From assembly GCF_029910235.1 (NCBI RefSeq), contig NZ_CP112874.1, positions 1 through 64,000 on the forward strand: a DNA stretch of 64,000 bases, read 5' to 3'. A model generated the notes under the pieces. The model was given only the letters and a program-made list of their open reading frames with translations. It was not told the DNA's origin and made no database searches. The stretch is from Pseudanabaena galeata CCNP1313. GTDB lineage: Bacteria > Cyanobacteriota > Cyanobacteriia > Pseudanabaenales > Pseudanabaenaceae. Positions 1 through 64,000 of the stretch are shown piece by piece; the first letter of the stretch is position 1, and every line of letters starts with the position of its first letter. The position numbers and the translations under genes are program-made.

Positions 1-1476
1 ATGTCTGTTGATATTTCCTTAGAAACTCTCTGGAATCAAGTTCTCGAACTGCTTGAAAGCCAACTTAGCCGTCCAACCTATGAAGGATGGATTAAGACAG
101 TTGTGGCTGATGAGCTTACGGCTGATCGCTTGACTATTCGCACGCCTTCAATTTTTGCTAAAAATTGGCTGCATAAATATTATGTTCAAAATATTACGGA
201 TGCAGTCACGGAAATCCTTGGCTATCCTGTAGAAATTCATATTGAGGCGGCTCCAAGTAGTGAACCACCTACGGGTCAACCTGAGCTAAATCTTAATCTT
301 GATGGTGCTGAGATTAGTCAAGATGGGATGTTGGAAACCGCGATCGCTGCTGAGGCAGTTCACGCCATGGCGGCGGCAATTCCTACCACGCTCAATAATG
401 CCCAAAGTCCTCAGTCATCAGATAGCAATGGTCACGTACCACGTCCTAGCAACCTCAATGCTAAATACAATTTCAATCGTTTTGTAGTTGGTTCCACCAA
501 TCGCATGGCTCATGCGGCGGCGCTTGCCGTGTCCGAGTCCCCTGGGCGTGAATTTAATCCTTTGTTTTTATGCGGTGGTGTGGGCTTAGGCAAGACCCAC
601 CTAATGCAAGCGATCGCCCATTACCGTCTAGAAATCGAACCGAAAGCAAGAATCGCCTATGTATCGACAGAGCAGTTCACCAACGATCTAATTTCGGCAA
701 TTCGCAAAGATAGTATGCAGAGATTTCGGGAACTGTATCGCGAGATCGATATGTTGATAGTTGATGACATTCAATTTATCGAGGGTAAGGAATACACTCA
801 GGAGGAGTTTTTCCATACTTTTAATACGCTTTACGAAACTGGTAAACAAATCGTATTAGCCAGCGATCGCCCACCTGCTCAGATTCCGCGTTTGCAAGAA
901 CGACTTTGTTCACGGTTCTCCATGGGATTGATTGCAGATATTCAAGTTCCCGATTTGGAGACACGCATGGCAATCTTGCAAAAGAAAGCTGAATACGATC
1001 ATCTCAAAATCCCTGCCGATGTCCTCCATTACATCGCCGCTAGCTATACTTCCAACATTCGCGAATTGGAAGGAGCGTTAGTGCGAACTGTTGCTTATAT
1101 CTCGATTTCGGGATTGCCAATGACAGTAGAAAATGTCGCACCAGTTCTCAATCCTCCCAAAGAACCTGTAGAAGTATCTGCCGAGATGGTTTTGAGCGTA
1201 GTTACGGAAATGCTGAATATAGATCTAGCCGATCTGTTAGGAAATTCACGACGCAGAGAAATCAGCCAAGCCCGTCAGTATGTGATGTATCTCATGCGTC
1301 AACACACGAATCTCAGCTTGCCCAAAATTGGTGAAGCGGTAGGCGGCAAAGACCATACAACGGTGATGTATAGTTGCGAAAAGGTCGCTCAGTTGCAATC
1401 AACTGATGGTGATATCGCGCAGTTGTTGAGGCAGTTAAGCGATCGCATCTACCTCGTTGCTCAAACTAAAAATTAA
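1..1476 (+). CDS. dnaA: Chromosomal replication initiator protein DnaA
   Basis: DnaA binds DnaA boxes at oriC, forms an ATP-dependent filament and opens the origin for helicase loading. The 491 residues show domain I (1-80), a low-complexity linker rich in Ala, Ser and Pro (82-150), the AAA+ core with Walker A GGVGLGKT (192-199) and Walker [10 protein letters not shown] (about 254), then domain IV with the DNA-binding signature [14 protein letters not shown] near 450. Length and order are normal for cyanobacteria. The gene begins at base 1, so its promoter and any origin upstream lie outside the window. dnaN does not follow, as is usual in cyanobacteria. A short hairpin follows the stop codon. 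Confidence 0.98.
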
Positions 1477-1483
1477 CGGAATG

Positions 1484-1502
1484 GACAGCGCTTTGCGCTG
1501 TC
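1484..1502. terminator. Short GC hairpin after dnaA
   Basis: A perfect 8-bp stem (GACAGCGC, loop TTT, GCGCTGTC) starts 7 bases after the dnaA stop. It has no strong T-run, so it is either a weak terminator or a small member of the triloop hairpin family seen all over this window. Confidence 0.5.
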
Positions 1503-1525
1503 TACACTTACCACACTAAAAAACT

Positions 1526-1903
1526 ATGCAGATGATTGATTTTGCCGTAAATGGAACTTTAATGCGAGGACTAGAGTTAAATGGTAACTTGCAGAAGGTT
1601 GGGGCAGTATTTGTAAGAGAAGATGTAACAGCACCTATATATCGGCTTTGGACGATCGCCGATCGCCATCCTGCGATGCTACGAGTTAGCGAAAATGGAC
1701 AAGCGATCGCCTTAGAGATCTGGTCAGTTACTCCCGATGCTTTGGGTGCAATTTTATTGTCTGAGCCTGCTGGTTTATGTATTGGCAAAATTATTTTGTC
1801 TGATGGACAAGAGGTTTTGGGTGTTCTTGGCGAACCATTTTTATGTGAAGGACAAAAGGAAATTACTTCCTATGGTGGCTGGCGAGCTTACACCGCAAGT
1901 TAA
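1526..1903 (+). CDS. Allophanate hydrolase C-terminal-domain-like protein (gamma-glutamylcyclotransferase-like fold)
   Basis: This 125-residue protein resembles the C-terminal domain of allophanate hydrolases of the AtzF type, without the amidase domain. Visible similarities are the opening hydrophobic segment with LMRGLELNGNL, a YRLWTIADRHPAMLRV stretch, a central IALEIWSV strand, and a closing EITSYGGWRAYTAS. In the full enzyme this domain has a gamma-glutamylcyclotransferase-like fold and decarboxylates an intermediate. A free-standing copy could be catalytic or only structural. No urea carboxylase or amidase gene is nearby. It lies 50 bp downstream of dnaA in the same direction, behind a hairpin, so it probably has its own promoter. 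The family call is from memory of motifs, not a search. Confidence 0.65.
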   Translation: MQMIDFAVNGTLMRGLELNGNLQKVGAVFVREDVTAPIYRLWTIADRHPAMLRVSENGQAIALEIWSVTPDALGAILLSEPAGLCIGKIILSDGQEVLGVLGEPFLCEGQKEITSYGGWRAYTAS

Positions 1904-1976
1904 ACCCAAAATCTTTTGGATATGTTAGAAAGCAACTTGTCGTTGCAACGGAACTTACTCTGAGCATCATAGAGAT

Positions 1977-3354
1977 GGGTGCGACCTTGACATAATACGA
2001 AGATTGTAGAACAATGAAAGAATAACGAAGGAGATCAAGAAAGAAAATGTCGGCAAAGTTAATAAGTGTAGAAGGCACAAAAGTAAAAATCGAACTTACA
2101 ATTGAATTGAGTGAATCGATGTTAGATAGTGAAGGTAATATTCAAGAAGGATTGAACGAAGCAGGGTGTATAGCAGCTAAGGAAGCAATGAAACATTTAG
2201 ATACAGATGGTTCAGCAATAAAGCTAGGAGAGAAAACATGGCGAACAAAGGGAGAGGAAGAGAAAGCATATCAAACTCCTTACGGCGAGGTAGTAGTAGC
2301 AAGGCATGTATATCAAAGTGCGGGTGGGGGAAAAACTTATTGCCCCATGGAAAGAAACGCACGAATAGTTGTGACATCAACACCAAAGTTCGCCAAACAA
2401 ATATCATCGAAAATGGCTAATGGGGTAGCAAGAGAAGTACAACGAGATTTGCGTGATAATCATGGGCGTGAGGTAGCAGTATCCTATATTCAGAGATTGA
2501 GCGAAGCGGTTGGCAGCATTGTGCAAGCAAAAGAAGAAAGTGACAATTATGAGCCGCCAGAGATAGATGTCAAGATTGAATCGGTTGGTATAGGGTTAGA
2601 TGGAACCTGTATGCTGATGTGTGAAGATGGCTGGCGAGAAGCTATGGTAGGGACGATATCATTATATGATAGTGAAGGAGAACGTCAGCACACGATCTAT
2701 CTGGGAGCAACACCAGAATATGGTAGGAAGCGATTTTTAGAACGATTAGAGCGAGAAATCAGACAAACAAAAGATCGATATCCTAATGCAACCTATGTAG
2801 GAATTGCTGATGGAGCCGAATCCAACTGGAAATTCTTAAATGAACACACAGAAGAGCAGATCCTCGATTTTTATCATGCTTCAGGTTATTTGGGAATACT
2901 AGCCGAAGTTCTACATCCTAAGCAAATTCCCGAACAAAAAGAATGGCTTAAAAATAGTTGTCATCAACTCAAACATGAAATCGGAAGTGCCGAAAAATTC
3001 TACAACCAGATGGTACTGGCGATGACTGAAAATAAGCTAACCGAAACCATGAGGGAAAAGCTCCAAGCTTCGATTACTTACTTTAACAATCATTTGTGGC
3101 AAATGGACTATGCTCAATTCCAACAGAAAACCTATCCGATTGGCTCTGGTGTGACCGAAGCTGCTTGCAAGACTTTAATAAAGCAACGATTATGTTGCTC
3201 TGGGATGCGTTGGAAGGACAAGGGGGCGAGCATAATTTTGAGTTTAAGAGCTTTAGTTTTAACTTCTACTCGTTGGGAGCAATTCTGGGACAATCTCAAT
3301 CAGTATGGGTTTCCTGCTGCTGTCTAATAATTGTATTGTATTGAGGTCGCACCC
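1977..3354 (+). mobile_element. Complete ISKra4-family insertion sequence with 8-bp target duplication
   Basis: A 1378-bp element bounded by 11-bp perfect inverted repeats, GGGTGCGACCT at 1977-1987 and AGGTCGCACCC at 3344-3354. Direct copies of ATAGAGAT flank it at 1969-1976 and 3355-3362. It encodes one transposase. The intact ends, open reading frame and exact target duplication point to a recent insertion that may still be active. Confidence 0.9.
2047..3327 (+). CDS. ISKra4 family transposase
   Basis: A 426-residue transposase of the ISKra4 type. The N-terminal third is helical and charged. A DDE-type core follows: the GIGLDGTCM segment (about 180-190) carries the first acidic residue, the YVGIADGAESNWKFL segment (about 250-264) the second, and a C-terminal helical segment with TYPIGSGVTEAACKTLIKQR holds the conserved GSG-E motif of this family. 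An ATG start with GGAG-like spacing (AAGGAGATCAAG at about 2028-2039) is well supported. It fills almost all of the element between the inverted repeats. No frameshift is visible. Confidence 0.9.
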   Translation: MSAKLISVEGTKVKIELTIELSESMLDSEGNIQEGLNEAGCIAAKEAMKHLDTDGSAIKLGEKTWRTKGEEEKAYQTPYGEVVVARHVYQSAGGGKTYCPMERNARIVVTSTPKFAKQISSKMANGVAREVQRDLRDNHGREVAVSYIQRLSEAVGSIVQAKEESDNYEPPEIDVKIESVGIGLDGTCMLMCEDGWREAMVGTISLYDSEGERQHTIYLGATPEYGRKRFLERLEREIRQTKDRYPNATYVGIADGAESNWKFLNEHTEEQILDFYHASGYLGILAEVLHPKQIPEQKEWLKNSCHQLKHEIGSAEKFYNQMVLAMTENKLTETMREKLQASITYFNNHLWQMDYAQFQQKTYPIGSGVTEAACKTLIKQRLCCSGMRWKDKGASIILSLRALVLTSTRWEQFWDNLNQYGFPAAV

Positions 3355-3485
3355 ATAGAGATAAACAAAATCAGGACACTTGTGTTCCTATCAAGAAGAC
3401 CCAACGTAAACAAAACTATCTGAACTGTGTGTGGTATCAAGGATTGTCAAAAAGACCTATGAGGAGTCTTGTTCATTGGTTTACC

Positions 3486-3570
3486 AACTAACGGTCTAGT
3501 TGAGCCGCGCAGTCACACTTTGGCTTTTAGAAATAACCTTGATACGGTCGGCTCCAACGCAGTGTTAGCC
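3486..3570 (-). other. attC-like recombination site behind the NADAR gene
   Basis: Read on the minus strand, an 85-bp imperfect palindrome begins 19 bases after the NADAR stop codon. It has the attC architecture: R'' GGCTAAC (3564-3570), L'' GTTGGAGCC (3550-3558), a variable middle, L' GGCTCAAC (3499-3506), R' GTTAGTT (3486-3492). L'' and L' pair perfectly except for one extra G in L'', matching the extrahelical base that marks the recombinogenic strand of integron attC sites. R'' and R' each differ from the consensus (RYYYAAC, GTTRRRY) at one position. Its orientation relative to the gene is that of an integron cassette. No integrase gene lies in the window. Confidence 0.6.
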
Positions 3571-3589
3571 ATCCGACTGCAAGAGCTAA

Positions 3590-4567
3590 CTAATTGATTA
3601 AAGTTAATTGAGATTCTGCAATGTACCGAACTGGTTTAGAAAGTTTTCTAACTTTACCAAGCTCAACCGCTCGATCTAACCACTTACGCATTATCTTCAA
3701 ATCAGTGTTCTCGAAAATCTTAACTAACTCTTTATCGGTGCGTTCGGTTTTCAAGCTACCTATTATGTATGGCATCATAATTTGAGAAGCATCATATTTT
3801 TGGTGTTCGGATTCAATAGGCTCAGCACTCACATGGCTATTTATGCTATTTTTTCCGTTAAAATCAGACTCAAGCATAGGAGCATCTGGCAAAACGACTT
3901 CTGAATCAGGTTGGTTATTTACCTTGTTAAAGTCCAGTAAATCCCTGTAATTGTCTAGATGATATTCACTATTTGCTGAAACTGAGCTAATTTCTTGTCC
4001 ATACAACAAAAAATTTTGAATTGGAAGAGGCTTTACAATTGTTTCGGAAGTAATTTCTCCAGTCTTTATTTGTTCTCTTACTTGCATTAACAAACGTCCA
4101 AGCACATTAGCACCAGTAAGAATTTCTTCGTCCTCTGGTTTAGCACCCCAAAAATCATCTTTCCTTGAATCTTCAACAATTGGCAAATCTCCTGTCTCTA
4201 GTAGAAGCTCACTAAATTTCTCCCAATTTTGAACAAGTTTTACCTGCAAACACCAACGCATTACTTTTGTTCGGACTATATCCCAGTCAACACGAGAATT
4301 ATCTCGGTAAGGCTTGCTTTTCATTTTTGCTGTCATGGGACTCCGTTCAGCAATGATTAGTCTTTGGACTTCAGGTAGATGAGGGAAACGACAAGCTTGA
4401 TAGAGTGCCTCAGAGGTCAAAATCTTGACTCCGTTAACATTTAACAGGTATCCACCTGCCATGTTAGACAACCCACCGAATTTTTCAGCAGTCTTACGAA
4501 AAGTAATGCATTCTAGCCTATTGTATGTTCTTGATTCAGGAAGCTTTGCTACTGCTAGCATCTTCAA
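3590..4567 (-). CDS. NADAR N-glycosidase with C-terminal winged-helix domain
   Basis: Residues 18-168 form a NADAR (YbiA/DUF1768) domain. Landmarks are FGGLSNMA (30-37), SEALYQACRF (52-61), the DDFWGAKP motif (137-144) and NVLGRLLMQVR (154-164). NADAR proteins cleave N-glycosidic bonds of ribosylated small molecules, and some family members remove ADP-ribose from guanine. A low-complexity linker (170-258) leads to a predicted winged helix (262-316, with DKELVKIFE and VRKLSKPVRY) like the C-terminal domain of DprA, probably for DNA binding or oligomerisation. The ATG overlaps the stop of the upstream PRTase-like gene by 4 bp (ATGA), so the two are translationally coupled. An attC-like site follows the stop. 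The actual substrate is unknown. Confidence 0.85.
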   Translation of the reverse strand: MKMLAVAKLPESRTYNRLECITFRKTAEKFGGLSNMAGGYLLNVNGVKILTSEALYQACRFPHLPEVQRLIIAERSPMTAKMKSKPYRDNSRVDWDIVRTKVMRWCLQVKLVQNWEKFSELLLETGDLPIVEDSRKDDFWGAKPEDEEILTGANVLGRLLMQVREQIKTGEITSETIVKPLPIQNFLLYGQEISSVSANSEYHLDNYRDLLDFNKVNNQPDSEVVLPDAPMLESDFNGKNSINSHVSAEPIESEHQKYDASQIMMPYIIGSLKTERTDKELVKIFENTDLKIMRKWLDRAVELGKVRKLSKPVRYIAESQLTLIN

Positions 4568-5640
4568 AACTCCTCCAATTCAGGAATTGGCGTGATGTTA
4601 ACTGTCCGAGGAAACAGGGGATACCAAGCACTTAATGGGTAAGCTTTACTGGGATCACCCCACCATAATGCCAGTGGGCAGTTATTTGCGATATTACGAT
4701 ATGTTATCAGAATTGCCCCAAATCCTAAAGACTCCAAATAGTCATATCCTAATGGTCGCATACTACTGTTCGGGCTTCTAGGTAGTGAAACAATGTATGC
4801 GCCAGCCTTCAAGAATGCGTACTCAATCACTTCACGGGCAGCAGGTGAAGAAAAAATACTGTCCTGAGTTGGCATATTATTAGGACGAAATAAAGGCGGG
4901 AAAGATTGATTAGACTTTTGAAGTCGCTGATTATTTACTGCATGAATATATTGATCGACAAATTGATCACCAGAGATTTCATGAGACCAGAAGCAATCAA
5001 ATCTTGACGGAATCCGTCGTGAGTTGTGAAATTCATACCATTTCCAAAAATGTACTGAAATATTTCTTAGATGTGCTTGCTCCTCAATTTTTCTTTTTGA
5101 ATACTCAAACCCTTCTGTATGATGTGCAAAAAATATTATGTGTAAAGTTGTTCCATGTATGGCTTTTGGCAACCAAGAAATAATGTCACGTCGCACCCTA
5201 TTGCCAGAATATAAGCAATCATCAAAATAAATATAAGCAATTGGACTTCTACCACAGTCTTTAATCTCAATTCCATATAGTCTTTGAAGAAGCGAATCGC
5301 AAATGCTCAATAAATCGTTTTGACTACTACCTTTTGTTTGGATTTTCAGAAATTTTGTATTTGGCAATTTTTTGGCAGGCTCTGCCCCAAGTAGTCTTTC
5401 GGAAATTAACGCTCTATGAATAAAGACTTGAGCCTTTTCATGGGAAATATAGTAGGTTTTCAGAATACGATCTATCTGCTCAAGGATCACCATTTGAGCA
5501 TTGTCGTCACAACCAAACTTGTCAAACTGAGTTACCCATCTATTCACATGACTTGGATTAATAGTGGGGATCTCGCCCTGTCGATAATCAGCGATTGTTG
5601 TTGTGATTGATTGGAGTAAAGCTTCACGCTGGTTAGTCAT
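4564..5640 (-). CDS. Phosphoribosyltransferase-like protein (PRTase-CE type)
   Basis: This 358-residue protein has a helical N-terminal region (1-90) and a Rossmann-like core with IAYIYFDDCLYSGNR (134-148). That is the type I phosphoribosyltransferase PRPP-loop pattern: hydrophobic strand, Asp140-Asp141, Ser145-Gly146. The C-terminal region ends in the motif YRNIANNCPLALWWGDP (314-330), which I recall from uncharacterised proteins in prokaryotic conflict islands. It is the first gene of a two-gene unit with the NADAR gene, overlapping by 4 bp. A PRTase would make or break a base-ribose-5-phosphate bond with PRPP, and NADAR breaks N-glycosidic bonds, so the pair could act on the same kind of nucleotide adduct. 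That link is inference. The family name PRTase-CE is recalled, not searched. Confidence 0.7.
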   Translation of the reverse strand: MTNQREALLQSITTTIADYRQGEIPTINPSHVNRWVTQFDKFGCDDNAQMVILEQIDRILKTYYISHEKAQVFIHRALISERLLGAEPAKKLPNTKFLKIQTKGSSQNDLLSICDSLLQRLYGIEIKDCGRSPIAYIYFDDCLYSGNRVRRDIISWLPKAIHGTTLHIIFFAHHTEGFEYSKRKIEEQAHLRNISVHFWKWYEFHNSRRIPSRFDCFWSHEISGDQFVDQYIHAVNNQRLQKSNQSFPPLFRPNNMPTQDSIFSSPAAREVIEYAFLKAGAYIVSLPRSPNSSMRPLGYDYLESLGFGAILITYRNIANNCPLALWWGDPSKAYPLSAWYPLFPRTVNITPIPELEEF

Positions 5641-5716
5641 ACTGGCATAAGACCGTAGCTAATTATTCTCTGTTGCCAGCCACTTTACAATACCGTTGCC
5701 ACAAGTAACTAAAGGA

Positions 5717-5900
5717 GGGCTAACTATGTATTAGCCAGAATTTTTCTGTCTAATATGACTATATGGTGATTAGGCTGAAAGTCAAGTTTCTGGCTAATCA
5801 CCCTAATAGGGATGTTATACAGAAAAATTCTGGCTAATTACTCTATATAGTGCATTATACAGAAAAATTCTGGCTAATTATCTAAAGAGCGTGTTAGCCC
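5717..5900. repeat. 184-bp nested inverted repeat upstream of the PRTase-NADAR operon
   Basis: The outer arms are GGGCTAAC (5717-5724) and GTTAGCCC (5893-5900). Inside them, TTAGCCAGAATTTTTCTGT at 5731-5749 faces its complement at 5815-5877, where a 26-bp unit occurs twice in direct orientation (5815-5840 and 5855-5880). A second inner pair is GGTGATTAG (5765-5773) against CTAATCACC (5794-5802). It resembles a MITE or a decayed attC site. The rest of the 362-bp gap 5641-6002 shows nothing more; a promoter for the operon must lie within it. Confidence 0.75.
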
Positions 5901-6002
5901 GACGATATCATGTATTATTTAGGTTAGTTACTTCATAATTACATTCGTTATTCATCTCAATCGTGGCGGTAAGGGCGTGATTAGTCCGCTTGAGCGACTT
6001 CT

Positions 6003-7682
6003 CTAAAAAACTGGCAACTGCAAACAAGAAGGATATTCCGCACCATGAAAAATTTGCTGTGTTGCCTCTACAAAGTCACAGACTGTTGCCTCTGACGGCA
6101 ACTTTTGTGTATTTGAATGTCGCTCGATCGCAGGAAAAGCCGAACTTGTGATCGCAACACCAATCCGATGCCCTTGAGCAAAATTCTGACAGGTGGGACG
6201 CAACTTAATCCGATATTCATTCACCACATCAGATTCAATCCATTCAGGCTCAGTCCATGATTTACGGAACTTAGCGCGTAAAACACCCATCGACACTAGC
6301 ATTTGCTTACCATCGGGATAAATATCTAAGAGCTTAATCACCCAATCCGTATCAGGAGCAGTAGTAGCCGCATAAAGAATAAATTCGGGAATACCTGCGA
6401 TCGCTATCTCTTCATCCAGTTCTGCACTCTCATAAACCAATGCATCCCAACGATGATGCACATGACGCTGATCATAGAATCCATAGGGTGTAGCAGGATT
6501 GGGATTACGCGGATCGTAGACGTAGATATCGGGTAATTGATGATTGATGATTGGGGGGTGGTCGCTTAGTTGTTTTTGGGAAGAGAGATAGAATACTTTT
6601 GTGCGAGTATCTTTTGGGAATTCTGGTAAATCTAGCCAGTGATTTTTGCCCATAAAAAACATTTGAACGGGAGCGCGATCGCAGATTCCATTCTCAATTC
6701 CTTTTAACCAAAAATCAAACCAATCCACTTGCAATTGATCAATTTTAGAAACAGCCGCTTCACCAAAATCAATCTCACCGACTTTCGGTAGCCAAGGCAT
6801 ATGCTGCCAAGGTGCAACTACTAAATGCTGCGGTTTCGTAGTTGCGGATTTCGCTTGGTGATAGGTGTTAATCGTCGCCTCAATAAAAATATCTGCCCAT
6901 CCCGCAATGTGTAAAGCAGGTAAATCATAGCGATCAAAATAACTGAGAGGATTTAGCTGTTGCCAATATTGATCATCAGCTTGCTGATTCCCAATCCAAT
7001 CAAAAAAGAATTGACCAAAATCTCCAAAAGACTCATTCTTAAATAATTCTATTTCACTTAATGGCACTGTCTCTAACCATTTAGAGAACTGCTTTTGGGC
7101 TGCAAACAGGTTGGTTGCTTGTGGTTCTTTTTTTAAATACCATGCTCGATTTTGAGCTAGCTGTAAAGCCCAGCCTAAGTCAAAGTCCAGACAAAGCGCA
7201 CCACCAAAATAAAACCAACCGTGATACAAGTCCGCCGTTGCCATAGTCGGACAGATTGTAACTAGTCCTTCAGGCTGTTGCACAGCAGCTTGGAATTGGG
7301 TTACCCCCTGATAGGAAAATCCATACATTCCTACCTTGCCACTACTGCCTTCTAGTTCCTTTGCACACCATTCCACTGTGTCAAATCCATCATCATATTC
7401 GCTAACAAATGGATAGAATTCACCCTCAGAAGTGCCACAACCACGCACATCTTGGATCACGACAATATAGCCTTGGCTGGCATACCAACTAGGATGAGCA
7501 TAGGTACAACTAGAAGCGATCGCTCGACCATAGGGCAAGCGCATCAATAGCACGGGCAAAGGCGTGTCAACATTTTTGGGTCGATAAATGTCAGCCGTCA
7601 AGTTAATGCGATCACGCATGGGGATCTTGACTTGACGCTGAACATTAACTTGAGAATGGAATGAAGTTAATTTAGGAGGCAT
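6003..7682 (-). CDS. CocE/NonD family alpha/beta hydrolase (X-Pro dipeptidyl-peptidase S15-like)
   Basis: 559 residues, the usual length for the CocE/NonD family. The N-terminal S15-type alpha/beta hydrolase domain has LMRLPYGR, the VVIQDVRGCGTSEGEF oxyanion region (74-89), and the nucleophile elbow GFSYQG with Ser123. The acid is probably the Asp of LHIAGWADIF and the base the His of VAPWQHMPW. The last 200 residues form the jelly-roll C-terminal domain common to cocaine esterase and X-Pro dipeptidyl peptidases (DTDWVIKLLDIYPDG). Substrates in cyanobacteria are unknown; esters or amides are likely. There is no signal peptide, so it should be cytoplasmic. A 61-residue gene ends 9 bp upstream in the same direction, which suggests co-transcription. 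Confidence 0.9.
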   Translation of the reverse strand: MPPKLTSFHSQVNVQRQVKIPMRDRINLTADIYRPKNVDTPLPVLLMRLPYGRAIASSCTYAHPSWYASQGYIVVIQDVRGCGTSEGEFYPFVSEYDDGFDTVEWCAKELEGSSGKVGMYGFSYQGVTQFQAAVQQPEGLVTICPTMATADLYHGWFYFGGALCLDFDLGWALQLAQNRAWYLKKEPQATNLFAAQKQFSKWLETVPLSEIELFKNESFGDFGQFFFDWIGNQQADDQYWQQLNPLSYFDRYDLPALHIAGWADIFIEATINTYHQAKSATTKPQHLVVAPWQHMPWLPKVGEIDFGEAAVSKIDQLQVDWFDFWLKGIENGICDRAPVQMFFMGKNHWLDLPEFPKDTRTKVFYLSSQKQLSDHPPIINHQLPDIYVYDPRNPNPATPYGFYDQRHVHHRWDALVYESAELDEEIAIAGIPEFILYAATTAPDTDWVIKLLDIYPDGKQMLVSMGVLRAKFRKSWTEPEWIESDVVNEYRIKLRPTCQNFAQGHRIGVAITSSAFPAIERHSNTQKLPSEATVCDFVEATQQIFHGAEYPSCLQLPVF

Positions 7683-7691
7683 AAGGATATT

Positions 7692-7877
7692 CTAGTCCTG
7701 TTGCCAATCAGGGAAGATCTTTCTGATTTCAATCAAGAGATCATCAAGTTCTTCTAAAGCTTGGATCACATCGATGCTCAAGCTGCCCAAATTATCTTTG
7801 AGAGACAACTGCACCAATAATTCACGCTTGCTAGCGATCACCACAAATCTTTCTTTTAGAGCTTCAGGAGTAGACAT
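7692..7877 (-). CDS. Small helical protein of unknown function
   Basis: 61 residues, mostly amphipathic helix, with a leucine- and acid-rich centre (IQALEELDDLLIEIRKIF). I do not recognise a family. It sits 9 bp upstream of the CocE-like hydrolase on the same strand, and the arrangement favours a real gene over a chance ORF. No Cys motif, signal peptide or membrane segment is visible. Confidence 0.6.
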   Translation of the reverse strand: MSTPEALKERFVVIASKRELLVQLSLKDNLGSLSIDVIQALEELDDLLIEIRKIFPDWQQD

Positions 7878-7922
7878 ATCTTAGGTAGTAGTGAGTTGTT
7901 TTGGCTTGGATTTAAGTAATAT

Positions 7923-8073
7923 CTGATGTTACGTGGAAGTTTCTAAGACCCTCACCCCTAGCCCCTCTCCCAAAGGGCGAGGGGAACAAGAATTTTCTGG
8001 ATTTTGCTCCCCCTCTCCTCTCTGGGAGAGGGGGCTGGGGGGTGAGGGCAATCTTTATTCCACGCAACATCAG
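7923..8073. repeat. MITE-like element with 16-bp terminal inverted repeats
   Basis: The termini are CTGATGTTACGTGGAA (7923-7938) and TTCCACGCAACATCAG (8058-8073), with one mismatch. The interior is a second, GC-rich inverted repeat: CCCTCACCCCTAGCCCC (from 7949) against GGGGCTGGGGGGTGAGGG (8031-8048). A related GC-rich core recurs at 50554-50634. It has no coding capacity and lies between corA and the 61-residue gene. Confidence 0.75.
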
Positions 8074-8113
8074 TAATATTTTAGCCCAAAAGCTATAGTC
8101 CCTAATTCTGAAC

Positions 8114-9268
8114 TTATTTTGGACTGAATAGCCAGCCTTTTTTCCAAAAGTAAAATAGCAATCCGCCAGAAATAGACATAATCAACAGCCAAAAGAACGG
8201 ATATCCCAACGGCATCTTTAATTCGGGCATATTCCATGGACTCTCTGTATCAAAGTTCATTCCATAGACTCCCGACACGAAAGTAAGAGGAATAAATACC
8301 GTTGAGATGACAGTCAAGAAGCGCATGATCTCGTTGGTGCTATTGCTCAAAGATGATAGGTAAATATCCATCAAGTTGGCGGCAAGTTCGCGATAGGTCT
8401 CAACCATGTCCATTACCTGTACCGTGTGGTCATAGCAGTCTCTCAAGAAAACCCTTACCTCGCGATCAATCAAAGGGCTTTCTTCGCGAATTAGAGAATT
8501 AATTGCGTCACGCTGCGGCCAAATTGCACGACGGAGCAACAAAAGTTCACGCTTGATTTTATGGATTTTATCGAGAGTTTGGCGGGTGGGATTTTCCACC
8601 ACCTCATCCTGTAAATCTTCGAGACGTTCGCCGTAGTCCTCTAGCACAGGGAAAAATCCATCAACGATCGCATCAATCAAACAATAGGCAAGATAATCAG
8701 CCTTTTGCGATCGGATTACCCCACGATTGCGATGAATCCGCTGACGAATTGGCTCAAACACGTCGTTTTCAGGTTCTTCTTGGACGGTAAGGATGTAGTT
8801 TTTGCCTAAGATTAAACTTACCTGCTCATCATAAAAACCCCGACCATCTTCACGACTCGTCACCATATGTAGAATGATCAATTCCTGTTCCTCAAAGCTC
8901 TCAACCTTGGGGCGTTGAGGAATATTGACAATATCTTCAAGGACTAACTCATGTAATTTAAACACTTTGCCTAAACGTTTTAAGACTTCTTCAGAACCCA
9001 AGCCTTGCACATCGACCCATGAGACTGATTGGCTATCTAGATAAGGAAAGCATTCTTCTGGCGTAGCAAGCTGAATGCCTAGAGCTTCATCGGCATTGTA
9101 ATCAATCAAGAAGATATTGGGAATAGTCGCATCTTCATCAATGATCAGCGTTCCTGGTGGACTACCTGGTTCGGGTTCATTGAAGTCATAAAACTCTAAT
9201 TCTTCATCATTTTCTTCAGAATCATCTTCGATAGGGCTAGGCTTAAATCTGGCGGGGTTGTGAAGCAT
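8114..9268 (-). CDS. corA: Magnesium/cobalt transporter CorA
   Basis: A 384-residue CorA-type divalent cation channel of the inner membrane. The acidic cytoplasmic N-terminal region (1-60) is longer than in E. coli CorA. A long helical region (about 200-310) leads to two C-terminal transmembrane segments, FLTVISTVFIPLTFVSGVYG and YPFFWLLIMSISGGLLFYFW, separated by the signature GMN (336-338) that forms the selectivity filter. The basic C-terminus (WKKGWLFSPK) is also typical. It is transcribed alone on the minus strand, diverging from the glycosidase at 9402. No Mg-responsive leader is evident upstream. Confidence 0.95.
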   Translation of the reverse strand: MLHNPARFKPSPIEDDSEENDEELEFYDFNEPEPGSPPGTLIIDEDATIPNIFLIDYNADEALGIQLATPEECFPYLDSQSVSWVDVQGLGSEEVLKRLGKVFKLHELVLEDIVNIPQRPKVESFEEQELIILHMVTSREDGRGFYDEQVSLILGKNYILTVQEEPENDVFEPIRQRIHRNRGVIRSQKADYLAYCLIDAIVDGFFPVLEDYGERLEDLQDEVVENPTRQTLDKIHKIKRELLLLRRAIWPQRDAINSLIREESPLIDREVRVFLRDCYDHTVQVMDMVETYRELAANLMDIYLSSLSNSTNEIMRFLTVISTVFIPLTFVSGVYGMNFDTESPWNMPELKMPLGYPFFWLLIMSISGGLLFYFWKKGWLFSPK

Positions 9269-9401
9269 GGTGAAGCGGTCATGAAATACACTTGTCAGTG
9301 TGCCACATTGTTAAGCCAAGTTCGTCTATGAAAACGCGGATAGTATAGGATTTATTTCTGAGCAGTCTCCTTAAATTACTGGGATTACCATTTTTTAGTC
9401 T

Positions 9402-10982
9402 ATGAAATACAAAAGAAATCTAAGCAAGATCAATAAATTTAATTTGTTGGCGATCGCCTCTATTAGCATCTTAAACTCAGCTTTTGCAGTAAAAGCGATC
9501 GCGGGATCTTTACCAGATAAAATTCTGTGGGGCAAGCCTACCTGTGATGTGAGCAAGGCGGAAATTTTGCGAAAACATGAATTACGAAAATCAGCTTTAG
9601 TCATAAATCCTAGTAACACTAATGCTCAATCGCAATATCAGGCTATTGTCCAAAAACATAAGTCAGAATTACAAGCCTGTCGCGATCGCAGCAAACCCCA
9701 AACGCAAGCCACTTGGGTAAGGCTATATCCCAATGATGTTAAGTCAGGCGTTTTGGAGGATGTTTTCGACAAAATGGTAAATCGTGGCTATAACCAAGTT
9801 TTTGTCGAAGTCTTTTATGATGGGCGCGTCTTGCTCCCTGTAGCCGATAATCCGACACCTTGGCGATCGGTAATGGAGGAAGCAGTCAAAGCAGGAGAAG
9901 TGCCTGCGGATTACGATCTATGGCAAAGAGCGATCGAGATTGGCAGAGAACGAGGACTCAAGGTTTATGGTTGGTCATTTGCAATGAATTTTGGCTATGG
10001 CTATAGCGAAATCAGGGGGAAAGCGGGGGCTTTGGCTCTGAATGGTAAAGGGGAAAATAGTATTGCCAATACCAATTTCAATCGCAACTTGGTTAGCAAT
10101 GGACGTGCTTTTTATGAAGATGCCTATGAAGTTGATCACTTATTTGTCGATCCCTACAGTGCGATCGCTAAAGCCGATCTGACAGCCGCTGTCAATGCTT
10201 TGATCAAACGCAATCCTGACGGGATGGTATTTGACTATGTGCGCTATCCCACTAATTCCACGGGTGAATTGATTAATAACGTCAAACAACTTTGGATTCA
10301 TGGACAATCTTCGCGATCGGCTTTGCTCAATAGCATTGACAATAAAAATGTGCGTGAGCTAATGGCTCTCTATCTCAAAAATGGAGATATCACGGCTGAT
10401 GATGTGATTCAGACTGAGAAAAAAATGGCGGAAGCGATCAATGTGCAACCGACTAACATTAAAAATCCTAGAGAAACTGCGGCGAACACAAAAAGGCTGC
10501 TCTGGAATATTGCTACTAATCACGCTCATCGAGGGGTGATTAATTTTGTGAATACAGTTACTCTTCCCCTCCAGCAAAGTAATATGCCGATTGGCACGGT
10601 GTTCTTTCCTAATGGCAATCGTGCTGAGGCAGGTCGGTTCGATCCGAAAATGCAGCCATGGGATCGGTTCCCTAAGTCCATGGAACGTCATCCAATGACC
10701 TATGCACTTTGTGCTGATGGTCAATGTGTTGCGGAACAAGTGGCTGAGGTTGTCCGCCAATCTGCCCCTGAGACTTTAGTTTGTCCAATCTTAGCGGGGA
10801 CTTGGGGACAGGGATTTGATGGACATCCTAGCTTTGAGATTCAAACGCGAGCTATCCTTGCTAGACAACCAAAGATTAATTGCATCAGTCACTTTGTCTA
10901 TTCATGGATGGAACCTGAAAGCGATCGCCTTCGCAAATTTGGAAAAGCTACAGGCTTAGAACCAGCAACTATCCCCAACTAA
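9402..10982 (+). CDS. Exported glycoside hydrolase family 10-like (GHL10/DUF187-type) protein
   Basis: 526 residues. An N-terminal signal-like segment with a basic start and hydrophobic core (1-35) suggests export. The catalytic-type TIM barrel begins near 105 with TWVRLYPNDVKSG and continues with MVNRGYNQVFVEVFYDGR, a GLKVYGWSFAMNFGYG strand and VDPYSAIAKADLTAAVNAL. MVFDYVRYPTNS carries the Asp-Tyr-x-Arg-Tyr-Pro motif typical of this group. The C-terminal part includes SHFVYSWMEPESDR. Related proteins are annotated as family 10 glycosylhydrolases, with peptidoglycan or polysaccharide as possible substrates; activity is not established. It appears monocistronic and diverges from corA. Confidence 0.85.
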   Translation: MKYKRNLSKINKFNLLAIASISILNSAFAVKAIAGSLPDKILWGKPTCDVSKAEILRKHELRKSALVINPSNTNAQSQYQAIVQKHKSELQACRDRSKPQTQATWVRLYPNDVKSGVLEDVFDKMVNRGYNQVFVEVFYDGRVLLPVADNPTPWRSVMEEAVKAGEVPADYDLWQRAIEIGRERGLKVYGWSFAMNFGYGYSEIRGKAGALALNGKGENSIANTNFNRNLVSNGRAFYEDAYEVDHLFVDPYSAIAKADLTAAVNALIKRNPDGMVFDYVRYPTNSTGELINNVKQLWIHGQSSRSALLNSIDNKNVRELMALYLKNGDITADDVIQTEKKMAEAINVQPTNIKNPRETAANTKRLLWNIATNHAHRGVINFVNTVTLPLQQSNMPIGTVFFPNGNRAEAGRFDPKMQPWDRFPKSMERHPMTYALCADGQCVAEQVAEVVRQSAPETLVCPILAGTWGQGFDGHPSFEIQTRAILARQPKINCISHFVYSWMEPESDRLRKFGKATGLEPATIPN

Positions 10983-11099
10983 ATTCAAAGGGAACCTATA
11001 GCGTTTTTCAGTCTAGTGAACTATGTGGTTTGCTTTCCCGCCTTTGGCGAGGAAACAAACCTTTGTAAGTAGCACATAATAATTAAAACCTAAAACCAG

Positions 11100-11134
11100 A
11101 AGCTGTCCCGCCCGCTACGCGGGCGGGACAGCTT
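11100..11134. terminator. Perfect GC-rich palindrome after the glycosidase gene
   Basis: A perfect 16-bp stem (AAGCTGTCCCGCCCGC pairing across loop TAC) lies 118 bp after the glycosidase stop. It may act as a factor-independent barrier, though there is no clean T-run. The 367-bp gap 10983-11349 holds this hairpin and the repeat at 11229-11331; no gene is supported there. Confidence 0.6.
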
Positions 11135-11228
11135 ACTAGGTTAAGCCTTATGGCGTAGCCATTTTGTGTTCTGGTGTAAGCAAGAAATATGCGATCGCGC
11201 TATGATGTCAATCTCATCATTCTTACAC

Positions 11229-11331
11229 CAATTACCAAGCAAACCAACCACAAGAAAATCTTTAAAAAGGTTGCAAATCAACCTTTTTAAAGATTTTCTT
11301 AGTTTGTGCTTGATCGCAAATTGCTGTAGAT
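11229..11331. repeat. Dispersed hairpin repeat, copy 1 (conserved flanks, variable stem)
   Basis: A perfect 22-bp stem (11252-11273 with 11279-11300, loop CAAAT) lies between the conserved flanks ACCACAAGAAAAT on the left and ATTTTCTTAGTTTG...GCAAATTGCTGTAG on the right. The copy at 30354-30455 has nearly the same flanks but a different inner stem. It sits immediately upstream of the Hsp70-family gene and could influence its transcription. Confidence 0.7.
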
Positions 11332-11349
11332 AACTAATCAAGGATAATT

Positions 11350-12981
11350 ATGAGCGCAATCTCCATTGACTTTGGTAGTAGCAACACCGTGATTGCACGA
11401 TGGAATATTGCTACAGATCAACCTGAAACAATGATTTTTGAGGAGCTTAATCGTCCTGCGCCTTTAAATGGGCTTGTACCTTCGTTAATATATGTGCAGA
11501 ATGCTCAAACGGAAATAGTCGAAATCGGTCAGCGCGTTATCGATCAAGGCAAAGATCGCTCTCAACCAAGATTATTTAGTCAAATCAAACGGCGGTTGGC
11601 GGCTAATGTAAATTATGTTCCTAAGCTTGATGGCGTGAAAGTGACACCTGAATGGCTAGGCAGTCAATTTTTACGTGAAATATCAAAGAAACTGCGATCG
11701 CAACAAATCTTTCCATCGGAAATCATCTTGACTGCGCCTGTCCAGTCTTACGAAAAATATTTACGCTGGCTAGAGGAATGCAGTAGTGCGATATTTGCGC
11801 CAAATTTACCGACATTACCATCACCTCGGATTCGGATTCTTGATGAACCAACGGCTGCTGCTCTCGGTTATGAAGCGATCGCACCTAGTGCTTTAGTGTT
11901 AGTCATCGACTTTGGGGGCGGTACATTGGATTTATCACTGGTGCGGCTGCCTAAGGGTGAAAATGTCGCAAAGTGGGGAGAGCAAATCGGTGTCAATCGC
12001 AGTGAATGGACAGAATATCAAGCAGAAGCGATCGCCAAAACTGGATATACAATTGGTGGCGAAGATATCGATCAATGGTTAGTCCAAGATTATTTAGAAA
12101 GAAGTGAAGATGGCACTAATGGAAGTGAAACAAACAATCTGAATATTCTTAAATTTTTAATGGAACGAATTAAGATTAACCTATCGGAAGTAGAAACCGC
12201 TTCCGAAATCTTTTTTGATCTAACTACGCAATCTACTACTGAAATCACCTATAGTCGTCAGCAATTAGAAAAGATACTAGACTATAAAGGTTTTTATCGG
12301 GTTCTCCAATCAGCAATCGATGAATTAATCAATCGCGCTTTTAATAAAGGAATTCTCAAAGGTGATATTAAACATATTCTCTTAGTTGGCGGTTGTACAT
12401 TGATTCCATCGGTGGTTTTGTTTGTCGAAGACTATTTTAAAATGGGGAAAGTTTATAGTCATAAGCCCTTTGAAGCGATCGCCCATGGAGCCTTAATGCT
12501 CAGTCAAGGCGTGAGCCTTCAGGACTATCTCTTCCATTCCTATGCGATCCGCTATTGGGATCGTGCTGCGGAGCAATGGAAGTATCAACCCCTATTTCGG
12601 CGTGGGCAAGTTTATCCGACTCGTCGCCCCGTAGAGTTACTACTTAGAGCGACCCAACCAAATCAACCCGAAATTGCTCTTACCATTGGCGAAATTGAAA
12701 GTCGTCCTACAGGTGCAGCAGAAGTCAGTTTTGATGGAGATCGCCTTGTGATGCAGTTTGATCAAAAAGCCAAAGAAACTTTTCAGCCATTACAGTCTGA
12801 TGCTAATGGGGCAGGAATGCCACAGGCGATCGCTCTGCTCGATCCTCTTGGTCAGCCCGACTGCGATCGGCTCAAGGTTTTATTTAGCATTAGTGAAAAA
12901 CGCGAGTTATTGGTTACAGCGATCGATCTACTCACTCAACGCCAATTATTAACTAATCATCCTGTCGCCAAACTGCAATAG
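11350..12981 (+). CDS. Hsp70 family protein (DnaK-like ATPase, short form)
   Basis: 543 residues with an actin-like ATPase domain: phosphate-1 loop SIDFGSSNTVIARW at the N-terminus, phosphate-2 VLVIDFGGGTLDLSLVRL near 190, and the adenosine motif HILLVGGCTLIPSV near 340. The C-terminal 170 residues do not look like a canonical DnaK substrate-binding domain. Proteins of this kind are common in cyanobacteria beside true DnaK copies; clients are unknown. The ATG follows AAGGATAATT, a weak ribosome-binding site. It is convergent with the gene at 13029, with a shared hairpin between them. Confidence 0.88.
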   Translation: MSAISIDFGSSNTVIARWNIATDQPETMIFEELNRPAPLNGLVPSLIYVQNAQTEIVEIGQRVIDQGKDRSQPRLFSQIKRRLAANVNYVPKLDGVKVTPEWLGSQFLREISKKLRSQQIFPSEIILTAPVQSYEKYLRWLEECSSAIFAPNLPTLPSPRIRILDEPTAAALGYEAIAPSALVLVIDFGGGTLDLSLVRLPKGENVAKWGEQIGVNRSEWTEYQAEAIAKTGYTIGGEDIDQWLVQDYLERSEDGTNGSETNNLNILKFLMERIKINLSEVETASEIFFDLTTQSTTEITYSRQQLEKILDYKGFYRVLQSAIDELINRAFNKGILKGDIKHILLVGGCTLIPSVVLFVEDYFKMGKVYSHKPFEAIAHGALMLSQGVSLQDYLFHSYAIRYWDRAAEQWKYQPLFRRGQVYPTRRPVELLLRATQPNQPEIALTIGEIESRPTGAAEVSFDGDRLVMQFDQKAKETFQPLQSDANGAGMPQAIALLDPLGQPDCDRLKVLFSISEKRELLVTAIDLLTQRQLLTNHPVAKLQ

Positions 12982-12988
12982 TCTTCAC

Positions 12989-13025
12989 CGTTTTTGTGGT
13001 GCGGCTTCGCCGCGCCACAAAAACG
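12989..13025. terminator. Bidirectional hairpin between convergent genes
   Basis: A 17-bp nearly perfect stem (CGTTTTTGTGGTGCGGC, loop TTC, GCCGCGCCACAAAAACG) with T-rich arms on both sides. It lies between the stops of the Hsp70-family gene and the minus-strand gene at 13029, so it can terminate both. Confidence 0.75.
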
Positions 13026-13028
13026 TTT

Positions 13029-13709
13029 TTACAGCGCCAGTTCTAATAAAAAGCCCACTCGGCTGTCATAGATTAAAGGCGATCGCCGCCATTCAATTTT
13101 TGTACCTAAGCGTAAATTATTCGTAATTGCATAACTAGAAGCCAAGGTAGTCGTACTCATCTCCAGACTGCCACTGGGAGATGTAAAAGTATGGCTCAGT
13201 CGCAAATCCGAACTTTGGGGTGATAAAACTAAAATTCCCTGCAATCCTAAGTCTAATCCTGAAATTTGGGGACGATCTAGTTGATTAAATTGGCGATATC
13301 CCACAATTGGCGAAACATTCCAATAGGAACCTAATGGCAGAACATAGTAACGAATATTTGCTTGAAGTTCACTCTCACGACCACTAAACTCGGTTTGATA
13401 GCTACCACTGATAGTCAAAGGCGATCGCCCCACAAACAGATCCTCAACTCCCGCCTCAACACCCAAAGAATTATCGCGTGAGGTAAGTCCAACCCGCAGC
13501 TTGGTATTAAAGCTAGGAATACTATAAATATCTTCTAAAAGATTAGGCGGTTGATCTAACCAACGCTGTAATACAGGACTACTCTCGATCACTTGCCGAT
13601 CTATTTCTAAATCATTGGCTCGCTGTGACATTTTGGCATCGCCATAGGCTGCGGTGCTAATACCAAAGAAAGAAATTGCAGCTATCGCGATCGCCCAAGT
13701 TTTTGTCAT
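13029..13709 (-). CDS. Exported protein with beta-barrel-like pattern, unknown function
   Basis: 226 residues. The N-terminus is a clear signal peptide (MTKTWAIAIAAISFFGISTAAYG). From about 65 on, alternating hydrophobic and polar strands (LRVGLTSRDNSLGVEAGVED, LTISGSYQTEFSG, LQANIRYYVLP, LGLQGILVLS) end in an aromatic- and leucine-rich last strand, FLLELAL. That pattern suits a small outer-membrane beta-barrel, which is inference from periodicity only. No family is recognised. It is convergent with the Hsp70-family gene and ends next to the shared terminator. Confidence 0.75.
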   Translation of the reverse strand: MTKTWAIAIAAISFFGISTAAYGDAKMSQRANDLEIDRQVIESSPVLQRWLDQPPNLLEDIYSIPSFNTKLRVGLTSRDNSLGVEAGVEDLFVGRSPLTISGSYQTEFSGRESELQANIRYYVLPLGSYWNVSPIVGYRQFNQLDRPQISGLDLGLQGILVLSPQSSDLRLSHTFTSPSGSLEMSTTTLASSYAITNNLRLGTKIEWRRSPLIYDSRVGFLLELAL

Positions 13710-13865
13710 AGATTTTCAGACTGTCTGCCAAAGGTTAAATTAATAAGTAAGCATACATAGATAATTATGCACGCATATTCTCGTATTCAGCCCCTAGATT
13801 CAACCGCCAAAATACCTTTTAGCCAAAGTAGCAACAGCTATAGTTTTGCCGCAATTCTCATTATG

Positions 13866-13962
13866 AAACCGATTTTGGTGTTTCCAGCGCCTTCGGCGCT
13901 GGAAACACCAAAATCGGTTTTTTGAAAGCCCGCCAACGGCGGGCTTTCAAAAAACCGATTTT
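13866..13962. repeat. Two overlapping perfect long palindromes sharing one arm
   Basis: Palindrome A: 26-bp arms at 13866-13891 and 13895-13920, loop TTC. Palindrome B: 25-bp arms with loop AAC (13935-13937), its left arm starting near 13910 inside the right arm of A. The segment AAACCGATTTT therefore occurs three times in alternating orientation. Only one of the two stems can form at a time, as in an attenuator-like switch. They sit in the 359-bp gap 13710-14068, upstream of the subtilase; the rest of the gap shows no gene. Confidence 0.85.
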
Positions 13963-14068
13963 TATAATGAAAATTACTGATAGTTTTGAGTAGCACTAAA
14001 CACTACTAGAAGTTTTTGATTATCCTAGTAATATTTGGCGGTAATTTTGGCGCAAAATATTATAGGCA

Positions 14069-15745
14069 ATGAGGGCGATAAAAATGCGTAGGTCAGGTTG
14101 GGTTGTTGGTTGGGTTTTGATCAGCCTGTCTATTGGCTCCGAAAGTTGGGCGATCGACAAGTCAACGGATCGTCAAGGCATTGATGCACGCACCTTACAA
14201 CAACCACCCTACAACCTGACTGGCAAAGATATATTTGTTGGACAAGTTGAGCTAAGTCGTCCTAGTCGTTTTGCAGTAGATAAAATTTCCAATAAACTTT
14301 TACAACTTGATCGCATAATTGTTCAGCCCTACGAAGTCTTTTTTCGTGATGGTAAAGCAATCCCTAATCGCAATGTCGATGATCACTCAGCCCAAGTTGC
14401 CGCAGTAATCATTAGCCAACATAAAATTCGGCGTGGTGTTGCCCCAGACGCTAGATTGCTATCTTCGGCATATTCTCAACGCCGTCAAGATGGACAACCT
14501 GAAGCTTGCATTGCCGCTCAACATGTCGCTCGACAATACAACAGTACCGTTCGCGCCATAAATTTTAGCTTTGGTGAACTCCTCAGCGAAGATCCGCGCC
14601 CCAAAGCAACACTCGATGGTGGAGCTTTACTAACCCTATGCGTTGATTGGATTTCCTCTACCTATAACACTTTGCCAATTGTGGCTGGAAACCAAGGTAA
14701 AGGTGGTATACCAATTCCCACCGATCTTTACAACGGCTTTACTGTTGGGTTTACTCGTGAAGTCAATGGCATTTATCGCCAGCTAGATCGCGGCAATCTG
14801 ATTGATGAGCCATATCTCGATCGCAACAGCAATGGCAAGTACGATCAAGGTGAAGTCTTTAGTGACCTGAATAAAGATCAGAAATGGACGGCAGGAGTTG
14901 AAAGCCCCATTGATGGCAGAAGATCGATGGCGATACTAGCCCCCGGCAATAACCTCCAACTACCTACCTTGCAGGGTAAATTCAAAAATGCTAATGGCTC
15001 TAGTTTTGCGACTCCCCATGTGGTTGGGGCGATCGCCCTATTGCATGAATATGCTAATCGTCAAATTGCAAGCGGCAAATGGAGCATTGACGCACGTCGC
15101 CATGAGCTAATCAAAGCCGTATTAATTAACTCTGTTGACAAGATCCAAGATCGCGGCGATGGCAAAATCCTCGGTATGTCTAAGACCATTCTTGATGCAT
15201 TTGGCAAAACATGGCTCGACACCGAAGCCTATCCAAATCGGGCGATCCCCCTTAGTCGCAGTCTTGGCGCAGGACAACTCAATGCCTATCGAGCTTTTCA
15301 ACAATATCAAGCAGGACAGCAATCTCCAATTAATGGATCAGGTAATATTTCGGCGATCGGTTGGGACACAAATATTGTTGAAGCTGATAAATATCAAGAA
15401 TATGTCTTTAGCGATCCGTTAGTTGCCGATAGCTTTATTTCGGCAACCCTAACTTGGGATCGCCAAGTCAAGCTAAACGACAAAAATGGTAATGGATTAT
15501 TTGATATTGGCGAAGGCTTTACCGATCAAGGCTTTAATAAAATTGAGTTGTACTTAATGCGATCATCCGATACCGATATTTCTCAAAGTATCTGGTCATC
15601 GGTAAGTCAAATTGACAACTTACAGCATATTTTCATAAAAATCCCCACCACAGGCAAATACAAACTCAGAGTTGTATTTAAATCACCCCAGACAAATAAC
15701 TTAAATCAGCGCTACGGCTTAGCTTGGTGGGCAAAATCCACATAA
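14069..15745 (+). CDS. S8 family subtilisin-like serine peptidase, catalytic Asp replaced by Glu
   Basis: 558 residues with an N-terminal signal peptide (about 1-28). The subtilase core begins near 52: FVGQVELSRP has Glu61 where the catalytic Asp normally stands. The His motif is DDHSAQVAAVI (His106), the oxyanion Asn is in VAGNQG (Asn208) and the Ser motif is NGSSFATPHVVGA (Ser312). Two Ca-loop-like segments, DRNSNGKYDQGE (251-262) and DKNGNGLFDIGE, suggest calcium binding. The C-terminal 130 residues resemble a pre-peptidase beta domain. ATG at 14084 is an alternative start. It ends at a strong terminator. It is likely secreted or periplasmic, possibly for protein turnover. Confidence 0.85.
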   Translation: MRAIKMRRSGWVVGWVLISLSIGSESWAIDKSTDRQGIDARTLQQPPYNLTGKDIFVGQVELSRPSRFAVDKISNKLLQLDRIIVQPYEVFFRDGKAIPNRNVDDHSAQVAAVIISQHKIRRGVAPDARLLSSAYSQRRQDGQPEACIAAQHVARQYNSTVRAINFSFGELLSEDPRPKATLDGGALLTLCVDWISSTYNTLPIVAGNQGKGGIPIPTDLYNGFTVGFTREVNGIYRQLDRGNLIDEPYLDRNSNGKYDQGEVFSDLNKDQKWTAGVESPIDGRRSMAILAPGNNLQLPTLQGKFKNANGSSFATPHVVGAIALLHEYANRQIASGKWSIDARRHELIKAVLINSVDKIQDRGDGKILGMSKTILDAFGKTWLDTEAYPNRAIPLSRSLGAGQLNAYRAFQQYQAGQQSPINGSGNISAIGWDTNIVEADKYQEYVFSDPLVADSFISATLTWDRQVKLNDKNGNGLFDIGEGFTDQGFNKIELYLMRSSDTDISQSIWSSVSQIDNLQHIFIKIPTTGKYKLRVVFKSPQTNNLNQRYGLAWWAKST

Positions 15746-15770
15746 AAAGCCTCGCGTCGCGAGGCTTTTT
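15744..15770 (+). terminator. Factor-independent terminator after the subtilase gene
   Basis: A perfect 13-bp stem AAAAAGCCTCGCG, one-base loop T, CGCGAGGCTTTTT, starting at the stop codon. The T-run on the plus strand makes it a classic intrinsic terminator. A second small hairpin follows at about 15799-15821. Confidence 0.85.
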
Positions 15771-15832
15771 ATCCCAAAACATAACTCTTTAAAAGATAGT
15801 GCGGCGCGAAGCGCCACACTACATCACTATCA

Positions 15833-16477
15833 CTATTTAGGTGCAGATGCGTTAGGACGCACAAAAGCAGCATCTACAAAACCTAGCTCAAATAACTGTT
15901 GATAGGCTTGTGCACCCAAATCACGAGTTGGAGCTTGGCTACGAATTAACTGAATTAGCAAAGGTACAGCTAATTCAGGCTGATTTTTAGCCCGATAGAC
16001 TACAGCAAGCTGATAAGTCGCCTCATCGCGTAACTGAGCCGTTTGTAGAGCCTTACGACGATGACTATCAGAAATGCGATTATCAATTCCTGAAAAACTC
16101 GTCGTTAACTCTTGATAAAAATTTGATAACTGGTTAAACACTTGACGGGCATCTTGCAACTTAGTGACAGCTTGATCGTAATTTTGCTGACTAATTGCGG
16201 TCATCGACTCCGACATCAATCGCTGTCCACCCGAAATACTAAACACACTACTCTCAAGAGAATTGGGCTTAGTCGGCTCTACAGGCTGAGCTTGGGGAGA
16301 AGCGACGGGCTGTGACTGGGCTAGAAGTTGTTCTGCTGAAGCAGAATTTGGCGCGATCGCTCCTAGAGACAGCAAAGCAGCAGAGACAAGAGAAGCAACT
16401 GCGGCTGGGAAAGCAAACTGAAACGGGCGAGGCTTAGCGAAAGATGTGGACATAGGTTGCAAATTCTGGATGCTCAC
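15833..16477 (-). CDS. Exported helical-repeat (TPR-like) protein, unknown function
   Basis: 214 residues. After a basic start, a hydrophobic segment (FAFPAAVASLVSAALLSLGA) followed by an Ala/Ser-rich cleavage region indicates export. A Gln/Pro-rich linker (50-75) leads to helical pairs resembling TPRs: SESMTAISQQNYDQAVTKLQ and EATYQLAVVYRAKNQPELA. I do not recognise a named family. It is divergent from the ATP synthase operon, and the 482 bp between them carry the AT-rich spacer and the hairpin at 16699. A role in the cell envelope is only a guess from location and fold. Confidence 0.75.
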   Translation of the reverse strand: MSIQNLQPMSTSFAKPRPFQFAFPAAVASLVSAALLSLGAIAPNSASAEQLLAQSQPVASPQAQPVEPTKPNSLESSVFSISGGQRLMSESMTAISQQNYDQAVTKLQDARQVFNQLSNFYQELTTSFSGIDNRISDSHRRKALQTAQLRDEATYQLAVVYRAKNQPELAVPLLIQLIRSQAPTRDLGAQAYQQLFELGFVDAAFVRPNASAPK

Positions 16478-16698
16478 AAAAAGTAATGAGTTTTAGGAGA
16501 CCACTTAGTTCTAAAAAATAAATTTAAAATTAAAGATTTAATTTAATTTTTTAATTTAATTTTTTAAGCATTCGTCTAAAACTTTTTGCTATGGTAACAC
16601 CCCACCATAGACGAAATACCTATTAAAAGTATCCGCCAAAAAGTATAGGAGGGTGATTTCTGCTGCCACACACAGCCTATTGAGGCTTTAGGCGGTTC

Positions 16699-16747
16699 AA
16701 AGAAATTTTTGAAATCGCGGCTTTGCTGTGATTTCAAAAATTTCTTT
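16699..16747. repeat. 23-bp-stem hairpin in the leader region of the atp operon
   Basis: Arms 16699-16721 and 16725-16747 around loop TTT pair along their whole length, with two G-T wobbles near the tip (ATCGCGGC against GCTGTGAT). Wobbles that keep an RNA stem but break perfect DNA symmetry suggest selection on the RNA form. The gap 16478-16959 also holds an AT-rich tract (16511-16566) and must contain the atp promoter, which I cannot place. Confidence 0.7.
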
Positions 16748-16959
16748 GGGTTTTAATTCAGTTCAAAGCGCCATACCTATTTGTTGAAGAGTTGTAAAGC
16801 AAATGTGACATCTTGCGTGATATGCTTAGCAACGGTGTAGGCAGCTACATCCAAGTTTTTGGACACCCATTTTCGTTACTATCCTCAGTAACAGTTCTTC
16901 ACTCAAATCACTCAAATAATCAGCAAATCTCGCTAAAAAGCAGCCACTAAAAGTCAACA

Positions 16960-17394
16960 GTGAAGATCATTCCCGCAAAAAACAGTACAGTTTCGCAGAC
17001 GGTTGTAGAAACCTCATCCACATCAGTGTCTGATGGCATGGAAGAGTACAACCGCCTCAAATTTAAGCTGTTAGTACTTACCCTCGCTTCTGGAGTCATT
17101 ATTGGCTTAGTAGTGTGGTTTTGGTATGGATGGACGATCGCTCTCAGTTATGCTGTTGGGGCAGTGGTTGGCGCGGTTTATTTCAGAATGCTGACCAAGA
17201 GCGTAGACCGATTGGGTGGTGAGTCCAACCGTCTCGGTTTTTCTCGCCTTGGTTTATTTGTAATTCTGATTGCGATCGCTGCCAAATCAGATCAATTGGA
17301 AATTCTGCCCGCATTCTTCGGCTTTATGACCTATAAAGTAGCTGTTTTAGTGATTCTTGCTCAAGATTTGAGCAATGGGTTCCATTCTCGCTGA
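16960..17394 (+). CDS. atpI: ATP synthase assembly protein I (Atp1/AtpI)
   Basis: First gene of the ATP synthase operon. 144 residues with an unstructured 28-residue Ser/Thr-rich N-terminus, then four hydrophobic segments: LKLLVLTLASGVIIGLVVWF-like (about 34-52), WTIALSYAVGAVVGAVYF, RLGLFVILIAIAA and FFGFMTYKVAVLVIL. AtpI-type proteins help assemble the membrane c-ring and are not part of the finished enzyme. The start is GTG; an internal ATG at 17038 (Met27) would give a size closer to other cyanobacterial homologues. atpB starts 32 bp downstream. Confidence 0.88.
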   Translation: MKIIPAKNSTVSQTVVETSSTSVSDGMEEYNRLKFKLLVLTLASGVIIGLVVWFWYGWTIALSYAVGAVVGAVYFRMLTKSVDRLGGESNRLGFSRLGLFVILIAIAAKSDQLEILPAFFGFMTYKVAVLVILAQDLSNGFHSR

Positions 17395-17426
17395 TTTGAC
17401 CTCCTACAGGTTGTAACATATCGAAC

Positions 17427-18200
17427 ATGATTGATCCAGTATCTTTTGGCTATGCAATGAGCCATCAAACCAGTCTTGCCGCGCTAGAAGTGGGCAAACA
17501 CTTTTATTGGCAGTTCGGTAACTTTACGGTACATGGTCAAGTATTAATCGTGAGCTGGGTTGTAATGGGTGCAGTACTAGTTGCTGGACTTATTGGAGCT
17601 AGCACCGCTAAAGCTGACCAGCGTGTTCCCGCAGGTTTTCAAAATTTCATGGAATATGCTCTGGAATACGTTCAGGGCATCGCTAAAGACCAGATTGGCG
17701 AAAAGCACTATAGAGAATGGGTGCCATTTGTTGGTAGTCTATTCTTGTTTATCTTCGTATCAAACTGGTTAGGAGCGCTAGTTCCTTGGAAATTGATCGA
17801 ATTGCCAGAGGGCGAACTTGCTGCCCCGACAAGCGACATCAATACCACGATCGCCCTAGCATTATTAGTCTCCCTAGCCTATTTCTATGCTGGATTGAGC
17901 AAGCGTGGTTTGGAATACTTCACTAGATATGTCCAAGCCTCTCCGTTTCTCCTTCCTTTATGGGTTCTTGAAGATTTCACAAAACCCCTTTCGCTAAGCT
18001 TCCGTCTTTTCGGAAACATCCTTGCGGATGAGCTGGTTGTGGGGGTCATGGTTCTCCTCGTGCCTTTGTTTGTGCCTCTGCCATTGATGATTCTGGGATT
18101 ATTTACCAGTGCCATCCAAGCATTGATTTTTTCTACGCTGGCAGCGTCATACATCGGTGAAGCGATGGAAGGGCATGGTGATGAAGGACATGAGCATTAA
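17427..18200 (+). CDS. atpB: ATP synthase subunit a
   Basis: The membrane stator subunit a of F0, which provides the proton half-channels. 257 residues with several transmembrane helices ([53 protein letters not shown]). The essential arginine is in [16 protein letters not shown] (Arg193). The last helices are followed by a His/Glu-rich tail. Length and motifs match thylakoid-type subunit a. It lies between atpI and atpE, 100 bp before atpE, in the standard cyanobacterial order. Confidence 0.97.
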
Positions 18201-18285
18201 GTTCATTTACTTCAAAATAATTGATTCAAGCGATTGATTCGGGAAGTTTACTTCCCATATATGTAAACCAATAACAATAATCTAA

Positions 18286-18549
<264 letters not shown>

Positions 18550-18692
18550 TAGCTCTAGCATCACAAAGAAGCTAAGTATAGCCATCCTGTAATTGTGGAT
18601 CATCCTTAGCTTCTTTGTACATCTAGATAATCGCCTTTGGTGATTGCAATTCGTAATCGCACTAGAAAGAGTGCTGTTTCAGCAATATAACT

Positions 18693-19190
18693 ATGACAAT
18701 TTGGAACCTTTTTTCAACTGTTCTCATGGCTGCGGAAGCAGTAGAACATAAAGGCGGCTTGTTTGATATCAATGCCACGCTTCCAATTATGGCGGTGCAG
18801 TTTATTGTTTTCGTAGCGCTTCTCAACGTTATTTTCTTTAAGCCTCTAACCAAAGCGATCGACGATCGCGATGATTATGTTAGAGACCAAATTATCGGAG
18901 CAAAAGAACGCCTCGAAAAGTCAGAACTAGTTGTTAAGCAATATGAGCAAGAGCTTGCTACTGCTCGTAAAGCGACTCAAAACATTTTGGCTACCGCTCA
19001 AGCGGATGCAAACAAGATTCGTAAAGAACGTATTGATGCTGCTGTTGCTGAGGCGCAAGCCAAGGTTGCCAGCGCAAAAGCAGAAATCGACAAGCAAAAG
19101 CAGGATGCTACTGCATCTTTGGATGCGGAAGTGGAGTCTCTCAGTCGCCAAGTTCTAGAAAAGCTACTAGGTAACTTAGTAAGATCCTAG
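18693..19190 (+). CDS. atpG: ATP synthase subunit b'
   Basis: The second b-type peripheral stalk subunit (b') found in photosynthetic bacteria and plastids. 165 residues: a short N-terminal region, one transmembrane segment (ATLPIMAVQFIVFVALLNVI), then a long charged coiled coil rich in Ala, Lys and Gln running to the C-terminus. It pairs with subunit b (next gene, 68 bp downstream) to form the heterodimeric stator. Its place before atpF is the standard cyanobacterial order. Confidence 0.95.
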   Translation: MTIWNLFSTVLMAAEAVEHKGGLFDINATLPIMAVQFIVFVALLNVIFFKPLTKAIDDRDDYVRDQIIGAKERLEKSELVVKQYEQELATARKATQNILATAQADANKIRKERIDAAVAEAQAKVASAKAEIDKQKQDATASLDAEVESLSRQVLEKLLGNLVRS

Positions 19191-19258
19191 TTTTAGTCTT
19201 TATATTCCTAGATAGTTCTTGTCTGGCTTCTTGCCATTGAGTAATAGAAATAACGTTT

Positions 19259-19792
19259 ATGATTAGAAATTTCGTCTTACTTGCAAGTGAAGCGGTAGAG
19301 CATTCAGGATTCGGACTAAACACCGATATTCTGGAAACTAACGTAATCAACTTAGTGATCGTTATCGGTCTTTTGATCTATGCAGGTCGCGGTTTCTTAG
19401 GCAAAATTCTCTCAGCGCGTTTGGAGTCAATCCAATCGGCGATCGCTGATGCAGAAAAGCGCCAAAAGGATGCATCGGATAAGCTTGCCGTACAACAAGG
19501 AAAATTAGCTCAGGCAAAAACTGAAGCTGATAACCTACGTCAAAAAGCTGAAGCTGATGCAAAACACGCGGCTGATTTAATTTTGGCAACAGTTGATGCA
19601 GATATTGCGCGGTTGCGTGAATCTGCCGATCAAGAGATTGCTACCGAACAAGATCGTGTAATCGTGCAGCTGCGTCAGCAAGTTGCCGAAAAAGCTCTTG
19701 CGAGTGTGCAGTCTTACTTTGATCGCGGTTTGAGTGAATCCACTCAAATTGAATTGATTGACCGTAGCATTGCCCTTTTGAGTTCTGACTAG
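19259..19792 (+). CDS. atpF: ATP synthase subunit b
   Basis: Peripheral stalk subunit b, 177 residues. An N-terminal hydrophobic segment (ETNVINLVIVIGLLIYAGRG, about 28-47) anchors it in the thylakoid membrane. The rest is an amphipathic coiled coil with repeated Ala/Gln/Glu heptads (AEKRQKDASDKLAVQQGKL) that reaches F1 and binds delta. The opening residues resemble those of b' (SEAVEH-type), as expected for paralogues. atpH follows after 8 bp. Confidence 0.95.
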   Translation: MIRNFVLLASEAVEHSGFGLNTDILETNVINLVIVIGLLIYAGRGFLGKILSARLESIQSAIADAEKRQKDASDKLAVQQGKLAQAKTEADNLRQKAEADAKHAADLILATVDADIARLRESADQEIATEQDRVIVQLRQQVAEKALASVQSYFDRGLSESTQIELIDRSIALLSSD

Positions 19793-19800
19793 GAGAAAAC

Positions 19801-20358
19801 ATGAAATCTAGTTCTGTTAGTCAAGCAGTTGTGTCTCCCTATGCTGAGGCTTTGATGTCCTTAGCGCAAGAGCAGAATAATTTGGATGCGATCGCTAAAG
19901 ATGTGCGCTTTGTTGGCAACACTCTTAGTGATTCTGTTGAGTTAAGCCAACTTTTTGCTAGTCCCCTAATTGGCGCAAATGTCAAAAAAGGCGTAATTGA
20001 AAGTGTGTTTGGTTCGCAAGTTGATGCTGTCACCAAAAGCTTTTTGCTTCTATTAGTAGATCGCAAACGCATTGCTTTTCTCGGTGAAATCATCAGTGAG
20101 TTCAAGTCATTGTTGCGTGTAATCGATCAAGTATCCCTTGCTGAAGTTACATCGGCGTTGAAATTGAGCAGAGCGCAAGAAGCCACCATTTGCGATCGCG
20201 TCAAAGCGATGACCAAATCCAAGAGTGTTGAACTCGCCGTGACCATCAATCCCGACTTAATCGGTGGTGTAATCATCAAAGTTGGCTCTCAAGTAGTAGA
20301 TGCCAGCATTCGCGGACAACTACGCCGACTAAAAAGCAGCCTAACCGCAGGCGTTTAG
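19801..20358 (+). CDS. atpH: ATP synthase subunit delta
   Basis: Delta (OSCP) subunit, 185 residues, linking the b/b' stalk to the top of the alpha3-beta3 head. The N-terminal helical domain (VVSPYAEALMSLAQEQNNL) and the C-terminal conserved motif (INPDLIGGVIIKVGSQVVDA, SIRGQLRRLK) are characteristic. It is called atpD in older cyanobacterial papers. It starts 8 bp after atpF behind TAGGAGAAAAC, a strong ribosome-binding site, so the two are surely co-translated. A 144-bp spacer with short AAAAGCT repeats separates it from atpA. Confidence 0.95.
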   Translation: MKSSSVSQAVVSPYAEALMSLAQEQNNLDAIAKDVRFVGNTLSDSVELSQLFASPLIGANVKKGVIESVFGSQVDAVTKSFLLLLVDRKRIAFLGEIISEFKSLLRVIDQVSLAEVTSALKLSRAQEATICDRVKAMTKSKSVELAVTINPDLIGGVIIKVGSQVVDASIRGQLRRLKSSLTAGV

Positions 20359-20419
20359 AAGTAAAAAGGTAAAAGGAAAAGGGAAAAAAGTAATCACCAA
20401 TTCCCTATCACCAATTATC

Positions 20420-20449
20420 AAAAGCTAAAAGCTAAAAGCTAATAGCTAA
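20420..20449. repeat. Short tandem repeat in the atpH-atpA spacer
   Basis: The unit AAAAGCT is repeated in tandem with slight drift (AAAAGCTAAAAGCTAAAAGC followed by TAATAGCTAAA). It follows a purine-rich run (20363-20390). It is prone to slippage and looks like noise or a spacer element; no function can be read from it. Confidence 0.6.
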
Positions 20450-20493
20450 ATCCCCAAAATATTAAAAACAAATCGATCGCTGATAACTGGTAA

Positions 20494-22020
<1,527 letters not shown>

Positions 22021-22051
22021 TTCATACATCAAGCTAATAAAACAAGCTAAT

Positions 22052-22079
22052 AAAAAAGAGGGCATATGCCCTCTTTTTT
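22052..22079 (+). terminator. Intrinsic terminator of the atp operon
   Basis: A perfect palindrome, AAAAAAGAGGGCAT followed by its complement, with a T-run on the plus strand, 31 bp after the atpA stop. The same hairpin with a 3-base loop recurs at 27337-27373 behind the duplicated atpA tail. Confidence 0.9.
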
Positions 22080-22139
22080 ATGGAAAATGAAATTTAAACT
22101 TTGTGATATGCTGCTAGGCTAGTAGTCTTTTGTTCTCCG

Positions 22140-23045
22140 ATGTCTAATTTACCGCATCCAGTTCAATATCAGGGTAGCAAGAGAAATCTCGCCTCATTTA
22201 TTCTTGGGTTTTTCCCTGACAAAATAGATAGGTTGGTTGAGCCTTTTGCGGGGACTGCATCAATTAGTATTGCGACTTCTGCGAATCAATTCGCATCAAG
22301 ATTTTGGTTAAACGATCTTAATAAGCCCTTAATTGAATTACTCCAGTTAATTATTGATAATCCCTGTGCGATCGCTGATACTTACGCAAGTATCTGGGAA
22401 GAGCAGCATCATAATTCGATTAATCACTATTTTGAAATTAGAACAAGGTTTAATCAAACTAATGATCCAAAATTGTTTTTATATTTATTAGCTAGATGTG
22501 TAAAAGGTTCGGTACGTTATAACTCTGAAGGTTTATTTAATCAGAGTCCAGATAAGAGACGCAAAGGAACAATTCCTGCAACGATGCGTAAAAATATTTC
22601 AGGGGTTTCTAGCCTATTAAAAGGTAAATGTCAATTTACAGCTTGGGATTATCGCAAAGTATTAACGGAAGTCAAAAGAACTGATTTGGTTTATCTCGAT
22701 CCGCCTTATCAGGGTGTATGTGGAAATAGAGATTCCAGATATTTATCGGGTATTGATTTTGATGAATTTGTTCTCGCTCTTGAGAGTCTCAATGATCGGG
22801 GCATTAGGTTTGTAATTAGTTATGATGGGAAGTTAGGGGATAAGACGTTTGGGCAGATTTTGCCTGAGAGATTGGCTCTTAAGAGAATTGAAATTGAAGT
22901 TGGGAGATCGTCACAGTCAACTTTATTAGGTAGAGCAGAAAAAACTATTGAGTCTTTGTATTTATCGCCAAATCTCATTCAGGATAAATTGATCGATTTA
23001 TCTAGATATAGGCGTGAACAGCCTAGACAATTGACGTTAGTGTAA
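22140..23045 (+). CDS. D12-class N6-adenine DNA methyltransferase (Type II modification enzyme)
   Basis: 301 residues. Dam/D12-class features in order: YQGSKRNLASFI near the start, motif I VEPFAGTASISIA (about 37-50), the catalytic motif LVYLDPPYQGVCG (DPPY, about 184-190), and RFVISYDGK near 225. The enzyme transfers a methyl group from S-adenosylmethionine to adenine N6 in a specific site. The partner gene starts 3 bp downstream and encodes an HNH nuclease, so this is most likely the protective half of a Type II restriction-modification system. The target sequence cannot be read from the gene. It is lower in GC than the atp genes, in keeping with acquisition. Confidence 0.9.
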   Translation: MSNLPHPVQYQGSKRNLASFILGFFPDKIDRLVEPFAGTASISIATSANQFASRFWLNDLNKPLIELLQLIIDNPCAIADTYASIWEEQHHNSINHYFEIRTRFNQTNDPKLFLYLLARCVKGSVRYNSEGLFNQSPDKRRKGTIPATMRKNISGVSSLLKGKCQFTAWDYRKVLTEVKRTDLVYLDPPYQGVCGNRDSRYLSGIDFDEFVLALESLNDRGIRFVISYDGKLGDKTFGQILPERLALKRIEIEVGRSSQSTLLGRAEKTIESLYLSPNLIQDKLIDLSRYRREQPRQLTLV

Positions 23046-23048
23046 AAA

Positions 23049-23780
23049 ATGGATAGCTCTCAGTCATTACCCGATGATTTTTTACAGCTTTGTCAGTCTG
23101 TGACTGCAAAAAGACCAAAAGCTGTAATTGACCACATTCTCCAATATGGTTTTATTACGACTGAAGATTTGAAGGAAACCTATGGTTATAATCATCCGCC
23201 GAGAGCTGCTAGGGATGTACGCGAGCATGGTATTCCCTTAGAAACTTTTCGGGTGCTTGGAAGCGATGGCAGAAAAATTGCTGCCTATAGATTTGGAGAT
23301 ATTAGCAAGACAAGATTTTCGAGGTTGTCTGGTCGGACAGGTTTATCGAAACAGATTAAGGATGAGTTGGTTAAGAAGTATGGTTGTCGCTGTTTTATCT
23401 ATTTAGAGGAGGTAGATGAGCGGGAGTTACAAATCGATCATCGTGTCCCTTTTGAGGTTGATGGTGAACCAGATTTAGCGCCTGAAAACTTTATGCTTTT
23501 GTGTGGTTCGGCAAATCGAGCTAAGTCTTGGGCTTGTAAGCATTGCCAAAATTGGATTGAGCTTAAGGATAAGTCTATTTGTTTGTCATGTTACTGGGCA
23601 TATCCAGAAAATCATCTGCATATTGCAATGCGACAGGTGAGACGAATTGATCTCTTGTGGGAGGGTGATGAGGTGGCTGATTATGATGCGTTGAGGCAAA
23701 GAGCGGTGAGTTTAGATAAGGCGATTTCTGAGTTTGTTAAGGAAATTATTGAACGGGAAATTAGTCTTGATGAAGATTAG
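23049..23780 (+). CDS. HNH restriction endonuclease
   Basis: 243 residues. The N-terminal part (about 15-85) looks like a winged-helix recognition region (AVIDHILQYGFITTEDLKE, YNHPPRAARDVREHGIPL). The HNH nuclease motif follows: RELQIDHRVPFEVDGE (Asp-His), APENFMLLCGSANRAKS (Asn and Lys). A zinc ribbon with CKHC (about 175) and CLSC (about 190) comes next. It starts 3 bp after the methyltransferase on the same strand, which is the typical operon of a Type II restriction-modification system. Cleavage specificity is unknown. Confidence 0.88.
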   Translation: MDSSQSLPDDFLQLCQSVTAKRPKAVIDHILQYGFITTEDLKETYGYNHPPRAARDVREHGIPLETFRVLGSDGRKIAAYRFGDISKTRFSRLSGRTGLSKQIKDELVKKYGCRCFIYLEEVDERELQIDHRVPFEVDGEPDLAPENFMLLCGSANRAKSWACKHCQNWIELKDKSICLSCYWAYPENHLHIAMRQVRRIDLLWEGDEVADYDALRQRAVSLDKAISEFVKEIIEREISLDED

Positions 23781-24054
23781 GTATTTTGCAGACGCGGATA
23801 TTATTTGTATTGTTATCTTTCAAAATCCACCTATAAAAACGCGATATTTATAAGATAATAGGTTATTAGATGAAGATAGATAAGCTTAGCATTATGACGA
23901 TTAAACACGCTAAACAAAGGTTATGTATTCCAGAGGTTGCTTATCAATAGATTGCTACACAAAAATCATTACTGTACCTAAATAACAAAGAATATGATTT
24001 TTAGAGAACAATCAATTTCATAGACATATTTCCCCTACAGACTAGAATTATTTT

Positions 24055-24804
24055 ATGATGCAATACAACCCTCCAAAACTTGCCTTTAAGGAAGAGTTTG
24101 CCCGTTTTTTAGAAAATCCAAGTCGCGAATCTTTGCGCCTTGTAGTACAAAATCAAATAGGAGAACAGAATGAGCTAGACTTCAAAGAAATGTGGAATGA
24201 AAAAGAAAAAACTATTATAGCAAAACATATTTTAGCTTTTGCTAACACGAACTCAGGCTGCATTATTTTTGGTGTATCAGAGAAAGAAGATAAAACATTT
24301 GATATTAAAGGCTTAGCAAATTTAATAGATAAAACTGAGATTAAGAACAGAGTAAAAAAGTATATTCCAGAATCAGTACTGTATGATATTTACGACTTTG
24401 ACTACTCAGAATCTGAATATTCAAAGTTAACTGGAAAGAAGTTCCAAGTCTTACATGTTAATTACAATCCCAATATTATCCCAGTTCTTGCTATTGCTGA
24501 GGGGGATTCATTAAGACCTAATGCAGTGTATATAAGACACAATAACAGCTCATCCGAGGCTAATTATAGCCAACTGCAATCGATGATCAATAAAAGAATT
24601 GAAGATTCAAGGCAACCTACTAAAGGAAGAGCTTTAAAAGAACATTTATCTGAATTAGAGGCTTTATATGAAAAAAACAGTCGATTTGCTTCTATCAGAT
24701 CCCCATTTGAAACTAGTTTGAAAGCAGATTTCTACAAGTTTATTGATAAGATGATTGCCAAAAAACAGGAGATAATTGAAAGAATTATTAACAGTAGTTT
24801 GTAA
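24055..24804 (+). CDS. AlbA_2 (Schlafen-type) domain protein
   Basis: 249 residues, AT-rich. Residues 30-165 fit the AlbA_2 / divergent AAA_4 domain: EQNELDFKEMWNEKEKT, the ILAFANTNSGCIIFGVSE glycine-rich strand (about 60-77), and the closing NAVYIRHNNSSSEANYSQL. The domain occurs in Schlafen-like and DNA/RNA-binding proteins, several of them in defence islands. The C-terminal 75 residues are a charged helix without a recognised domain. It is the third gene in the insert after the R-M pair, separated by 274 bp that hold no supported gene. Function is unknown; a defence role is inference from context. Confidence 0.8.
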   Translation: MMQYNPPKLAFKEEFARFLENPSRESLRLVVQNQIGEQNELDFKEMWNEKEKTIIAKHILAFANTNSGCIIFGVSEKEDKTFDIKGLANLIDKTEIKNRVKKYIPESVLYDIYDFDYSESEYSKLTGKKFQVLHVNYNPNIIPVLAIAEGDSLRPNAVYIRHNNSSSEANYSQLQSMINKRIEDSRQPTKGRALKEHLSELEALYEKNSRFASIRSPFETSLKADFYKFIDKMIAKKQEIIERIINSSL

Positions 24805-24933
24805 TAGTAAACCAGTATTATTGCTGACAAACAATATTTTAATTTAATGTAATTTAGCTAATACGAATCTTGTTAAAACTGCTTGTTTGAAGTAAAGGTA
24901 GCTAGATTTTGCTTATGGCAACTTGACTAATAG

Positions 24934-25007
24934 GGTGATCGCCTAATTTTAAATTTTAGCGAATAGGCGATCGCTGTTTTGCAAATTGAATGAATAGGCG
25001 ATCGCTA
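24934..25007. repeat. HIP1-rich repeat, copy 1
   Basis: The unit GAATAGGCGATCGCT appears twice (24961 and 24991) after a related GGGTGATCGCC, with AT-rich spacers. A similar arrangement at 26719-26790 lies on the other side of the DUF29 gene; the two share most of their spacing and sequence. Confidence 0.65.
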
Positions 25008-25451
25008 TAGCTTAAATCTCTATGCCAACAGGAAAATTATCATCAAAAATTTGAGCGATCGAATAAGAGCAATCTTTTGGCAAATCTTTATAATCTAGAG
25101 GTGTTTCTCTTACTACTAAATCTAAAGCGGACTCATAGCCATCGGCGATCGCTTCATCTAGGTAAGACCTCAAACTAGGATTTTTTTTGATTAACTTTTT
25201 AATCTCACGGCGTTGCTCTCTGATTGTTGATCGCCAACTCTTGCCACGTAAATTGGGTTGCAAATCCCACTTGAGTAAATGTGCCAATAAAACCCCCAAA
25301 CGGTTCTCCAATTCAGACCTCTTCTGATTACCCAAGGATTCTATCTCTTCCGCTAAATTCTCTAAATCTAAATCATCCAACTTACCTAAGCGTAAACGCT
25401 TGACCTGTTCAACCGTCCAATTATAAAAATCAGATTCATAAAGTACTGTTG

Positions 25452-26627
25452 CAGAAGTGTTGAATCAAAAGTGAAGAAACACCAAAAATGGATACACTAC
25501 ACCTATCAAAATAGTGATTTCAGCTTAAAATCACTATCCTCCTAAACCAATGTAAGTAGCTAATATTCTCACACATAAATGCTTGTAAATATCGCAGTTT
25601 ATCTAACATCTTTGAACCAAACTCTTTTGGTATATTGACTAGCTCTAGTAAAACATAAGCAATTAAGCAAGTGTAAATTTGAATAGTAATACCATTGACA
25701 TTTTTAGTGATCAATCGATCTAACTTCAAATGCATTTTCAAGAACTTCCAAAGCAGTTCAATTTGCCATCGCTTTTTATATATCTCTGCAATTTCGTCAT
25801 TACTTACTGTTTGATTGTCTGTCTCTGACAAGTTTGTTGCTAGTCGAAATTCACTACGGGTTTCTAAATCTGAAAAAATAACTAATCTTACTTCTACTTT
25901 ATCTTTACCTGTCCCTAATATAGCATTACCATTATCTAATAATTCTAGGTTAATGTTGTTCTTCACCCTAATTACAAAATAGCGGTCTTTTAATTTTATT
26001 AAATTCCTGATACGTTCAAGCTTAGCAAAACCTCGATCCATTATCCCAACTCCATTTTCTGGTATTGCTCTTATTGTTGGTTCACCATATTTACTGTCAT
26101 GTCCAGCACCAAAATGTATCACTATACCATCAGGTTCATTGTTGCAAATATTGATGCCACTGAACAGTTTTACTTGTCCATATCCTTGATTCCACATTAG
26201 TTTACTAGTTAGGGTAACTATGGTTGAATCTAGAGGAAATAATACTAAATCTTCTTTACCTAATTTTTTCTCTTTCTTTAGCTGCCTTCTTAAATCTACA
26301 AACAAATTATAAAAAATATTAGAACATCTCGTTTTACTGGCTTTGGAAAATGTTGATATGTCTATATCAATTCCTCTCATATTCAACCGTTGGAATAGAC
26401 TTCTCATACTTGTTTGACCTTGGTCAAGTACATAACTAAGCCAGCAAGATACAAATAAAAATGTACTTAACTTTGGATAATCGTTTTGGGGCAAGTTTTT
26501 GAGTAGTTGTTTGACAATCTTAGGGAAGTTAGATAACATTGTTAACATTATTTTTTGTTTTGACGCTTCTAATTTATCAAATTAGAAGCGTGTTTTTCTA
26601 GCTTTTTTCTATCATTCAACACTTCTG
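25452..26627 (-). mobile_element. IS4-family insertion sequence with 9-bp target duplication
   Basis: A 1176-bp element with 14-bp perfect inverted ends, CAGAAGTGTTGAAT (25452-25465) and ATTCAACACTTCTG (26614-26627). GTACTGTTG flanks it on both sides (25443-25451 and 26628-26636). A 12-bp-stem hairpin (26564-26590) lies just inside the end upstream of the transposase, a common way to block transcription from outside. The intact ends and clean target copies indicate a recent event. Confidence 0.92.
25520..26548 (-). CDS. IS4 family transposase
   Basis: 342 residues of a DDE transposase. The first Asp is in LVLFPLDSTIVTL, the second in GVGIMDRGFAKLE, and the catalytic Glu in the YREK-type motif IYKKRWQIELLWKFLKMHLK. 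An N-terminal helical domain (LKNLPQNDYPKLSTFLF) precedes the core. It occupies nearly all of the 1176-bp element, with no frameshift. Its protein appears complete, so the element may be autonomous. Confidence 0.9.
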   Translation of the reverse strand: MLTMLSNFPKIVKQLLKNLPQNDYPKLSTFLFVSCWLSYVLDQGQTSMRSLFQRLNMRGIDIDISTFSKASKTRCSNIFYNLFVDLRRQLKKEKKLGKEDLVLFPLDSTIVTLTSKLMWNQGYGQVKLFSGINICNNEPDGIVIHFGAGHDSKYGEPTIRAIPENGVGIMDRGFAKLERIRNLIKLKDRYFVIRVKNNINLELLDNGNAILGTGKDKVEVRLVIFSDLETRSEFRLATNLSETDNQTVSNDEIAEIYKKRWQIELLWKFLKMHLKLDRLITKNVNGITIQIYTCLIAYVLLELVNIPKEFGSKMLDKLRYLQAFMCENISYLHWFRRIVILS

Positions 26628-26718
26628 GTACTGTTGATGTCATGATACTCACCGTATTAGTTTAGGCTACGAATTGATATAACTCTTCTTGTGATTGTAT
26701 ACCTGAATTATTTGATTG

Positions 26719-26790
26719 AAGCGATCGCCTTGTTTTAATTTTTAGCAAGTAGGCGATTACTGTTTAGTGATTTGAATGAATAGGCGATCG
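26719..26790. repeat. HIP1-rich repeat, copy 2
   Basis: Similar to 24934-25007: a GCGATCGCC box, AT-rich spacer TTTTAATTTTTAGCAAGTAGGCGAT, then TTTGAATGAATAGGCGATCG. A third weaker unit (GGATAGGTGATCGCT) follows at about 26810. The two copies bracket the original DUF29 gene. Confidence 0.6.
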
Positions 26791-26878
26791 TATTGTTATT
26801 AATTTTGGGTGGATAGGTGATCGCTGAGATTAATTTTCTAAAGCTATAATTATCTTAGAAACTTCGTGCTAGAAGAGG

Positions 26879-27055
26879 ATTTCTATATCAATAGTTGTTA
26901 CCCTTAATCCCAAATTAGAAGCATTGCTCTATAGTAGAGCCGCCAAACAAGGGCAAGATGTTAATTTTATTGCATCTGAATTATTGGAGAGTATTTCATC
27001 CTTGAATTGGCGCGATCGCATCTTTATCTCAAATGCCTCAACGTTGTCCATTTGA
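26879..27055 (+). pseudogene. Antitoxin-like remnant without a proper start codon
   Basis: An open frame of 58 codons begins at an ATT: SIVVTLNPKLEALLYSRAAK, then QGQDVNFIASELLES. The pattern (polar strand, then NP-LEALL-RAA-QGQDV--IASELL) matches small cyanobacterial antitoxin-type proteins that usually precede a PIN-domain toxin. There is no ATG or GTG in frame, and no toxin gene follows, so I take it as a decayed remnant. It could still be translated from a non-standard start. Confidence 0.45.
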
Positions 27056-27084
27056 GCAAGTTAGCGCATTCAACAACGGTTCGC

Positions 27085-27193
27085 GTAATACCAGTTCTCT
27101 GAAGTGTGACTACACTTCAGAGAATTAAAAATAAAACCCAGTATTTCTTTGAGTTCAACAAAGTGTAGCCAAACTTTATTAAACTGGTATAAC
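27085..27193. repeat. 109-bp MITE-like element next to the atpA remnant
   Basis: The ends are GTAATACCAGTT (27085-27096) and its near complement AACTGGTATAAC (27182-27193). Inside the left part is a hairpin, TTCTCTGAAGTGT/GACT/ACACTTCAGAGAA (27095-27124), followed by GAATTAAAAATAAAACCCAGTA. The hairpin apex and this following segment recur inverted at 53588-53652. Its right end abuts the atpA tail copy exactly. Confidence 0.7.
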
Positions 27194-27322
27194 TACATGG
27201 CAACCAGCAAGCCTAAATATTCCGAAATCGTTAAGTCTGAGAAGACCTTGACTAAGGATACCGAAGCAATCTTGAAGGAAGCGATCACTGAATACAAGAA
27301 AACATTTTTGGCTTCTGTCTAA
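27191..27322 (+). pseudogene. Diverged duplicate of the atpA 3' end
   Basis: The frame from 27191 reads N-Y then MATSKPKYSEIVKSEKTL, closing with [13 protein letters not shown] and TAA. It aligns with the last 43 residues of AtpA at about 60 percent identity by eye and higher at DNA level around the start and end. The atp terminator is duplicated behind it too. The segment cannot encode a functional alpha subunit. It marks the far edge of the 22.1-27.2 kb insert. Confidence 0.88.
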
Positions 27323-27336
27323 TCCACAAATAAGCT

Positions 27337-27373
27337 AATAAAAAAGAGGGCATCATATGCCCTCTTTTTTATT
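27337..27373. terminator. Duplicated atp-type terminator
   Basis: 17-bp arms (AATAAAAAAGAGGGCAT and complement) around loop CAT. Same stem as the hairpin after atpA. It now lies between the atpA remnant and the convergent glycosyltransferase, whose stop is at 27385, and can serve both directions. Confidence 0.85.
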
Positions 27374-27384
27374 AGCAGAAGTTT

Positions 27385-28545
27385 TTAGAAAGCACTAACC
27401 CGAACCCATTGCTGACTCATGGTTTGCTCATAAAGAACTTCTAAGCGATCGATATTTTTCACCAGCGTATAGCGATCTAAAACTCTTTGTCTTGCTTTTA
27501 TGCCAATAATTTTCGCCATCTCTGGATGATCAGCAAATAGAGGTAAAAGCGTACAAAGCTGCGAAGTTACTTTATGGGAATCAAGAATAATTCCCGCGCC
27601 ATTCTCTATGACCTCCCCGTCCGCACCCACATCGGTTGCAATGCAAGCAACTCCACAGGACATCGCCTCTAGCAACGAAAGCGATAAACCTTCCACTAAT
27701 GAAGGTAAGATAAATACATCCGTCCCGCGCAAAATCTCAATTCGTCTCTGCTCATCGGCAATATATCCCATCCAAACAATGCTGGGATCGTTGCCATAAA
27801 AAGTCTTCAAACCTGCTAACAAAGGGCCAGTCCCAACGATCGCCAGTTTGCAACCCTCTGGCATTCGGCATTTGCGCCACGCTTTGAGTAAAGCTTCGAC
27901 ATTTTTCTCCGCAGCTAAACGACCTTGATAGAGAAAAAGTACATCAGCTTTCAGTTCCTCTTTAATATTTGAAGCACCTGGAGAATAGCGATCGCTATCA
28001 ACTCCATTGGGAATAACAGCAATTCTGGTATTGGGAACTCCTAATTTATTTAAAAGTTCTTTTTGAATATTAGAAAAGATAATGACTTGATTATAGTCTG
28101 CTAAGGATGGGGCATAAATTTGATAGGTGAGTTGCTGCGTACTAGAGGCAAGGTTACGCCGCTTCAGGTCAAAGGGTTGATGAAAGGTAGCAACGAGGGG
28201 TAAATCGAGTTCGGCACAAATTTCTGGCAATCGAAAATCGAGAGGAGATATGGCAAGGGATGCATGAATCAGATCGGGCTTGAGCGATCGCAAAGAATCG
28301 ACGAGAATCTTATTGGCTCTTAAGGATGGAACCGTGTAAATAGTGGATTTATAGAGGAACGGTAAAGCAACATCCTGCGTTTCTTGAGCATGTTCTTCTA
28401 GTTCCTCATGGTCTGCATCACTCTCAGGGGCAAAATGCATAAAGCTGACACGATGTCCGCGATCGAGTAACGCATTTGTAATTTCGCGACTATAGGTCAC
28501 GTTGCCACAAGCAGGCGATTTTTTACCTAACCATGCAATATGCAT
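27385..28545 (-). CDS. Glycosyltransferase family 4 protein
   Basis: 386 residues with GT-B fold. The N-terminal domain (MHIAWLGKKSPACGNVTYSR) holds the acceptor side and a DLIHASLAISPLDF segment. The C-terminal GT1/GT4 domain has VIPNGVDSDRYSPG (about 185), LFLYQGRLAAEKNVEALLKA, and the nucleotide-sugar-binding EGLSLSLLEAMSCGVACIAT with its Glu pair (about 300). It transfers a sugar from an activated nucleotide donor with retention. The product (polysaccharide, glycolipid or lipopolysaccharide part) cannot be told. No other sugar genes are adjacent, and it is probably monocistronic. Confidence 0.9.
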   Translation of the reverse strand: MHIAWLGKKSPACGNVTYSREITNALLDRGHRVSFMHFAPESDADHEELEEHAQETQDVALPFLYKSTIYTVPSLRANKILVDSLRSLKPDLIHASLAISPLDFRLPEICAELDLPLVATFHQPFDLKRRNLASSTQQLTYQIYAPSLADYNQVIIFSNIQKELLNKLGVPNTRIAVIPNGVDSDRYSPGASNIKEELKADVLFLYQGRLAAEKNVEALLKAWRKCRMPEGCKLAIVGTGPLLAGLKTFYGNDPSIVWMGYIADEQRRIEILRGTDVFILPSLVEGLSLSLLEAMSCGVACIATDVGADGEVIENGAGIILDSHKVTSQLCTLLPLFADHPEMAKIIGIKARQRVLDRYTLVKNIDRLEVLYEQTMSQQWVRVSAF

Positions 28546-28650
28546 GAACTACACCACATTATTACCAAAGGTATAATACCAAAACTAGCGGCGGCGCGAA
28601 GTGTTGGGGCTATCTTTCAACGTAATTGTGTTGCGGTCGCAATATAAAAA

Positions 28651-28679
28651 GAACAGCTAGCACGAAGTGCTAGCTGTTC
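28651..28679. repeat. Perfect hairpin upstream of the glycosyltransferase, next to tRNA-Lys
   Basis: A 13-bp perfect stem, GAACAGCTAGCAC, loop GAA, complement. Lying 13 bp downstream of the tRNA 3' end on the minus strand, it can terminate tRNA transcription. Confidence 0.7.
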
Positions 28680-28691
28680 TGGTGTATTTTA

Positions 28692-28763
<72 letters not shown>

Positions 28764-28840
28764 ATTTGAGTGACGAACGTAAACTTTTATATGCATTCAT
28801 CATATGTTTTTTTTACGCGCTTGGCTAGTCTAACATGCAT

Positions 28841-30193
28841 TTAGCAAATTACACCAGTTAAACTAAAGGGCCTCACTTCAGTAATTTTTATCGAAAGAGT
28901 CTGACCGATTAGTTCAGCTAATGATTTGCCCGTTGTGTTCTCGGTAAAGGCAATCCGATTAGTGCGGGTACGTCCCATAATTTGGTTAGGATTTTTATGG
29001 TTTGTACCTTCGATCATAATTTCTTCGATACGTCCTGCATAACGCTGCGATCGCAGAGCTGCATTTTGATTAACAGCATGGTTAAGACGCTGAAGGCGAT
29101 CGCTTTTAATTGCTTCACTCAACTGGTGCTCCCAAACCGCCGCAGGTGTGCCGGGACGGGGTGAGTAAGCGGCTGTATTCACCAAATCAAAGCCAATATC
29201 ATTGACCAACTGCACTGTACGCTCAAACTGCCCCTCGGTTTCTCCCGGAAAAGCAACGATCGCATCAGCAGTAATTGCTGCATCGGGCATAATCTCGCGA
29301 ATATCGTCAATAATGCGGCGGTAGCGCTCATGGGTATAGCCGCGAGCCATTGCTTTGAGAATATCGTTGTCGCCTGACTGAAAAGGAATATGGAAATGTT
29401 CACAAACCTTTGGCAATTCAGCACAAGCCTTAATTAAGCGAGAACTAAAGTAACGAGGGTGACTGGTGGCGTATCGAATGCGATCGATCCCTTCGACATC
29501 ATGGACGTAGTAAAGTAAGTCGGTAAAGGTAATCTTGCCACCAATCCCTGCGCCGATGCCACCTGCGGGTAAGTCGCGCCCATAGGCATCGATATTTTGA
29601 CCAAGTAAAGTAATTTCTTTGTAACCTTGAGCCGCCAACTTTTCAATTTCTTGACGGATCACTTCAGGGGTACGTGATTGCTCGCGACCACGTACTGAGG
29701 GGACGATGCAATAGGTGCAGTTTTCATTACAGCCATAAATGACATTTACCCAAGCAGACACGGAGCTATTGCGGCGTGGGGTGGTGATGTCTTCCTCGAT
29801 ATAGGCTTCTTCAGTGGCAACTACTTGATTACCGTTAAATACTTGTGCCAACAGATCGCCAAGGCGATTGACATGTTGAGGCCCCATGACGAGATCAAGT
29901 TCAGGTACTCGTCTCAGGAGTGACTCTCCTTCTTGTTGGGCAACACAGCCAGCCACAACCAAGGTTAATTTAGGATTGTCACGTTTGCGCTTGGCTTGTC
30001 GTCCTAGGTAAGAATAAACTTTCTGTTCGGCATTGTCACGAATGCTGCAAGTGTTATACAAAATCAGGTCGGCTGTTTCGCTTTCCTCGGTTGACTGATA
30101 GCCCATATCTTCCAAAACGCCAGCCATGCGCTCGGAGTCGGCTTTGTTCATTTGACAGCCGAAGGTGACGATGTGATATTTCTGAGCAGTCAT
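28841..30193 (-). CDS. miaB: tRNA-2-methylthio-N6-dimethylallyladenosine synthase MiaB
   Basis: A 450-residue radical-SAM methylthiotransferase that adds a methylthio group to i6A37 of tRNAs reading UNN codons. The N-terminal UPF0004 domain has Cys13, Cys49 and Cys83 for the auxiliary Fe-S cluster. The radical-SAM motif is CNENCTYC (Cys155, Cys159, Cys162). A C-terminal TRAM domain (about 380-450, ending [10 protein letters not shown]...[13 protein letters not shown]) binds tRNA. The [16 protein letters not shown] start and overall length are those of MiaB rather than MtaB or RimO. It lies upstream of tRNA-Lys on the same strand. Confidence 0.96.
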
Positions 30194-30286
30194 GAAAGTG
30201 TTTAACCAAGCCGAGATTGTTGCTGTCCTATTCTAATATCTTTCAGCATTGATTGTAATGTTTAACGTGAGTTCGATATAGGAGCT

Positions 30287-30327
30287 AAAACAGTAAAAGC
30301 CTCGCAAAGCTAGGCTTTTACTGTTTT
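30287..30327. repeat. Long hairpin in the miaB-LCP spacer
   Basis: 16-bp perfect arms AAAACAGTAAAAGCCT and complement around a 9-base centre (CGCAAAGCT). The 323-bp gap 30194-30516 holds only this hairpin and the repeat at 30354; the miaB promoter must lie between. Confidence 0.75.
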
Positions 30328-30353
30328 GGCTGTTAAAATTTTGTAGCTTATTA

Positions 30354-30455
30354 CAACAATTACCGATCAAACGAACCACAAGAAAATTCTTGAAAGCTTT
30401 GCTTTGCAATGCTTTCAAGAATTTTCTTGGTTTGGTTTTGAGTGCAAAGCGCTGT
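30354..30455. repeat. Dispersed hairpin repeat, copy 2 (conserved flanks, variable stem)
   Basis: 18-bp perfect arms (30380-30397 and 30411-30428) around a 13-base centre. The outer sequence (CAATTACCGATCAAACGAACC on the left, TTGGTTTGGTTTTGAGTGCAAA and GCTGTAA on the right) matches the flanks of the repeat at 11229-11331, while the inner half of the stem and the loop differ. Confidence 0.7.
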
Positions 30456-30516
30456 AAAAGGTGGATGAGCGATGATAGCGTTAAAGAAGAGACTAGGCTT
30501 TACATTCTCTCTTCAT

Positions 30517-32013
30517 TTAACGCTGTTTAGTTTGTGTCGGTTTAGCAGGTTTCAGAGGAATGTTATTTGCCTCAAGCCAGTCTTTCCCCACCCGAACCGT
30601 AATATCTGATTCAATATCACCCGTTGATTCGACTAAGACTTCCCCTACTCCTAAAGCATCACGTAATTTTTCGGCACTTGCCCTATCCCCATTTTGAGCA
30701 ATAATCTGTGTCTTTGTAAGGGGTTTAGACCAGCGTTCACTAGCAGCAAATACTTGAGCATAACCTGACCTAGACAAAACAGTTGTGGCTTTCTTGGAGC
30801 CTTCTGGCTGAGATGTACTATCTTGGATTGCAATTCTCAGCATTTGAGGTGTATTGTCCTCAAGACTTGTATCGGCTCTTTTCATCACACCAAAGCTTTG
30901 ATTCATGATGGTGGCAAGTCGTCGATTATCTAGAATCCAATAGCTCAGATTGTCAAATTCTCCTGTATTACTAAATCGACCTGGAGCCATATGCATCTGG
31001 ATGTTTTTGCGATCAATCTTAGATGTATAGCCAGCGAGGGCAAGCAACTCTTCAACTGAGAGATTAGTATCGATATTTTCCTTAACAATAGTTAGAACTT
31101 CAGGAAGCTTAGCGATCGCTTCAGGCTTAAGCTTCTGATCGATGAAAGCTCGGAAAAAGGTTTGCTGACGTTGTACACGACCAATATCGCCAAGAACATC
31201 GTGACGGAATCGCATGTATTGAATTGACTTGCTACCATCTAGTTTCTGCTGTCCTGCATTGAGATTGATGTAAAGACGTTGGCTGTCATCTTGGTACTTC
31301 ATCTTTTTCGGGACATGGATCTCAACACCACCTAGAGCATCGATCAGTTTGCCAAATCCATTGACGTTAAAACGAAGGTAGCGATCAATGGGAATATCTC
31401 CCAATACTTGACTCACTGTCTGAGCAGATAAAGCTGCTCCACCTACATAGTTAGCATAATTGATCTTAGTTTTGCCTACTCCTTGAATATCGACACGACT
31501 ATCACGGGGAATCGATAGGACAGCGACTTTTTTAGTAGCAGGATCAAAACGAATCAGTAACATTGCGTCACTCAGCCCGTTGAGATTATCTTCGACCTCA
31601 GCTAAATATCTGCCTTTAGGTTTGGATTGAGCATCGGGTAAATCAGAGGTAAGCAGGATTGTGCCAAGCACTAGGATATTAACAGGGCGAGTCAGTGTGG
31701 GTATACCTGCGATCGCTGAAGTTATATCATCGGAATTACGATTAAATACAGATGCTTCATCAGCAGATAATTGACGTTGCTGAAATGGTCTACTACTTAA
31801 TACAAATGCTAAGCCTGCACCTAGCCCCCCCGACAACAGAGCCACAAACAACACTATAAAAAGTGTCCATTTATGCTTAAGTGAAGCCGTTTTGGGCTTA
31901 GACGACTTATTAGACAAACTTGACTTACCTAAATTGATGGGATTTGTTGCCACAGGTAGGGAATACTCCTCACGACTGAACGTTTGCTTCAGCGATCGCC
32001 CACCCATGAGCAA
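30517..32013 (-). CDS. LytR-CpsA-Psr (LCP) family protein
   Basis: 498 residues. A basic cytoplasmic N-terminus (1-47), one transmembrane segment (TLFIVLFVALLSGGLGAGLA, about 49-68), then the extracytoplasmic LCP domain: NILVLGTILL, DAMLLIRFDPATKKVAVLSIPRDSRV (conserved Asp and Arg for pyrophosphate binding), KINYANYVGG, ALGGVEIHVPKKM, YMRFRHDVLGDIGRVQRQQ. A LytR_C domain closes the protein (about 400-485). LCP enzymes transfer lipid-linked glycopolymers to the cell wall, so it likely anchors a polysaccharide to peptidoglycan. An ATG 2 codons inside (MGGRSL) is an alternative start. The Lys/Thr/Gln-rich tail is disordered. Confidence 0.92.
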   Translation of the reverse strand: MLMGGRSLKQTFSREEYSLPVATNPINLGKSSLSNKSSKPKTASLKHKWTLFIVLFVALLSGGLGAGLAFVLSSRPFQQRQLSADEASVFNRNSDDITSAIAGIPTLTRPVNILVLGTILLTSDLPDAQSKPKGRYLAEVEDNLNGLSDAMLLIRFDPATKKVAVLSIPRDSRVDIQGVGKTKINYANYVGGAALSAQTVSQVLGDIPIDRYLRFNVNGFGKLIDALGGVEIHVPKKMKYQDDSQRLYINLNAGQQKLDGSKSIQYMRFRHDVLGDIGRVQRQQTFFRAFIDQKLKPEAIAKLPEVLTIVKENIDTNLSVEELLALAGYTSKIDRKNIQMHMAPGRFSNTGEFDNLSYWILDNRRLATIMNQSFGVMKRADTSLEDNTPQMLRIAIQDSTSQPEGSKKATTVLSRSGYAQVFAASERWSKPLTKTQIIAQNGDRASAEKLRDALGVGEVLVESTGDIESDITVRVGKDWLEANNIPLKPAKPTQTKQR

Positions 32014-32186
32014 AGATGGGACTCAACACATTGCTTATAACTTACTCAGGAACTTCGTATAGGGTTCTTAAGTGTTTTAGACTAATTTGCATTTAACTCT
32101 AGCACTGTATCGTAACTTATCGTTACAAACCGCTAAACATCTTACAAGAGTAGTAGAAAGCCTAGTTATGCAAATTGTTTGGATGG

Positions 32187-32420
32187 ATGATACTACATAT
32201 AACAAAAAAAATCATATCGGAAGCAGAATTTCAGAAACAAGTACTAGAATCCCTTGCAGAGTTAAAAACTGATGTCGAGAGGCTAGACGCAAGCATTGAA
32301 AAGTCAGACGATAAATTTGATACCTACAGACAAGCCACACAATCACTAGTTAACTTAGCATTTGGACTAATTGCCAGTGCCACAGTAATCACAGTAGTAT
32401 CCGCAGTTTTCAAAAGATAG
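32187..32420 (+). CDS. Small coiled-coil membrane protein, unknown function
   Basis: 77 residues from the ATG at 32187; a TTG at 32175 would add 4. A charged helix with heptad spacing (VLESLAELKTDVERLDASIE, DDKFDTYRQATQ) is followed by one C-terminal transmembrane segment (LVNLAFGLIASATVITVVSAV) and a basic end (FKR). This tail-anchored layout resembles small cyanobacterial hypothetical proteins. I do not recognise a family. The ribosome-binding site is weak. Confidence 0.5.
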   Translation: MILHITKKIISEAEFQKQVLESLAELKTDVERLDASIEKSDDKFDTYRQATQSLVNLAFGLIASATVITVVSAVFKR

Positions 32421-32485
32421 TTGAGGCGCGATCGCCTAAACTAGTATCGACATGTTGTTATCGAGATTTTTGAAAGATCTACAAG

Positions 32486-32941
32486 TTGGTTATGGAAGTT
32501 AGATTTCGAGAATGTGATTGGTTCGACTTATGGATCTGGATCAAGTTTAGTGAAATTCCATCTCAGCAAGAAAAACAACTGTTAGACGAAGTATTTAACT
32601 CTTGGTTTTTGCTGGGTAAACTAGGCGGTTTCAATGCTTGTAATATGCAGGTGCTGGAATCTGGGGTGGATGTTAGTTATTTTGACTATGACAACCAAGC
32701 CGCCGATGACGAGATGATGTCAGTTATGCATAATATGACTGACCTAGAGTACGAAAACGAATGGGCAAGATGTTGGGTTGATCTAGGTACAACTGATGCG
32801 ATCGCGATCGATACCTTAGTAAATGCTTTGCGTCAGTTTGATAAAGAATATGTAGCGATCGAAGAAGTAATTATTGGCGGACAAAACTCTGACTGGTTGG
32901 TTGAGCCTAAGAGTCTAGATGATGAAGATTATGATCGCTAA
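32486..32941 (+). CDS. DUF3531 family protein
   Basis: A 151-residue protein of the DUF3531 family, conserved in cyanobacteria and plants. Landmarks are the opening FRECDWFDLWIWIKF, NSWFLLGKLGGFNACNMQV, the WARCWVDLGTTDAIAIDTLV stretch and IEEVIIGGQNSDWLV near the end. It is soluble, with no signal or membrane segment. No biochemical role is established to my knowledge; conservation with plastid-bearing organisms hints at a photosynthesis-related task. A second ATG two codons in (MEVRF) is an equally good start. Glyoxalase I follows 57 bp later. Confidence 0.88.
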   Translation: MVMEVRFRECDWFDLWIWIKFSEIPSQQEKQLLDEVFNSWFLLGKLGGFNACNMQVLESGVDVSYFDYDNQAADDEMMSVMHNMTDLEYENEWARCWVDLGTTDAIAIDTLVNALRQFDKEYVAIEEVIIGGQNSDWLVEPKSLDDEDYDR

Positions 32942-32998
32942 AATGTTCAGAGATATGCAAAGCATATCTCTGACAAAAAATTTTAAAGGAGAACTAAA

Positions 32999-33382
32999 AT
33001 GCGCGTTTTACACACAATGATTCGAGTTGGAGATCTAGATCGATCGCTTGATTTTTATAGCAACATCCTTGGTATGAAGATCTTGCGCCGCAAAGACTAT
33101 CCTAACGGGCGCTTTACCCTCGCCTTTGTCGGTTATGGCGACGAATCAAGCAATGCCGTTATCGAGCTAACCCATAACTGGGATACCAACGCCTATGACA
33201 TTGGTACTGGCTACGGGCATATTGCGTTGGGAATGGAAAACATTTATACCGCTTGCGAAGCAATTCGCGACAAGGGCGGTAAAATCACCCGTGAACCTGG
33301 TCCCATGAAGCATGGCACAACGGAAATAGCCTTTGTCGAAGATCCCGACGGTTATAAAATCGAGTTAATTCAACTCAAATAA
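32999..33382 (+). CDS. gloA: Lactoylglutathione lyase (glyoxalase I)
   Basis: 127 residues, standard GloA size. It isomerises the hemithioacetal of methylglyoxal and glutathione to S-lactoylglutathione. Metal ligands in the usual places: His5 ([10 protein letters not shown]), Glu at [11 protein letters not shown], His in [11 protein letters not shown], and Glu in [21 protein letters not shown] is the family signature. The ATG follows AAAGGAGAACTAAA, an excellent ribosome-binding site. Probably in one transcript with the DUF3531 gene. Confidence 0.96.
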
Positions 33383-33484
33383 GTTCAATTGCTGCTTTGC
33401 GCCAACCCAACTTAATATTTGAGTTTGAGATATAAGAGATATAAATTGTTATAAGCTGTAAAGCTGCACACCAGTAGCCTAGTC

Positions 33485-34915
33485 ATGCGTAGACCCCGAT
33501 ATACAACTTCTTGGCAATCCAAGCGCAAATCTTGGTTGCGAAATACCCTACTTCTGATCCTGATTGGTTTGCCACTGCTATTGATTTTGGCGGAACTAAT
33601 TGCGCGAGGAGCAGTTTTAGCAACAGGTAGTACCAACCAACTCAGCCCCAATAAAACTGTGGCGATCGCTCAGTCCTACGCCTTTAAGTTGCAGGACTCT
33701 AACGGTAATAACTACCCCGGATTACCAGATTCTGGAAAACTCCATATAAAACGCAGTCCGCTGTTGGGTTACGAATTGCTGCCTAGTCAGAATAGTGAAT
33801 ATTGGCAAATTAACGATCAGGGCTTCCGCCAAGATTCATCCGTGCCTATTGACAAACCTGCTAACGAAATCCGTGTGTTTTTAGTTGGTAGTTCCACCGC
33901 GTTTACCAACATGGCGGAAAAGAACCAAAAGGCGTTGGCTTTTAAAATTGAGAAATTGCTCAACGATCGCGTCCGCGCTCAAAATAGCAGTCCCGAAAAG
34001 TTTAAGCCCAAGGAAATTCCCTACTTTGCCGATCAAATTGAAGCAATGCGAACTTTGCCACCACGTATTCGTGATGGCAGCTATCGAGTGATCGCGGCGG
34101 CGGCTCCAGGCTATAGCTCTGGTAACGAATTAGCACTGCTATCCCATAAGGTGATGGCCTATAGCCCTAATGCTCTGCTGATCCTTGATGGCTACGAAGA
34201 TTTGCGATCGCCTAGTAATCAGTCTGCGCGTGAAATCGGAAACGTTGAGCAAATGCTACGCGATCCACTTGCCCAATATCGTCAACATCAAACCCAACAG
34301 TTTAATAATTGGCTAAATTCGCTATATCTAGTCAAAGCATGGCAAAAATGGGTGGTTCCTGCCAATATCACCACATTCAGCTCTGAATATCAAGTTTTTA
34401 ATGCTGAACAGCTTAGCAAAGATCCTAAAGAAATTCAGAAAAGGGTCGAACGCTATCTTTACAATACTCAGCAAATGACGAGGCTAGCTAACAGTATCCC
34501 TGCTTTGATCATTCTTCAGCCAGAAATCACAGGCAAGCAAAAGTCGTTAACTAAGGAAGAAGAAGGCATCCTGAACTCTCTAGGTAAGGAATATCGCGAT
34601 CGCATCACAAATGCTTACAAAGTTGCTGAACAGGCTCTGAGCAATAGTCCCCTCAAGACTAAATTTGTCAATTTCTATCAGCTATTTCAAAACACAAACC
34701 AACAAGCCTTCATCGATCCGATCCATCTCACTGAAGCTGCCAATGATCTGCTAGCACAGAAATTGTATGCCAGCACTGAACAATTGTTTTTGGTTCAGCC
34801 TGCTCCAAATGCTCTGAATGGAGAAGTAGAGCCACAACCAGCGCCGCCTCAGCCTGTTGTGCCTCAGCCTGTGACGTCACCTAACCCAGCCGCGACTCCT
34901 ACACCTACTAACTAA
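33485..34915 (+). CDS. Membrane-anchored SGNH/GDSL hydrolase-like protein
   Basis: 476 residues. A basic N-terminus and one transmembrane helix (NTLLLILIGLPLLLILAELIA) anchor the protein with the rest outside the cytoplasm. The SGNH pattern is visible: block I RVFLVGSSTAFTN with the Ser, a glycine block IAAAAPGYSSGNELA, ALLILDGYEDLRSP with Asp in place of the usual Asn (block III), and the terminal FIDPIHLTEAANDLLA with the Asp-x-x-His dyad. The last 40 residues are Pro/Gln-rich. SGNH proteins of this kind modify or deacetylate polysaccharides; the substrate is unknown. Two tandem hairpins follow the stop. Confidence 0.82.
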   Translation: MRRPRYTTSWQSKRKSWLRNTLLLILIGLPLLLILAELIARGAVLATGSTNQLSPNKTVAIAQSYAFKLQDSNGNNYPGLPDSGKLHIKRSPLLGYELLPSQNSEYWQINDQGFRQDSSVPIDKPANEIRVFLVGSSTAFTNMAEKNQKALAFKIEKLLNDRVRAQNSSPEKFKPKEIPYFADQIEAMRTLPPRIRDGSYRVIAAAAPGYSSGNELALLSHKVMAYSPNALLILDGYEDLRSPSNQSAREIGNVEQMLRDPLAQYRQHQTQQFNNWLNSLYLVKAWQKWVVPANITTFSSEYQVFNAEQLSKDPKEIQKRVERYLYNTQQMTRLANSIPALIILQPEITGKQKSLTKEEEGILNSLGKEYRDRITNAYKVAEQALSNSPLKTKFVNFYQLFQNTNQQAFIDPIHLTEAANDLLAQKLYASTEQLFLVQPAPNALNGEVEPQPAPPQPVVPQPVTSPNPAATPTPTN

Positions 34916-34924
34916 CGTCGGCTA

Positions 34925-35015
34925 AGTAATATGGATGCGCTTTGCGCCTCCATATTACTCTTAAAGCAAATAATCGAGTGACGGCGCTTTGCGCCGTCAC
35001 TCGATTATTTGCTTT
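34925..35015. repeat. Two tandem long palindromes after the SGNH gene
   Basis: First: 16-bp arms with one mismatch (34925-34940 and 34944-34959), loop TTT. Second: perfect 25-bp arms (34963-34987 and 34991-35015), loop TTT, tip GGCGC-TTT-GCGCC. The right flank TTTTGATTTGTTCTATTGC resembles the right flank of the palindrome at 36846. They can terminate transcription of the SGNH gene. Confidence 0.85.
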
Positions 35016-35123
35016 TGATTTGTTCTATTGCAAGTGACTATAGCTATAAAAAAATCAAAACTGATTTTCATAAAGAGAATTGCTAAAGTAAACTATATAA
35101 GTCAGTGAGTTTAATAAATATTT

Positions 35124-35222
35124 ATGGTAGAACCAATTTTGTCAGGCATTTGCCTCGGTCTTATTTTCATTACCCTCGGCGGACTGTTCTTTGCTGCTTA
35201 TCAGCAATATCGTCGCGTCTAG
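35124..35222 (+). CDS. petG: Cytochrome b6f complex subunit PetG
   Basis: A 32-residue single-helix protein beginning [15 protein letters not shown] and ending [11 protein letters not shown], which is plainly PetG, the small subunit (subunit 5) needed for stability of the cytochrome b6f complex in the thylakoid. It is one transmembrane helix with a short basic stromal tail, slightly shorter than the 37 residues of many homologues. It has its own terminator at 35238 and is probably monocistronic. Confidence 0.95.
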
Positions 35223-35237
35223 TCACAACATAAAAAT

Positions 35238-35278
35238 CAAAAAGCAGAAGAGGCTGAAAATGCATCTTCTGCTTTTTG
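35238..35278 (+). terminator. Terminator of petG
   Basis: The stem AAAAAGCAGAAGA pairs with TCTTCTGCTTTTT around a 13-base loop and runs into T-rich DNA, 15 bp after the petG stop. Confidence 0.85.
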
Positions 35279-35317
35279 GTACAAACTTTAAGTTTGAACT
35301 TTGATAGAAATTTTGGT

Positions 35318-35638
35318 TTATTCTTCTAAATCTTCAGGCTGGGTTAAGTAGCGGCAAATCTCATGGATTTTCATCCGATAAATATGCGGCCAGCCCCCAT
35401 TTGTCTCAATATCGCGCAAAAGATTAAATAGCTCATGCCGACTAGTCGGTAAAGCAGGCTGAAATAAATCGTCACGAATGCGCTTATGGATTGATTCTAA
35501 GACACGTAATATTTGCAAAAGATTGGCTGGATTGCCTTGCTGATCCTGAGCAATTTGTAATAGGCGATCGCTGATCGTCTCAAGCTCAGATAAATCAGCA
35601 ATTTGCCCCTGTTGTGATTGGATTTCTGTTTGTGCCAA
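35318..35638 (-). CDS. Conserved-looking helical protein, unknown function
   Basis: 106 residues starting at TTG, mostly helical with acidic ends. Notable segments are LETISDRLLQIAQDQQGNPA, LLQILRVLESIHKRIRDDLF and NGGWPHIYRMKIHEICRYL. No signal peptide, membrane segment or motif that I can assign. It faces petG convergently, so it shares the gap with the petG terminator. A real gene is likely from frame length and composition. Confidence 0.65.
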   Translation of the reverse strand: MAQTEIQSQQGQIADLSELETISDRLLQIAQDQQGNPANLLQILRVLESIHKRIRDDLFQPALPTSRHELFNLLRDIETNGGWPHIYRMKIHEICRYLTQPEDLEE

Positions 35639-35871
35639 GCTAAGTACCCTCGTGCGCGATAATATGATGATTGGAATTTTACAAATTAAGTCTTTAGTTA
35701 GCTAACCTCTATGGCTAGTCTAAAGCACAGCCAACTCCTTAACGATCTCAATTTAAAATCCCAAACTAGATCGTATTTTTTACAGAGTTATCATAGGCTG
35801 CGCTTTGCGCGATCTGTTCTAACTCTAAAATACTACCCGTTAAATCCCGTTAAATTAAGAAGAGGTTATTT

Positions 35872-36714
35872 ATGAAATTTCGTAGTTTTACGAAAGCAAT
35901 TTTTACATTGTGTATCAGTTTATGTATGTTAGTAGCAAGCGGCGTGTTTGCAACTAACGCGATCGCTGCTGTTGAACCTGGCCTGACCTACGACCAAATT
36001 GTTAATACTGGCTTGGCAAACAAATGTTCTGACATTTTGGGTTCTTCTCGCGGTGGTCGTAACTTTATTCCCGTTGGTGCAGGTCAATCTGTAGAAATTA
36101 CAGAGCTTTGCCTAGAGCCAACCTCGTTTTTTGTTAAAGAGGAATCCAATAATAAGCGCAAAAAATCTGAGTTTGTAGCTAGCAAGTTGATGACTCGCTC
36201 CACCTCTAGCCTTGACTTTGTGAAGGCAACTGTAACTGGTAACAGTGACGGTAGCCTCAGCTTAGTGGAAACCGATGGCTTAGACTATCAACCCATCACT
36301 GTCAAGATGCCTGGTGGTGAGCTAGTAGCAATTTTGTTCACTATTAAAGGTTTCAATGCCAAAACCGCTCCTGGGGTAAATGGCATTACCACATCGGTTG
36401 ACTTTGTTGGTTCTACTGATGTACCGACCTATCGTGGTTCTGGCTTTATCGATCCTAAGGGACGTGGTCTAGCGATCGGCTATGACTCTGCTGAAGCTTT
36501 ACCTGCGAAGCGTAACTCTTTTGATAACAGAAGTGTTAAGGATGACTCTACCTCCAAAGGTACGATGTCTTTACAAATCGCTAAGTTGAATGCTGATACT
36601 GGCGAAATTGCTGGTACTTTTGAGACTGAGCAAACCTCTGATAATGACCTTGGCGGTGTTGAACCCAAGGAAGTAATTATTCGTGGCGTATTCTACGGCA
36701 AAGTTAATTCTTAA
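35872..36714 (+). CDS. psbO: Photosystem II manganese-stabilising protein PsbO
   Basis: The 33-kDa extrinsic oxygen-evolving-complex protein that stabilises the Mn4CaO5 cluster on the lumen side. 280 residues: signal peptide (about 1-33, ending ATNAIAA), then LTYDQIVNTGLANKC. The disulfide cysteines are in ANKCSDI and ITELCLEP. The beta-barrel contains GSLSLVETDGLDYQPI and GRGLAIGYDSAEALP, and the end IIRGVFYGKV is typical. The ATG follows AGAAGAGGTTATTT. The gene is monocistronic with an intrinsic terminator. Confidence 0.98.
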   Translation: MKFRSFTKAIFTLCISLCMLVASGVFATNAIAAVEPGLTYDQIVNTGLANKCSDILGSSRGGRNFIPVGAGQSVEITELCLEPTSFFVKEESNNKRKKSEFVASKLMTRSTSSLDFVKATVTGNSDGSLSLVETDGLDYQPITVKMPGGELVAILFTIKGFNAKTAPGVNGITTSVDFVGSTDVPTYRGSGFIDPKGRGLAIGYDSAEALPAKRNSFDNRSVKDDSTSKGTMSLQIAKLNADTGEIAGTFETEQTSDNDLGGVEPKEVIIRGVFYGKVNS

Positions 36715-36730
36715 CCTTTAAGCAAAGATT

Positions 36731-36771
36731 AAAAAAAGGAGAGTCTTATTATTTTAAGACCTCCTTTTTTA
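36731..36771 (+). terminator. Terminator of psbO
   Basis: A long stem formed by AAAAAAGGAG, AGTCTTA and their complements (TAAGAC, CTCCTTTTTT), with an AT loop, 16 bp after the psbO stop. Confidence 0.85.
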
Positions 36772-36845
36772 TTTCATAAAATAACCTCAGTTGTAGGCGT
36801 ATTATTTTTGGAGCTGTATAGCAACGTAAGTTTTGCTTAGGACAT

Positions 36846-36900
36846 AAAACCAAAAAGATGAGTGGCGGCGCTTCGCGCCGCCACTCATCTTTTTGGTTTT
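36846..36900. repeat. Perfect 26-bp-arm palindrome
   Basis: Arms 36846-36871 and 36875-36900 around loop TTC, tip GGCGGCGC-TTC-GCGCCGCC. Beyond the stem, GGACA on the left and TGTCC on the right extend the symmetry. The right flank TTTTGATTTGTCCTAT is shared with the palindrome ending at 35015. The site lies just downstream of the IS630 remnant. Confidence 0.85.
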
Positions 36901-36923
36901 GATTTGTCCTATCTATAGCAATC

Positions 36924-37361
36924 CTAAATGAGTTGTGAGAAAAAGCCATAGATAAAAAGCTTTGGGAAATTAAAGATTTGTCGATGAGTAAAAAACTCAA
37001 AAAAGAACTTAACTGTCGCAAAAGATTTACATAAATGATAGAACTCACGAATGAAGCGCTTTGCTTGTAACCAAATATCTTCAATAGGATTTTGTTTGGG
37101 ATCGTTAGGTGCAAAACGGATACAAGTAATTTTCCAATCTGACTCGTCAAGCTCTCGATTGGTTTGAGCAAGATAATTTTTTACCTCTTGAGAACGATGA
37201 TAACTAGCACCGTCCCAGATGATAGCAATTCGCTTGCCTTGATTCTGACTTTGTAAATATTTTAGAAAAGCCACAGTACTTTCAGAATTACCCGCACTAG
37301 CCAATTGAATTACACGTTCCTGTGTAGATGGTAATTGTGCTTTGTATATCGCTTTATCTTT
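36924..37361 (-). pseudogene. IS630-family transposase C-terminal remnant
   Basis: The open frame from about 37361 lacks a start codon and the N-terminal half. What remains is the catalytic end of a Tc1/mariner-IS630-type transposase: IAIIWDGASYHRS (second Asp) and RFAPNDPKQNPIEDIWLQAK (the Pro-rich motif with the final Glu). A frame break (TAA at 37362) truncates it upstream. It is an inactive relic. Confidence 0.85.
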
Positions 37362-37366
37362 TTATT

Positions 37367-37443
37367 TTACATAGCATCACGGATCTCCTGAAGCCAACCG
37401 ATCGCTTTTTGAGTTGTCGGATGGTCTGCTCCTAGTTCTCGAC
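37367..37443 (-). pseudogene. Fragment of a TPR gene 3' end
   Basis: The minus-strand frame reads ISRELGADHPTTQKAIGWLQ then EIRDAM and stop. The motif LGADHP and the spacing match the last repeat of kinesin-light-chain-type TPR proteins such as the gene at 39391. Sequence further upstream is unrelated, so only a tail is left, possibly by recombination between repeats. Confidence 0.7.
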
Positions 37444-37489
37444 TAATACTAAAATTATTGGTAGTATTTTATTCATCTTGAAAAGGTTT

Positions 37490-37711
37490 ATGAATGTAAG
37501 TTTTCCAATACCACAAGAATTTGAGTCTTATGTTCAAGGACAGATTCAGTCTGGAACTTATAATACTGTGGCGGATTATTTTCTGGCTTTGCTGAACTAA
37601 GATCGTCAGAGGAAGGAGGCTCGGACAAAACTAGTGAGTTTGTTACAAAACCCAAGATATCAGGCGACAGGCAATTTACTTTTTAGCTATGGGGAATTGT
37701 TGGCGATTTAG
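37490..37711 (+). pseudogene. ParD/CopG-like antitoxin gene broken by a stop codon
   Basis: ATG at 37490 starts MNVSFPIPQEFESYVQGQIQ, SGTYNTVADYFLALLN, which is the ribbon-helix-helix start of ParD-type antitoxins. A TAA (37598-37600) then interrupts, and the same frame continues as DRQRKEARTKLVSLLQ to a TAG at 37711. TAA is one base from CAA (Gln), which fits the family context, so a nonsense mutation is likely. No ParE-type toxin is adjacent. Confidence 0.6.
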
Positions 37712-38145
37712 TCCATTTTCTTTTTAGCTGCTGTTGATGGATATCTGTTATTTCCGATGAGTATTTGTCGCTCTAAAATACGATCTTCATCATTAAAATC
37801 AAGAATTCTTGCGGTGACTTCGCCGATATCTGTAGTTGATCGAATTATCGCTCCATCTAGTTGAAAATGTTCTCTCCATGAGTCTCGGCGAGGGTTAAAG
37901 AATCTGACTAGTTCGCCGTTTCGCCAATTAATCGAGCCTAGATCTGTGCCTTTTTGCAGGTTACAGTATAGGCAAGCATAGCAAAGATTTTCGGCTGTCG
38001 AGTCACCGCCATGTTTCACACTAATGATGTGATCCACCTGACAAGATGGCGTATTTTCTTCGGCAATCAGACAATATTCACATGAATAATCTGCACGTTG
38101 TGCAACCAAGCGCCGCAACTCAGCACTAATGTAAGATCGCGGCAT
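37708..38145 (-). CDS. HNH endonuclease
   Basis: 145 residues with a clean HNH domain: CEYC (about 23-26), CQVDHIISVKHGG with the Asp-His, ENLCYACLYCNLQKG with the Asn, the second Cys pair and the closing His-equivalent region. The C-terminal 50 residues are a helical extension. It is probably a nicking or double-strand nuclease; cyanobacteria have many such genes with unknown targets. It overlaps the start of its own strand neighbour at 38126 by 20 bp, so the two are coupled. The Pro-Arg-Ser start is typical (MPRSYIS). Confidence 0.88.
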   Translation of the reverse strand: MPRSYISAELRRLVAQRADYSCEYCLIAEENTPSCQVDHIISVKHGGDSTAENLCYACLYCNLQKGTDLGSINWRNGELVRFFNPRRDSWREHFQLDGAIIRSTTDIGEVTARILDFNDEDRILERQILIGNNRYPSTAAKKKMD

Positions 38146-38407
38146 TTTCTTTAATTCCAGTGTCGATATACTTGTAGGCTTTAGCTTTAGCGAGTCTGAG
38201 GATATGTTCTAATACTAAATATTTCTCTAATTCTCTTTTATCTTCTTTTGTAAGTTCATTGTTTTTAGCACTATGAACTAAATCTTCTAAACGTTCTTGG
38301 GCTGTTTCGGAGAGATGAAAGTCGATGAGGCTCTGGGGAGTTGTACCAGACGCAATGAAGTCAACAATTTCATCGTAAACTTTGATGGTTTTAGTGGCTG
38401 TGTTCAT
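38126..38407 (-). CDS. Small helical partner of the HNH gene
   Basis: 93 residues, charged and helical, with ASGTTPQSLIDFHLSETAQE and LTKEDKRELEKYLVLEHILR. I recall similar short genes directly upstream of HNH nucleases in cyanobacteria. The 20-bp overlap supports a functional pair, possibly toxin-antitoxin-like, with this protein as the protective partner; that is inference. No DNA-binding motif is obvious. Confidence 0.75.
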   Translation of the reverse strand: MNTATKTIKVYDEIVDFIASGTTPQSLIDFHLSETAQERLEDLVHSAKNNELTKEDKRELEKYLVLEHILRLAKAKAYKYIDTGIKENAAILH

Positions 38408-38532
38408 AGCTAGGTTTCTGGTTACGATAGATTTAGTACTTGCGCTTTTTTCTTTTTTTTAGTTGTCGAGATTGCATCCTTGTGGCGATCTGAATTATAT
38501 CATCAGGTTTTTTGATAATCATTTGCTGTAAT

Positions 38533-38748
38533 TCAGGCGTACATCAACCGTCCCTTGGGCGTGGGGATGATTCTTCCTAGTGTTTTCGCCGTTTCTATCC
38601 ATTCATGAATGATGATTTCAGCGTTGGCTACGGCTTCGGCATAGCTTTGTCCATCTGCCATGCAGCCTGCAAGTTCGGGAACTTCAACGATGAAAGCTTC
38701 ATCGGCTTCACTCCAATAAACAATTAATTCGTATTTAATTGGTGTCAT
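38533..38748 (-). CDS. Type II toxin-antitoxin HicB-family antitoxin, orphan
   Basis: 71 residues from the ATG at 38748: KYELIVYWSEADEAFIVEVP, ELAGCMADGQSYAEAVANA, then IIIHEWIETAKTLGRIIPTP. This is the partial RNase H-like HicB/UPF0150 fold that neutralises HicA mRNA interferases. A longer frame upstream (to 38829) reads into a TPR fragment and is unlikely to be translated. No HicA toxin gene adjoins it, so it is an orphan antitoxin or regulates something else. Confidence 0.85.
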   Translation of the reverse strand: MTPIKYELIVYWSEADEAFIVEVPELAGCMADGQSYAEAVANAEIIIHEWIETAKTLGRIIPTPKGRLMYA

Positions 38749-38785
38749 TTTCTTTGAGTTTATAATATCCAAGGATGGCGTTAGT

Positions 38786-38808
38786 GATGCGAGATTGTTG
38801 AGACTGAC
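38786..38808 (-). repeat. Scrap of TPR-gene repeat DNA
   Basis: TGCGAGATTGTTGAGACTG, present here, is the conserved core of the 126-bp DNA repeats in the TPR gene 39391-41595 (SLNNLA motif). A 20-bp match in unrelated context implies past recombination or deletion. Confidence 0.6.
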
Positions 38809-38818
38809 AAACCTAAAT

Positions 38819-39040
38819 CTAGGCAGCAACTAATTGCCTTTCTTGGATAGGGTGATGGTATAAAACCATTAGCTGTCTCTCTATTAAGGTTTCGATCGCA
38901 TAGGCTCTGCCATTGAGGTCGCTAAATTCGACTTCAAAGACTTTAGGTTCGTAAACTTCTACAATTGTGCCGACTTGTCCTCGATATAAATGGCAATTGG
39001 GAACATCTTCTAAGAGTGCAACTACATCTAATAATTTCAT
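38819..39040 (-). CDS. DUF4926 domain protein
   Basis: 73 residues matching DUF4926: LDVVALLEDVPNCHLYRGQV, GTIVEVYEPKVFEVEFSD, LNGRAYAIETLIERQLMVL. These small beta-rich proteins often stand next to a DUF6883 gene, as here, where the DUF6883 gene ends 12 bp upstream on the same strand. Such pairs may be toxin-antitoxin modules with DUF4926 as the neutralising partner; that is conjecture. Confidence 0.85.
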   Translation of the reverse strand: MKLLDVVALLEDVPNCHLYRGQVGTIVEVYEPKVFEVEFSDLNGRAYAIETLIERQLMVLYHHPIQERQLVAA

Positions 39041-39052
39041 GATTATCTCCTT

Positions 39053-39385
39053 TTAAGGTATGTAACAGGTGACTAAACGGGGAAAATTTTCTTCAAAACG
39101 GACAATCCAGACGCTACGAACGATCGCTTGCTTGTCTCGTCTGTTCATCGAAAAGTCAATTATATATTTTTTGCCATAACTATTTTGTCTTTCAAAAGCT
39201 GCATTGTAATTTTTGAGTGCTTCTTTTAGTGCGTTGCGGAGTTCTTCTTCATTTTCTTGTTTTAGCCCCAAAACTGACTGAAAGACTCGCGCTTTGTGTT
39301 GACCATCGGGATGTTCGGGATTGAGGCAATATCCTGATAATTTTTCGGAGTCAATTATGGCTTGTTCAGGATTAGGAAGTTTCAT
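39053..39385 (-). CDS. DUF6883 domain protein
   Basis: 110 residues matching DUF6883: a KLPNPEQAIIDSEKLSGYCL start, then LNPEHPDGQHKARVFQSVLG (the conserved HPxGxHKARVF motif) and the closing FPRLVTCYIP. The His/Lys/Arg motif resembles the catalytic layout of small RNases in toxin systems. It is followed after 12 bp by the DUF4926 gene and preceded by a 5-bp gap to the TPR gene. Possibly the toxin half of a module; function unknown. Confidence 0.85.
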   Translation of the reverse strand: MKLPNPEQAIIDSEKLSGYCLNPEHPDGQHKARVFQSVLGLKQENEEELRNALKEALKNYNAAFERQNSYGKKYIIDFSMNRRDKQAIVRSVWIVRFEENFPRLVTCYIP

Positions 39386-39390
39386 GGTTT

Positions 39391-41595
39391 TTAAGTTTGC
39401 TCTTTCCTCAATTCTCGTAGGTATTGTAGATTATTACGAGTTGTTTTTGTGTTGGGATGATCATTGCCTAGCGAAACTTCAAGAATTGCTAATGCTCGCC
39501 GATAGAGAGGTTCGGCTTCGCTGTACTTCCCTTGCAAATCGTAAAGGTATGCGAGATTGTTGAGACTTTGGGCGACATCGGGATGGTCTGCTCCTAGTTG
39601 GCGTTCTCTGATCGACAGCGATCGCAGAAAGAGAGGTTCGGCTTCGCTGTAATTGCCTTGCGATTCGTAAAGTAATGCGAGGTTGTTGAGACTGGTGGCG
39701 ACATCGGGATGGTCTGCTCCTAGTTGCCGTTCCATGATCGAGAACGATCGCAGATAGAGTGGTTCGGCTTCGCTGTACTTCCCTTGCGATTCGTAAAGTC
39801 CTGCGAGATTGTTTAGACTGGAGGCGACATCGGGATGATCTGCTCCTAGTTGGCGTTCCCAGATTTCTAGCGATCTCACATAGAGCGGTTCGGCTTCGCT
39901 GTACTTCCCTTGCAATTTATAAAGTCCTCCGAGATTGTTGAGACTGGTGGCGACAGAGGGATGATCTGCTCCTAGTTGGTGTTCCCAGATTTCGAGTGAT
40001 CGCACATAGAGAGGTTCGGCTTCGCTGTACTTCCCTTGCGATCTGTAAAGTCCTGCGAGATTGTTGAGACTGGTGGCGACATCGGGATGATCTGCTCCTA
40101 GTTGGCGTTCCCAGATTTCGAGTGATCGCACATAGAGAGGTTCGGCTTCGCTGTACTTCCCTTGCGATTCGTAAAGTGCTGCGAGATTGTTGAGACTGGC
40201 GGCGACATCGGGATGGTCTGCTCCTAGTTGTCGTTCCAAGATTTCGAGTGATCGCATATAGAGAGGTTCGGCTTCGCTGTACCTCCCTTGCGAATCGTAA
40301 AGTGCTGCGAGATTGTTGAGACTGAAGGCGACATCGGGATGGTCTGCTCCTAGTTGTCGTTTCCTGATTTCGAGTGATCGCACAAAGAGAGGTTCGGCTT
40401 CGCTGTACTTCCCTTGCGATCTGTAAAGTCCTGCGAGATTGTTGAGATCTATTGCAACTTCAGCATGATCTTCTCCATAGATGCATTTATCGATTTCGAG
40501 TGATCGCACATAGAGAAGTTCGGCTTCGCTGTACTTCCCTTGCGAATCGTAAAGTCCTGCGAGATTGTTGAGACTGGTGGCGACATCAGGATGGTCTGCT
40601 CCTAGTTTCAGTTCCCTGATTTCGAGCGATCGCAGATAGAGAGGTTCGGCTTCGCTGTAATTCCCTTGCGATTCGTAAAGTAATGCGAGATTGTTGAGAC
40701 TGGTGGCGACAGAGGGATGGTCTGCTCCTAGTTGTCGTTCCATGATTTCGAGCGATCGCCGATAGAGAGGTTCGGCTTCGCTGTACTTCCCTTGCGATTG
40801 GTAAAGTCCTGCTAATTCGTTAAGAGCGAGTGCGACATTAGAATGTTCTTTGCCTAGTTGCTGCTCATACAATTCCAAAGCTTTTTGATAAGGTTGTTCA
40901 GCCTCAACATAGCGAATTGCATCTTCATAGGCTTTCCCAAGACTGTTATAGAGACTAGCTAATAGAGGTGAATCAGGAGATTGAGACAGCAACTCATCGA
41001 TTTGTTTTTGCAGTTCATTCGGATCAGCGCCTGTTTGCGGGGATTTTTCTAATACAAGATCTTCAGTTAGTTTTTCTACTGGCAAAGTTGATGATAGTGG
41101 CTTAGAGAACTCAAATACACCTCCGCGCCAACTCCAAAAATCGGGAGCTTGCTGGGCTAAAGATGTGGCAATTGCTGGAGTTAACCAAATCACAATCGGA
41201 AATTTAAAATCGCGTAATCCTTCCCTTGTCCATTGTGCCGAAAAGAAGAATTGTTCTTGAGCCGATTTTGGTTCGTTGAGCCGAATCCCTAACAGTTCAT
41301 CAGCACCCAAAACCGTAGCGATCGCAGATTTCTCAACCGATATTAAATCAGGTTCCTGCAATACCAAATCCTGCAAACATTGTTTCAAACTCGGTTGCTG
41401 GCGCTCAATTCTGACCCGATGGCAACTTGTCCCCTTAGCGACCAATTCCTTCTCATAGCTACCAATTAACTCATCACGATATTTCCAATTATCACAAATC
41501 GCAATCAACAAATTCAATTCACCATAACTAGCTTGTACGGACATCAACAAGCGCCGTAAATTCCGTTGATTTTGATTTTGTTCCATCGCCGCCAT
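39391..41595 (-). CDS. TPR (kinesin light chain-type) protein with NTPase-like N-terminal domain
   Basis: 734 residues. Residues 1-190 look like a degenerate P-loop or signalling domain (LNLLIAICDNWKYRDELIGS, FKFPIVIWLTPAIATSLAQQ, APDFWSWRGGVFEF) with no Walker A. From about 230 there are eleven 42-residue TPR repeats (consensus ERQLGADHPDVATSLNNLA, LYESQGKYSEAEPLYxRSLE), plus a partial repeat at each end. Their DNA units are nearly identical, so copy number may change by recombination. The gene follows the ATPase with no gap (TAGATG), so the two should work together, as TPR sensors do beside STAND-type ATPases. Ligand and role are unknown. Confidence 0.88.
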   Translation of the reverse strand: MAAMEQNQNQRNLRRLLMSVQASYGELNLLIAICDNWKYRDELIGSYEKELVAKGTSCHRVRIERQQPSLKQCLQDLVLQEPDLISVEKSAIATVLGADELLGIRLNEPKSAQEQFFFSAQWTREGLRDFKFPIVIWLTPAIATSLAQQAPDFWSWRGGVFEFSKPLSSTLPVEKLTEDLVLEKSPQTGADPNELQKQIDELLSQSPDSPLLASLYNSLGKAYEDAIRYVEAEQPYQKALELYEQQLGKEHSNVALALNELAGLYQSQGKYSEAEPLYRRSLEIMERQLGADHPSVATSLNNLALLYESQGNYSEAEPLYLRSLEIRELKLGADHPDVATSLNNLAGLYDSQGKYSEAELLYVRSLEIDKCIYGEDHAEVAIDLNNLAGLYRSQGKYSEAEPLFVRSLEIRKRQLGADHPDVAFSLNNLAALYDSQGRYSEAEPLYMRSLEILERQLGADHPDVAASLNNLAALYESQGKYSEAEPLYVRSLEIWERQLGADHPDVATSLNNLAGLYRSQGKYSEAEPLYVRSLEIWEHQLGADHPSVATSLNNLGGLYKLQGKYSEAEPLYVRSLEIWERQLGADHPDVASSLNNLAGLYESQGKYSEAEPLYLRSFSIMERQLGADHPDVATSLNNLALLYESQGNYSEAEPLFLRSLSIRERQLGADHPDVAQSLNNLAYLYDLQGKYSEAEPLYRRALAILEVSLGNDHPNTKTTRNNLQYLRELRKEQT

Positions 41596-42885
41596 CTATG
41601 CCTCGATTAGCTTTTTCTCTTTGAGCAAATCCACCACAATCGGATGCACGTCATACCACATCAAATCATTTTCGTACTCTAACACCATCAAACCATGCAA
41701 CAGTTTGATAAAACCTGCGTTACTAGAATCCTTTACTTCCGAAGTCTCATATATCTGTACCATCAGATCATAAAGACTAGCTCCAATTTGACGAGCAAAA
41801 TCGTGCCGTAAATTTCGCAACACAGTATCAAGAATCTCTTGATTGATCGCTATATCTTTGCGATCAGGCTCGATCTCGATTTTTACCATGCATTCTATAC
41901 AACATTCCCGCGCAATCCTCACCAACTCCCGCATTACACCACCACTCTTTAACACCATCGCACGAGCAGCATATGGATCGAGTAAGTCTTCAGGGACACG
42001 TTTCGCTAATACTTTTAGAAATGTATTGAGATTTTCGGGAATGGGTTCGATGTCAGGATTATGGCGATCTACTTTTTGAAAAAACTTACATACAGGGAAC
42101 AGATACGGACGCACCCCACCTTCCGAGTTGAACGCACCAATAACTTGCGGCTCTTGCGTTGACGAAACAGGAATCGTAAATACAATTCTAATCTCTGGCG
42201 AAAATAGAGCCTTAATATTATTGAGATAAATCGCCTCTACAAGTGCCAAGTCTAGCTTATCAAGATCGTCAATGATTACAATTACGGGCTTCTTTGTTTT
42301 AATTTGAATAGCCGCCGCAAGACGATCAATCTTGCCAACTAGGTCAGAAATTTTTTTAACAAAAGTGGACTCTAACTCATCACGAAAACTTTTTTCCTGT
42401 TGTAGTTTGGCAGAAAATTCCAAAAATTTAAGCTCGAAACCCGCTCCTCCTTTAGTCTCTTCGCTTTTTGATTGCTTATGGACAGTGGTATTCCAACCTA
42501 AAATAGTTTCCTGAATATCTCCAGCCACATCTATTCCCAATCTTTGAGCATGGCTAAGCATCAACAAAGCGATCGCATACAAAATATTCGTATGGGTTAC
42601 AGCAGACATCTCAATTAGGTCAGCGATCGAAAAGAAAACCACATGATGCTGATCGGACATTTCTATGGCTAAGCGCTTCAACAGCGTAGACTTACCGCAA
42701 CCACGATGCCCCGCAAAAATAAACTTACCATTTTTCTCAGATGCCTCAATTTCCCGTCTCAGACGGACTTTGACCTCGATCCCATAGTCAACTCGAAATT
42801 TTTTAATATCATCCATTTCAACTAGTGGCAACAGAGCTAAGTCTTTATAAGCTTGTTGAAATTTTGCGAGAAGTTCCAGATCCAT
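41596..42885 (-). CDS. STAND-like/AAA P-loop ATPase
   Basis: 429 residues. Walker A is GHRGCGKST (59-67), Walker B VIVIIDDLDKLD (201-212), and sensor-type FTIPVS follows. An insert of about 40 residues (138-175) is charged and helical. The C-terminal part (DLLDPYAARAMVLKSGGVMR) is like the winged-helix region of AAA_16 or archaeal-type STAND ATPases and ends in WYDVHPIVVDLLKEKKLI. It is encoded just ahead of the TPR protein, sharing a TAGATG junction, and 72 bp after a DUF29-like gene. It is likely a switch protein that changes state on ATP binding; a defence role is possible but unproved. Confidence 0.85.
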   Translation of the reverse strand: MDLELLAKFQQAYKDLALLPLVEMDDIKKFRVDYGIEVKVRLRREIEASEKNGKFIFAGHRGCGKSTLLKRLAIEMSDQHHVVFFSIADLIEMSAVTHTNILYAIALLMLSHAQRLGIDVAGDIQETILGWNTTVHKQSKSEETKGGAGFELKFLEFSAKLQQEKSFRDELESTFVKKISDLVGKIDRLAAAIQIKTKKPVIVIIDDLDKLDLALVEAIYLNNIKALFSPEIRIVFTIPVSSTQEPQVIGAFNSEGGVRPYLFPVCKFFQKVDRHNPDIEPIPENLNTFLKVLAKRVPEDLLDPYAARAMVLKSGGVMRELVRIARECCIECMVKIEIEPDRKDIAINQEILDTVLRNLRHDFARQIGASLYDLMVQIYETSEVKDSSNAGFIKLLHGLMVLEYENDLMWYDVHPIVVDLLKEKKLIEA

Positions 42886-42957
42886 AATTGCCGCAGATGA
42901 TAGTTAGAAGAGTAAATAATGCGATCGTACCAGTAAAAAGTATAGCCTAACGCCTAC

Positions 42958-43386
42958 TTATGCCTCACCCGAAACTAAAGCGATCGCTTGATTAACAATA
43001 GCCTCGCGATCGACCATTGCACCCAACGCATCAGATTCATATCTGCCCTCAAAAGCTTCACCCGCAGCAGCATCTAGAGCGATCTCATACGCCTCTTCAA
43101 TTGTCTCGCGTAGTTCTGAAGGTTCGCAATAGTTTCCTTTAGCCTTACGTCGCTGATTGGTACGCTGAATTTCTCGTACCGAATTTTTAATTGATAGATC
43201 CCACGATCTCGTAGAGCGATTTTCGGCATGTTGTTTGATTAGATGCATCAGCAAGATTTTGGCAAAGCTATAAATCTTATTCAGCTTGTCATCCTTGCTC
43301 ATCTCTGTCATCTCCTCCACTATCAGCAATGCATCAGAGATATTGCCACTGAGCAAAAATCCCTTTAGTTCCAACAACTCTTCCAT
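42958..43386 (-). CDS. DUF29-like helical protein
   Basis: 142 residues with ELKGFLLSGNISDALLIVEE, KIYSFAKILLMHLIKQHAEN and TRSWDLSIKNSVREIQRTNQ. The HLIKxxxE...SWxxSI pattern is shared with DUF29 family proteins, with a shortened N-terminus. It precedes the ATPase and TPR genes on the same strand by 72 bp, so all three may form one operon. The function is unknown. A hairpin lies upstream. Confidence 0.65.
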   Translation of the reverse strand: MEELLELKGFLLSGNISDALLIVEEMTEMSKDDKLNKIYSFAKILLMHLIKQHAENRSTRSWDLSIKNSVREIQRTNQRRKAKGNYCEPSELRETIEEAYEIALDAAAGEAFEGRYESDALGAMVDREAIVNQAIALVSGEA

Positions 43387-43467
43387 CGCCTAAGCCTCCT
43401 GAGTTAAATCACCCAAATCAATATTTGCACCACAAGTTTACCAATGTTTTAATTTTACATCAGTGCT

Positions 43468-43522
43468 AAATAAGCAAAGTGTTGTGGCGTGGCTTTGCTG
43501 CGCCACAACACTTTGCTTATTT
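43468..43522. repeat. 22-bp-arm hairpin at the end of the CNB gene
   Basis: Arms 43468-43489 and 43501-43522 with an 11-base centre (TGGCTTTGCTG). It overlaps the stop of the CNB gene and can terminate its transcript. Confidence 0.8.
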
Positions 43523-46379
43523 ATTTTGTAGTCTGGAACGATCGCATAAATTTTTGCAATTGACGGCTTTCTAGCTCTAAAACACGACGGGCAAAATCGC
43601 GATCACGATCTAGAAAAGCATCAAAGGCATCCACAGGAACCGCCAAAATTCGCGTAACTTCGCTTTCAGCGATGATTGTATTTTGAGAATCACTATGGGC
43701 TAAAACCTCTAGCTCATCTAGAGTTTGCCCCGACTTGAGATGCTCAACACGCACTTCCTCACCCTGCGAATAGAAATTAATCTTCGCTGAGCCAGTAATT
43801 ACCAGTAACAGCTCACGACAAGTATCACCTGCTTCCGTAATCACCTCATCCGTCGTAAAGGCTCTCACCTCAGCATGATCGGCAAGCCCTACCAACGTTT
43901 CACCATGCATCCGATGGAAGAAATCGCTATTAAAGAGATGTGCTACTTTCTCTAACATCGGAAATGTTGTGAGCGGTGGGGAACTCTCGGATAGCGAGAG
44001 TACGATCTTAGCCGTCTCTTGCACTAAGCTGGAAGTTTGCAGACTGTAATTACGAGCGATCGCCTTACTTTGCTCAAGATTGAGTTGGGCGGTGATATAC
44101 AAACAAGCAGCTTGCATCAAAGGATTTTGATCATCCAGTAAAGGCTCTAGCGATCGCAAAATCTCCTCAATCGAATAATCGATTTGGCAGACAGTTGCTT
44201 GTCCATGCGATGGATGTAAACATTGCAGCATTTCTAGAGATAAGCGATTGCTCCAGCTCTCAGATTCTAAGGCTTCCACCAAAACTGATGGTGCTAATTG
44301 TCCTAACTGTTGAGCAACTGCGATCGCATCGGCATCATTTGGGAAAGTCTCTAGAGTGCTTAAAATCGTGCGGACGATTAATTCCTTTTTATGGGTAATG
44401 CTATCCCACAGAAGTCTTAATACAGTCTGATATTCTTGAAGCAGTGGCTGATGTAAAGCTCGATAACAGAAAATCAAAGATGGTAACTGAGCGACTAAAA
44501 ACTCGGCTCTACGCAGTTTTCCTGATTCGGGGGAAATGCCATCCAAAATCCAAGCCTCTTCCTGCGGATTAATTGCATATTGGCGGCGTAAGGCTCGCAC
44601 TTGCGCTGAGTTCTGCTCAAGCAGAGTATCGGAAGAGTTATCAAACTGTTGCTTTTGCAATAGCATCAATCGCTCCATCGATTTGCGATAGCCTGTCAAG
44701 CGAATTTGATTTTCTAAACTACGTTGGCGATCGGGATTTAGCAATTGCGGATCTTCAATGCCAAGTTCTTCTAATACTTCACGGTGTTCATCATCAGTAA
44801 TTCCAAGTTCCTGACGTAATTGTTGCAAGACTTCTAAACTACTGGAGGAATCGACATATCCTTCTTCTAAGGCTTCGCGCACCACTCCTTTATAGGCAGT
44901 GTGGCGCTTTTCTCTAGTGAAGCTAGGCAAAACCTTTGCCAAGATATAAACTTCATGGGTATTCAAATCGCTGAGCGATCGCCCTTCTAAAAACTGGGAA
45001 ACATTAAGTTGCAACTTCTCTAATTGCTTACGGAAGCGACTGGCTAAATTCTCCCGTGAATAGAGGTCGGGGCTACGCTGCCAAGTTTTATACACCCAAA
45101 GTGTACTGAGCAGAACTAATCCCAAGTCATAGATATATTGCCCCCAAAGTGGCATCAAAGCGACTAACGGACGACCACCAAAAATAAAGAAGAAGTTGAA
45201 AATTGTAAATGTACAAATGGTAAAAATACGATGACGAATGACTTCTCTAGATAGATTGAGATGGCGATCGCCACTGTAAATCCTGATCCTTTTTTCAATC
45301 CAGCGACCTAAGAAATAACCGATCGCAGTAAAGCTGGCGAGTGTTAGAGGTACGGCAATTAATTTGGGAATATTAATCGCTTGCCCAAATAGATAGAACC
45401 CTGCACTAAACAAGGTTGCCAATTGATCCGACTGCCTTGCCCATGCACCAGAGAAATAATAATCCCAATTACCTGCATAGAGATAGTAATAGACAAAATA
45501 GCCAGTCACTAGACCCACATAACCATATCTCAGCAATGATTCTTCAGGTTTGCTCAATCCATCCCAATATACGCGCTCAGAGTCAATATCTAAACAAGGA
45601 TTTTGACAGGCTACACAGGCACTTTGCTCTTTGCCATCGGGCATTACAGTTCGACACATCGATTGCGTAATCAACTGATCGCTAGTGTGAGCACTGCTGC
45701 TAAATAGTCCCCCTGGTTCACTGTAAACGCGCTGTACAGGAGCCATCGGACAGAAGTAGTTGCACCAAGATTTGCCACCGTAGAGATAGCCCACAGCGAT
45801 CGCAGCGGCAATGCTGGTCAAGATCCATAGAGCGAGAATTAAGCGATCGGCATTAAAAAATAAAATTCGACCGCATAGTCCTGCAAATAACCAGCCAAAC
45901 TGGACATAGGGATAGTTTTTGCCTAGCCAAGAGTCGGGCTTGACCTTGGCTAATTCATAGCGAACCTTGCCAGTTTTGGCATTTTCGCGTTTAAATTGAC
46001 GCTGCCAACCCAAGGCGCGAGGGATTTGCGATAAAAATGAGAGCGGACAAATCCGCCGCCATACCTCATGCCCAAACACCAACAAAATGAAAATCGCCGC
46101 AGGGACAACCGCACCCCAGAATATTGTCGTACCGAGGGCATAGGGCTGTTCTACTAAGCAGTTACCTTGTACAGAGATGCAACTGTCGGTTAACCGCAAT
46201 GGACTCCAAGGATGATTGGGGACTGTAAATTGAGGAGTCCAGGGATCGTAAAATAATGACGCAATGATCAGTAACCATGCGATCGTTAAGATCCAACGAA
46301 TCCAATGCATTCGCCGCTCAGATAGCTGTCCAAACATAAATAAGTTTTTGATAAAGAATGAAAAAAAAGTTCTATACAA
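43521..46379 (-). CDS. Membrane Fe-S protein with C-terminal cyclic nucleotide-binding domain
   Basis: 952 residues. The N-terminal half has several transmembrane segments (WILTIAWLLIIASLFY, WGAVVPAAIFILLVFGHEV, LILALWILTSIAAAIAVGYL). Two cysteine clusters follow: CNYFCPMAPVQRVYSEPGG and CVACQNPC, like the NapH/NosR-type membrane ferredoxin-like proteins. A helical HEAT-like region (450-800) leads to a CNB domain (about 830-940: VITEAGDTCRELLLVITGSA, LAVPVDAFDAF). The fusion suggests redox-linked signalling or electron transfer controlled by a nucleotide. Such proteins occur in cyanobacteria without an assigned function. The ATG at 46379 abuts the hairpin 46378-46424. Confidence 0.82.
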   Translation of the reverse strand: MYRTFFSFFIKNLFMFGQLSERRMHWIRWILTIAWLLIIASLFYDPWTPQFTVPNHPWSPLRLTDSCISVQGNCLVEQPYALGTTIFWGAVVPAAIFILLVFGHEVWRRICPLSFLSQIPRALGWQRQFKRENAKTGKVRYELAKVKPDSWLGKNYPYVQFGWLFAGLCGRILFFNADRLILALWILTSIAAAIAVGYLYGGKSWCNYFCPMAPVQRVYSEPGGLFSSSAHTSDQLITQSMCRTVMPDGKEQSACVACQNPCLDIDSERVYWDGLSKPEESLLRYGYVGLVTGYFVYYYLYAGNWDYYFSGAWARQSDQLATLFSAGFYLFGQAINIPKLIAVPLTLASFTAIGYFLGRWIEKRIRIYSGDRHLNLSREVIRHRIFTICTFTIFNFFFIFGGRPLVALMPLWGQYIYDLGLVLLSTLWVYKTWQRSPDLYSRENLASRFRKQLEKLQLNVSQFLEGRSLSDLNTHEVYILAKVLPSFTREKRHTAYKGVVREALEEGYVDSSSSLEVLQQLRQELGITDDEHREVLEELGIEDPQLLNPDRQRSLENQIRLTGYRKSMERLMLLQKQQFDNSSDTLLEQNSAQVRALRRQYAINPQEEAWILDGISPESGKLRRAEFLVAQLPSLIFCYRALHQPLLQEYQTVLRLLWDSITHKKELIVRTILSTLETFPNDADAIAVAQQLGQLAPSVLVEALESESWSNRLSLEMLQCLHPSHGQATVCQIDYSIEEILRSLEPLLDDQNPLMQAACLYITAQLNLEQSKAIARNYSLQTSSLVQETAKIVLSLSESSPPLTTFPMLEKVAHLFNSDFFHRMHGETLVGLADHAEVRAFTTDEVITEAGDTCRELLLVITGSAKINFYSQGEEVRVEHLKSGQTLDELEVLAHSDSQNTIIAESEVTRILAVPVDAFDAFLDRDRDFARRVLELESRQLQKFMRSFQTTK

Positions 46380-46424
46380 AAAAGGGTTAAAAATCCTTCA
46401 CAGCAGGATTTTTAACCCTTTTTT
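46378..46424 (-). terminator. Hairpin between the fasciclin gene and the CNB gene
   Basis: 19-bp perfect arms, AAAAAAGGGTTAAAAATCC and complement, around a 9-base centre, immediately 3' of the fasciclin gene. It is a good intrinsic terminator on the minus strand and overlaps the start of the next gene. Confidence 0.85.
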
Positions 46425-46428
46425 GTAA

Positions 46429-46881
46429 TCACACTACACCAACTTTGCCAGATTCCATAATTGGGTAAAACCAATGAGGACGCATCAGCATGACATTATC
46501 GATTACATGGATCACGCCATTCTCAGCTTCAATATCAGCAGCTATCACCGTGGCATTATTTGCCTCAAAGCATTCTTCTGAGACATCAAGATCAATTTGT
46601 GTGCCTTCCAAAGAAATCAAAGATTTGACACCGATTAAATCTTCTTTTTTATATTTTCCTGAGACAACATGGAAGGTTAAAATCCTTGCTAGTTGAGGAA
46701 TATTCTGGACTAATGTGGTGATTGTTCCATCAGGTAATTTGGCAAAAGCATCATTAGTCGGTGCAAATACGGTGAAAGGACCTGGACTTTGTAATGCTTC
46801 CACTAAGCTGGCAGCCGATACAGCGGTGACGAGTGTGGAGAAGGCTTCGTTACTAACAGCAATATCAACAATTGTGGTCAT
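46429..46881 (-). CDS. Fasciclin (FAS1) domain protein, possible CupS
   Basis: 150 residues, one FAS1 domain: H1 motif [18 protein letters not shown] and H2 motif [13 protein letters not shown], with a YKKEDLIG loop. There is no signal peptide, so it is probably not secreted, unlike most fasciclins. In low-CO2 NDH-1MS clusters, cupS lies downstream of cupA and encodes a small FAS1-fold subunit; this gene is 174 bp downstream of the cupA-type gene on the same strand. That is the basis for the suggestion. Otherwise it is a generic fasciclin. Confidence 0.85.
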
Positions 46882-46950
46882 ATTTAATTCCTCTTCTGGT
46901 TTTAATAACTGATTTTAAATGCAAGGAATTCCTTAGGTAGCAAAAGTATT

Positions 46951-47031
46951 GGGCTGGCACGGGGGCACAGCCCCTACAGAATTCAAATTGTTCAGGTAGG
47001 CGCAATCCCCCCGTGGTTGCCCTGCCACGCG
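46951..47031. repeat. GC-rich imperfect inverted repeat between the chp gene and the fasciclin gene
   Basis: GGGCTGGCACGGGGGCACAG and CCCCTAC on the left face GTAGGCGCAATCCCCCCGTG and GGTTGCCCTGCC on the right. The CACGGGGG...CCCCCGTG pattern is a common dispersed cyanobacterial repeat type. It lies in the 174-bp spacer and could attenuate readthrough. Confidence 0.6.
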
Positions 47032-47055
47032 AGCAGCAGGAAAGCCATTGAATAC

Positions 47056-48372
47056 TTACCGATAATTTTGATCCTGAATCATGGCTAGTCTGGCGGCTTT
47101 ATCCATGCCATATTTAGGATTGCAGAATCGATTCAGTTGTCCTTCAAAATAATGGCGATTTGCCAAGAGATGCTTAGGATTAGGATCATCAAGTGGATAG
47201 AGCAAAGCGGCTCGACCTGCCTGAATAACTGCTGAAGTAACGTTATACATCGATCGCTGAAAACTAACAGCTAACTGAATTAACATGTCATCTTCACCGC
47301 GACAATGTTGTTTGTAATAGTCCACCAAATATTGCGGCAAGAAGTGGTACATGTCCTGATGCAGCAATGTGGGCGGAATACCTGCGGAACCGACGGGAAA
47401 CTTGTCTGCATATAAAATTCCATAGTGGAAATCATTCTGATCGTCAGGAATTTCATGGGCTTGGGCATTGTAGGACTTCGTGCCACGGAATGGAGAAGTA
47501 CGGTAAAACACAGCCTCGACATAGGGGAAGGCTGCTTCATAGAGCCAAGTAAATCCCTTGGATTTGGGGACAATATCAATCCATTCATCGCCAATCTTGA
47601 CGCGGTGATAAATGGGACGACCCGCGATCGCAAAGATGCCATTTACCAAGAAATCCATCGCATCGGGAACGCCCTTAAAGCCACCTTCATCGTAAATATC
47701 CGACATCTCAAAGAACACGGGAGCCATGATTTCCCAGAATAGTCCCAGTACCGAAGTCATGGTTGACTGACGACATTGCTCCATGAACATATCAGGAAAA
47801 AGTTTGTACAGTCCCAACATCACTGGATTATTTTTAAAGAAAGCCCGAATGGCGCGATCGGCATTCTGCTTATATTCTTCAGAATCCATGTAAGGCTCTA
47901 GCTCTCCGCCCATACCACGATGCCAGAGCATTGCCCGCATACATTCTTCCGCGAACTCCATATTGATGCGATCGTGATAGAGATGATGAAAAATCTTGGG
48001 GATTTTCGCTTTGAGTTCTCCCTTATCCATGAAGTCTAATAATTCCTGATGCGCCGTTGCATATCCTCGCCAAATCCGCAAATCCGCATCATCGCCAGCA
48101 TAGTGATTATGCAAGTCTAAATATTCTTGTGGTAGAAAATATTTAAAGGCAGGAATTGGTTCTAAAAATACTTGTTCAGCTATGTATAGCAAATCCCGCC
48201 AATAGAAATCCATTGGTACGGCATAAGCCTTGTAAAGCCCAATAATCTGCATCAGGTTTTCGGGCGTATCAGGCAGCATGGAGCCACCTGCCTCTAAACG
48301 ATGGATTACCTCTGCATAGGGATGTGTAGAAGGTGGTAGTTTTGTTGCTGGTTCCGTTAAAGTAGCTGTCAT
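47056..48372 (-). CDS. CO2 hydration protein ChpY/CupA (NDH-1 CO2 uptake)
   Basis: 438 residues with the CO2 hydration protein pattern: MDFYWRDLLYIAEQVFLEPI, NMEFAEECMRAMLWHRGMGG, MSDIYDEGGFKGVPDAMDFL, VNGIFAIAGRPIYHRVK and YKQHCRGEDDMLIQLAVSFQ. The protein binds the membrane arm made by NdhF3/D3 (or F4/D4) and converts CO2 to bicarbonate using redox energy. The operon with ndhF-ndhD and a nearby FAS1 gene favours the inducible NDH-1MS version (ChpY/CupA); the constitutive ChpX/CupB cannot be excluded by eye. Several His and Cys could be zinc ligands. The Uma2 gene ends 18 bp upstream. Confidence 0.9.
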   Translation of the reverse strand: MTATLTEPATKLPPSTHPYAEVIHRLEAGGSMLPDTPENLMQIIGLYKAYAVPMDFYWRDLLYIAEQVFLEPIPAFKYFLPQEYLDLHNHYAGDDADLRIWRGYATAHQELLDFMDKGELKAKIPKIFHHLYHDRINMEFAEECMRAMLWHRGMGGELEPYMDSEEYKQNADRAIRAFFKNNPVMLGLYKLFPDMFMEQCRQSTMTSVLGLFWEIMAPVFFEMSDIYDEGGFKGVPDAMDFLVNGIFAIAGRPIYHRVKIGDEWIDIVPKSKGFTWLYEAAFPYVEAVFYRTSPFRGTKSYNAQAHEIPDDQNDFHYGILYADKFPVGSAGIPPTLLHQDMYHFLPQYLVDYYKQHCRGEDDMLIQLAVSFQRSMYNVTSAVIQAGRAALLYPLDDPNPKHLLANRHYFEGQLNRFCNPKYGMDKAARLAMIQDQNYR

Positions 48373-48390
48373 CGTTGATTACCTTGTGAT

Positions 48391-48987
48391 CTAAATGGGG
48401 GTTTCTAAAATTGATTCTGAACTTGATTCTAATAAATTGACATCTTCATAAATTGCATCAATAGAAATCTGGAGATTAATACTTTGCAATTCGATCAATT
48501 CTCCTGCTGTATAGGTTTGCAGTACCCAGAACCTTTCACTGCGGCGAAATATTTCTACTCGCTGTTCCCATTGGCTAATCAATACATATTCCTGTAATGT
48601 CTCAATAGTTTGATAATTAGCAAATTTCACGCCACGATCCTTGGCTTCAGAGGAATTAGAGAGTACCTCAATAATCACGCAGGGATAAGATTTATGCTTT
48701 TTGCTTTGGCGATCGCGCTCATCACAAGTAACTAAAATATCTGGATAGTAATAGATATTTTTCACTGCAATATTGACCTTCATATCCGAGGCAAGTACCT
48801 TACATTGATTACCTCTGAGATGTGACAAGATAATTGCTGTAAAATTTGCAGTGATCGAAACGTGATTTTCCGTAGCTCCAGCCATCGCATAGATCATGCC
48901 ATTGACATATTCATGCTTTTCTTCTTGCTTTTCTTCCCATTGCAAATATTCATCGGCAGAGACATAGGTTTTGGGTACAGCTATCAT
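48391..48987 (-). CDS. Uma2 family endonuclease-fold protein
   Basis: 198 residues, Uma2 (DUF820) family with a PD-(D/E)xK-like core: YLQWEEKQEEKHEYVNGMIY with the first Glu, YYPDILVTCDERDRQ (Pro-Asp-Ile), PCVIIEVLSNSSEAKDRGVK (Glu-Val-Leu-Ser...Arg-Asp-x-x-x-K). Uma2 genes are expanded in cyanobacteria and are of unknown role, perhaps mobile nucleases. The ATG overlaps the ndhD stop by 4 bp (ATGA), so it is coupled to ndhD within the ndhF-ndhD-chp operon, an unusual guest. Confidence 0.9.
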   Translation of the reverse strand: MIAVPKTYVSADEYLQWEEKQEEKHEYVNGMIYAMAGATENHVSITANFTAIILSHLRGNQCKVLASDMKVNIAVKNIYYYPDILVTCDERDRQSKKHKSYPCVIIEVLSNSSEAKDRGVKFANYQTIETLQEYVLISQWEQRVEIFRRSERFWVLQTYTAGELIELQSINLQISIDAIYEDVNLLESSSESILETPI

Positions 48988-50522
48988 CTTGGATCTCTCC
49001 TAAAAGCTAAGGATATTTTCTCATAGGTTGAGTATTTGCTGTTTTCATTAGCTAAGAGCGATGAGTCTGGAACGCGAGCGATGATTTGGGTGGCACTGGT
49101 TTCACTCCAACGGACTAACCAAGATGGCTGGACACCTAAAATGATAATCAAAGCTGTCAAGATCAAAGCTGGCAACTGTTCCAATCCACTGACCTTGGGA
49201 TAGTAAGCCGTATGGTTATCTAACTTACCGAAGCAAGTGCGATTGAGCAAAATTACAAAATATACAGCCGTGAGTCCAGTACCGATAATCGAGAAGATTG
49301 TGGGTATTGGGAACTTACTAAAGCTTCCTTGGAAAATCAGAAACTCGGAGATAAACCCAACTAGACCGGGAATACCTGCGCTAGCCATGCCTCCTAGAAT
49401 CAACAAAGCGCTAGTAGTGGGTAATCCACGGATCGGATTAAGTAAACCATTGAGAACATCTAATTCCCTTGTGCCAACTTTCTCTTCAATTACACCAACT
49501 AAATAGAACAGTAGCGCCAATACCAAGCCGTGACTGACCATTTGGATGATGCCACCGACCATGCTGAGGGGTGTAGCTGCCGCCGCCGCAAGGAGAATAT
49601 AGCTCATATGTCCGATGGAGCTATAAGCCACCATGCGTTTGATGTCTTTTTGAGCGATCGCCACCATTGCCCCATAGAGAATCCCTAAACCTGCCCAAAC
49701 CGCAATCCAAGGCGATAGTAAAGCCCAAGCTTCAGGAAACAAACCAACACAGAATCGGAATAAGCCATAGGTTCCTAATTTCGCCACAATCCCACCGAGC
49801 ATCATTACCGTTGGGGTAGTTGATTCTACATAGGCATCGGGTAGCCAAGTGTGGAAAGGTACGAAGGGAGCTTTAATCGTAAAACCTAGTAGTAAGATAA
49901 CTAGAAGTGTGACTTGAACTTCAATTGGTAAGGTCAGGGTTTGTAAGGTTGCATAGTCAAAGATGGGCGTAGGATCAGCAGATAGCCAACCTAAGGCAAG
50001 GAATCCAACTAAGACCAGTAGTCCTGAGATGGCGGTGAAGATGAGGAACTTCATCGCTGCATAACTACGTTGTGCGCCACCCCAAACAGCAATTACTAAA
50101 TATAGGGGAATTAGTTCTATTTCATAAAATAGGACAAATAATAGGGTGTTAGTTGAAAGGATCGCGCCACTGACCCCTGCATGAATCAAGAGCATTAATA
50201 CATGAAAGAGGGTGTTGCGTTCCTTGATTTGCCGATCGCAAAAACAAACGATCAACCAAGTCAGCAAACCATTCAAAACTACTAGTGGCAAAGATAGCCC
50301 ATCGACTCCAAGGCTATAGTTTAAACCAAGATTTTCTAGCCAAGGTAAATTTTCTGTTAATTGAAAAGACGAAATCTTGATGTCGAATTGACGCAAGAGG
50401 ATGAAATCAAGAATTAAGATCGCTGTTGCGACAATTGCCGATCCTTTTTTGACTTGACTTTGCGGGAGTAAGGCGATCGCTAAAGCTCCAATCACTGGTA
50501 GCCAAATTAAAGCACTAAGCAT
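48984..50522 (-). CDS. ndhD: NDH-1 subunit 4 (NdhD, D3-type)
   Basis: 512 residues, about 14 transmembrane helices. It is a proton-pumping antiporter-like subunit of the NDH-1 membrane arm. Landmarks are LGLNYSLGVDGLSLPLVVLN, the Glu in LLFVLFYEIELIPLYLVI, the Lys in LLLGFTIKAPFVPFHTWLPD, and MVAYSSIGHMSYILLAAAA. Paralogue assignment (D3) rests on the operon with ndhF and a CO2 hydration protein. It overlaps the Uma2 gene by 4 bp and starts 114 bp after ndhF across a GC-rich repeat. Confidence 0.92.
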   Translation of the reverse strand: MLSALIWLPVIGALAIALLPQSQVKKGSAIVATAILILDFILLRQFDIKISSFQLTENLPWLENLGLNYSLGVDGLSLPLVVLNGLLTWLIVCFCDRQIKERNTLFHVLMLLIHAGVSGAILSTNTLLFVLFYEIELIPLYLVIAVWGGAQRSYAAMKFLIFTAISGLLVLVGFLALGWLSADPTPIFDYATLQTLTLPIEVQVTLLVILLLGFTIKAPFVPFHTWLPDAYVESTTPTVMMLGGIVAKLGTYGLFRFCVGLFPEAWALLSPWIAVWAGLGILYGAMVAIAQKDIKRMVAYSSIGHMSYILLAAAAATPLSMVGGIIQMVSHGLVLALLFYLVGVIEEKVGTRELDVLNGLLNPIRGLPTTSALLILGGMASAGIPGLVGFISEFLIFQGSFSKFPIPTIFSIIGTGLTAVYFVILLNRTCFGKLDNHTAYYPKVSGLEQLPALILTALIIILGVQPSWLVRWSETSATQIIARVPDSSLLANENSKYSTYEKISLAFRRDPR

Positions 50523-50553
50523 AGTTTTTATTCCTAAAATTAGAGATTATGTC

Positions 50554-50636
50554 CCCCTCCCTAGCCCCTGAATAAGAAATAAGATTTTCTTACTCCCCCT
50601 CTCCCCATGGGAGAGGGGGCTGGGGGGTGAGGGTCT
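50554..50636. repeat. GC-rich inverted repeat between ndhF and ndhD
   Basis: CCCCCTCCCTAGCCCCTG near 50552 faces GAGAGGGGGCTGGGGGGTGA at 50611-50631, with a second inner pair around ACTCCCCCTCTCCC/GGGAGAGGGG. The core is like that of the element at 7923-8073, but without the outer ends. It lies inside the operon and could form a stem in the mRNA. Confidence 0.7.
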
Positions 50637-52472
50637 TTATAACGCGCGATTGAATAGCAATAAAAGTAAAACGCCAATACCAACCATGATCGTTAAGGTA
50701 TAGAGCTGTAACTGACCAAAGGTGCTGTAACGCAGATTTTGACCACTAAATAGAGTCGCTAATCCAAAGAAATTACCCACGCCATCGACAAAAAAGCGAT
50801 CGAACCAGTACATTCCTTTTGACACACCATCAACTAAGCCCACAATCGTCACCTTATAAAGTTTGGGCGTATAGAAGTCATTGGCAAAGAAGCTTTGTAA
50901 TCCTTGCCAAGGCAAAGTCACAGGCTTAGGTACTTGCTGATTGAGATAGAGATATGCACCCGTGGCTAAACCTGCCACACTGGAACTCGATAGCAACAGA
51001 GCTTTGGGACTGAGGAGTAAATTCCAATCGGTAATAATTCCCCAAGCAGTGAGCATCTGGGGAACATGGAGGACTATTCCTGCCATGATTGTCATTGGTA
51101 AAACGATCAGCCATAGAGGTTCTACGGATCGCTCGGTCATCTGCTTGGGTCGCCCTCCCCAAATCAGACCGAACACGCGCATGAGACTGAAAGCAATCAA
51201 GCCATTAATTAATAAGATTAATTCTGCTAATGCAGGATTCTTGTCCCAAAGATGGGAAATCAAATCAACCATCGCCCAAAATCCACCCAATGGAGGTAAG
51301 CCGATCAAGCCGATCGCACCCACTAAAAAGCAGAGTCCTGAAATGGGACGACGGCTCCATAGCCCACCCATTAAGCTCAGGTCTTGGCTGACGCTATTGG
51401 AAATAATGCTGCCCACCGCCATGAGGAGCAAGGCGATCGCCAAGGCATGGGAAAAGATCAAGGTATAAGCACTATGGGTTTCACCAGCACCAACGGCAAT
51501 AAATATCAATCCCATAAATGCGCTGGTTAAATAAGATAGCGATCGCTTCACATCGATTTGGGCGATCGCAATAAGAGTTGCTCCCAAAGCTGTAGCCGCA
51601 CCAACAGCAATTACAGCCTGTTGAGTCAAGGGTGATAGTGCCAAAAGTGGTTGCAATTTCACTAATACCCAAGCACCTGTAGCAACTACGACCGAATTAC
51701 GCAAAATCGTACTGGGTAAAGGTCCTTCCATCGCTTCATCTAGCCAAAGATGTAAGGGGAATTGAGCGCATTTACCCATGGGGCCAACCATCAGCGCTAG
51801 GGTGACTAAGGTGATCGTGGTGGGACTGACATCTGTGGTTTTAGCCCATTCTGTTAGTTCGCTAAAATTCCAAGTGCCTGTTAAAGGTAATAAGCCCACC
51901 ACACCGATTAAGAGAAATAAGTCTCCAACCCGCTTGGTTAAGAAAGCATCTCGCGCCCCTGTCACTACTAATGATTGGTTGTACCACATACCCACAAGTA
52001 GGTAAGTGCCGAGGGTCAAAATTTCCAGAATGACATAGCTAAAGAATAATGAGTCACATAGAACGAGAGAACACATCCCAGCCTCAAAAAGTGCTAGCAG
52101 CGCATAAAATCTTCCCCAGCCCCAGTCCATTTCCATGTAACCAACGGCATAGAGTTCTGCCAGTAGATTAATCGCGGTAACAAGGACGATCGCCCCAACC
52201 GTGATTTCTGAGATCTGTAAATCAATGGTGAAGTTTAATCCTCCCACCTCTAGCCAAGGGAAAGAATACAATTGTGCTGGCTGTCCCCAAACTACAGTCA
52301 AAGCGGCGATCGCATGAACCAAAGAGCAAAGGGTCATGAAGATATTGATGTAGCCTGCTGGTCTTGGTCCAGTTTTACGGGTAATACCGGGAAACCAGAT
52401 GATCGATAGCATCGCTCCTATTAGGGAATAGCAGGGTATCAGCCAGATCGTGTCCAGCCAGTTATTTATCAT
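50637..52472 (-). CDS. ndhF: NDH-1 subunit 5 (NdhF, F3-type)
   Basis: 611 residues, about 15 transmembrane helices, an antiporter-like subunit of NDH-1. Landmarks are LIGAMLSIIWFPGITRKTGP, LLVGMWYNQSLVVTGARDAF with LTKRVGDLFLLIGVVGLLPL, KCAQFPLHLWLDEAMEGPLP (Lys and His), and SLSYLTSAFMGLIF. The C-terminal helix region (VDGVSKGMYWFDRFFVDGVG) is typical of F3/F4 types. First gene of the CO2-uptake operon. A LysR-type-like inverted repeat lies just upstream. Confidence 0.92.
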   Translation of the reverse strand: MINNWLDTIWLIPCYSLIGAMLSIIWFPGITRKTGPRPAGYINIFMTLCSLVHAIAALTVVWGQPAQLYSFPWLEVGGLNFTIDLQISEITVGAIVLVTAINLLAELYAVGYMEMDWGWGRFYALLALFEAGMCSLVLCDSLFFSYVILEILTLGTYLLVGMWYNQSLVVTGARDAFLTKRVGDLFLLIGVVGLLPLTGTWNFSELTEWAKTTDVSPTTITLVTLALMVGPMGKCAQFPLHLWLDEAMEGPLPSTILRNSVVVATGAWVLVKLQPLLALSPLTQQAVIAVGAATALGATLIAIAQIDVKRSLSYLTSAFMGLIFIAVGAGETHSAYTLIFSHALAIALLLMAVGSIISNSVSQDLSLMGGLWSRRPISGLCFLVGAIGLIGLPPLGGFWAMVDLISHLWDKNPALAELILLINGLIAFSLMRVFGLIWGGRPKQMTERSVEPLWLIVLPMTIMAGIVLHVPQMLTAWGIITDWNLLLSPKALLLSSSSVAGLATGAYLYLNQQVPKPVTLPWQGLQSFFANDFYTPKLYKVTIVGLVDGVSKGMYWFDRFFVDGVGNFFGLATLFSGQNLRYSTFGQLQLYTLTIMVGIGVLLLLLFNRAL

Positions 52473-52495
52473 GATATATCTATCTATTTGCTAAA

Positions 52496-52519
52496 AATCA
52501 TAGTTAAATTTCTATGATT
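52496..52519. promoter_or_regulatory. Candidate LysR-type operator upstream of the ndhF operon
   Basis: AATCATAG, 8-base spacer TTAAATTT, CTATGATT: a perfect 8-bp inverted repeat with the spacing typical of LysR-type regulators (the T-N11-A rule is met), 24 bases upstream of the ndhF ATG. A single half-site CTATGATT recurs at 52569-52576. The low-CO2 NDH-1MS operon is known to be repressed by the LysR-type NdhR/CcmR; whether this site binds it is inference. Confidence 0.5.
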
Positions 52520-52687
52520 ATTGCAGAGATAGATCTAAATGAAAATAGGTAAAACCATCATTTTTTCTCTATGATTATGATAAGGTAATACCTGCTTACC
52601 TGCTTGAAAAGACTTTGCCGCAAGCCTAAAATTCTATAAATGATTTATGGCAATCTAAGTTTTGCTACAACAGTCAAGCGATTTCCA

Positions 52688-52724
52688 GAATAAAAAAGGA
52701 GCGCTTAGCGCTCCTTTTTTATTC
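52688..52724. terminator. Hairpin terminator behind the exported-protein gene
   Basis: 17-bp perfect arms, GAATAAAAAAGGAGCGC and complement, around loop TTA. The right arm ends at the stop codon of the gene at 52724. The T-run on the minus strand is good. The left neighbour is the ndhF upstream region, 52473-52687. Confidence 0.85.
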
Positions 52725-53458
52725 TAATAATCATCCCTAACTGCAAACGTAATCGTTTGTTTAGTCACGACATTAATAACTGTACTTGGTTCAATCACTG
52801 TTACTTGCGGTGCTGTCACATTACCAACTAGCACCGAAGCAGCCGCCCCACCAAGGATATCGATGATCTGCACATTGCCACGCAATACTCCACCAAGGAC
52901 TGCACCTGCGGCTCCACCAATCCCAGCATCGGTCAAAATTGATCCAGCACCAGTTTCGCGGGGATCTTTCATGTCATTAATCAAAGCTGATTCACCCTGA
53001 AGTCTGACAGTTGCACCTCGACTGGTAAACCTTTGGGCGATAAACCTAGAACCTCCCTCAGCAGGTACAAACTGTCCCTCGATTACTGCCCCCGCAGGAA
53101 TCAAGACCGTCCCATTGTTTGCGGCTATGTCTTGGGCAACTAGCAGACTTGCATTAACAGTTTCTCCCTTATTGATGTAGAGAGTATCTTGGCGATTGAT
53201 TTTAGTGGCGATTGTTTGACCAGCAGGCAAACTCAAGGTCGAGCGAAACACTTGAGCAACTTGATTAGGCGATTTAGTTTGTGAAGATTGAGGATTAGAA
53301 AATCGGGGTCGCGTTACCTGTGATTGATATCTAGCTTGCGATCGATACCGAGGAGCCGCAGAGCTTGGACTTGCTATCATTAAAGAAGTTGCTGCTACAC
53401 TAATTAACATGCTGACAGATGAAATAGCAGCTAATTTTGAAATATGTTTAGCGCTCAT
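52724..53458 (-). CDS. Exported protein with glycine-rich segment, unknown function
   Basis: 244 residues. Signal peptide (about 1-34, ending SPSSAAPRYR). An Arg/Gln/Ser-rich region follows, then a beta-rich domain (LSLPAGQTIATKINRQDTLY, NGTVLIPAGAVIEGQFVPAE) recalling exported proteins with a conjugation-type beta domain, then a glycine-zipper-like stretch (ILTDAGIGGAAGAVLGGVLR). It is probably periplasmic or outer-membrane-associated. No family name can be assigned by eye. It has its own terminator; the upstream 353 bp (53459-53811) hold the MITE-like repeat and a perfect palindrome. Confidence 0.78.
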   Translation of the reverse strand: MSAKHISKLAAISSVSMLISVAATSLMIASPSSAAPRYRSQARYQSQVTRPRFSNPQSSQTKSPNQVAQVFRSTLSLPAGQTIATKINRQDTLYINKGETVNASLLVAQDIAANNGTVLIPAGAVIEGQFVPAEGGSRFIAQRFTSRGATVRLQGESALINDMKDPRETGAGSILTDAGIGGAAGAVLGGVLRGNVQIIDILGGAAASVLVGNVTAPQVTVIEPSTVINVVTKQTITFAVRDDY

Positions 53459-53587
53459 AAATGCCTCTTGGGGATGCCAATAGAGTTCTATTTAGATATG
53501 ACTAACTGTGATTTAGTTTTGTTCCGATCGCGATCGCCTTTACCATAACATCAGGAATACCAAAGTACAAAATGGGGCGGTCAGTGC

Positions 53588-53652
53588 TTTGATATTACTG
53601 GGTTTGATTTTTAATTCACAAAAGTGTGATCACACTTTCGTAAATTATTATA
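53588..53652. repeat. MITE-like repeat, inverted relative of 27085-27193
   Basis: Read on the minus strand: a hairpin with ACGAAAGTGTGA/TCACACTTTTGT, then GAATTAAAAATCAAACCCAG and TAATATC. The hairpin apex and the following AT-rich segment match the MITE-like element at 27085; the terminal TACCAGTT ends are not found here. Confidence 0.65.
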
Positions 53653-53727
53653 AGTCAAGAAAATCATGAGCATCTGTTTCTATCAAATCGTCAAAGGCAG
53701 TTGAAGCATAGACTGTTTTTTTGTATA

Positions 53728-53773
53728 GCCAAAAGAGCAAAAGCTTCATGCATGAAGCTTTTGCTCTTTTGGC
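53728..53773. repeat. Perfect 46-bp palindrome
   Basis: A perfect palindrome without loop: GCCAAAAGAGCAAAAGCTTC followed by ATGCAT and its complement. The centre ATGCAT is self-complementary. Such uninterrupted palindromes are normally unstable, so its presence at the 3' end of the ABC permease gene is noteworthy. It can work as a terminator in either direction. Confidence 0.9.
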
Positions 53774-53811
53774 TTGTAAATTCGTGCAATGCAACCCTCA
53801 ATCATGGTGTT

Positions 53812-55551
53812 TCAAACAACTAATTGATATTTGACCTGAGCTAATCGATACAGTGGTCGCCATACCAAACGATTAGTTGTCACAACTAGCAACGACATCA
53901 CAATTGTCGAAGCCAATAAAAGCGGAAAATCACCCACATCAGAGGCTTGTGTGATCGTTGAGCCTAATCCTGTTGCTGTCAGCACCCTACCTTGAAACTT
54001 GACATATTCTCCTGCGATACTCGCGTTCCATGCACCACCCACTGCCGTAATGATCCCCGTCACTAAATACGGAAAAATCCCTGGCAAAATTAGAGTTTTC
54101 CAACGCTGCAAGGGCGAAAGTTTATACACTCGTGCAGCTTCAAAAAGTTCAGAGGGAATGGCTTGCGCCCCCGCAATAACATTAAAAAGGATGTACCACA
54201 TACTTCCTAAAGTCATGAGAATCACTGCGCCAATATCCAGCCCGCCCGCCATATTTCCTAAATACAATAATAGAATCGGAAATAAAGCCGTCGCAGGAAC
54301 TGAAGCGGCTATTTGGACAATTGGTTGTAAAAATTGGGCTAGCTTAGGATTGCGACCGATCGCTACGCCAATGGGAACTGTAATAATCAAAGAAATAATC
54401 AAGACGATAAATACCCGAATAGCCGTAAACAGAGCGCCGATCGCTACTTGTCTCCATGTGCTCAAGGGCATACTACTTAGCAAGGCGATCGCGCTAGATG
54501 TCCCACTCAAAACCATAAAACCCGCTAACCCAACCAATAGCCAGTTAAACCAAGTGATCCATTGTGATGTTTTTTTATGCTGATTAATCAGAGAACTTGG
54601 CGCTTTGTGGCTAAAACTATGATTGACAACTTCGGCGATCGGCATAAACAGGCGATCGCTAATAATTCGCATCGTAGGCGATCGCCTTAAAAAATCTAAC
54701 ACTCGCGATTCTGGTACTTGAGCCGCTTCAACTGTCTCATTCTTAAACTTTTCTGCCCAAGCAATTAGGGGCCGCCACACAAAATAATCAATGATCGTAA
54801 TTATGCCAATTAAAACTGCTAAACCACTAAAAATCGCTAAATTATCCCCTGTATCTGCCGCCGCCTTCAGAAAGGAGCCGAGTCCGGGAAGCGTAAAGTC
54901 ACGATTGGAGAGCGTAAATGATTCTGTTTGCATCAAAAAGAACCAACCACCAGCCACAGACATCACACTATTCCACACTAAACCCACCACCCCCGAAGGA
55001 AGTTCTAATGTCCAGAAACGTTGCCATGCCCCAAGCCGATAAACTTGACTAGCTTCGATTAATTCTTTAGGAATACTACTTAGGGATTGATAGAAACTAA
55101 AGGTCATATTCCAAGTCATACCCGTAAAAATCAGCAGAATCGAAGCAATTTCAATTCCCAATCTCTGCCCAGGAAATAAGCTGACTAGGGCAAGTACAAC
55201 CGCAGGCAAAAATGATAGTACGGGAATTGATTGCAGAATATCTAATAGAGGAATAAGCACCTTTGACCATAGAGTTGAACGATAAGCAACATAGGCATAC
55301 AAAAGGCTAAACACTAAGGAGAATAAATAGGCTGCTAGCATTCTTACTAAGGTTTGCAATGCATAATTTGGCAAAACGCTCAGCGATAGATTAACTACAT
55401 AGCCACTTTCGTATGTACCTGTAAAATTCCTAGCCGTTTGCACAATGATGAATATAAAAGCAATAATCGCCAAAGGCAGTAAGACATCACCAAGGCTCCA
55501 ACGTGCGCTAAATTTTGATTTGGGATCGATCGTGGGCTGATACATAAGCAA
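53812..55551 (-). CDS. ABC transporter permease, duplicated domain (NitT/TauT type)
   Basis: 579 residues made of two BPD_transp_1 permease halves, each with about six helices. The EAA loops are in IPKELIEASQVYRLGAWQRF (first half) and IPSELFEAARVYKLSPLQRW (second half), which dock to the ATPase. The family imports nitrate, sulfonates, taurine or related anions, but the substrate is not given by sequence. The second half resembles SsuC/TauC more closely. The ATPase gene ends 229 bp upstream on the same strand, with two palindromes in between. No substrate-binding protein gene is in the window. Confidence 0.88.
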   Translation of the reverse strand: MLMYQPTIDPKSKFSARWSLGDVLLPLAIIAFIFIIVQTARNFTGTYESGYVVNLSLSVLPNYALQTLVRMLAAYLFSLVFSLLYAYVAYRSTLWSKVLIPLLDILQSIPVLSFLPAVVLALVSLFPGQRLGIEIASILLIFTGMTWNMTFSFYQSLSSIPKELIEASQVYRLGAWQRFWTLELPSGVVGLVWNSVMSVAGGWFFLMQTESFTLSNRDFTLPGLGSFLKAAADTGDNLAIFSGLAVLIGIITIIDYFVWRPLIAWAEKFKNETVEAAQVPESRVLDFLRRSPTMRIISDRLFMPIAEVVNHSFSHKAPSSLINQHKKTSQWITWFNWLLVGLAGFMVLSGTSSAIALLSSMPLSTWRQVAIGALFTAIRVFIVLIISLIITVPIGVAIGRNPKLAQFLQPIVQIAASVPATALFPILLLYLGNMAGGLDIGAVILMTLGSMWYILFNVIAGAQAIPSELFEAARVYKLSPLQRWKTLILPGIFPYLVTGIITAVGGAWNASIAGEYVKFQGRVLTATGLGSTITQASDVGDFPLLLASTIVMSLLVVTTNRLVWRPLYRLAQVKYQLVV

Positions 55552-55599
55552 TCCAGACTAATCATGAATTAGGTGATTTACATTTAGGGTTCTGCGATT

Positions 55600-55663
55600 T
55601 AATAAAGAACCAATTTTTTTAGTGGCGTGGCGAAGCTGCGCCACTAAAAATCGGTTCTTTATT
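55600..55663. repeat. Imperfect long hairpin in the ABC transporter operon
   Basis: AATAAAGAACC and AGTGGCG pair across the centre TGGCGAAGCTG with CGCCACT and GGTTCTTTATT, leaving small mismatches in the A/T-rich middle. It lies between the ATPase and permease genes and may be a transcription or RNA-stability element. Confidence 0.75.
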
Positions 55664-55693
55664 TTACTGCACATCCTTATTACAGAAATTAAC

Positions 55694-55750
55694 GAACCAA
55701 TAAATTGGGGAAAGTGTTGCGAAGCAACACTTTCCCCAATTTATTGGTTC
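55694..55750. repeat. Perfect 27-bp-arm palindrome in the ABC transporter operon
   Basis: Arms 55694-55720 and 55724-55750, loop GAA, tip GTTGC-GAA-GCAAC. It is one of the longest perfect stems in the window and lies 30 bp downstream of the ATPase stop. Confidence 0.9.
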
Positions 55751-55780
55751 AAAGCGGCCCTTTGCACAGTTTATCTTAAT

Positions 55781-57190
55781 CTATTCAGACTCTTCAGTTT
55801 CTGGAGTACTCTCTTCAATAAAAATTTCGCCTGAAGGTTCATCATAGCTAAATAATTCAGCATAGCGTCCCCAATCCATTGCAGTTCGGAGTTGACGTTG
55901 CGCTTCTTTGGTAGTGAAATAGTTTTCTAAAATATCGAGAACTAGTTCTTCAGAAATCCGATGATTGCGCTTAGCCTGTAAAAGCTGACAAATCTGCTGG
56001 ACTAAACGAATATTCTTCTGTAATAGCTCCCGAATAATTGCTTTGCGCTCATCGATATTACTGTTGATGAAATTCTCTCCGATCGCTGACAGTTGAATAT
56101 CACCCTCAGTAATGGCAACTAGTTCCATTAGTTTGCTAGCATCGACAATTGGCAATATATCATCAACCTCCAAGAGAAGTTCTTGAGCTATTCGATATAG
56201 GTCTTTGTCTTGGCGACCTTCAAGCAGTTCGAGTAACCCAGCTACAGAGCCAATGCGGACATGGGGGAGAGATTGGTATTTGGGTTGAGCTTTAGGTTCT
56301 GAAGTAGAAGTCGTAGTCGTGGCGGTCTGAGTTGATAAATCTGGTAGATCAGGATTTGTCAGGATTTTGTAAACTTGATCAACTAGAGCTTGAAATTCGG
56401 GACTCTTGCGATCGCGATAATGGGGGAGTGTAATCGGCAAATCAGCACGAATCCGCCCAGGGTTACGACCTAACACAATCACGCGATCGGCTAGAGTTAC
56501 AGCCTCTTCGATCCCATGGGTCACAATCAAAATTGACTTAGTGGGAATGCGTTTTTCTAACCACAGATCCAGCAACTCAAAGCGTAAGTTTTCTGCTGTT
56601 AATACATCTAACGCCGAAAATGGCTCATCCATACATAACAGTTCTGGCTCCACCGCCAAAGCTCTAGCAAAACCAACACGCTGACGCATCCCCCCTGATA
56701 GTTCCTTAGGGTAAGCATTCTCAAATCCATCTAAACCAATCACATCGATCATCCGCAGGGCTTTCTGCTCTCTGGTATCCTTTGCTTCTCCCTTCGCTTT
56801 TAGTCCAAGTTCTACATTTTCTAGAACAGTTAACCAAGGATACAGCGCAAAATTTTGAAAAACGATCGCTACTCCCGGATTTAGTCCCACGAGCGGACGA
56901 TTGTAATACAACACTTTTCCAGTAGAAGGTGGGATTAAACCTGCAATCATTCGCATTAACGTTGACTTGCCAGAACCTGAAGGTCCTAACAAAGCAATAA
57001 TTTCACCTACTTGCAACTGACAATTAATATTTTCAATAATCGAAATAGTCTGACCATTGGGCTGTAAGTAAGACTTACCAACACCTTCTAAGGTAACAAA
57101 GCTATTTTTTGCGGCATTTTGAACCATAATGTTATCTGTGCAGGTGTTTTGAGCTACATAGATAGGGAAGTTTTCGCTACCCAACCCCAT
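55781..57190 (-). CDS. ABC transporter ATP-binding protein with AAA-associated C-terminal domain (NitT/TauT type)
   Basis: 469 residues. Walker A is GPSGSGKST, the Q-loop is in VFQNFALYPWLTVLENVELG, the signature is LSGGMRQR, Walker B is LLCMDEPFSALD, and the switch His is in ILIVTHGIEEAV. The C-terminal 170 residues are the AAA-associated domain found in cyanobacterial nitrate/sulfonate-type transporters (LLEVDDILPIVDASKLMELV), which likely regulates transport. A better start is at the internal MVQNAAKNSFVTLEG (57126) than at 57190, whose first 20 residues look spurious. The permease gene follows 229 bp later. Confidence 0.9.
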   Translation of the reverse strand: MGLGSENFPIYVAQNTCTDNIMVQNAAKNSFVTLEGVGKSYLQPNGQTISIIENINCQLQVGEIIALLGPSGSGKSTLMRMIAGLIPPSTGKVLYYNRPLVGLNPGVAIVFQNFALYPWLTVLENVELGLKAKGEAKDTREQKALRMIDVIGLDGFENAYPKELSGGMRQRVGFARALAVEPELLCMDEPFSALDVLTAENLRFELLDLWLEKRIPTKSILIVTHGIEEAVTLADRVIVLGRNPGRIRADLPITLPHYRDRKSPEFQALVDQVYKILTNPDLPDLSTQTATTTTSTSEPKAQPKYQSLPHVRIGSVAGLLELLEGRQDKDLYRIAQELLLEVDDILPIVDASKLMELVAITEGDIQLSAIGENFINSNIDERKAIIRELLQKNIRLVQQICQLLQAKRNHRISEELVLDILENYFTTKEAQRQLRTAMDWGRYAELFSYDEPSGEIFIEESTPETEESE

Positions 57191-57404
57191 ACATTATCAG
57201 CTAAGTGCGCTCAGAAATTATTGTGCATTTGTTTTTAATGAATTTATCCCGATTGTTTTGAGTTACCTCTAAATTTCTAGTTGAAGAAAAGTGTAGAAAA
57301 TTTAAGTCTTAAGTTAATCTAAAGTCTATTGTAGATCTTACAAAATATCATTTATTCTTTAGACTTAGAGCAATACAGCTAATTTCCTTTGAATTTCTAA
57401 ATTA

Positions 57405-58673
57405 ATGTCTTATACCCTTCTTTCTGTTCCTTTGGGATCATTTCAAGTAAATGAACTTCTCTTGTCTGAAGATATTTCCGAGACGAAGTTAGCTCAAGGT
57501 TCTCAACATCAGGAGAAATTAGTCAAGTTTTCTCTAATTGTACCTACTTACAATGAGAGTAAGAACTTAGCTAAGTTAGTGGAAATTCTGACTCAACTAT
57601 TAAATAGTTATTTTAACGACTCTAAAGATAATTATGAATTAATTATTGTTGATGATGATAGCCCTGATCTGACTTGGCAAGTTGGATTAGATTTGACGAC
57701 ACATTATCCGCAATTGCGAATAATGCGTCGTCAGGGAGAAAAAGGACTCTCAACGGCTGTGATTCGGGGATGGCAAGCATCGCAGGGAGAGATTCTGGGG
57801 GTGATTGATGGAGATTTGCAACATCCGCCAGAAACGCTGTTGAATATGCTCGATGAAATGGTTAAGGGAGCAGACTTAGTAGTGGCAAGTCGCCATGTCG
57901 AGGGTGGTGGGGTAAGTGATTGGGGATTTATAAGGCGATTTTTATCACGGGGAGCGCAGATGCTGGGCTTGCTGATTTTGCCTAATGTCATTGGTCGAGT
58001 TTCTGATCCAATGAGTGGCTATTTTATGGTCAGACGTAGTGCGATCGCTAACTGTCAGATGAATCCACTGGGTTACAAAATATTAATTGAAGTACTTGGT
58101 CGGGGCAATATTGCGAAAGTTGCTGAGGTTGGCTATGTATTTCAAGAACGTCAAGAGGGTGAAAGCAAAGTAACTTGGCGGCAATATGTAGATTATATTT
58201 TGCATTTACTAAGATTGCGATCGCGTGGTCGAATTACTAAACTACGTGAAAAATTACGAGTTCCTGTCAAACGATTTCTCAAATTTGGACTTGTTGGCTT
58301 TAGTGGAGTGTTTGTCGATATGGCTATCTTCTATTTACTTAGTGATGCCTCTACTCTGGGATGGGGACTAACACGCAGTAAGATAATTGCGGCTGAAGTG
58401 GCAGTTCTCAATAATTTTCTTTGGAATGATCTTTGGACATTTCGAGATCTGGCTGATCAACAATCTGGATGGAGAAAATTAATCAAGCGATTTGTGAAGT
58501 TCAATCTAATTTGTTTAATGGGGATTGGATTGAACTTGCTCATTCTCAATCTCCTTTACAATTATTTTGGTGTCAATAAATATGTTGCTAACCTAATCGC
58601 GATCGCGATCGTCACAATTTGGAACTTCTGGTTTAATCTTAAACTTAGCTGGAGAGTCACCCAAACCAAATAA
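57405..58673 (+). CDS. GT2 glycosyltransferase fused to a GtrA-like membrane domain
   Basis: 422 residues. The GT-A domain (40-265) has SLIVPTYNESKNLAKLVEIL, the UDP/GDP-binding VDDDSPD, and the metal site GVIDGDLQHPPE, and it resembles dolichol- or polyprenyl-phosphate mannosyltransferases. From 285 the GtrA-like domain has four transmembrane segments (FLKFGLVGFSGVFVDMAIFY, LICLMGIGLNLLILNLLYNY). The protein likely makes polyprenyl-phosphate-sugar and helps flip it. The next gene is a GT39-like transferase, the natural user of such donors. Start at 57405 has no strong ribosome-binding site. Confidence 0.9.
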   Translation: MSYTLLSVPLGSFQVNELLLSEDISETKLAQGSQHQEKLVKFSLIVPTYNESKNLAKLVEILTQLLNSYFNDSKDNYELIIVDDDSPDLTWQVGLDLTTHYPQLRIMRRQGEKGLSTAVIRGWQASQGEILGVIDGDLQHPPETLLNMLDEMVKGADLVVASRHVEGGGVSDWGFIRRFLSRGAQMLGLLILPNVIGRVSDPMSGYFMVRRSAIANCQMNPLGYKILIEVLGRGNIAKVAEVGYVFQERQEGESKVTWRQYVDYILHLLRLRSRGRITKLREKLRVPVKRFLKFGLVGFSGVFVDMAIFYLLSDASTLGWGLTRSKIIAAEVAVLNNFLWNDLWTFRDLADQQSGWRKLIKRFVKFNLICLMGIGLNLLILNLLYNYFGVNKYVANLIAIAIVTIWNFWFNLKLSWRVTQTK

Positions 58674-58706
58674 GGTAAACACAAAAAATATAGGATACAA
58701 ATTTTC

Positions 58707-60299
58707 ATGCTAAACACTAAACTTGGAAAGCTGAAGTATTCAGAAAATAATTGGCTTTATATTTTTCTGATCGTTGTCATTATTTTAGGTATTGTAATTC
58801 GATGTATTCATATTGATCATCGTGTGTACTGGGGCGATGAAATTGTTACATCTCTGCGCATGGCAGGTTCTAGTTATGTAGAAGCTATCCAAAACCTTAC
58901 CAACAAATCAATACTAAGTATTTCGGATCTTTTGGTTTATCAACAACCCAGATCCACTTCGGATATGTTTGCCACTGTACAAGGATTGATATCTGAAGAA
59001 CCACAGCACGTTCCTGTATATTTTGTATTAGCACGTCTTTGGATACAATTTTTTGGCAGTTTTGGAAATAGTGTTGTAGTCATTAGAAGCTTTTCTGTTT
59101 TTGTAAGTCTACTATCTTTAGTTTGTTTATACTGTTTATGTATTGAGTTATTTAGATCAAAGTATATAGGATTAATTGCATTAGCAATGGTAGCAGTTTC
59201 CCCCTTTCATTTAGTCTATGCTCAAGAAGCTAGACCTCCTGCCTTGTGGATTCTTAGTATTACTTTATCTAGTACTTTGCTTCTAAGAGCGGCGAGACTA
59301 AATACAAAACTTAGTTGGTCTGCTTATGCTATCTCTGTTGTTCTTAGCCTCTACACCTTTTTATTCTCAATATTAGTTTTTGTTAGTCATGGAATTTATA
59401 TTCTTTTAATGCAAAGATTTCAACTGAATAAAGTTACAAAGTTCTACTTGGTTTCAATGCTTGTTGGTATACTGTTATTTATTCCTTGGCTATTGGTAAT
59501 AATATCCAAATTAAAGGTAATTAACAATGCAACTGGATGGTCTTCAGAAAAAATTGGTTCTTTAAATTTACTTAAAGGTATTTTTAATAATTTTAGAGAT
59601 GTATTTTTTGATATTGGGAAAGGCTATAGTTATTTAACCTTCTTTTTGATAATTATTACAATATTTTCTCTGTATTTTTTGTGGGTTAAAGCCCCTAAAT
59701 CGATTTCTATATTTGTGTTTAGTATTATAGGTGTCACTATTGCCTCGATACTTTTGCCAGACCTTCTTAATGGTGGTGCAGCACGTTCTGGAGCCTCTCG
59801 ATATTTTATAGCCCCTTACCTAGGAATTCATCTATCCCTAACATATTTATTTTACAGATGTACAAATTATTTATCTAAACGGATTAGAATATCTGGGCAA
59901 ATAGTTATTACTTTATTAATATTACTTGGTCTATTATCTTGTATTTCTATTTCCCAATCTGAGCAGTCCTTCAACCAAGCAACCTATAGAAATGGAATAG
60001 CCCTAGCCAATATGATTAATAAATATGACAATCCTCTTGTTATTACGAATGCCAAATATTCAAACAATCTCATTGGAATTATTAATCTTAGTTATAGGCT
60101 AAAGCCTGATTCTCAATTTCAAATGGTTGGTGATGCTAGAGAAAGACTTTCAGAAAGTTCTAAATCAATTTTTATATATGGTGGTGATTCCGATTCGTTA
60201 ATAGATACCGAAAAAACAAAGTATGAACCACAACTAATCTTCGATGATCGTGACAATGAATGCTGTTCTGAAAATCTTTGGTATTTGAAGCCAAGATAG
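58707..60299 (+). CDS. GT39/PMT-like membrane glycosyltransferase
   Basis: 530 residues, AT-rich, about 11 transmembrane helices. The N-terminal loop RVYWGDEIVTSLR carries the Asp-Glu typical of PMT_2/ArnT-type enzymes, and SPFHLVYAQEARPPALWILS matches the second conserved loop. These enzymes take sugar from polyprenyl-phosphate donors, so it fits with the preceding GT2-GtrA gene 33 bp upstream. The C-terminal 130 residues are a soluble domain of low conservation. GC content is lower than neighbours, hinting at transfer. Confidence 0.82.
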   Translation: MLNTKLGKLKYSENNWLYIFLIVVIILGIVIRCIHIDHRVYWGDEIVTSLRMAGSSYVEAIQNLTNKSILSISDLLVYQQPRSTSDMFATVQGLISEEPQHVPVYFVLARLWIQFFGSFGNSVVVIRSFSVFVSLLSLVCLYCLCIELFRSKYIGLIALAMVAVSPFHLVYAQEARPPALWILSITLSSTLLLRAARLNTKLSWSAYAISVVLSLYTFLFSILVFVSHGIYILLMQRFQLNKVTKFYLVSMLVGILLFIPWLLVIISKLKVINNATGWSSEKIGSLNLLKGIFNNFRDVFFDIGKGYSYLTFFLIIITIFSLYFLWVKAPKSISIFVFSIIGVTIASILLPDLLNGGAARSGASRYFIAPYLGIHLSLTYLFYRCTNYLSKRIRISGQIVITLLILLGLLSCISISQSEQSFNQATYRNGIALANMINKYDNPLVITNAKYSNNLIGIINLSYRLKPDSQFQMVGDARERLSESSKSIFIYGGDSDSLIDTEKTKYEPQLIFDDRDNECCSENLWYLKPR

Positions 60300-60359
60300 A
60301 AAAAATTAAAATTGGTTGATTGAGAGTAATAATAGTAGGGTTTACTAAATTTATAACTA

Positions 60360-60911
60360 ATGTTCTCATCAAACATTACATTGCCTACTTGGGTAACTCT
60401 ATCGAGATTAATTGCTGTCCCGATTATTTTTGGACTATTTCTTTGGCAAGATAGCGAACTTAGCCGATTAATTGCTTTAAGTGTATTTATCATCGCCGCA
60501 ATTACTGATTGGCTGGATGGGTATTTAGCAAGAAAACTTAATCAAATAACTGAACTTGGCAAATTCCTTGATCCCCTTGTGGATAAAGTCCTGACGATCG
60601 CCTTATTCTTATTATTTATCGAACTTGGTCAAGTTCCCGCTTGGGCAGTGTTTTTAATTATTACGCGAGAGCTATTGATTACGGCTTGGCGTGGTGCGCC
60701 GAGTGCATCTAGTCAGGAGACTTCTGGCGAAGTTGGTAAACCGCAAATTATTGGCGCTAATTTTTGGGGAAAGGCGAAAACTGTGATGCAAATCGTGGCG
60801 ATCGCCGCTTTATTGGTCAAAATTCCCTATGCGATCGCCTTTTTCTGGATTGCAGTCGCACTTACGTTAATTTCTGGCATTCTCTATGTTGTGCCAGCAT
60901 CAAAGGACTAG
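60360..60911 (+). CDS. pgsA: CDP-diacylglycerol-glycerol-3-phosphate 3-phosphatidyltransferase
   Basis: 183 residues, four to six transmembrane helices. The CDP-alcohol phosphotransferase signature DGx2ARx8Gx3Dx3D is complete in DWLDGYLARKLNQITELG, then KFLDPLVDK. The enzyme makes phosphatidylglycerophosphate, the precursor of phosphatidylglycerol, which photosystem II needs. Length is normal. A perfect hairpin starts at its stop codon. Confidence 0.95.
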   Translation: MFSSNITLPTWVTLSRLIAVPIIFGLFLWQDSELSRLIALSVFIIAAITDWLDGYLARKLNQITELGKFLDPLVDKVLTIALFLLFIELGQVPAWAVFLIITRELLITAWRGAPSASSQETSGEVGKPQIIGANFWGKAKTVMQIVAIAALLVKIPYAIAFFWIAVALTLISGILYVVPASKD

Positions 60912-60964
60912 TTATAATCCAATGCGCGGTCTTGCTGTTGGCAAGACCGCGCATTGGATTATAA
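60912..60964. terminator. Perfect 24-bp-arm hairpin after pgsA
   Basis: Arms 60912-60935 and 60941-60964, centre TGTTG, beginning at the pgsA stop and ending five bases before the ATG at 60969. It argues that the next gene starts further in, at 60996. Confidence 0.9.
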
Positions 60965-60995
60965 TTAAATGAGTTGCGGTTGGAGTAAGGTTCTC

Positions 60996-62954
60996 ATGGC
61001 GACATCACCAACAATGGGTAAGGCGTTTGGTAATCTGTTAGGCGGACGCTTTCGAGTTGTGCAGACGATCGCCGATGACACCTATGGGCAAACCTACTTA
61101 GTCGAAGATACCGTGGCTGAGGAAATGCCCCGATGGATCGCTAAAAGTTTTTGTCTGATTAATAAAACTAATCTGCAACTTGACTGGGCGCGATCGCTAT
61201 TTCGCAATCAAGTTCCTAAATTACAGCAACTTAGCGATCGCAGTGCCGACTTCCCCAAAATCACAACCTATTTTGAACAAGAGGAGGAATTTTATATCGT
61301 AGAAGAAGCGATCGATGGAATTCGTCTCAGTGATGAAATTTCTACAGGTAAGCTCTACAGTGAGTCAGAGCTAGTTCAATTCCTCAGACAATTGTTAACC
61401 AGTCTGCATATTGCCCATAGTTCCAATATGGTGCATGGAGATATCTGTCCTCGAAATTTAATTCGGCGGAAAGATCGTCAGGGTAGTTATCAAGGAGGGA
61501 ATAGTAGTGATCAACATTTTGTGCTGACTAATTTTGCCGTTCTCAAAGGCATTTATGCAACGGCTGCTCAAAATGGAGTCGTTCTTGGTACACCGAGCTA
61601 TATGCCCTTTGAGCAAGCTCTTGGACACTTTACACCTAGTTGTGATATCTATGCCCTTGGTTTAACAGCAATTCAATTACTTACAGGTTTACATCCTAGT
61701 CAACTAGTTCGCCGTGAAGACCTAAATTTATTAGACTGGCAAATGGGTTCAGCAATTCGTCCTGAACTAATGCTCATTCTCAATCGCATGGTTAAGCACC
61801 ATCCTGAAGATCGATATCAGACTGCACAGGAAGTTCTCTATGAACTCGATAATTTACCTATGCAGCAAGGGTCTGATGATTTCCAGATGCCCACTTTTAC
61901 CCTCAATCAGAATACTAATCGTTGGGCGATCGCTCTAGTTTGCTTAGCAGGAATTAGTTGGGGTGCGATTCACTTCTCTCAATACTTGCCTAAGTTTTCC
62001 TCCACTCCCAAACCGACCCCTACGGTTACCGTACCGACTCCAACCATCACTTCTAATTATCAATTACGGCTGAGCCTGACAGGGCATAAAGGTTGGGTTA
62101 GAGCCGTCGCCTTCTTTCCCAATGGATTCAGTTTTGCGAGTGGTAGTTACGATCGCACTTTACGCCTATGGAATGTAAGAGATAATCAGTCCTTTGGAAC
62201 TTTATCCAATCACCTCGGCTCAGTCTCTGGAATTAATGCGATCGCCGTGCATCCTAACGGCAATACCTTCGCAATTGCCTGTATTGATAAATCGATAAAG
62301 TTATGGAACTTCCGCAGTGGCAAACCAGTTCGGAACATTGAAGCCCATGATGGACAGGTCTTCAGTGTTGACTATAGCCCGAATGGCAACACCTTAATTA
62401 GCGCCAGTGCTGATAGAACGATCAAGCTTTGGGATTGGCGTAGAGGTGAGCTATTGCAAACTTTTGAGGGACATCAAGACAAAGTTGTATCTGTAGCTTT
62501 TGCTCCTGATGGCAAGCAATTCGCTAGTGCTAGTTTTGATAAAACTATTAAACTTTGGGATGTGAAGACAGGCCGGCGAGTTCTAAATATTGCGGGACAT
62601 AATGCACCTGTAAATGCGATCGCCTATAGTCCCGATGGTAAGCTGCTGGCTAGTAGCAGCCAAGACCAAACTGTAAAAATCTGGGATGCAAGCACGGGCA
62701 AACTCCTGCGTACTCTATCAGGTCATACAGGTGGTGTCTTAACGATAGCCTTTAACCGAGATGGCAGTGCGATCGCCTCTGGCGGTGTAGATAAAACAAT
62801 TCAGATCTGGGATGTGAAGACGGGTAAAACCATGCAAATTCTCAGTCAGCATGAAGCTCCTGTTTTATCCCTCAGTTTTAGCCCTAAGGATGCCACTTTA
62901 GTCAGTGGTGGCGCTGATCGCCTCGTCAAGGTTTGGCAATTGCAAGCTAAGTAA
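60996..62954 (+). CDS. Pseudokinase-like protein with transmembrane segment and seven WD40 repeats
   Basis: 652 residues from the ATG at 60996, preceded by GGAGTAAGG; the ATG at 60969 would add nine residues but lies against a hairpin. Positions below count from 60969. The kinase-like domain (20-295) keeps the ATP-lysine (WIAKSF, Lys59) and the catalytic Asp158 and Asn163 in HGDICPRN, but the DFG motif is NFA (188-190) and HRD is HGD. Loss of the metal-binding Asp makes kinase activity doubtful. A transmembrane helix (about 319-338) and a Pro/Thr linker precede seven WD40 repeats (370-660, ending LWDV/IWDV). The last gives a seven-bladed propeller for protein binding. Confidence 0.9.
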   Translation: MATSPTMGKAFGNLLGGRFRVVQTIADDTYGQTYLVEDTVAEEMPRWIAKSFCLINKTNLQLDWARSLFRNQVPKLQQLSDRSADFPKITTYFEQEEEFYIVEEAIDGIRLSDEISTGKLYSESELVQFLRQLLTSLHIAHSSNMVHGDICPRNLIRRKDRQGSYQGGNSSDQHFVLTNFAVLKGIYATAAQNGVVLGTPSYMPFEQALGHFTPSCDIYALGLTAIQLLTGLHPSQLVRREDLNLLDWQMGSAIRPELMLILNRMVKHHPEDRYQTAQEVLYELDNLPMQQGSDDFQMPTFTLNQNTNRWAIALVCLAGISWGAIHFSQYLPKFSSTPKPTPTVTVPTPTITSNYQLRLSLTGHKGWVRAVAFFPNGFSFASGSYDRTLRLWNVRDNQSFGTLSNHLGSVSGINAIAVHPNGNTFAIACIDKSIKLWNFRSGKPVRNIEAHDGQVFSVDYSPNGNTLISASADRTIKLWDWRRGELLQTFEGHQDKVVSVAFAPDGKQFASASFDKTIKLWDVKTGRRVLNIAGHNAPVNAIAYSPDGKLLASSSQDQTVKIWDASTGKLLRTLSGHTGGVLTIAFNRDGSAIASGGVDKTIQIWDVKTGKTMQILSQHEAPVLSLSFSPKDATLVSGGADRLVKVWQLQAK

Positions 62955-63005
62955 AACCAAAAAAATAAAAACGGTGCGTCGCACCGTTTTTATTTTTTTG
63001 GTTTT
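62953..63005. terminator. Perfect 26-bp-arm hairpin after the WD40 gene
   Basis: Arms 62953-62978 and 62980-63005 with a single-base loop, beginning at the stop codon. The T-run on the plus strand makes it a strong terminator. The following 63006-63254 show no gene; the promoter of the hydrolase must be there. Confidence 0.88.
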
Positions 63006-63254
63006 ACTATTGATAATTATATTCAATAGTGTTACAGTGCCAATTAAGTTCTGATGCGGCTTGACTCAGCACGCTTCATTACACATAGTTCAAATGCGTT
63101 GGTAGGATTGGGTGATAGAATGCGTTTTTTACAGGGATTGCTGAAACAGATTTTAGTAAGAGCGAGAACTATCACTCAATTCTTTCTTATTTACATCCTT
63201 AGAAATTATTTATAGGCTGACTCTAATTTAATAAAAATTAATATCAATAAAAAT

Positions 63255-64000
63255 ATGACCTTTAGACAGTCCACCTCGCCTCAAGTTGTCGGCATTTGCA
63301 CCAGTCAATCCTTACGTCGTTTCGATTTACAGCTACTCCGATCGCTGTCGCGTCAATATACGCTCGCCCAATGGGAATATTGCCAAAATCCTGACGAACC
63401 CATCGATCTCAATTTGGCGATCGCATCTCTCCATGAATACTTACAAACCTGCGAAGAAAAAGTGCATTTGGTTGGGCATGGCATAGCGGGCTTAGTCGGT
63501 TGGCTCTATGCCAAGCAATATCCTGAACAGGTGCGATCGCTTACTTTATTGTCAGTGGGGGTTAACTTAGCAACTAGCTGGCATAGTCACTACTACGAGC
63601 AGCGCCAGTTAATAAGTTGTAGTCGGGAAACAATGCTGATGCGGACAGCCTTTTATCTATTTGGTTATCGTGACCAAGAGATGTTGCAGTGGTTGGCTAA
63701 CCTACTCAAGCAAGATCTTGATAATTCCCTAATCCCCCATTCTCTCTATGCACCCACCTATATTGCTCCCATGCCGATTACTGTCCCAATGTTGGTTTGT
63801 GGCGCATTAGATGACTATGTGATTGGTGGCGGTGGTGCAAATGCCTACCAAAAATGGAGATTGCATCTTAAAGATAGCGATCGCCTTTGGTTGAGCGAGC
63901 AGGGCAAACATTTTTTTCATTACTCACAGTGGCAATCCGTCAGCAATCAAATTCGTTCTTTCTGGAATTCTTTAGCTCTCAGTCAGGTTGTTTCCACTAA
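63255..64000 (+). CDS. Alpha/beta hydrolase-like protein lacking the nucleophile serine (partial)
   Basis: The frame from ATG 63255 is open to the end of the window (248 codons, stop outside). The fold is alpha/beta hydrolase: VGICTSQSLRRFD, the nucleophile-elbow strand VHLVGHGIAGLVGWLYAKQY (70-89), PEQVRSLTLLSVGVN, then VPMLVCGALDDYVIGGG with the acid and GKHFFHYSQW with the His. The elbow reads GHGIAG, so Gly76 replaces the serine expected in GHSxGG. It may be a non-catalytic relative. A translation start at 63255 has weak support. Confidence 0.8.
   Translation, partial: MTFRQSTSPQVVGICTSQSLRRFDLQLLRSLSRQYTLAQWEYCQNPDEPIDLNLAIASLHEYLQTCEEKVHLVGHGIAGLVGWLYAKQYPEQVRSLTLLSVGVNLATSWHSHYYEQRQLISCSRETMLMRTAFYLFGYRDQEMLQWLANLLKQDLDNSLIPHSLYAPTYIAPMPITVPMLVCGALDDYVIGGGGANAYQKWRLHLKDSDRLWLSEQGKHFFHYSQWQSVSNQIRSFWNSLALSQVVST

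What the first reader, a model, noticed from the sequence alone, without database searches (positions are those of the whole stretch)
3486..5900. Two-gene PRTase-NADAR operon ends at an attC-like site, like an integron cassette
The minus-strand operon is followed, 19 bp after its stop, by an 85-bp site with the R''-L''-L'-R' layout of an integron attC, including perfect L pairing broken by one extrahelical G. Upstream, at 5717-5900, outer arms with the same GGCTAAC box in the same orientation could mark the other cassette edge. No integrase is in the window, so this would be an orphan attC. A two-gene conflict-type operon carried as a gene cassette in a cyanobacterium would be notable.
Basis: partly seen in the sequence, partly recalled or inferred. 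Interest (0 to 1): 0.8.

Follow-up and report, generated by a model that had tools for sequence, protein, structure and literature searches.

The report
Anti-phage operon as integron gene cassette
In a Pseudanabaena-type cyanobacterium, a two-gene system of a known anti-phage family sits as a precise gene cassette beside dnaA in an integron whose own integrase has been almost completely deleted; relatives carry the same cassette elsewhere, or a different cassette in the same slot.

Summary
The 85-bp site (3486-3570, minus strand) is a genuine attC. A covariance model built only from attCs of relatives scores it 77.3 bits (E 3.5e-19), the best hit in the genome. The cassette is 3492-5723 (2232 bp). 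A congener (G023) carries the same two genes, 94.5% identical in DNA, inside an attC array near an intact integrase, and the homology ends exactly at the two crossover cores. A near congener (G005) has the same chromosomal slot with a different cassette.

It is not an orphan attC. The 5724-5945 stretch is the attI site, with a conserved promoter facing the cassette. It matches 13 other attIs, in all of which similarity stops at G^TT. At 5956-6006 the last 16 codons of intI remain (LNRGGKGVISPLERLL*); about 0.9 kb is deleted, with the same junction in G005. The genome holds two more attI platforms and no integron integrase.

The operon passes the NCBIfam cut-offs for both DS-32 anti-phage proteins. 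Chromosomal integrons, cassette-borne defence and DS-32 are each known, so this is a new member of a known kind. The unusual part is an attI that seems to have changed cassettes after losing its integrase.

The parts
3492..5723 (-). integron gene cassette (2232 bp), crossover to crossover
   Evidence: 94.5% nt identity to G023 over 2238 bp, ending at the CTAAC cores on both sides; identity resumes exactly at G^TTAGCCC; coordinates checked
3486..3570 (-). attC site of the cassette (R'' 3564-3570, L'' 3550-3558, L' 3499-3506, R' 3486-3492)
   Evidence: R1 77.3 bits, E 3.5e-19; structural scan; box coordinates
4564..5640 (-). PRTase-CE gene, 358 aa; DS-32 protein 1
   Evidence: PF24390 171.6 bits; NF053875 384 bits, cut-off 250
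3590..4567 (-). NADAR gene, up to 325 aa; DS-32 protein 2, overlapping or abutting the PRTase stop
   Evidence: PF08719 91 bits; NF053876 290.6 bits, cut-off 240
5724..5945 (-). attI site and intI leader region; insertion point G^TT at 5724/5723
   Evidence: alignment of 14 attI regions, similarity ends at G^TT; same region lies next to intact intI in relatives
5758..5785 (-). predicted cassette promoter Pc, TTGACT-N16-TATAGT, reading into the cassette
   Evidence: 10 of 12 consensus positions; hexamers largely conserved across the 14 attIs; no expression data
5956..6006 (+). intI remnant: last 16 codons, LNRGGKGVISPLERLL*; about 0.9 kb of intI deleted upstream
   Evidence: tblastn of G023 IntI; junction shared with G005; coordinates
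3354..3491 (.). distal flank of the array, shared with G005 up to the core
   Evidence: 3446-3494 is 100% identical to G005

Best explanation
Window 3492-5723 is a two-gene integron cassette encoding a DS-32-type anti-phage system (PRTase-CE and NADAR). It is docked at the attI of a chromosomal integron beside dnaA whose intI is a 16-codon remnant. Shown by sequence: attC, attI, exact crossover boundaries, the same cassette in another array, different cassettes in the same slot of G005, and the intI deletion. Inferred: the cassette is transcribed from the conserved promoter in attI; it entered as a circle whose attC folds as a single strand and is recombined by an IntI; and because G000 and G005 share the intI deletion but differ in cassettes, at least one exchange was done in trans by the IntI of another integron (for example the 3.03-Mb one, intact in G005) before this genome lost that gene too. 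The likely role of the cargo is phage defence: PRTase-CE as a PRPP-using effector or modifier, and NADAR as a YbiA/NADAR-type glycosidase acting on nucleotide or ADP-ribose substrates. That step is inference from family names and motifs.
For: attC. Precise cassette edges against G023. Same slot, different cassettes in G005: and two attCs there by the model. attI: with intact intI beside it in relatives. intI remnant and shared deletion. No integron integrase in this genome over the cut-off (best 32 bits against 265), while 125 of 390 genomes of the class have one. Mobility: cassette dS against G023 is 0.15 (0.11-0.19), against 1.16 for the neighbouring hydrolase gene between the same genomes. 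attC hits at E 1e-6 or better occur in 25 of 26 genomes of the genus. DS-32 assignment. PRPP-loop-like YxYxDDCLxSG invariant in 8 homologues. In Myxacorys, from another order, the same operon also ends in an attC (38.6 bits).
Against: The isolated attC does not fold better than shuffles and its core is slightly off consensus. The trans step rests on G005 alone; an ancestral array holding both cassettes, followed by losses, or import of the whole locus by homologous recombination, is not excluded. dS is a rough clock and differs inside the cassette (PRTase 0.22, NADAR 0.08). Promoter and defence function are untested in this organism. Six of ten cyanobacterial genomes with DS-32 have no R1-type attC next to it, so the system is not tied to integrons.
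Confidence: 0.93

Rival explanations
1. Chance inverted repeat near an ordinary chromosomal operon; no integron is involved.
For: Only one attC-like site in the 64 kb; fold energy of the isolated site is not better than shuffles; G028 has the operon without an attC.
Against: Model E 3.5e-19; cassette edges exact in G023; attI identity ending at G^TT in 14 loci; intI remnant.
Confidence: 0.01
2. Frozen relic: the cassette was captured in cis before intI was deleted, and all later differences between G000 and G005 are losses from a longer ancestral array or changes by homologous recombination. This shares the cassette reading and differs only on the trans step.
For: G005 carries two cassettes at the slot, so an ancestral multi-cassette array is conceivable; the dnaA locus may have moved between lineages (G012 lacks the platform).
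Against: The attCs of the different cassettes look too unlike for easy homologous deletion, while the junctions are exact; cassette dS against G023 (0.15) is lower than G000-G005 dS (0.29) at the same locus, although the direction of transfer is not known.
Confidence: 0.4
3. The operon was moved by a transposon or MITE (the ISKra4-family IS beside it, or the repeat at 5720-5945) and not by an integrase.
For: An ISKra4-family IS lies at about 1977-3353, and 5720-5945 is repeated in the genome.
Against: The IS has its own 9-bp target duplication and does not reach the cassette; the repeat is attI, found beside intact intI genes in relatives.
Confidence: 0.01

Closest known systems
Sedentary chromosomal integron with gene cassettes (attC/attI/IntI)
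   Same: attC layout, attI with inward promoter, intI divergent from the cassettes, closely similar attCs across the genus, cassettes exchanged between lineages
   Different: intI at this locus is reduced to 16 codons and no integron integrase remains in the genome; only one cassette at the site
CALIN (cluster of attC sites lacking an integron integrase)
   Same: attC without a functional integrase nearby
   Different: attI, the predicted promoter and an intI stub are still present, and there is only one attC here; the cluster at C1:1661083-1662617 fits CALIN better
DS-32 anti-phage system (NCBIfam NF053875 and NF053876)
   Same: both proteins exceed the equivalog cut-offs and are adjacent
   Different: carried as an integron cassette here, in G023/G025 and with an attC in Myxacorys; activity not tested in cyanobacteria in what was read
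Phage-defence cassettes of chromosomal and mobile integrons (Darracq et al. and Kieffer et al., cited in PMC13092281; the papers themselves were not read)
   Same: defence genes as integron cassettes
   Different: cyanobacterial host and a two-gene PRTase/NADAR system; whether DS-32 was listed there could not be checked

Membership tests
Integron gene cassette | attC with R''-L''-L'-R' layout, paired L boxes and an extrahelical base | tested here: met
Integron gene cassette | attC directly downstream of the cassette gene, same orientation | tested here: met
   NADAR stop 3590, attC from 3570, both on the minus strand
Integron gene cassette | unit boundaries at the G^TT crossover on both sides, seen as gain, loss or exchange in relatives | tested here: met
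   G023 and G005 comparisons
Integron gene cassette | recombination of the folded bottom strand by IntI, circular intermediate | not testable with these tools
   needs an assay; fold energy of this site alone is inconclusive
Complete integron | intI gene coding for an integron integrase | tested here: not met
   only the last 16 codons remain; best genome-wide score 32 bits against a cut-off of 265
Complete integron | attI site next to intI | tested here: met
   14-locus alignment with identity ending at G^TT
Complete integron | cassette promoter Pc | tested here: inconclusive
   conserved TTGACT-N16-TATAGT; not shown to be active
Sedentary chromosomal integron | attCs closely alike within the host taxon | tested here: met
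   25 of 26 genomes of the genus hit by R1; G023 has 61 hits
CALIN | two or more clustered attCs without intI | tested here: not met
   single attC at this locus
DS-32 anti-phage system | both proteins above the NCBIfam equivalog cut-offs, adjacent | tested here: met
   384 against 250 and 290.6 against 240 bits
DS-32 anti-phage system | protection against phage | not testable with these tools
   no assay

The most novel reading that the evidence does not exclude
attI platforms can outlive their integrase and stay in use: one genome scatters several attI-promoter docking sites that lack their own intI and are served in trans by a single IntI elsewhere, so that defence cassettes are swapped at integrase-free sites such as the one beside dnaA.
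Probability: 0.4. Interest if true: 0.6.

Novelty: new member of a known kind. Interest (0 to 1): 0.45.

Why it matters
It places a two-gene DS-32 system in the cassette pool of cyanobacterial integrons, with direct evidence of recent movement between lineages. It also shows integron decay in one genome: three attI platforms, no integrase left. The pair G000/G005, with a shared integrase deletion but different cassettes, makes it testable whether attI sites that have lost their integrase keep exchanging cassettes in trans.

Tried and rejected
Rfam finds nothing at the site. A pattern search of the own genome for TAACGGTCTAGTTGAGC with 3 mismatches is at background (20 hits against 18 control hits); only the hits with 0 to 2 mismatches matter. 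The 5720-5945 repeat was first taken for a MITE and rejected once it proved to sit upstream of intact intI genes in relatives. A second attC at 5717-5900 was rejected because the L' to R' spacing does not fit and the box is part of attI. Fold energy of the isolated attC gave no support. The published attC model of IntegronFinder is not available here; a genus model was built in its place. Structure prediction was not run, because family models already name both proteins. The original description of DS-32 was not found in the library, and the integron-defence paper looked up is not held.

Full report
Setting. The window is bases 1-64000 of contig C1 of a 5.84-Mb, six-contig cyanobacterial genome that begins at dnaA. 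The genus is Pseudanabaena: the contig of G025 is JADBWH010000103.1, Pseudanabaena sp..

The attC. Read on the minus strand, the site 3570-3486 is GGCTAAC-ACTGC-GTTGGAGCC...GGCTCAAC-TAGACC-GTTAGTT. It has 5- and 6-nt spacers and one extrahelical base in L''. A strict scan finds only this site in 64 kb; shuffles give 0.1 on average. I aligned 26 attCs from relatives, leaving out this genome and the G023 copy of the same cassette, and built a covariance model. Their helices covary: 40 cells changed on both sides against 17 in shuffles, and slid structures fall from 93% to under 40% paired. The model finds the window site at 77.3 bits, E 3.5e-19. It is the best hit in the genome; seven hits in the genome reach E 1e-6.

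The cassette edges. In G023 the same two genes lie in an attC array near an intact integron integrase. DNA identity is 94.5% over 2238 bp and runs from the CTAAC core at 3488-3492 to the CTAAC core at 5720-5724. At the start, the window reads ATACATAG^TTAGCCC and G023 reads TAGACCG^TTAGCCC. The cassette is therefore 3492-5723. Its dS to G023 is 0.15, against 1.16 for the neighbouring hydrolase gene between the same genomes, so it moved between lineages.

The same slot in a near relative. G005 has the same dnaA-hydrolase locus. The left flank is identical for 49 bp up to the core, and homology resumes at attI, but between them lies a different insert: a glycosyltransferase cassette and a short cassette with no listed gene of its own, each with an attC. 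In several more distant relatives the flanking genes are separated by only about 55-160 bp, without a platform.

attI and the lost integrase. Window 5720-5945 occurs twice more in this genome and beside intact intI genes in relatives. In an alignment of 14 such regions the similarity stops at CTAATACATAG^TT, and each continues into a different cassette. A conserved TTGACT-N16-TATAGT reads towards the cassette. At 5956-6006 the frame LNRGGKGVISPLERLL* is the end of IntI. About 0.9 kb is missing, and G005 has the same junction, with the start codon fused to the last codons. The integron at 3.03 Mb keeps the start of intI, shares its deletion with G012, and is syntenic with the intact intI of G005 and G010. 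The one at 1.90 Mb has attI, one cassette with attC, and no visible intI. No integron integrase above the cut-off exists in the genome.

Mechanism. Established by sequence: cassette, attC, attI, intI loss. Inferred: IntI-mediated insertion; expression from the attI promoter; and trans action. G000 and G005 share the intI deletion but differ in cassettes, so something changed after the integrase was lost. An IntI from another integron is the simplest agent, and G005 still has one. Loss from a longer ancestral array, or exchange of the locus by recombination, remains possible. I put the trans step at about 0.5.

Cargo. Both proteins exceed NCBIfam equivalog cut-offs for DS-32 anti-phage proteins. 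The PRTase keeps a PRPP-loop-like DDCLxSG in all eight homologues aligned, and the NADAR core is highly conserved; its nearest solved structure is YbiA. DS-32 is counted among defence systems in two recent papers (PMC12735699, PMC12447246). In Myxacorys almedinensis (Leptolyngbyales) the operon also ends in an attC. Six of ten cyanobacterial genomes with DS-32 show no such attC nearby, so DS-32 is an occasional integron passenger.

Known or new. attCs of Cyanobacteria have been modelled before (PMC8352920), and integron-borne defence is cited as published (PMC13092281). The finding is a well-supported new member. The novel element is the integrase-free attI with differing cassettes.

Noticed in passing
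window 1977-3353: ISKra4-family insertion sequence (transposase 2047-3327) between dnaA and the cassette, with a 9-bp target duplication CATAGAGAT; absent in G005.
   Followed up: partly
L154 7402-8819 (C1:1895401-1896818): Second attI platform of this genome: attI, one cassette (343-aa ORF) with attC, no intI visible.
   Followed up: partly
L155 6521-9486 (C1:3028520-3031485): Third attI platform: attI followed by only the first codons of intI, attC further out; syntenic with intact intI in G005 and G010; the deletion is shared with G012.
   Followed up: yes
L006 593-2126 (C1:1661083-1662617): Cluster of three attCs without intI, one truncated to 36 bp; one cassette encodes a protein that looks like XisI (name from memory, not tested).
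   Followed up: partly
L067-L069, L165 (G023): Large chromosomal integron with dozens of attCs (61 model hits in the genome), including many near-identical repeats and a 60-bp attC resembling the aadA type.
   Followed up: no
L112 8459-8600: Short cassette of about 140 bp with attC and no listed ORF of its own at the attI of G005.
   Followed up: no
L112 10120-10337: 218-bp insert with inverted ends (CCACATTCCGCTC...GAGCGGAATGTGG) in the distal flank of G005, absent in the window; looks like a MITE.
   Followed up: no
G000 C4:57641-57729: attC model hit (41.8 bits) on one of the smaller contigs, possibly a plasmid, of this genome.
   Followed up: no
L019 1500-1523 (C1:4477827): Half an attC (R' and L' side only) directly after a gene that looks like a VOC/glyoxalase family gene.
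   Followed up: no
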